Source of the DNA: a virus | Strand: one strand, 5' to 3' | IMG/VR virus record: IMGVR_UViG_3300006078_000016 | Location: 1 to 20,522 of that record | DNA: 20,522 bases | In this document: positions 1-20,522 of the stretch, one piece after another | How positions within the stretch are numbered: the stretch's first letter is position 1 | Layout: each line of letters opens with the position of its first letter | Notes under the pieces: generated by a model | Told to the model about the DNA's origin: nothing | Databases searched by the model: none | What the model saw: the letters and a program-made list of their open reading frames with translations, nothing else | Program-made: the position numbers and the translations under genes

Positions 1-494
1 ACAACAGGACCACCACCATCAGTGTATATCTGAGCATCACCTTCTAAACTAGGTACGGTAGATACCCTTGCATCAGGACTCAATCTAACAGAGTACCCCA
101 TCTCTTTGAGTTTCATATAGATAGCCATAGCAGGTCTTGATATAGTGTTGTCAGATATAAGATTCAGACCTCTTCTCTTAGCATCTTCAAACGCTTCTAG
201 GTGCATCTTAACAGCAATCCCTTGCTTTCTAAGTTCTGGTGTTACTTTAAAGTATTCAACCTGCATACCTGCGTCTGTTCTGTTTGCTGTAAGTTTGTAG
301 AAAAGACCTGGTTCATTATAAGAAGAACCAATAGTAACTGCATCAGAATTTATAGAGAATGAGGAGGCAGTTGACACCATCTTGTTACCTCTATTGTATT
401 CATCAACGCCACTTGATATGCCGAACTTCATACGCTTGAATCTTCCTCCAACATTACTGTTATAGTTAGGTATGTCTGTCAGTTTACAACTCAT
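1..494 (-). CDS. GNAT-like acetyltransferase, 3' end beyond window
   Basis: I read an open frame from an ATG at 494-492 to the left edge (164 complete codons, no stop). The ATG shares one base with the stop of the upstream ejection gene (TAATG), so it is probably translated by re-initiation. Residues 81-135 look like the acetyl-CoA-binding core of the GNAT family: a strand ending YFKVTPEL, then R89-K90-Q91-G92-I93-A94, which fits the Q/R-x-x-G-x-G/A pyrophosphate-binding pattern, a helix (HLEAFEDAKRRG), a strand, then the ISRPAMAIYMKLKEMGY segment that matches the family's C-terminal Asn/Tyr helix region. The first 60 residues carry no motif I recognise. Its position at the end of the virion operon suggests modification of a virion or host protein, but the substrate is unknown. 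Family assignment is by motif only. Confidence 0.62.
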   Translation of the reverse strand, partial: MSCKLTDIPNYNSNVGGRFKRMKFGISSGVDEYNRGNKMVSTASSFSINSDAVTIGSSYNEPGLFYKLTANRTDAGMQVEYFKVTPELRKQGIAVKMHLEAFEDAKRRGLNLISDNTISRPAMAIYMKLKEMGYSVRLSPDARVSTVPSLEGDAQIYTDGGGPV

Positions 495-3400
495 TAGTCA
501 TCATCCTTAATACCTTCTGCAAATATAGCACCAAGTGTAGCCTTAGTACCAAACTCTAAGAAGTGTTCCATTCCTTTAGACATATCAATAGGCATATCAG
601 GTGTATCAGTAAATGCTGACCAGAAATCATCAACAACAGATAGTGCAGGTATGCTTGACATCTGAACTAGAGAACCTGAGCCAATCCAAGGAACACCAGT
701 AGCAGATATCAAATCAACAGGGCTAACCTCTCTATCATCCTTCCCTCTAATCTCATCCTTGATAGCCATAGCTAACGCACCTAATGCTATAGCAGTAGCA
801 GCTGAACCTAGTCCACCTATAGCACCAACAATACCAGGTGCACACTGGTTGTTTCTCACTAACTGTCTATGTGTTCTCTTCATAATAGTGTTACCAAATA
901 GTATAGGGAAAGACTTAAGCTGTGATAGTAGCTGCATCCTAGGGTCTGACATCCACAAAGGTCTATTACCTACAGTAGGTTCTAGTGCTACGTCAGTAGT
1001 AATCTTCCTTAGCCAAGGTACAATAAGGTCTCTTATGCTGATGTTAGTTCCATCAGTCTTATCAATCCTCTTGTCCAAGAACTCGTCATTTAATATATCT
1101 ATTTTACCATTACCAGCACGGACCATCATTCTAAAATCTTCAATTGACATACCGTTCTCAGTAAGCTCACGCTTAAGTGCAGATAACTTGTGACCCTTCA
1201 TACCCGATAGCTTGTTAGCCTGGTCTTGAATCATCTTAAGACCTGCAGCTGCTGTCCATACACGTACGAAGTTAGTGTACTGTGTTAGGAATAGACCACC
1301 TGGTGAGCGAAAGAATATAGTCAACACCTTGTTACTATCACCAGCCATAAGCTTATCAATACGCTCATTAACCTGTGGATTGATAGCCATACCCATAACA
1401 TTAAGTAACTCTTTACCGAATGATTTAGTAGTAGTTGTGCCAGCCTTACCGCCATACAGTGATGCCTTCATTCCTTTAAGGATGTGAGCTGCTACAGTTG
1501 GCAGGGCTTTAATCATATTAGCAGTACCAACACGACCACTAATCCAAGCAGGCTCAGTGATTGATGATATAGGTGCTAGTCCTAGGTATGATATTGCGGT
1601 AGCTGTTGTTGCTACCTTAGAGAAGGTCTGGAATGCACGTTGCTTATCGTCCTTAGGTCTCTTGTATATATTATGCTCTGCATCATACATATCCCATACA
1701 CCCTGTGCCTGCTCATTACTCATAAGACCACGCTCAAGGGCTTTGTTGATACTACTGCTAAGCTTCTCAGCTCTCCTTCCACCAAACACATCAGCAGATG
1801 CTGCACGGGTAGCTGCTCTTGTCAGGTATTCTTGAATAGATGCAAACACATCACTCTTCCTATACTTCTGATTAAGAGAATCCCAACGCATATCTCTATG
1901 CTCTTCAAAGGAAGGCTTAACTGCACCAGTACGCTTCTGTACCGCTGCTCTAATCTGTTCTGAAGACATAATAGAAGGGTCTTTACCATTCAGTATGTCA
2001 TCATAAATTCTTTGTGCTTCTAGTAATCTGTCTTCAGGTGTTACGTCTTCCTTCTTCATACCCTTAGGATATACCTTTACATCCTCAGCAAGGCTCTTAA
2101 TGAATCCTTCTTTGTCCTTCCTTATTGCATCAGTGTCTATACCTCTAGTGACGTAGCCTTTAGTGTAACCAACTTCAAGACCAGAACCCTTAATGGATTT
2201 GTTAAGGTCAACCCATACATCATCCTGAACCTTCCTAATCTTTGCAATATCCTCGTCAAGTTCTTTCAACTTACTGTTGTTTAGTTTAAGTTTCCCTCTA
2301 AGTTTCTGTGCTTCTGTGAACTTCTCTTCCATCATAAGACGAACATAGTCATTCATCACAGGCTTAACACCTGCACCGAATTCACCTAGCCCTATGATAT
2401 GAGAAGACCACTTGTTCTTTATATCATTAAATTCTCTAGTGAACTTACCAAGATATGTGTGCTTCTTAGAGTTGAAAGAGTTGCCCATCTGTGCTTCACC
2501 TGAGCCAGACTCAACCTCACCAAAGCTACCAAACAACTGTCTACGTATAAGGTCTATATCACTACCAGTCTTAGCCTTATCAAACGGGGACTGGAATTCT
2601 TCGGTTGACCTTCTTAATAACTTATCGGAAACAAATCCGCCTAAGTTACCAAGAGTACCCTTAGGTTCTGATGGTAAGTTGTATAATTCTGGTGTTACTT
2701 CTGGTGTTGCAGTGTCTCTATCGAGGGACACAGCACCTGTCTCATCTGCAGGACCTACGTAAGAAGCTAGTAAGTCTTGATAACCCTTCTCGTAGTCAGA
2801 GCCTGCTTTTAATTTAGCTGACCTGTCTTCAAAGTTAAGGTAGTCTGCTCCTTGTCTTCTGAATTTATTATAAGACCTAGCCTGTGATACTGCACTAGGT
2901 GTAGACATAGGAGCACCAGCTGCAGTACCGACAACACCTGAAGTAATAACCTCACCACTGTCAAGACCACCAAGACCAGTAACAGAAGTACGCTGGGCGT
3001 TTATAGTTTCCAACATCTCAGTCGCACCTTCAGACAGTGCATTCCTACCACCATACCTAAGACCATTCATCAGCTGTGTTGCAAATGTGTGCTTCTGTGT
3101 GCTTGTCAGGTGCTTGAATAAGTCCTTACCTGTCTTAAGGTCAGGAAGGTCAACACCTTTCATAAAGCCTATTGGTACTAGTGCTTCAAGTGCTGTGTTC
3201 TCTAATCCTGTTATGATGCCGTTAGTTATCTGACCATCTGTCATCTGGTCAATAGGGATGCCCAGCTCTTCAGCGTGTTTGTTTACAACCTCATCAATAA
3301 TAACAGGCGTTGGTGCTGCTACAGTTATCAAGCCCAAGATAGAGCCAACAGCCTTGACCTTGCTGTTACTAGAAGCCATCATCTTACCAGACAATAAAGC

Positions 3401-3787
3401 ACCACCAGTCTGTAATGACATAAGGTATCCGTTCTCTTGAACCTTCTCACTGATAAAGCCTGGAACATCTTCCCAAGGGACTTGTGTTATATCATTGTTG
3501 TATTGTGCATACTCTGACACATACTGGCTACGTACCTTTTCAGCCTCCGCATCCATCTGAGCACCATACTCTCTGAGTCCTTCAGGTATAGCATCCCCAA
3601 ACATATGCGGTGCGTACCTATCAAGGAAGTTTCCATAAGCACCTTTGAAGTTAGCCTTACCTACATCAAAAGCACTAGGCCTGCCAAAGGAACGCCCGCC
3701 TATATCACCACGCTCAACACCCTCACCTGAGAAAGAACGGGTTGGTGCTTCTACTATCTCCTCTTCATCTTCCCAAAAGTATGCCAT
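494..3787 (-). CDS. Large internal virion / genome-ejection protein (1097 aa)
   Basis: This is the largest product of the window and the last of four consecutive large Ala/Gly-rich proteins, the position of the big ejection proteins in T7- and P22-like podoviruses. The N-terminal ~50 residues are charged and probably disordered. Around residues 190-300 there are hydrophobic helices and the phrase SEGATEMLETINAQ, a type of EGATE motif I associate with large phage ejection or polyvalent proteins. A charged helical region follows (about 430-620), then long amphipathic helices. Near the C terminus, NRPLWMSDPRMQLLSQLKSF followed by a hydrophobic Gly/Ala stretch (AIGGLGSAATAIALGALAMA) suggests a membrane-inserting segment. 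I see no lysozyme or transglycosylase catalytic motif. Start: ATG two bases after the previous stop, with AAGG upstream. Inferred role: forms part of the DNA-ejection channel in the host envelope. Confidence 0.62.
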   Translation of the reverse strand: MAYFWEDEEEIVEAPTRSFSGEGVERGDIGGRSFGRPSAFDVGKANFKGAYGNFLDRYAPHMFGDAIPEGLREYGAQMDAEAEKVRSQYVSEYAQYNNDITQVPWEDVPGFISEKVQENGYLMSLQTGGALLSGKMMASSNSKVKAVGSILGLITVAAPTPVIIDEVVNKHAEELGIPIDQMTDGQITNGIITGLENTALEALVPIGFMKGVDLPDLKTGKDLFKHLTSTQKHTFATQLMNGLRYGGRNALSEGATEMLETINAQRTSVTGLGGLDSGEVITSGVVGTAAGAPMSTPSAVSQARSYNKFRRQGADYLNFEDRSAKLKAGSDYEKGYQDLLASYVGPADETGAVSLDRDTATPEVTPELYNLPSEPKGTLGNLGGFVSDKLLRRSTEEFQSPFDKAKTGSDIDLIRRQLFGSFGEVESGSGEAQMGNSFNSKKHTYLGKFTREFNDIKNKWSSHIIGLGEFGAGVKPVMNDYVRLMMEEKFTEAQKLRGKLKLNNSKLKELDEDIAKIRKVQDDVWVDLNKSIKGSGLEVGYTKGYVTRGIDTDAIRKDKEGFIKSLAEDVKVYPKGMKKEDVTPEDRLLEAQRIYDDILNGKDPSIMSSEQIRAAVQKRTGAVKPSFEEHRDMRWDSLNQKYRKSDVFASIQEYLTRAATRAASADVFGGRRAEKLSSSINKALERGLMSNEQAQGVWDMYDAEHNIYKRPKDDKQRAFQTFSKVATTATAISYLGLAPISSITEPAWISGRVGTANMIKALPTVAAHILKGMKASLYGGKAGTTTTKSFGKELLNVMGMAINPQVNERIDKLMAGDSNKVLTIFFRSPGGLFLTQYTNFVRVWTAAAGLKMIQDQANKLSGMKGHKLSALKRELTENGMSIEDFRMMVRAGNGKIDILNDEFLDKRIDKTDGTNISIRDLIVPWLRKITTDVALEPTVGNRPLWMSDPRMQLLSQLKSFPILFGNTIMKRTHRQLVRNNQCAPGIVGAIGGLGSAATAIALGALAMAIKDEIRGKDDREVSPVDLISATGVPWIGSGSLVQMSSIPALSVVDDFWSAFTDTPDMPIDMSKGMEHFLEFGTKATLGAIFAEGIKDDD

Positions 3788-3789
3788 AG

Positions 3790-5925
3790 TTAATTACCTT
3801 TATTTTGCCTAGCTTTAAAAGCCATCGCCTCTATAAACAAGATGTAGTTAGCATCAGTAGGCTCTATTCCTATACCAATCATCTGATACTTAGTGGTCAT
3901 CTCGGACTGTGCCTTCTCTAATGCAATTGCCTTCTGGTCCTCTACTGACATCTTATTCCACCCTAAGATACCACCTCTATTAAGCATATACTTATCAGTG
4001 AGTTTACTGGACTGTGCTTTAACCATATTAGTCCACAAAGCTCTCTGTGCTGTAGTCGCTTTGCTTCCAGCTATTCCGCTTGCTTTAGATAGTGCTTGTC
4101 TTAGCTTGCTCGCTTCTGTGTTAGCACTAGTCCATCTCTTAGAAGGATTGTCACCTCTCTTACTTAGAGGCGTACCCATATAAGCCATCATCTCACCTAG
4201 TCTGAATAGTCTATTATCCCAAGCACCAGCACCACCAGCAATAGGTTGTGACCAGTAACCTGGCTCTTTCATACTAGCAAGTAGTCCTTTCTGACCAGCA
4301 TCAATAGCAGGTTTATTCGCAGGTGCATCACTCTTTTGAAAGATACCTTTCTTATTAAGAGGACCTATTTCTCTACCAGTAGACGTTGCATCTTTAGCTG
4401 TCGGCTTTAAAAGACCATCTATCTTTCCTGTAGACCCGACTGTTTTTGCAGTACCTAATGCACCACCAATGCCTCCCTCCTCATTAAGTGCTTTGTCAAC
4501 AACAACACCACCGACAATAACCTTAGCTGCATCACCAGCTAGAGTACCATTGCCTGCACTATAGCTTTCAAACTTACCAGTAGTCTTATTGTTTCTCACT
4601 AGGGTCTTGCGGTATCTGTCCTTGAACCACTTGCTCTTCTTAATAACACCCCAGCCTTTCTTCAGCATCTTGCCAGCACCTACAGCACCAGCAGCAGCTA
4701 TAATACTAGTACCTGGATTGTCTTTCATATACTGAATGTATGCAGCTCTCTTGTCTGGGTCTGTTATAAAGCCAGAAACAAAATCAATAGACTCTTGGTC
4801 TGGCAGTACCCAATCAGAGAACTCCTTTATTCCAGCATAAATCTTCTCACCGTTGGCATTCTGAAGGTCCATATCCACACCACGTTCTTCAGCTTCTGAT
4901 TTAGTTATTAAACCTAGGTTAACATCAGTTCCATCAACAGGACTGTCTGTTCCAGATAGAGGTAAAACATCTGACTCACTCCAAGGAGTTTTAACAGTAG
5001 GCTTAGCACCTAGTAATCCCATACTATCTTTCTTACCGTCCATAAATATAGTGTCAGGTCTTGCACCACCTACACCATAACGATTACGCTCATTATATGC
5101 ATCTTCACTGAACTTAGTAACAGCCCTATCTCTAAGTAAACCGAAGTTAGTATTACCTTCAAAGTTTGTACTCAAAGGATTGCCGAAGTCATCTGTATCT
5201 GCCCAATCTTGAACGTGCTTTTGTTGTGCTTGCTGTAGGCTTTCTAATGTGTCAGGTGAAGTGCTTGGTGACATTGGTCCTCTAACTCCACCTCTAAATT
5301 GTTCCATAGGATTAGGGATGTTATAGCTCCCTAGTTCTGCTATCTTCTTATCACGGTCTTCTTTTATTTGTAACTGCTGTAACACTTCCATACTTCTAGC
5401 ATCTTGAGGATTAGAAGGGTCAACCATAGAATTCCAGTGTATGCCTTTGTTATTGAAGGCATCTGTGTTCTGCTTAGTAACAGCTCTGTCTCTCAGTACA
5501 CCAAAGTTAGTGTTACCTTCTTTGAAAGACTGCAAAGGTCTACCAAAGTCATCAGTATTAGGGTAGCCTAGACCAGGTTCAGTGAAGCTACGTTGCACAC
5601 CTTGACCCATACTATAAGACGTACCTATAGGACGGCTAAATAGATTGCTTAACTTCTGAGGGTCTTGTAATGCAGGACCTGGGTAAGAAGTACCTATAGT
5701 AGGAAGAGGTGGTTGTGCATTTATTAGTTCATCATAAGAACGCACAGGGCTAGGATTAATATTCCTAAGTAACTCATCAGTGTTGCGGACTGGTGTGTCA
5801 GGATTGATGAGACCATCAACCGTTCTTATTGGTGACTCTTGCTCCCAAGTTCCACCTATAGCAGAACAACCTTGAGGGTCTCCATCATAATATGTGATAC
5901 GCATACCACCAACAATACAAGGCAT
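3790..5925 (-). CDS. Internal virion / ejection-complex protein with internal repeats (711 aa)
   Basis: I recognise no named domain. The N terminus has three degenerate units of the form P-(I/V)-R-x-x-D-(G/E)-L (residues 32-39, 45-52 and 60-67) and two IGTSY blocks (77-81, 100-104). A longer unit occurs twice exactly 120 residues apart (124-151 and 244-271): TDDFG(R/N)P, then EGNTNFG, then LRDRAVTK. The adjacent 549-aa protein has a diverged copy. Residues ~410-430 form an Ala/Gly hydrophobic segment followed by a Lys/Arg-rich stretch, possibly membrane-active. The C-terminal 150 residues are helical and end near a Lys-rich tail. The ATG overlaps the upstream stop by one base (TAATG) and has a perfect AAGGAGGT 5 bases upstream. 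Position between two other large virion proteins suggests it is packaged and ejected; this is inference from context. Confidence 0.55.
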   Translation of the reverse strand: MPCIVGGMRITYYDGDPQGCSAIGGTWEQESPIRTVDGLINPDTPVRNTDELLRNINPSPVRSYDELINAQPPLPTIGTSYPGPALQDPQKLSNLFSRPIGTSYSMGQGVQRSFTEPGLGYPNTDDFGRPLQSFKEGNTNFGVLRDRAVTKQNTDAFNNKGIHWNSMVDPSNPQDARSMEVLQQLQIKEDRDKKIAELGSYNIPNPMEQFRGGVRGPMSPSTSPDTLESLQQAQQKHVQDWADTDDFGNPLSTNFEGNTNFGLLRDRAVTKFSEDAYNERNRYGVGGARPDTIFMDGKKDSMGLLGAKPTVKTPWSESDVLPLSGTDSPVDGTDVNLGLITKSEAEERGVDMDLQNANGEKIYAGIKEFSDWVLPDQESIDFVSGFITDPDKRAAYIQYMKDNPGTSIIAAAGAVGAGKMLKKGWGVIKKSKWFKDRYRKTLVRNNKTTGKFESYSAGNGTLAGDAAKVIVGGVVVDKALNEEGGIGGALGTAKTVGSTGKIDGLLKPTAKDATSTGREIGPLNKKGIFQKSDAPANKPAIDAGQKGLLASMKEPGYWSQPIAGGAGAWDNRLFRLGEMMAYMGTPLSKRGDNPSKRWTSANTEASKLRQALSKASGIAGSKATTAQRALWTNMVKAQSSKLTDKYMLNRGGILGWNKMSVEDQKAIALEKAQSEMTTKYQMIGIGIEPTDANYILFIEAMAFKARQNKGN
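5113..5196 (-). repeat. Repeat unit copy 2 in 711-aa protein (DFG/EGNTNFG)
   Basis: Codons 244-271 encode TDDFGNP, a linker, EGNTNFGL and LRDRAVTK, the second copy of the 28-residue unit at 5473-5556. It lies exactly 360 bases (120 codons) downstream in transcription. A diverged third relative (TDYFGNP, then KFAFNTLEGG) sits near residues 152-171 of the neighbouring 549-aa protein. Confidence 0.85.
5473..5556 (-). repeat. Repeat unit copy 1 in 711-aa protein (DFG/EGNTNFG)
   Basis: Codons 124-151 of the 711-aa protein encode TDDFGRP, a variable linker, EGNTNFGV and LRDRAVTK. The same arrangement recurs 120 codons downstream in the same gene. Nucleotide identity between copies is only partial, so the duplication is old and maintained at protein level. 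Confidence 0.85.
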
Positions 5926-7574
5926 TACTTACCTCCTTTTAAATATTTATTTATTAATTCTTTCACCATAATTCTGTAGTCATCCTGTGCTTTAACACTG
6001 TCCTTGTCTGCAACAATCAAATCATATATAGGCTTAAGATGTTTATCCCATATGTCTTTATAGATACGTTTAGAATCCTCTTTCGTATCAATTTCTGCTA
6101 CAATCTTAGGTGCTGTTACTCTATACCTACCAAAGGATACTGTGAACTCAGGCACTACCTTGTGCATATAGTCTCTCCAGTCCTCGAATACTGTTAGACC
6201 TTCCTCACCTAGTGCTTGTGTAGCTGCAGTGGCAATATAAGAACCACCGCCTCCACCACCGCCACCACCTGAGTCACCACCTGGGTCTTCCCATCCTACT
6301 TCATCATCCTCACCAACATCAACACTATAGTTACCACCACCATAATCAGTAACATTAGTAGAACCCATCTCATTACTAGTGAATGTACCTGTGGTATTGC
6401 CCGCAGAATTAGGTGTGTCAGACCAAGAGACAGTAGGTGCAGGTGCACCATCCAAGCCTGTAGTTCCAGTCCTACCACCTAGTGTATTTGTGTCTACATT
6501 AGCTGCAGGGTTAGCCCAGTTTCCTGTATCACCTGTGATAGTATCATTAGGAGCAAAGGTATTATTAGTATTGTAAGTGTTGTAGACATTATTGTTAGCC
6601 CTATCAAAGTCGTTAATCTGCTGTGTTAGAGAACCTTCTACTGTTTCTAGCTGACCTAGTAAGTCTGTGTATTGTTGACTGTTTACACTCTGTAGTGTAC
6701 CTAGCTGTGCTGTAAGACTATCAATCTGATTAGTGTACTCTGAATATCTTTCTGCATCTAACCTTGATGCAGCAGCAGCCTTAGCTTGTTCTGCCTTCTT
6801 TGCTGCCAATTCAATATCAGCAACCTTTTGCTTATTAGCAGCTACCTCATTATTCTTTGTGACGATAGCCTGTTGTGCTTGTACTGCAATAGGGTCTTGA
6901 GCACTTCCCCAAGCATTAAGCATAGGACCAGTGTATGCTTTACCACCACCATACCCACCATTAGGGTCATTATCTAATGAGTTAAAGTGTTCATCAGAAC
7001 CCCAACCATACTCAGATACAATATCAGCCTCACCTTGGTTTGCTACACTATGACCTGAAGCACCACCCTCTAGTGTGTTAAAGGCAAACTTATTAGTAAC
7101 AGGATTACCAAAGTAATCTGTGTCACCTTTATACCAATCAAATGTTTGAGAGCCATCAGGGACTTGACCTGTAAAGTTGAGAGGATTTATACCCCTAGCT
7201 AAGTCTGTGAGTCCATATATAGAAGACACCCCAGGTATTCCATAACTCCAAGCAGGTCTATTGTAATAGTCACCTAAGTGGTCTTGCAATCCATAAGGAC
7301 TAGACGTTGTACCACTGTCTGAGTAGTCACTGCTACCACCATTATCACCTGGCTGTGCTACAGGTGCAGCAGGTGCAATAGGTACAGGAACAACAGGAGC
7401 ACCAGCACCAGGTGTATAACTAGGACCAGCCCTTAGATAAGGATTACCTTTACTACCCCAGATATTGTAAGCTGAGGTAGTGGTTGGTAAGTTGCCATAA
7501 GTATAAGGGGTAACAGCTGCTTTAGCTGGCAGTAAGCTACCTGATGGAGTATAAGTAGGAGGAGTTATAGCCAT
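5925..7574 (-). CDS. Virion protein: disordered N-terminus, coiled coil, Gly-linker, CFI-box-like C-terminal domain (549 aa)
   Basis: Four regions are visible. Residues 1-90 are Pro/Gly/Ala/Ser-rich and probably disordered. Residues ~150-171 carry a diverged copy of the DFGNP motif seen twice in the adjacent 711-aa protein. Residues ~228-325 are heptad-like and Ala/Gln/Glu-rich, a probable coiled coil, followed by an Asn/Thr-rich linker with NTYNTNN. After a run of nine Gly (436-444) comes a compact domain beginning SYIATAATQALGEEG and continuing FEDWRDYM. This resembles the short Cys-Tyr/Phe-Ile-x-Thr-Ala (CFI-box) domains found at ends of phage and bacterial proteins, but with Ser in place of Cys. 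ATG overlaps the previous stop (TAATG) and has no strong ribosome-binding site, implying translational coupling. Likely ejected or tail-associated; function not established. Confidence 0.55.
   Translation of the reverse strand: MAITPPTYTPSGSLLPAKAAVTPYTYGNLPTTTSAYNIWGSKGNPYLRAGPSYTPGAGAPVVPVPIAPAAPVAQPGDNGGSSDYSDSGTTSSPYGLQDHLGDYYNRPAWSYGIPGVSSIYGLTDLARGINPLNFTGQVPDGSQTFDWYKGDTDYFGNPVTNKFAFNTLEGGASGHSVANQGEADIVSEYGWGSDEHFNSLDNDPNGGYGGGKAYTGPMLNAWGSAQDPIAVQAQQAIVTKNNEVAANKQKVADIELAAKKAEQAKAAAASRLDAERYSEYTNQIDSLTAQLGTLQSVNSQQYTDLLGQLETVEGSLTQQINDFDRANNNVYNTYNTNNTFAPNDTITGDTGNWANPAANVDTNTLGGRTGTTGLDGAPAPTVSWSDTPNSAGNTTGTFTSNEMGSTNVTDYGGGNYSVDVGEDDEVGWEDPGGDSGGGGGGGGGSYIATAATQALGEEGLTVFEDWRDYMHKVVPEFTVSFGRYRVTAPKIVAEIDTKEDSKRIYKDIWDKHLKPIYDLIVADKDSVKAQDDYRIMVKELINKYLKGGK
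5931..5938 (-). promoter_or_regulatory. Perfect Shine-Dalgarno for the 711-aa gene, inside the 549-aa gene
   Basis: AAGGAGGT lies 5 bases before the ATG at 5925. It is read at the same time as codons for the Lys-Gly-Gly-Lys C terminus of the 549-aa protein, so the upstream C-terminal residues are dictated by the downstream ribosome-binding site. Confidence 0.85.
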
Positions 7575-8368
7575 TACTTAAATACTGAGTATAGCTGTGC
7601 GAGCTGACCCATCTGACCTAAGGTTGACATACCAGGACTAGTTGAAATACCAGCATTACCAAGTAGACCAGAAGTGCCACCAATAGAACTCGTATATTGA
7701 TTAAGTCTGTTGTAAGGTAGGTTCTGTGAGAACTCGTGTTGTGCTTTAGCATCTTCAATTAGTGCTTGCTCTCTGCCTGACTGAACACCGCCAGATTCTC
7801 CTAATGCAGCATAAGGACTGAAGCCAGCATTAATAATACCACCTGTCTGACCTAATGTCTGTGACTGATGTTGCAGTCCTCTACCATAAGCATCACTATA
7901 GATACCAGCAGCTGCAGCATTAGCAGAATCAGCAGCACCTGCGATAGCAGTACCTTCTGCAATACCTTGACGACCACCACCATAACCACCTGACTGAATA
8001 GCTCCCTGACGTATTCCAGCAAGGGCTGGGTTAAGCTGACCATAAGCATCCTTAGCAGCCTGAGCAGCCATATCCCTAACATAAGGGTTCTTAGCCACAT
8101 CAACCACACTAGAGCCAGTACCATATTGATAGGCTGACAGTGCAGGGTTCATAACATTAGGTGCACCTTTAGTTGCCCAATCTCTAACACCTGCTTGTGC
8201 AGTCAGTTGGTCAGGACTGAATGATGCCTGAGTCTTACCACCATAATAGGAAGGACTGAATTTGTCGTAAATGCCTGAAGCCTCTTGGTATCCTTTTGTT
8301 ATATAGGGCTGTGCTCCAGCCCACGGCTCTGCTACTGTAGTCTCTGAACCACCACCACCCTTAGACAC
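7574..8368 (-). CDS. Gly/Ala-rich small internal virion (ejection) protein (264 aa)
   Basis: The product is rich in Gly, Ala, Ser and Tyr, with short helices. It begins MSKGGGGSETT and has a mid-region typical of small podovirus ejection-type proteins (KNPYVRDMAAQAAKDAYGQ, then SGGYGGGRQG). I do not know a named domain for it. It is the first of the four-gene ejection-like block (264, 549, 711, 1097 aa), as small-to-large order is common in that set. The start is GTG at 8368, not ATG: a perfect AAGGAGGT lies 5 bases upstream and the frame overlaps the HNH gene by 8 bases. The 3' end overlaps the next ATG by one base. Role as a packaged, ejected protein is inferred from composition and position. 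Confidence 0.55.
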   Translation of the reverse strand: MSKGGGGSETTVAEPWAGAQPYITKGYQEASGIYDKFSPSYYGGKTQASFSPDQLTAQAGVRDWATKGAPNVMNPALSAYQYGTGSSVVDVAKNPYVRDMAAQAAKDAYGQLNPALAGIRQGAIQSGGYGGGRQGIAEGTAIAGAADSANAAAAGIYSDAYGRGLQHQSQTLGQTGGIINAGFSPYAALGESGGVQSGREQALIEDAKAQHEFSQNLPYNRLNQYTSSIGGTSGLLGNAGISTSPGMSTLGQMGQLAQLYSVFK

Positions 8369-8804
8369 TAGACACCTCCTTCATACTCCACCCTTGTGTT
8401 GTTTTCTGAAATCCATTAATCATACCTTTTACACCTTGTAGTTTTAAATTATAGTTCTCACATAGAACATATCTGTTGCACCATACTAGTCCATACAGCT
8501 TATGCTGAAACCAGTGGCTATCATTATTAGCTGAGGGGTTGTTTTCTCCAACCATCTCAGGTCTTTTCTTACCATAACACCAGTGATTCTCACCACTGAA
8601 GTCTAATCCTTTTATATTTAAGAAGCCACTAGTAGCCTTTACATCACCTCTCATCTTATGTATGAGTAGATGGTCATCAGGGTGTAGCTCAATAAGATTA
8701 CCTATCTCATCTTTACCTCCCTCACTCTTAGGAACTATGTGGTGTATGTGTGAACCTTTACGTATAGACCCCCAGAAGTCTTTCCATACTGTGCGGTACT
8801 TCAT
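8361..8804 (-). CDS. HNH homing-type endonuclease (147 aa)
   Basis: This is a free-standing HNH nuclease. The motif is clear: H21-H22-I-V-P, G29-G30, N36-L-I-E-L, H45 and H49, which is the ββα-metal fold with a His-His pair, the bridging Asn and the metal-binding His residues. Residues 71-94 (GENHWCYGKK, then GENNPSANN) resemble a NUMOD3-type DNA-binding repeat of homing endonucleases. No CxxC zinc knuckle is present. It starts at an ATG that overlaps the upstream stop as ATGA, with AAGGAGAT upstream, and its last codons contain the ribosome-binding site of the next gene. Such enzymes usually nick or cut DNA at an uninterrupted allele and spread by repair; here it sits inside the late operon rather than in an intron I can see. 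Expression with late genes is expected. Confidence 0.88.
   Translation of the reverse strand: MKYRTVWKDFWGSIRKGSHIHHIVPKSEGGKDEIGNLIELHPDDHLLIHKMRGDVKATSGFLNIKGLDFSGENHWCYGKKRPEMVGENNPSANNDSHWFQHKLYGLVWCNRYVLCENYNLKLQGVKGMINGFQKTTQGWSMKEVSSV
8374..8381 (-). promoter_or_regulatory. Shine-Dalgarno deciding the GTG start of the 264-aa gene
   Basis: AAGGAGGT, 5 bases before the GTG at 8368-8366. It lies inside the last codons of the HNH endonuclease gene (Met-Lys-Glu-Val), so the endonuclease reading frame either carried this site or ends over an ancestral one. Confidence 0.85.
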
Positions 8805-9211
8805 ACTATCTCCTTTGCGAACATTCTTACTTGTTCTTTATAATTAATATCTTTGAGGTAATTGCCCCAACCTTTTCTACCAAAGAATTCCACAAATTTA
8901 CAATCGTGTTCTTTACCAAATCTCTGTAATACTTCATCTACCTCGTCTCTCCATTCTATAAAATTGTCACCACCCAACAGTAACACCAGTAGTATCTTCA
9001 TCTGAGGGTAGTTTAATATCTGTGTTACGAATGCACCTCTAACCGTATCATCTTCATACTTAATCCAAAGCTGCATCTTTTGTGTTTGACATAAATCTTT
9101 AATATCTGTTGTCGTGTACTCGCCTATCCCATAGGACAGTGACTCATCAATAAACCTTTCTACATATTCCCAAGCCTGCTCAACATAATCAGATGTAATA
9201 CCTTGTATCAC
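8801..9211 (-). CDS. GNAT-like small protein (136 aa)
   Basis: I place the start at GTG 9211-9209, which overlaps the previous stop as GTGA; an upstream ATG at 9271 would add a Trp/Cys-rich stretch that only shadows the 82-aa gene. The product then begins MIQGITSDYVEQAW. It has a strand-rich core (MQLWIKYEDD, VRGAFVTQI, KILLVLLLGG), a helix (WRDEVDEVLQRFGKEH), then CKFVEFFGRKGWGNYLKD at about 104-121. This order, and a strand followed by GRxGW, resemble divergent GNAT-fold proteins frequent in podovirus late regions. The usual R-x-x-G-x-G/A acetyl-CoA loop is not evident, so activity is doubtful. It lies between a small tail protein and the HNH gene. Fold assignment is tentative. Confidence 0.6.
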   Translation of the reverse strand: MIQGITSDYVEQAWEYVERFIDESLSYGIGEYTTTDIKDLCQTQKMQLWIKYEDDTVRGAFVTQILNYPQMKILLVLLLGGDNFIEWRDEVDEVLQRFGKEHDCKFVEFFGRKGWGNYLKDINYKEQVRMFAKEIV

Positions 9212-9456
9212 AACTTGGACCAAGCAGACCCAGTATATACATAAACACCAGCACCAGAACCAGGATTCCAATCAGTACCATCTGCATACCTAACATCCCC
9301 TTCTCTTGGTTTGTTAGGTGCTATATGGTTTACTTCAAAGTTACCATCAGCTGAGTTGTTAGTGGCAATAGATATTCTTTTAAGTTCTTCTTGCAGATAA
9401 TTAGGTATGTCCTCTAACTTAGTAGGGACAGGTAGTGGTGTGTATCTACTAGACAC
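9208..9456 (-). CDS. Small conserved-type tail-region protein (82 aa)
   Basis: Unnamed product with the pattern YLQEELKRIS near residues 20-29, then HIAPNKPREGDVRYADGTDW and GVYVYTGSAWSKL. The C-terminal half reads like a short β-rich module ending in an aromatic YTGSAW phrase that is common in small phage tail proteins. It starts at GTG 9456 with AGAGGT four bases upstream, overlapping the nozzle gene stop by 8 bases, and ends overlapping the GTG of the GNAT-like gene. Tight coupling to the nozzle gene suggests a tail or virion role; this is inferred from position. Confidence 0.72.
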   Translation of the reverse strand: MSSRYTPLPVPTKLEDIPNYLQEELKRISIATNNSADGNFEVNHIAPNKPREGDVRYADGTDWNPGSGAGVYVYTGSAWSKL

Positions 9457-11002
9457 CCTTACCTCTGTTTCCTGAAGTCTTCCAATGAATCTCTAGGTTA
9501 TCTAATGTCCAGCTATTGCTATCTTCTGACTCAACTTTAATACCAATATAATTACCAGTAGCTCTTACTGGAATCTCTGAGTGTGTACCTGGTGTAAAGA
9601 CATAAGGACCTTTCCAAGTAGTAGCTTCTTTGGGTATGAACTTGTGACCTACATAAAAGTTAACACTACCAGTACCCTCAATAATAGGTACAATCTTCTC
9701 TACTGATTTAGTGGATGATGTGCCTAATGCCATATCCTCTTTAGCAACCCAAGATTTAAAGCTAGTACCATCAAACTGATTAGTGCTTCCTTGGATATAA
9801 ATCTTAGAGTTAGTGGAATCTGCAAATAAAATATGCTGTCTAATAGGACTATCCCAAGGTGCTGTTGATGTTGCCCAAGTACCAGAGGAAGACCAAGCTG
9901 AACTTCCTGTAGTATCTACAGTACCCCAAGAGGCGTAACTGATGTGCGGTAAATCTCTCTTAGACCAAGTGTTGTTTCTCCAGTTCCATACGAATGCTTT
10001 ATCTGCAAATGCATCTGTACTATTATCAAGAGAAACAAAACAAATCCACATCTCGTTGTTCTTATAGTCAGGGGCTACGAATGTTCTTTTTCTGTAAGTA
10101 GGGTGTAGTGAGTCGAATAACTCATCTCTAATTTGTGTGTCTACAATAGATTGTCTAGCTTGACCATCGTGTGTATATACATCATCAATTCCAACTACAA
10201 AGTGACCACCTTCAAATGACTTAGCACACTCTCTGCTTAAGATTCCAGCATCGTTGAATAACTGTCTGAAGCCAAATATGGATTGACCACCTTCATAATT
10301 CATAGCCCATACTGAATCTTCTTTATAGATAATGTTTGTATCTTTAAGAGGAAGACAATCAATAACCCAACCATTAGATTGAGATAAGTCTACATAACCA
10401 GCATCCTTAGTAGCATCACTGGAGTCCCAAGTAGTAGGCACTGTGCCACCCTCTGCAGGGTGTGACCAGTGAACTCTGAAAGGATATCTAGTAGAGGATT
10501 CTGTCTTATCCAGTGCAACTAAGAATCTCTTAAAGGGTCTTATTACTTTAGCTGTGTGTCCTGATGTCCAGTTGCTAAGGTTCTGAAAATAAGTAGGAGA
10601 TTCACCTAACATCTGTGGTACATCTACTCCGTTATTAAGGATGGCAACACCGCCTAGTATGCCACCATTCCAGCCACCTTGTGCAGTGGCAGAATAATCA
10701 CCTCCTGTTGTTCTAGTAACATCAGTGTGTGTACTAGTTGAGCCTGTCTTATTAACCTTGTAAATCTTAGTCAGACTTGGGTAAAGCCAGTAGTCACTGG
10801 CAATAGTGTCGTGATACAGCAACCAATAAGGTGCACCACTTAGTGTATCAAATATCTGCTCGTGACCTAATACCTTCTTTGTCTTATCATTATCAAACTG
10901 TACGTTATTACCATCTGACCATACAGTAGGAGGTAGCTCATAAGAACTAATGTCCTTATTAATACCATTCATATTGAGTTGTGTTATCTGTGTTTGAGCC
11001 AT
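9449..11002 (-). CDS. Tail nozzle / portal-vertex stabilisation-type protein (517 aa)
   Basis: The N terminus (QLNMNGINKDISSYELPPTV, then WSDGNNVQF and KVLGHEQIF) follows the start typical of podovirus proteins that plug the tail tube, the group that includes T7 gp12 and P22 gp10-type tail proteins. The remainder is strand-rich with repeated Trp phrases (for example WLYPS, GGWNGGILG, FVWNWRNNTWSKRDLP), as expected of a β-propeller-like nozzle. Near residues 230-300, the DSVWAMNYEGG and YTHDGQARQSIVDTQIRDELF segments are also typical of this family. Length is within the usual 500-800 range, at the short end. Its ATG overlaps the upstream lipoprotein stop as TAATG without a clear ribosome-binding site. 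Role: closes the tail and retains DNA below the adaptor. Family by pattern only. Confidence 0.72.
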   Translation of the reverse strand: MAQTQITQLNMNGINKDISSYELPPTVWSDGNNVQFDNDKTKKVLGHEQIFDTLSGAPYWLLYHDTIASDYWLYPSLTKIYKVNKTGSTSTHTDVTRTTGGDYSATAQGGWNGGILGGVAILNNGVDVPQMLGESPTYFQNLSNWTSGHTAKVIRPFKRFLVALDKTESSTRYPFRVHWSHPAEGGTVPTTWDSSDATKDAGYVDLSQSNGWVIDCLPLKDTNIIYKEDSVWAMNYEGGQSIFGFRQLFNDAGILSRECAKSFEGGHFVVGIDDVYTHDGQARQSIVDTQIRDELFDSLHPTYRKRTFVAPDYKNNEMWICFVSLDNSTDAFADKAFVWNWRNNTWSKRDLPHISYASWGTVDTTGSSAWSSSGTWATSTAPWDSPIRQHILFADSTNSKIYIQGSTNQFDGTSFKSWVAKEDMALGTSSTKSVEKIVPIIEGTGSVNFYVGHKFIPKEATTWKGPYVFTPGTHSEIPVRATGNYIGIKVESEDSNSWTLDNLEIHWKTSGNRGKGV

Positions 11003-11355
11003 TATTGTTTGTATTTGTCCTTAGCTTTAGCATACCCTTGTCTTCTAGTTAACCAAGGTACTGCTATGTTAGTAACTAGCAGGAACGCTAGGAAGCCGTA
11101 TAACAGGTCTTTACCCCACTCCTCAGCTACGTATGCCACTGCTTGTTCTTTCGTCTCTATATCAGTAACCTCAGGCTTATCAGGCACTAGCTCATCATAC
11201 GCCATAGCAGTAGCTAATACACCGATACCTGCTATAGGTCCTGCTATCACATACGCCACCCCTGTAGTCGCTACAGACTTACCTGCATTCCTAAGCTCTA
11301 GTGAGGAACACCCACTAAAAAGAATAAGCAATAGTAAGATAGATAGTTTCTTCAT
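11002..11355 (-). CDS. Lipoprotein with C-terminal membrane anchor, candidate unimolecular spanin (117 aa)
   Basis: The first 16 residues form a lipoprotein signal: MKK, a Leu/Ile core, then the lipobox-like LFSGC with C16 and Ser at +2, consistent with outer-membrane sorting. Residues ~27-53 are Gly/Ala-rich and weakly hydrophobic. Residues ~83-102 form a clear membrane segment (LLYGFLAFLLVTNIAVPWL) followed by a basic tail (RRQGYAKAKDKYKQ), predicted to face the cytoplasm. An acylated N terminus plus an inner-membrane C terminus is the architecture of unimolecular spanins such as T1 gp11, which fuse the two membranes in the final lysis step. The linker is rather short for this, so it could instead be another envelope lipoprotein. 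Its ATG overlaps the stop of a 28-codon gene (ATGA), next to a 76-aa membrane protein. No endolysin is nearby. Confidence 0.72.
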   Translation of the reverse strand: MKKLSILLLLILFSGCSSLELRNAGKSVATTGVAYVIAGPIAGIGVLATAMAYDELVPDKPEVTDIETKEQAVAYVAEEWGKDLLYGFLAFLLVTNIAVPWLTRRQGYAKAKDKYKQ

Positions 11356-11438
11356 ATAATAGCCCAGTTAATTGGTAGAGTCCATACGTCATACAGGAAG
11401 AACCTGCTTGTGCCATTCGTTAGTTCTACCCATATCAC
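11352..11438 (-). CDS. 28-aa micro-gene locked between overlapping neighbours
   Basis: A 28-codon frame that fills the gap between the 76-aa membrane protein and the lipoprotein. It starts with GTG overlapping the upstream stop (GTGA at 11438-11435) and ends with TGA overlapping the lipoprotein start (ATGA at 11355-11352). Four-base overlaps at both ends of an otherwise empty 79-base gap are unlikely by chance and are the same junction types used by accepted genes in this operon. The peptide begins MIWVELTNGTSRFF and ends DVWTLPINWAII; it is aromatic and hydrophobic, with Trp at 3, 19 and 25. The phrase ELTNG followed by W-x5-W resembles the 24-aa frame at 11730-11656. No function is known to me; membrane association is possible. 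Upstream, AGAGATAAG offers only a weak ribosome-binding site, so coupling is expected. Confidence 0.62.
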   Translation of the reverse strand: MIWVELTNGTSRFFLYDVWTLPINWAII

Positions 11439-11665
11439 TTATCTCTATCTCTTAGGATAGTATATATCTGGTCTAACATCTTATCTATCTTATCTATCTG
11501 ATGTGAGTATTCCTCTCTATGTACAAACTCTTTATGTAGATTAATCTGACAAGTAGTGATTCTACTCTCCATATCCTTAATAGTCTTGCTAGTAGATTTC
11601 AACACAGCTATTAAGCCCGTTGAAATAACACTGACCAGTGCCAGTACAACATCGCTTAATTCCAT
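11435..11665 (-). CDS. Small single-TM coiled-coil protein, possible lysis-associated membrane protein (76 aa)
   Basis: Residues ~4-23 (SDVVLALVSVISTGLIAVLK) form one membrane segment, and residues ~27-75 form a charged heptad-like helix (for example YSHQIDKIDKMLDQIYTIL), a probable coiled coil. The N terminus is acidic and Lys residues follow the membrane segment, so the positive-inside rule predicts N-out/C-in, with the coiled coil in the cytoplasm. That argues against a classical inner-membrane spanin and fits better with small holin-associated or other phage membrane proteins. The ATG at 11665 has AAAGGA five bases upstream and overlaps the 24-aa frame by 10 bases. It lies immediately before the micro-gene and the spanin-like lipoprotein, so a role in lysis or membrane disruption is reasonable but unproven. 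Confidence 0.66.
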   Translation of the reverse strand: MELSDVVLALVSVISTGLIAVLKSTSKTIKDMESRITTCQINLHKEFVHREEYSHQIDKIDKMLDQIYTILRDRDK

Positions 11666-11730
11666 CTAAATCCTTTATACCACTCGAAATTAGGTTGGTA
11701 AGTTTCTTCAACACCATTTGACAATTCCAT
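11656..11730 (-). CDS. 24-aa micro-gene ahead of the membrane protein
   Basis: A 24-codon frame starting at ATG 11730-11728, with AGGA seven bases upstream, and ending with TAA at 11658-11656, so it overlaps the next ATG by 10 bases. An ATG four bases upstream gives only an 8-codon frame and sits too close to the ribosome-binding site. The peptide begins MELSNGVEETYQ and ends FEWYKGFRWN. The ELSNG start, the spacing of the two Trp residues (W-x5-W) and the position beside the 76-aa gene match the 28-aa frame at 11438-11352. It is the only frame that accounts for the gap between the hairpin and the 76-aa gene. Being so short, it could be a leader peptide for translational coupling. Function unknown. 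Confidence 0.5.
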   Translation of the reverse strand: MELSNGVEETYQPNFEWYKGFRWN

Positions 11731-11752
11731 CCATAATTCCTTTTAATTTGTT

Positions 11753-11769
11753 GGCGGACTCTCACCGCC
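11753..11769 (-). terminator. Short GC hairpin between 73-aa gene and micro-gene (weak terminator or RNA processing site)
   Basis: On the minus strand GGCGG and CCGCC form a 5-bp stem around a 7-base loop, six bases after the 73-aa stop. It is not followed by a U-tract (AACAAATTAAAAGG follows), so it is not a canonical intrinsic terminator. It may protect the 3' end of the upstream message or act as a weak pause site. Confidence 0.35.
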
Positions 11770-11775
11770 TGACGT

Positions 11776-11997
11776 TTATGCTACTTCTGCTTCTTCTACC
11801 TTCAACGCTTCAGTAAGCATATTCATAAATGCATTACGCCCTACGTTGAGTTGGTCGATATTAAATTGAGATGAACCTATCTTACGGTCAAGGTCGTGGA
11901 CGTGATTAAGAAGAGCTACCTGCTCCTCAGTTAAATCTGCTACCTTATGTTCTACATCATCAATCGTAATTGTCTGTTCTTTTTGTTTTTTAGACAT
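11776..11997 (-). CDS. DUF6447-like small protein (73 aa)
   Basis: The N-terminal SKKQKEQTITIDDVEHKVAD, then LTEEQVALLNHVHDLDRKI, a Gln/Asn-containing helix and GRNAFMNMLTEALK, follows the layout of the small family I know as DUF6447: a short ITIDG-type strand pair, then two helices ending in an AR/GRNAY-like phrase and Leu-rich tail. The family is frequent in marine phage genomes and has no assigned reaction. ATG at 11997 has AAGGAG nine bases upstream and follows the 77-aa stop by 16 bases. Lying after the fibre gene with two other small acidic proteins, it may be a fibre accessory or virion decoration protein; position is the only evidence. Confidence 0.72.
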   Translation of the reverse strand: MSKKQKEQTITIDDVEHKVADLTEEQVALLNHVHDLDRKIGSSQFNIDQLNVGRNAFMNMLTEALKVEEAEVA

Positions 11998-12013
11998 ATC
12001 TTATTCTCCTTAT

Positions 12014-12247
12014 TTAAGCAATAGCAGCGTTAACTGCTGTCATATCCTCAGCACCCCAATAATCTTTAGCGACCATTAGCTCTAAGTGTTCTTTATTGCG
12101 ACTGACTGTATCAGCCCAATCGTCATCATCCATATCAGCAGGTTGTCCTGCGTTAAGTAAATCTACACTGTCACCCATTGCTGAGTAGTGCTGTGCTATT
12201 TCTTCTGTTGATGGTACATCTAGTACCACTTCTTCATTTGCTGGCAT
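12014..12247 (-). CDS. Small acidic protein of unknown function (77 aa)
   Basis: The product is acidic, starting MPANEEVVLDVPSTEEIAQH, with a DMDDDDWADTVSRNKEHLE segment near residues 38-56 and ending KDYWGAEDMTAVNAAIA. The C-terminal half appears to be a short helical pair with conserved-looking aromatic residues (W44, Y63-W64). I recognise no domain. It has a good ribosome-binding site (AGGAGA, nine bases before ATG) and is one of three small genes directly after the tail fibre. Co-transcription with the fibre suggests a virion or assembly role, but nothing in the sequence proves it. Confidence 0.7.
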   Translation of the reverse strand: MPANEEVVLDVPSTEEIAQHYSAMGDSVDLLNAGQPADMDDDDWADTVSRNKEHLELMVAKDYWGAEDMTAVNAAIA

Positions 12248-12299
12248 ATTTCTTTCTCCTGTTTTTATGCTAGTTAAAAATACTCATTATTGAGTTGGT

Positions 12300-12539
12300 T
12301 TACGCAAATGAGTTTGTGTTTGGATTCCATTCCTTGCCTATTTGTTCATAGGAATCTACCCACTCATTCACTTCTGTTTGAGCTAAAGCATATGCATCAG
12401 TGATGTACGCCTCATCCGTTTTACTTGCTTCTAATGGGATTTTCTTGTCAATCATTAAATGATGACCTTTATATTCCACATTAAACCCAATAACCTTGTT
12501 ATCTCCTTCGACTTCGCAAGTCTTAATTGTATATTTCAT
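12300..12539 (-). CDS. Small fibre-adjacent protein of unknown function (79 aa)
   Basis: Residues 1-32 alternate as two or three β-strands (MKYTIKTCEVEGDNKVIGFN, then VEYKGHHLMIDKKIP); residues 38-66 form a helix (TDEAYITDAYALAQTEVNEW); the tail reads WNPNTNSFA. This β-β-β-helix layout is seen in small proteins encoded just after phage fibres, but I cannot give it a named family. It lies 23 bases after the fibre stop with a weak AGGA site 11 bases before ATG. A role in fibre assembly or attachment is possible by analogy with the gene order of other phages, without direct support. Confidence 0.7.
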   Translation of the reverse strand: MKYTIKTCEVEGDNKVIGFNVEYKGHHLMIDKKIPLEASKTDEAYITDAYALAQTEVNEWVDSYEQIGKEWNPNTNSFA

Positions 12540-12562
12540 ATTCTTATTGTCCTGTATTATAA

Positions 12563-15004
12563 TTAAACACCATTAAAGGCGATTATCTGTACTGCAAAAT
12601 TCTTTGTGTAACCAGACCTATTTTTAACAATTACATTATTGTTATAACCACTAATGTAAACACACACTTTGCCATCTGTGTCTGAATTTGCAAAGAAGCC
12701 TTTAGGGTCTGAAAGTTCAGTAGTTGACCCTGCAGGACTATAATTACCGTGGAATAAAGCACCTGCATACTGATTACCTGTAGCACTTTGTTGTATTGCA
12801 ATCAAAGAACCTGTACCTTCGACTGCAATAGTAGTAGATGAATCATCTGCCAAAGAGAAAGTGCCTGGGTGCATAATATTCATACACACACCAGCTGTAG
12901 AGGACTCTTTAAACCTAGCTGTTTTTGTAGAGGCATCGCCATAATAAACATTACCAATATTCAACTGGTTATTGCCAGTAGCACTTGGGGCATCTACGTT
13001 GTAACCAATGATGATGTTGTCGCTACCTGTAGTAATATTGTCACCAGCTTGATAGCCTAATACTGAATTACGCATTCCTGTAGTGTTAGCTTCTAAAGCA
13101 CTCATACCAAGTGCTGTATTGTACTGACCTGTGGTGTTACCGTATAAAGCTGAATAACCAAAAGCAGCATTCCTATCAGCAGTGCTATTGTAATACATAG
13201 CCCTTCTACCGACTGCTGTGTTGTAATTACCTGTAGTGTTAGTGACTAGGGCTTCATCACCAACTGCGACATTATAACTGGCTGTAGTGTTAGACCTTAA
13301 AGCCTTATAACCAGAAGCTGTATTGTTAGAGCCTGTGGTATTACTATACATAGACCAATAACCACTAGCTGTGTTGTTAGAGCCTGTTGTGTTAGCTCTT
13401 AAAGATTCGTGACCCATACCTGTGTTAGCGGATGCTGTCGTATTATCACCCAAGGTTCTAGTACCTATGGCTATATTGCCACCACCTGTTGTATTATCAT
13501 ATAAGGATTGATGACCAATAGCTACATTATCACCTGCTGTAGTATTACTATAAAGAGATTGATAGCCACTAGCTACGTTCTGAGAGCCTGTGGTGTTAGC
13601 CTGTAAGGCACTATACCCTACAGCAGTATTATAATAAGCAGTAGTGTTGTTAATTAAAGCACCATTACCAACAGCAGTATTTTCATTACCTGAAGTGTTA
13701 TAGTGAAGAGCGTATCTACCTAGAGCGACATTATAATCACCAACAGTATTGCTCTTTAAGGCTACATAACCATAAGCTGTATTCCTCTTACCAGTAGTAT
13801 TGCTATACATAGCCTGATAACCAGAAGCTGTGTTTTCAGTACCTGTGGTGTTTAAGTTTAAAGCACTCCTACCTACTGCTGTATTAAAAGAAGCTGTGGT
13901 GTTTGTTGCTAGGGCGTTGTCACCAAAAGCGACATTATAACTACCTGTAGTATTACCATACATAGCATCATAACCAACAGCAGTATTCCTACCACCTGTG
14001 GTATTAGTTTTAAGAGACGTAACGCCTAAGGCTGTGTTGTTAGCACCTGTGGTGTTATATCTTAGAGACTCATTACCCACTGCCGTATTATAAGAAGCAG
14101 TAGTATTGTTATTTAATGTTCTTGTTCCTAATCCTGTATTGTAAGCACCAGTAGTATTAGCATATAAAGCATAATAACCAGTAGCTACATTACTGGTTGC
14201 TGTGGTGTTAGAGAATAAAGCATTCTGCCCTAAACCAGTGTTGTAACTAGCCGTGGTGTTGTAGTAAAGTGCTTGATTACCTAAAGCGGTATTATAATTA
14301 CCTGTGGTGTTTGTTAATAGTGAATCAGAACCCATAGCAACATTACTAACACCTGTGGTGTTTGCCTTTAATGAGTGTCTGCCAGAAGCAGTATTATGAT
14401 TACCTGTAGTATTGCTATAAAGAGATTGATAGCCACTAGCTACGTTCTGAGAGCCGGTGGTGTTACTGAATAAAGCTTCTGTGCCCAAAGCGGTATTATA
14501 TGAGCCTGTAGTGTTATATATAAGTGCTTCTCTACCTATAGCAACATTATTGTTACCAGTAGTATTGAAATATAAAGACTGATGCCCACTAGCAGTATTC
14601 CTATAACCTGTAGTATTACTGTATAAGGCTCTCCTGCCGACGGCTATATTTTGATAACCGCTAGTAACAGCAGTCAAAGCATTATCACCAAGTCCTACAT
14701 TGTAATCACCCGTAGTAATACTATCTACAGCACCTGAGCCTAGTCCGATGTTAGAGGTGGCAGTTGCTGTCCAAGGGATTGATGCTTGTTTACTATCAAG
14801 CTGTGTTTGGATAGCTGACGTTACACCATCTACATAATTAAGTTCTTCATCTGTAGCGTTAACTGCTGCATTAATATTTGGGAATGTATTCTTTAGGGTG
14901 GTCTTGATGCCTCTAATGTGGTCATCACCTTCCGATACGTTATCTGTTGTTGTTGGGTTCGCTGAGTTTAGCGAGTTAATATAGTTGAAACTTTCTAAGC
15001 TCAT
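12563..15004 (-). CDS. Tail fibre with 34 tandem 17-residue YadA-head-like repeats (813 aa)
   Basis: Residues 1-77 form an N-terminal attachment region of a type common in phage fibres (GDDHIRGIKTTLKNTFPNIN, then a TDEELNYVDGVTSAIQTQLD helix). Residues 83-660 are 34 tandem 17-residue units of the form (x)2-N-(T/V)-A-x-G-x-x-(A/S)-L-x-x-N-T-T-(G/A), similar to the collagen-binding head of YadA-type trimeric adhesins and many phage fibres; such repeats should stack as a trimeric left-handed β-roll shaft. Residues 661-690 close the roll (IIIGYNV, NNQLNIGNVYYGD), and ~690-813 form a β-rich tip (for example KGFFANSDTDGKVCVYISGY, FAVQIIAFNGV) that would bind the host. No intramolecular chaperone motif or depolymerase catalytic site is visible. 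ATG has AGGAG seven bases upstream. The gene is directly upstream of three small proteins and downstream of the 164-aa structural gene. Confidence 0.85.
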   Translation of the reverse strand: MSLESFNYINSLNSANPTTTDNVSEGDDHIRGIKTTLKNTFPNINAAVNATDEELNYVDGVTSAIQTQLDSKQASIPWTATATSNIGLGSGAVDSITTGDYNVGLGDNALTAVTSGYQNIAVGRRALYSNTTGYRNTASGHQSLYFNTTGNNNVAIGREALIYNTTGSYNTALGTEALFSNTTGSQNVASGYQSLYSNTTGNHNTASGRHSLKANTTGVSNVAMGSDSLLTNTTGNYNTALGNQALYYNTTASYNTGLGQNALFSNTTATSNVATGYYALYANTTGAYNTGLGTRTLNNNTTASYNTAVGNESLRYNTTGANNTALGVTSLKTNTTGGRNTAVGYDAMYGNTTGSYNVAFGDNALATNTTASFNTAVGRSALNLNTTGTENTASGYQAMYSNTTGKRNTAYGYVALKSNTVGDYNVALGRYALHYNTSGNENTAVGNGALINNTTAYYNTAVGYSALQANTTGSQNVASGYQSLYSNTTAGDNVAIGHQSLYDNTTGGGNIAIGTRTLGDNTTASANTGMGHESLRANTTGSNNTASGYWSMYSNTTGSNNTASGYKALRSNTTASYNVAVGDEALVTNTTGNYNTAVGRRAMYYNSTADRNAAFGYSALYGNTTGQYNTALGMSALEANTTGMRNSVLGYQAGDNITTGSDNIIIGYNVDAPSATGNNQLNIGNVYYGDASTKTARFKESSTAGVCMNIMHPGTFSLADDSSTTIAVEGTGSLIAIQQSATGNQYAGALFHGNYSPAGSTTELSDPKGFFANSDTDGKVCVYISGYNNNVIVKNRSGYTKNFAVQIIAFNGV
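13548..13588 (-). repeat. 41-base identical segment, copy A, inside fibre repeat
   Basis: This stretch, encoding GSQNVASGYQSLYS, is identical to 14415-14455. The copies are 867 bases apart, exactly 17 repeat units. Most other units differ at third positions, so this pair points to recent recombination within the array. Confidence 0.85.
14415..14455 (-). repeat. 41-base identical segment, copy B, inside fibre repeat
   Basis: Identical to 13548-13588, 867 bases away (17 x 51). It encodes the same GSQNVASGYQSLYS phrase in unit register. Confidence 0.85.
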
Positions 15005-15017
15005 ACGATACTCCTAA

Positions 15018-15512
15018 TTAAGATGATGCTGCTGTTACTGTCACTGTTACCTGTAGTGTATCACCTGAGATAACTGCTCTTGATGAGGCAAAGTCTACAA
15101 CACCATAAAGTGTGCCTGAAGTACCTGATGTTGCTGAGCCTAAGAAAGCACCCGCTACTGTTGCTGTACCTGTTACACTGAAGTCTACGGAACTAGCATT
15201 AGTCATACTACCTGAACTAGATGCTCCTTCAGTCCACTCTTTTCGAGTACCTGAGTACCCTGTCACTTCTGTCCAAGTAGAGTGGGAAGCCAGTGTATCT
15301 GCTGCAGCTGGAGTACCTGTACCCTTGAGTCCTATATACCAGGTGGTTACTGCAGTGCCTGCGTGAAACTGAGTATTGAGAATGTGATTCAATCCTTCAG
15401 TTGTAATTAAGTTCTTCCTAGTCTCTGACCATTTAATGTTGCCATCTTTATCAAGACAAGTGACTGACCAAATATTAGTTAGTGATAGATTTACGTTCTC
15501 GTTGTTGTTCAT
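15018..15512 (-). CDS. β-rich structural tail protein (164 aa)
   Basis: I choose ATG 15512, because AGGAG lies eight bases upstream; the longer frame (GTG at 15560) overlaps the upstream gene and has no such site. The product begins MNNNENVNLSLTNIWSVTCL, has a strand-rich centre (GNIKWSETRKNLITTEGLNH, then WYIGLKGTG), and a Thr/Ser/Ala-rich C-terminal half ending LQVTVTVTAASS that looks like an immunoglobulin- or jelly-roll-like sandwich. Similar NLITTEGLNHIL phrases are common in short tail or fibre-associated proteins of several phage groups. It lies between the repetitive 235-aa protein and the fibre, so it is likely a virion component of the tail or fibre base. No enzymatic motif is seen. 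Confidence 0.72.
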   Translation of the reverse strand: MNNNENVNLSLTNIWSVTCLDKDGNIKWSETRKNLITTEGLNHILNTQFHAGTAVTTWYIGLKGTGTPAAADTLASHSTWTEVTGYSGTRKEWTEGASSSGSMTNASSVDFSVTGTATVAGAFLGSATSGTSGTLYGVVDFASSRAVISGDTLQVTVTVTAASS

Positions 15513-15520
15513 TTTACTAG

Positions 15521-15525
15521 CTCCT
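15521..15525 (-). promoter_or_regulatory. Ribosome-binding site deciding the start of the 164-aa gene
   Basis: AGGAG, eight bases before ATG 15512. It supports a start 16 codons downstream of the first possible start (GTG 15560), removing an overlap with the upstream gene. Confidence 0.75.
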
Positions 15526-15550
15526 GCTGCTGTTAATTGTGTGTTTGTTT

Positions 15551-16258
15551 TTACGTCCACGTTGTATCATCCTCTGTTTGTGTGGTCCAAGTTGTTGTTT
15601 CTTCTGTGCTTATAGACCAAGTGTCTGAGGATTCTGTCTCTGTATTCCATAAGAAGTTACTGGCTGATGATGTAGACACATCTGTAGCGATAGTAGCTGT
15701 CTCTGGATAGTTGATGTTATTAACAAAACCAGTAGTGGAATCTAATGATATAGACCCAACTGCTTTTAGAACTGATTCTGATATTATACCATAACTAGAT
15801 TCCAACGCAGCACTTATTAGTGTAACCTTATCTTCATCATCTACATTATCTAATACAGATGAGAAGGTGGCTGTTGCTGGGAATACTGTGTTATTTGTAC
15901 TGCTAGTGGATTGAGAACTAGATAGTGTAGCTAGACCTACTGCCTGTAAACTACCTGAATCTGTAGCTGTACTAATCATCTGGATACTTCCTGATACAGG
16001 TAGTACCAGCACACAAGATGTAGATACCCCTAATGCTGAAGCTAGTGTGCCATTAAGTAATGTAACTCTATCTTCTTCGTGTAGCTCAGATAATAATACT
16101 TGTGTCATATTAGCTGACACTGGAAATAATGCTGTGCTCTCTACCGAGGTTGAGCCATTAGTTCCGAATGTGGCGGACACTGGGTAGGCTGCACTAGCCC
16201 ACAAAGCAACATCACCACCCCAGGTAACTGTCTTAGTGTCCCAGGTGTATTCTGACAT
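15551..16258 (-). CDS. Ser/Thr-rich tail-region structural protein with duplicated domain (235 aa)
   Basis: No named family. Two related segments are visible: residues 45-94 and 126-172. Both run F-P-x-x-A, then a variable stretch, (E/D)ED(R/K)VTL(L/I), and a second strand with L-x-S-x-x-G-(V/I). This is an internal duplication of about 47-50 residues, likely two β-sandwich units. The C-terminal 35 residues carry Trp at 204, 214, 224 and 234, exactly every 10 residues, with Thr/Glu/Ser between them. The N terminus has further Trp residues (6, 13, 20). Composition suggests an extended, exposed virion protein. Its ATG overlaps the adaptor stop as TAATG with GAAGGT upstream. Position between adaptor and fibre favours a tail or fibre-base role; that is inferred. 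Confidence 0.72.
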   Translation of the reverse strand: MSEYTWDTKTVTWGGDVALWASAAYPVSATFGTNGSTSVESTALFPVSANMTQVLLSELHEEDRVTLLNGTLASALGVSTSCVLVLPVSGSIQMISTATDSGSLQAVGLATLSSSQSTSSTNNTVFPATATFSSVLDNVDDEDKVTLISAALESSYGIISESVLKAVGSISLDSTTGFVNNINYPETATIATDVSTSSASNFLWNTETESSDTWSISTEETTTWTTQTEDDTTWT

Positions 16259-16902
16259 TAACCTTCAACACCTGAATATATATTACGTACCCTCATAGTT
16301 GAACCTGAATGCCTGTCTGCACTATCTGCTCTCTGTAGTTTCTCTACTGCTGAACTGTATGCACCTAACCAGACCTGAACACGCTCATCATTCTTTAAGA
16401 AAGGTTCTGCCTCTAATAGAGAAGCATACAACAACACATCAGGTGCGTTAGTTGTCAACCAGTTGCTAGTCACAGTACCACTAGTACCGTCACCTAGACT
16501 GTCAAACTTCTTATAGTAAGCAACTTCTACTGAGTATGCTGCATCTGGTATAGGAGCTAGTTGAATCTCATCACCTACCATAGAGTAAGCACTTGGAACG
16601 CCTGATGAACTACCACCATACAATCTATCCAGCATCTCAAGAGATATAAACTCTAGTGGTACAATAGGGTCGTTGTTAATTTGAATGTTACGCATACTGA
16701 GGTATCCGCCTGGTAAGGCGTGGTATCTATTACCTGCAGTTGTAGTCATAGTGCTACGTACTTCCATAGGTCTTATACGTAAGTCTCTATTTATCCTAGC
16801 TTCAGCTAAGGTAATGAAGTCTGGTATGTTATTTGTTAAGTCACCCCTATCTAGCCATTCTGAGATTGCTGTCTTTAGTTCTGTGAATGTACTTAGTGCC
16901 AT
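16258..16902 (-). CDS. Head-tail adaptor, gp4/gp11-like (214 aa)
   Basis: The sequence follows the layout of podovirus adaptor proteins of the P22 gp4, T7 gp11 and SU10-adaptor type: an N-terminal helix (FTELKTAISEWLDRGD), DFITLAEARINRDLRIRPME, a β-rich insertion (YHALPGGYLSMRNIQI, then PSAYSMVGDEIQLAPIP), and a C-terminal helical bundle (DVLLYASLLEAEPFLKNDER, then AVEKLQRADSADRH). The LAEARINRDLR segment is a strong marker for this group. Such proteins form a dodecameric ring under the portal and connect it to the nozzle. Length (about 200) is normal. Good support: AAAGG upstream and TAG-ATG junction with the previous gene. Confidence 0.85.
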   Translation of the reverse strand: MALSTFTELKTAISEWLDRGDLTNNIPDFITLAEARINRDLRIRPMEVRSTMTTTAGNRYHALPGGYLSMRNIQINNDPIVPLEFISLEMLDRLYGGSSSGVPSAYSMVGDEIQLAPIPDAAYSVEVAYYKKFDSLGDGTSGTVTSNWLTTNAPDVLLYASLLEAEPFLKNDERVQVWLGAYSSAVEKLQRADSADRHSGSTMRVRNIYSGVEG

Positions 16903-17205
16903 CTATAGTTTACCTTTTGTTGTTCTGAATGGAGCATTCTCTGGGTTGTTCAACCACTCTCTCATTCTTTCTTGGTTATTCCACACACCATCTCTCATCA
17001 TCTGTTCAACCATAATCATAGGAATGCTGGCTACTTTATGTGAGAATTGTGTGTCACCTTTGTATTGATGTCTACCACTACGAGAACCTTCTTCTCTGTA
17101 TCTAGTATTCTCTGTAACAATATCTCTTATCTCTTGTGTGTCTTGAGATGATACGCTAGTGAGTGAGCCATCTAAGTTCTCAATTAGCTTTGTATTTAGT
17201 GCCAT
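16903..17205 (-). CDS. Small virion-region protein between capsid and adaptor (100 aa)
   Basis: I choose ATG 17205 (AGGAGA starts ten bases upstream, four bases between the site and ATG). A longer frame from 17229 would begin within the terminator's T-run. The protein reads MALNTKLIENLDGSLTSVSS, then a charged helical centre (EIRDIVTENTRYREEG), then VASIPMIMVEQMMRDGVWNN and NPENAPFRTTKGKL. The central-to-C-terminal region is helix-rich with a PMIMVEQMM amphipathic segment. I do not know a named domain. Small genes in this position, after the capsid and before the adaptor, are common in podoviruses and often of unknown function; a head-completion role is possible. Confidence 0.78.
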   Translation of the reverse strand: MALNTKLIENLDGSLTSVSSQDTQEIRDIVTENTRYREEGSRSGRHQYKGDTQFSHKVASIPMIMVEQMMRDGVWNNQERMREWLNNPENAPFRTTKGKL

Positions 17206-17209
17206 AACT

Positions 17210-17215
17210 TCTCCT
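17210..17215 (-). promoter_or_regulatory. Ribosome-binding site deciding the start of the 100-aa gene
   Basis: AGGAGA, four bases before ATG 17205, outside the terminator hairpin. It shows that translation restarts downstream of the terminator rather than at the upstream in-frame TTG. Confidence 0.85.
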
Positions 17216-17227
17216 AGATAATTTAAC

Positions 17228-17253
17228 AAAACCCCCAGGCGTGAGCCGAGGGG
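17228..17253 (-). terminator. Intrinsic terminator downstream of the major capsid gene
   Basis: On the minus strand CCCC, a small internal bulge, GGC, loop TCAC, GCC, T, GGGG is followed by TTTTGTT. That is a GC-rich stem with a U-tract, 19 bases after the capsid stop. The position matches the T7 arrangement, where the major late terminator lies directly after the capsid gene. Read-through would be needed for the adaptor and tail genes unless they have a separate promoter, which I did not find. It would set higher mRNA levels for head genes than for tail genes. Confidence 0.8.
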
Positions 17254-17271
17254 CAGAGTTAAACTAACTAA

Positions 17272-18180
17272 TTAGCCAGTTGTGTAACGAATCTTAGCGT
17301 TAGCTGCTTCGTTGCCACAGCGTAAGCCATACTCAACTAGAAGCATCTTCTTATCAGAGTCACCATCTTTCGAGATGTCTACTGTTTGGAAGTCACGTAA
17401 GAAGTCAACAGACCACATATCGTTGTCAAGAACATAAACGATGTCTTGGTCACAGTATCTGTCTAACTGGATGTTGAATGTACCGAAGTCAGTTACGTAG
17501 ATATCAACAGCGTTGTATAACGTCTTGTTGTTGTCTACTGCTGAACGAGTTGCATCAGCACGACCAGCTAAGCCAGTGATAACCTTCTTATTAGTAGCAC
17601 CTAGTAAGATTGTAGATGGTTCACCACCTTGTGTCCAACATTTCTCAGCTGCACTAACAATATCAGCATCATCGATTGCAGCGTGAGTACCAGTAGTACC
17701 AGCATCTACAACATTAGTTGCGATAAACTTAGCAGCACCTTGAGTAACACGGGCTGCAGAAGCAGTACCCGCAGAACCTGAAGTGTCAGCTAGTAATGAA
17801 GATTCCATATCACGCTTAAGCTCTTTAGAAGCCTTAGCTAATTGGTATGCCATCTCAGACTTCTTGCCTGCGTTGTCAACCTTCTCTTGTGTGCCAGTAA
17901 CCTCAACAACCTTCTTAGAGATTTGTGTGTAGTTACCGAGACGAGTAGTATCCGTCATAGAAGCTGCACCTACCGCTGCTCCTTCAATATGCTTGTTAAC
18001 TGCCGAAGCTGCTGTTAGAGCATCTGTCTGCCACTCGAAGTGTGTATTAGATACAGAGCCTTTCTTGGCAATGCCAGAGAGGAAGGGGGTATCCGTTGGG
18101 GAGATGTCGTAAATAACATCTGATAAATCCTCACGAATTGCGTTAGCATCGTAAGTCTTAAATTGCGTAGTTGTTGCCAT
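17272..18180 (-). CDS. Major capsid protein, SU10-like (302 aa)
   Basis: Residues 20-50 contain the marker SDVIYDISPTDTPFLSGI followed by SVSNTHFEWQTD, which I recognise as the N-terminal arm of the SU10-like major head protein family. A conserved-looking segment follows (GNYTQISKKVVEVTGTQ, then AKASKELKRDMESSLL), the spine helix of an HK97-like fold, and a C-terminal β-rich part (DIYVTDFGTFNIQLDRYCDQ, then VEYGLRCGNEAANAKIRYTT). Length is normal. ATG 18180 has AAGGA eight bases upstream. It follows the scaffold gene by 15 bases and is followed by a terminator. There is no visible protease-cleavage prodomain, in agreement with a scaffold-dependent assembly. Confidence 0.9.
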   Translation of the reverse strand: MATTTQFKTYDANAIREDLSDVIYDISPTDTPFLSGIAKKGSVSNTHFEWQTDALTAASAVNKHIEGAAVGAASMTDTTRLGNYTQISKKVVEVTGTQEKVDNAGKKSEMAYQLAKASKELKRDMESSLLADTSGSAGTASAARVTQGAAKFIATNVVDAGTTGTHAAIDDADIVSAAEKCWTQGGEPSTILLGATNKKVITGLAGRADATRSAVDNNKTLYNAVDIYVTDFGTFNIQLDRYCDQDIVYVLDNDMWSVDFLRDFQTVDISKDGDSDKKMLLVEYGLRCGNEAANAKIRYTTG

Positions 18181-18195
18181 AGTAGTATTTCCTTA

Positions 18196-19230
18196 TTATA
18201 ACATATCATAAAATATAGAGGCTGCGTCAGCTTGACTGCCAGACTCTCTTAACCTTGTACGCTTCTTCTTTGATGATGCTGCTTCAGTCTCAGACTTAAC
18301 CTTTCCTCTTCCAGACTTCTGTACCTTAGGAACTTTCTTAACCTTCTTAGCTTGAGGTGCAACCTTCTTAGTTAACTTGTCAAACTCCATAGCCTTCTTA
18401 AGAATAAGGATACTACGGTGGTCTGCTAGTTGGTCAACTTCTTCTGGTGCATATCCTGAAGATAATGCGAAGGTTCTGATGTCATCCTTTACGGTAGACT
18501 TATCATCACTCCACTCTGGTAAAGCATCAACTAGCTGAGTGTACTGGTCTTGAACAAAGGTTGCTCTTGACTGTGCTGCTTGTTGACTCTGTTGTTGTTG
18601 TACAATCCGTTGTTGTTGTACAGCATTCCTTGCTTTATCCTGAGCATCTCGGTACTCGTCCTTCTTAATCATATATGCATACGGGTCTTCCTCTTTAAGG
18701 GAATCCCAGTCTACTTGACTAAATTCAGAAAGGTTAGCTTCCTGTTGTTCTCTCAGCATCTGTAAGCCGTTAGCGTACAGCTGTCTCTCTTGCTCTAGTC
18801 TTAGGCGTTCGGATTGAATTGCTTCATTATCCTTACGTCCCTCGGCTACTGCTTGAGACTTACGAGTGTAGTCAGATTGTCTTTGATATCCAGCTTTAAG
18901 TTCCTCTAAGTTAACTTCGTACTCTTCGCCATCTACTTTAATAGTATAGCTGGTATCTTCAGTTTCCTCTTCGGTTTCTTCTTCACCTTCTTCAACTTCC
19001 TCTAATTCTTCAGAGGCTTCCTCTTCCGAGACCTCTTCTGTTTCGACTTCATCTTCCTGTGTTTCCTCCTCTACTACCTCGTCTTCTGCAGTAGATTCAG
19101 TTTCCTCGCTTGTAGGTTGGTCATCTTCTGATTCCCACAATCCTAGGATTTTATTTGTCGCCTCTTCTGACGAACCTTCTTGTGCTCTCTCGAACGCTAC
19201 TTCCATCTGGTTATTCGTTTCTGAATCCAT
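18196..19230 (-). CDS. Scaffolding protein (344 aa)
   Basis: Residues ~34-92 are extremely acidic (Glu-rich), then comes a short β motif (YTIKVDGEEYEVNLEELKAG, YQRQSDYTRKSQAVAEG) found in podovirus scaffolds, then long Gln/Arg/Glu-rich coiled-coil helices (residues ~130-235), a helical C-terminal region, and a Lys-rich stretch (~281-325) ending ASIFYDML. A basic C terminus that docks on the inside of the capsid is the usual arrangement. It lies directly before the major capsid gene, the canonical position. ATG 19230 has AAGGGAG upstream. It directs procapsid assembly and is expected to leave before DNA packaging. I see no protease triad, so it is a plain scaffold. Confidence 0.88.
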   Translation of the reverse strand: MDSETNNQMEVAFERAQEGSSEEATNKILGLWESEDDQPTSEETESTAEDEVVEEETQEDEVETEEVSEEEASEELEEVEEGEEETEEETEDTSYTIKVDGEEYEVNLEELKAGYQRQSDYTRKSQAVAEGRKDNEAIQSERLRLEQERQLYANGLQMLREQQEANLSEFSQVDWDSLKEEDPYAYMIKKDEYRDAQDKARNAVQQQRIVQQQQSQQAAQSRATFVQDQYTQLVDALPEWSDDKSTVKDDIRTFALSSGYAPEEVDQLADHRSILILKKAMEFDKLTKKVAPQAKKVKKVPKVQKSGRGKVKSETEAASSKKKRTRLRESGSQADAASIFYDML

Positions 19231-19248
19231 TAGGTTTCTCCCTTATTT

Positions 19249-19518
19249 TTAATAGTTGTTTGTATCTTTATAGAATCCTGCTGGTCCTTCAGCCAGCTTA
19301 CCTGTGTTGATTACACTTTGTATGTGCTCATCAACTAACCCTAAGGCTTTAATGGTAATATAGATTCTATCTCTCTCTACCTCTTCACTGATTGCTGTAT
19401 TCAATAGCATAGCAATCAATGCTTTCTTTGTATCCTCGAATGCTACCTTATATAGTGGGTCATTAACTAACCTCTCTGCATCCTTACCTTGTTGTATATC
19501 CTTCCCTTTCTTTCCCAT
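19249..19518 (-). CDS. Small head-region protein between portal and scaffold (89 aa)
   Basis: Begins MGKKGKDIQQGKDAERLVND, then PLYKVAFEDTKKALIAMLLN and a helical second half (RDRIYITIKALGLVDEHIQS) ending PAGFYKDTNNY. It is a helical hairpin in appearance. Proteins with a KDAERLxNDPL start and a VxxHIxSVxxTGKL phrase are regularly found between portal and scaffold genes of podoviruses, without a known reaction; I have no family name. Strong ribosome-binding site AAGGAG before ATG 19518; 13 bases after the portal stop. Likely involved in head assembly, from position only. Confidence 0.75.
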   Translation of the reverse strand: MGKKGKDIQQGKDAERLVNDPLYKVAFEDTKKALIAMLLNTAISEEVERDRIYITIKALGLVDEHIQSVINTGKLAEGPAGFYKDTNNY

Positions 19519-19531
19519 CCCTACTCACTCC

Positions 19532-20522
19532 TTATGTTGGACCAATAGCCACTGGTCTTCCTTGCTCCCTTTCTAGTATTAACTCTTGTTGTTTAAGAGC
19601 TAAGTCTGCTTTCTTAATCTCTAGCTCCTGTGCTTTTATTTGCATATTCACTTGAGCTTCTTGTGCCTTTAACTCTAATTGTTGTTGAGCTATCTGAGCA
19701 TCAATCTCCATCTCTTTCTGTCTAAGAGCACTTTCAGTCTGCATCTTCTGCATCTTCAACTTGAGTTCCTCTGCCTTGAGTTGCATCTCTGCCTGCTTAG
19801 CTTGCTCTTCTGGACCAGGACCTTGTTTTGGTAAATCACCATCACCAGGGTCTGTAATGAAGTCCTCTACGTTCTTCATACCCATAGCTCTAATCTGTTC
19901 AGCAATAAGATTATATACATTCTTAGGCTTAATCATCATACCAGCAGCAGGGTGACCAGCAACCATCTGAATAGTCTGGGCTAGTTGACCCAAATGCATT
20001 AGGTTCATATCCTTGTTGCCGAAACCTAGACCTACCTGTGCGGTACAATCCATCTTCTCTTTCCACTCACTAGGGTATAGTGTGACCCATTTGTTATTCA
20101 GTCTGACAATCTTCTCAGGTGACTCAAACTTCTGTACCAGTTGGTACACACTGTTGGCGAGGTCCTTCATACCTGTCTCAGCAAATACTCTAGCAATCAA
20201 TTCAATCTTCTGTTGTGCTGCAGTCATTACTTGTGCAACACCAGTAGCAGTTTGGTGTGACTTTAAGCCGCCATCCCCAATACCCATACTGTTCTTATTA
20301 ACACCAGTTCTCTCTTCTCTAATACTGTCTAAGTAGCCCAGCATATTAAAGGAGTTCTGGTCTAGCTGTGGAGTAGCTAGTGGTGACACAGCACCTGGGG
20401 TACGTACTCTTACAATACCTCCAGGTCTGCTGGTCATAAGGTCATCCAAGTTGACTTGACCCTCGACTACTTCATAACGCCCATTATTTGTTAGGTACAT
20501 ATTGTCTAACAAGTTACGCATT
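19532..20522 (-). CDS. Portal protein, P22-like, C-terminal part (5' end beyond window)
   Basis: The visible frame starts at the right edge; the Met at 20521 is probably internal, because the segment RNLLDNMYLTNNGRYEVV and the following VNLDDLMTSRPGGIVRVR correspond to the middle of P22-type portal proteins. Then come a helical wing region, the crown-like region (TAQVGLGFGNKDMNLMHLGQ), and a long Gln/Lys/Glu heptad-like tail of about 90 residues (QAEMQLKAEELKLKMQKMQT and onwards), which in P22 forms the helical barrel. It forms the dodecameric portal ring for DNA packaging and tail attachment. Stop TAA precedes the 89-aa gene's strong ribosome-binding site. Confidence 0.88.
   Translation of the reverse strand, partial: MRNLLDNMYLTNNGRYEVVEGQVNLDDLMTSRPGGIVRVRTPGAVSPLATPQLDQNSFNMLGYLDSIREERTGVNKNSMGIGDGGLKSHQTATGVAQVMTAAQQKIELIARVFAETGMKDLANSVYQLVQKFESPEKIVRLNNKWVTLYPSEWKEKMDCTAQVGLGFGNKDMNLMHLGQLAQTIQMVAGHPAAGMMIKPKNVYNLIAEQIRAMGMKNVEDFITDPGDGDLPKQGPGPEEQAKQAEMQLKAEELKLKMQKMQTESALRQKEMEIDAQIAQQQLELKAQEAQVNMQIKAQELEIKKADLALKQQELILEREQGRPVAIGPT

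Follow-up and report, generated by a model that had tools for sequence, protein, structure and literature searches.

A conserved 28-codon gene between a small membrane protein gene and a lipoprotein gene in a marine podovirus

The DNA analysed here, referred to as the window, spans a complete virus record (20,522 bases) from a marine podovirus and has its late genes on the minus strand. Their arrangement, as read from gene order and size, would be portal, scaffold, capsid, tail proteins, fibre, small genes, a gp56-like virion protein and internal virion proteins, the exception being the LUZ24-gp56-like protein, which was recognised by its sequence (at most 39% identical to that of Pseudomonas podophages). 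Also on the minus strand, an 813-aa protein (12563-15004) consists largely of adhesin-head-like NTTG..NTA.G..AL repeats and is probably a fibre, and an HNH homing-type endonuclease (8361-8804; PF01844, E 1.6e-8, with a weak NUMOD3 match) lies between late genes.

Three minus-strand genes are interlocked at the locus under study. The first encodes a 76-aa protein (11435-11665) with one N-terminal transmembrane segment, predicted from hydropathy, followed by a coiled coil; the second is a 28-codon microprotein gene (11352-11438; VIWVELTNGTSRFFLYDVWTLPINWAII) with a GTG start and a TGA stop, which reads on the coding strand as GTG (11438) ATA TGG ... ATT ATA TGA (11352); and the third encodes a 117-aa lipoprotein-like protein (11002-11355) with an N-terminal signal ending in FSGC, a C-terminal transmembrane segment and a basic tail. 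At its start, the short frame shares four bases with the end of the 76-aa gene (GTGA, 11435-11438, combining GTG and TGA), and at its end four with the start of the lipoprotein gene (ATGA, 11352-11355, combining ATG and TGA), leaving a gap of 79 bases (11356-11434) between the two larger genes. The initial annotation, which had described these neighbours and both overlaps as we find them, had also called this the sole frame across the gap; that holds for the coding strand, but an antisense frame is open there too. It had further considered that a random gap would rarely give a full-length frame with both overlaps. The double overlap is the rarer element; of dinucleotide shuffles of the gap, with the junctions fixed, 18% keep the frame open. 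The open frame on its own is therefore weak evidence, and the sequence alone is no proof of a gene. In all loci fetched, most of them chosen for carrying the 28-residue family or its neighbours, seven distinct peptides of 15-36 codons are both coupled to an upstream gene and joined by a 4-base overlap to a frame of at least 80 codons, and six of them belong to the 28-residue family.

It is the comparison with other contigs, and not the open frame, that decides whether the gene is real. Intact copies are present in 26 loci, window included, and comprise 22 distinct 84-base sequences; most were found by peptide-alignment searches, and nine loci that carry the same peptide (L001, L003, L005, L010, L011, L014, L015, L016 and L021) had first been fetched with the lipoprotein alone. 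The start codon (GTG in 13 sequences, ATG in 9) always occupies the same codon position. Stops break both other sense frames in 22/22 sequences, and the microprotein frame has neither a stop nor an indel in any of the 22, frameshifts and stops in the homologous gaps having been named beforehand as the result that would speak against a gene. Between the window and most distant relatives, pS is about 0.6-1.0 and pN about 0.18-0.33, with a lower pS (0.4-0.5) against L029, L031 and L035, and the pooled pN/pS of the frame is 0.34. The comparison of synonymous and non-synonymous change that had been proposed thus yields saturated synonymous sites and a conserved protein, that is, an open frame under purifying selection across diverged homologues: purifying selection acts on the 28-residue peptide. 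Because intact homologues are present in many other contigs, the 28-codon frame is almost certainly a real gene, as the initial annotation had supposed. The probability that it is a chance open frame without function, a reading to which its shortness and the shuffled gaps that stay open would lend themselves, is negligible in view of the intact frame in 22 strongly diverged sequences from several gene contexts. Of two further matches, one in a bacterial genome (L087, labelled as a Neomarinimicrobiota bin) lies at a contig edge with the same lipoprotein gene and is probably phage, and one pattern match (L088) is antisense to a long gene and was rejected as chance.

Gene callers are thought to miss tiny phage genes systematically, and a phage gene of 28 codons usually escapes notice on account of its length. 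The family core is W-x-x-L...R-x-x-L-[FY]-D-[PV]-W-x-x-P-x-N, and the invariant residues include W3, L6, R12, L15, D17, W19, P22 and N24; in a fuller description, the N-terminal segment is W-x-x-L-x-[ND]-G-x-x-R, after which come L-F-D-P-W-x-L-P-x-N-[WY] and an end that is hydrophobic. The best 19-residue mean hydropathy of the window peptide is 0.75, too low for a transmembrane segment, and the peptide accordingly does not have the hydrophobic segment that characterises transmembrane pinholins and antiholins. No match to the 28-residue peptide was found in Pfam or NCBIfam, nor in tblastn searches of the 28-residue type (hereafter A), the A' type and the B type (one of the alternative peptides described below) against 50,697 phage records; NCBIfam likewise returned nothing for the B and C peptides. 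The sole PHROG match (PHROGs v4) is a marginal one to phrog_17061, a profile of unknown function whose 63 positions are more than twice the peptide length, residues 1-23 aligning with positions 7-29 (E 0.0078); a peptide of the type in L056 aligns with the same positions (E 0.048). Membership in phrog_17061 was rejected given that E value, the coverage of 23/63 positions and the fact that the model also matches in 6/14 unrelated control genomes, and its members, sought in eight named phage records, were found in none of them. The family was likewise not found in the literature searched; published small-protein catalogues (e.g., PMC11364881) might include it without a name. The gene can thus be called undescribed, as anticipated, within the collections searched, and these results support an undescribed family of a known kind, the tiny phage genes.

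One feature of the alignment could suggest an RNA or DNA element rather than a peptide, namely that codon 17 is GAC in 22/22 sequences, though GAT is the commoner Asp codon, and that codon 18 is CCT in all 19 sequences with Pro there. The invariant GAC is explained by avoidance of GATC: before C, these phages use GAC 173 times and GAT 8 times. Moreover, the consensus fold of the microprotein gene reaches -2.5 kcal/mol with no covariation, an Rfam search of it gave no match, and the codon-position pattern of change effectively refutes this very improbable reading. The avoidance extends to other 4-base palindromes. Across the window (1-20522), GATC is observed 0 times (58 expected), CATG 0 (54), GCGC 0 (12), CGCG 0 (4), GGCC 1 (17) and CCGG 1 (8). 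Most relatives purge GATC too, and the metagenomic podophage Lau218 purges instead GTAC (0 of 43) and CTAG (1 of 62). Restriction-site avoidance is strong and lineage-specific, which suggests that these phages face restriction.

The position of the gene relative to its neighbours is also maintained. In the relatives, the upstream junction is a GTGA or ATGA overlap, a TAATG or TAGTG overlap, or a TAA directly adjacent to an NTG, and wherever the upstream gene is readable the microprotein starts no more than 3 bases from its stop, so that the microprotein is probably translated by ribosomes that re-initiate on leaving the upstream gene. Many relatives keep the downstream ATGA overlap; the others have a short spacer in its place, which in several of them comes with a ribosome-binding site. 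Such an arrangement raises the question of whether the translation of the short frame merely sets the lipoprotein yield, the peptide itself being irrelevant. The window and several relatives have overlaps at both ends of the frame, and no strong ribosome-binding site is seen before the lipoprotein where the overlap is present; both observations fit a translational spacer or coupler of this kind. Nonetheless, amino acids are conserved where synonymous sites are saturated, the same peptide is kept in relatives with a spacer after it, and the downstream genes in L056, L060 and L066 are unrelated, all of which makes a pure coupler improbable. The substitution pattern, in short, disfavours the coupler, RNA and chance readings alike.

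The neighbours give some indication of the function, for which confidence is moderate at best. The 117-aa protein has a lipobox (FSGC near residue 16; LTGC or LSSC in relatives) and a predicted transmembrane segment near residues 84-102, the two features that define a unimolecular spanin of the T1 gp11 type (PMC6139136), but differs from these proteins in an extra central hydrophobic stretch and does not strongly match any spanin family in sequence. It matches phrog_19883, of unknown function, at E 2e-58, and a spanin profile weakly (E 0.012), and is 72% identical to its homologue in Lau218. The earlier label 'spanin-like' is therefore borne out in layout, as lipoprotein signal and C-terminal transmembrane segment are present, but stays at the level of plausible. 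The 76-aa protein gave weak family matches only in profile searches. Just upstream, a second tiny frame of 24 aa (11656-11730, minus strand; MELSNGVEETYQPNFEWYKGFRWN) shares 10 bases with the beginning of the 76-aa gene, and L044 has a related copy. The first bases of this frame are similar to those with which the 76-aa gene itself starts, which has the look of a recombination product. The frame was considered as a paralogue of the 28-aa peptide (ELSNG against WVELTNG) and rejected, its start matching that of the 76-aa gene in relatives.

Across the relatives, the upstream partners belong to several sequence families (76-aa, 70-aa, 83-84-aa, 122-aa in Lau218, and XhlA-like types of 69-72 aa), most of them small with a predicted transmembrane segment and a coiled coil; a 72-aa protein lies directly upstream in L030 and a basic 51-aa protein in L060. 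The downstream genes encode spanin-like lipoproteins, a basic protein of 40-44 aa, or a multi-transmembrane protein of 136-144 aa with weak holin-like matches. The short basic gene beside the slot is itself conserved (MARKG..RGKNGQYVKETVLNKIKYFCN...IEKWLK; L041 near 4000, L044, L046, L064:5096-5230 and L067:103-225). In L066, the companion lipoprotein matches an Rz-like spanin PHROG (E 1.5e-8) and the upstream protein a hemolysin/XhlA PHROG (E 2e-5). From these varied families it follows that the peptide moves between gene backgrounds, yet stays within one kind of cassette.

Our tentative preference, to which we would give somewhat less than an even chance, is an accessory microprotein of a putative late lysis or envelope cassette that acts with the upstream membrane protein. 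Ribosomes ending the membrane/coiled-coil gene would start again at the NTG that overlaps or adjoins its stop, translate the 28 codons and be handed over to the lipoprotein gene through the ATGA overlap, and the three products would in this way be made together and in ratio. The peptide, whose W-x-x-L-x-[ND]-G-x-x-R segment may form a short beta hairpin-like structure, would sit at the inner membrane surface, bind the membrane/coiled-coil protein or a different member of the cassette (e.g., the 3-TM holin-like protein or the spanin-like lipoprotein), and adjust late envelope disruption or the timing of lysis. This proposal draws its weight from the neighbours, whose lysis labels are putative and come from weak profile matches: in most contexts, and despite the differing families, the peptide directly follows a small membrane or coiled-coil protein and precedes a lipoprotein or the 136-144-aa multi-transmembrane protein. 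The D-x-W peptides exchanged behind one upstream gene family, described below, speak for it as well. Against it stand the hydropathy of the peptide, too low for a transmembrane segment, the basic 51-aa protein upstream in L060 and the absence of any peptide from the close relatives L004, L007, L008, L012 and L013, which indicates that the peptide is not essential to the cassette. The likeness to XhlA/holin/spanin lysis cassettes lies in the neighbours (a small transmembrane/coiled-coil protein, a lipoprotein with a C-terminal transmembrane segment and, in some relatives, a holin-like multi-transmembrane protein), the spanin-like lipoprotein and weak holin/XhlA profile matches being the sole signs of lysis adjacency; the difference is that the search of the surroundings of the cassette identified neither an endolysin nor a proven holin. 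We know of no lysis cassette with a conserved 28-residue D-x-W peptide between such genes.

The slot itself accommodates other tiny peptides. Close relatives have there, in place of the 28-residue type, peptides of 20 aa (...CIGDCWILFPYLQCA), 23 aa (...IADCWLFYPYLLCS) or 25 aa (...LYDPWVLALGWSII), all with D-x-W, and in relatives whose 76-aa genes are 79-91% identical the peptide is instead of the B type (MTMPLCIGDCWILFPYLQCA and the like, 21 loci) or the C type (MIPIYEIVLVADCWLFYPYLLCS and the like), so that one upstream gene family precedes A, B or C type peptides; L024 has MWWTAGAYVPMLYDPWVLALGWSII in the same slot. Considering all loci fetched, which were partly gathered by A and B searches and hence bias the ratio, 94 distinct coupled frames of 15-36 codons are found, with D-x-W in 34, all of A, B, C or L024 type, and in 0/60 of the remainder; the C and L024 types were never query sequences, the L024 peptide being picked out by the motif itself. 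The B and C types are more hydrophobic than A (whole-peptide mean hydropathy 1.1 to 1.6). An hhalign profile comparison of A with B/C found no similarity and lends no support to a single family, what they share being D-x-W and the slot; the cautious reading of this likeness is shared function or convergence.

Exchange and loss are also what an accessory gene would show, and the lysis reading has its main rival in an accessory function directed against the host, to which we would give a somewhat lower chance. The gene would then be moron-like: its tiny product would inhibit some host function or defence (e.g., restriction or phage exclusion), and the gene would merely occupy a permissive position in the late operon and be translated along with its neighbours. 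T4 Stp, a tiny anti-restriction peptide of 26 residues, is similar in size alone, with no recognised sequence resemblance and a different gene setting. In keeping with such a role, slot peptides may be present, absent or exchanged for unrelated tiny genes, the palindrome avoidance suggests restriction pressure, and in the phage contig L066 the peptide gene is directly followed by dissimilatory sulfite reductase alpha, an accessory metabolic gene split there in two frames (L066:324-1627). The record of Lau218 includes a dissimilatory sulfite reductase gene as well, and the presence of these genes in two relatives points to sulfur-oxidising hosts. However, small membrane/coiled-coil and lipoprotein genes are the constant company of the peptide, the late structural region is an unusual place for early-acting defence inhibitors, and D-x-W is common to otherwise different slot peptides.

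A bolder extension of the lysis reading, which we hold to be doubtful, is that the slot houses interchangeable micro-lysis factors of at least two sequence-unrelated types, of 18-28 residues, that would have converged on a D-x-W core and bind the same kind of membrane/coiled-coil partner. If true, few dedicated lysis regulators known would be smaller, and the slot would be the phage equivalent of a recognition interface at which alleles are swapped. In any case, a single frame spotted by the eye of a reader has led to an undescribed peptide family in several kinds of marine phage genomes, and to a second type of tiny peptide in the same slot. Peptides such as FFLFDPWTLPINW are the mass-spectrometry signature to be expected from translation of the 28-residue family, and coupled NTG starts after small membrane/coiled-coil genes provide a rule for finding more. 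A fixed slot with swappable peptides, finally, poses a question that can be addressed experimentally: what does the D-x-W peptide bind?
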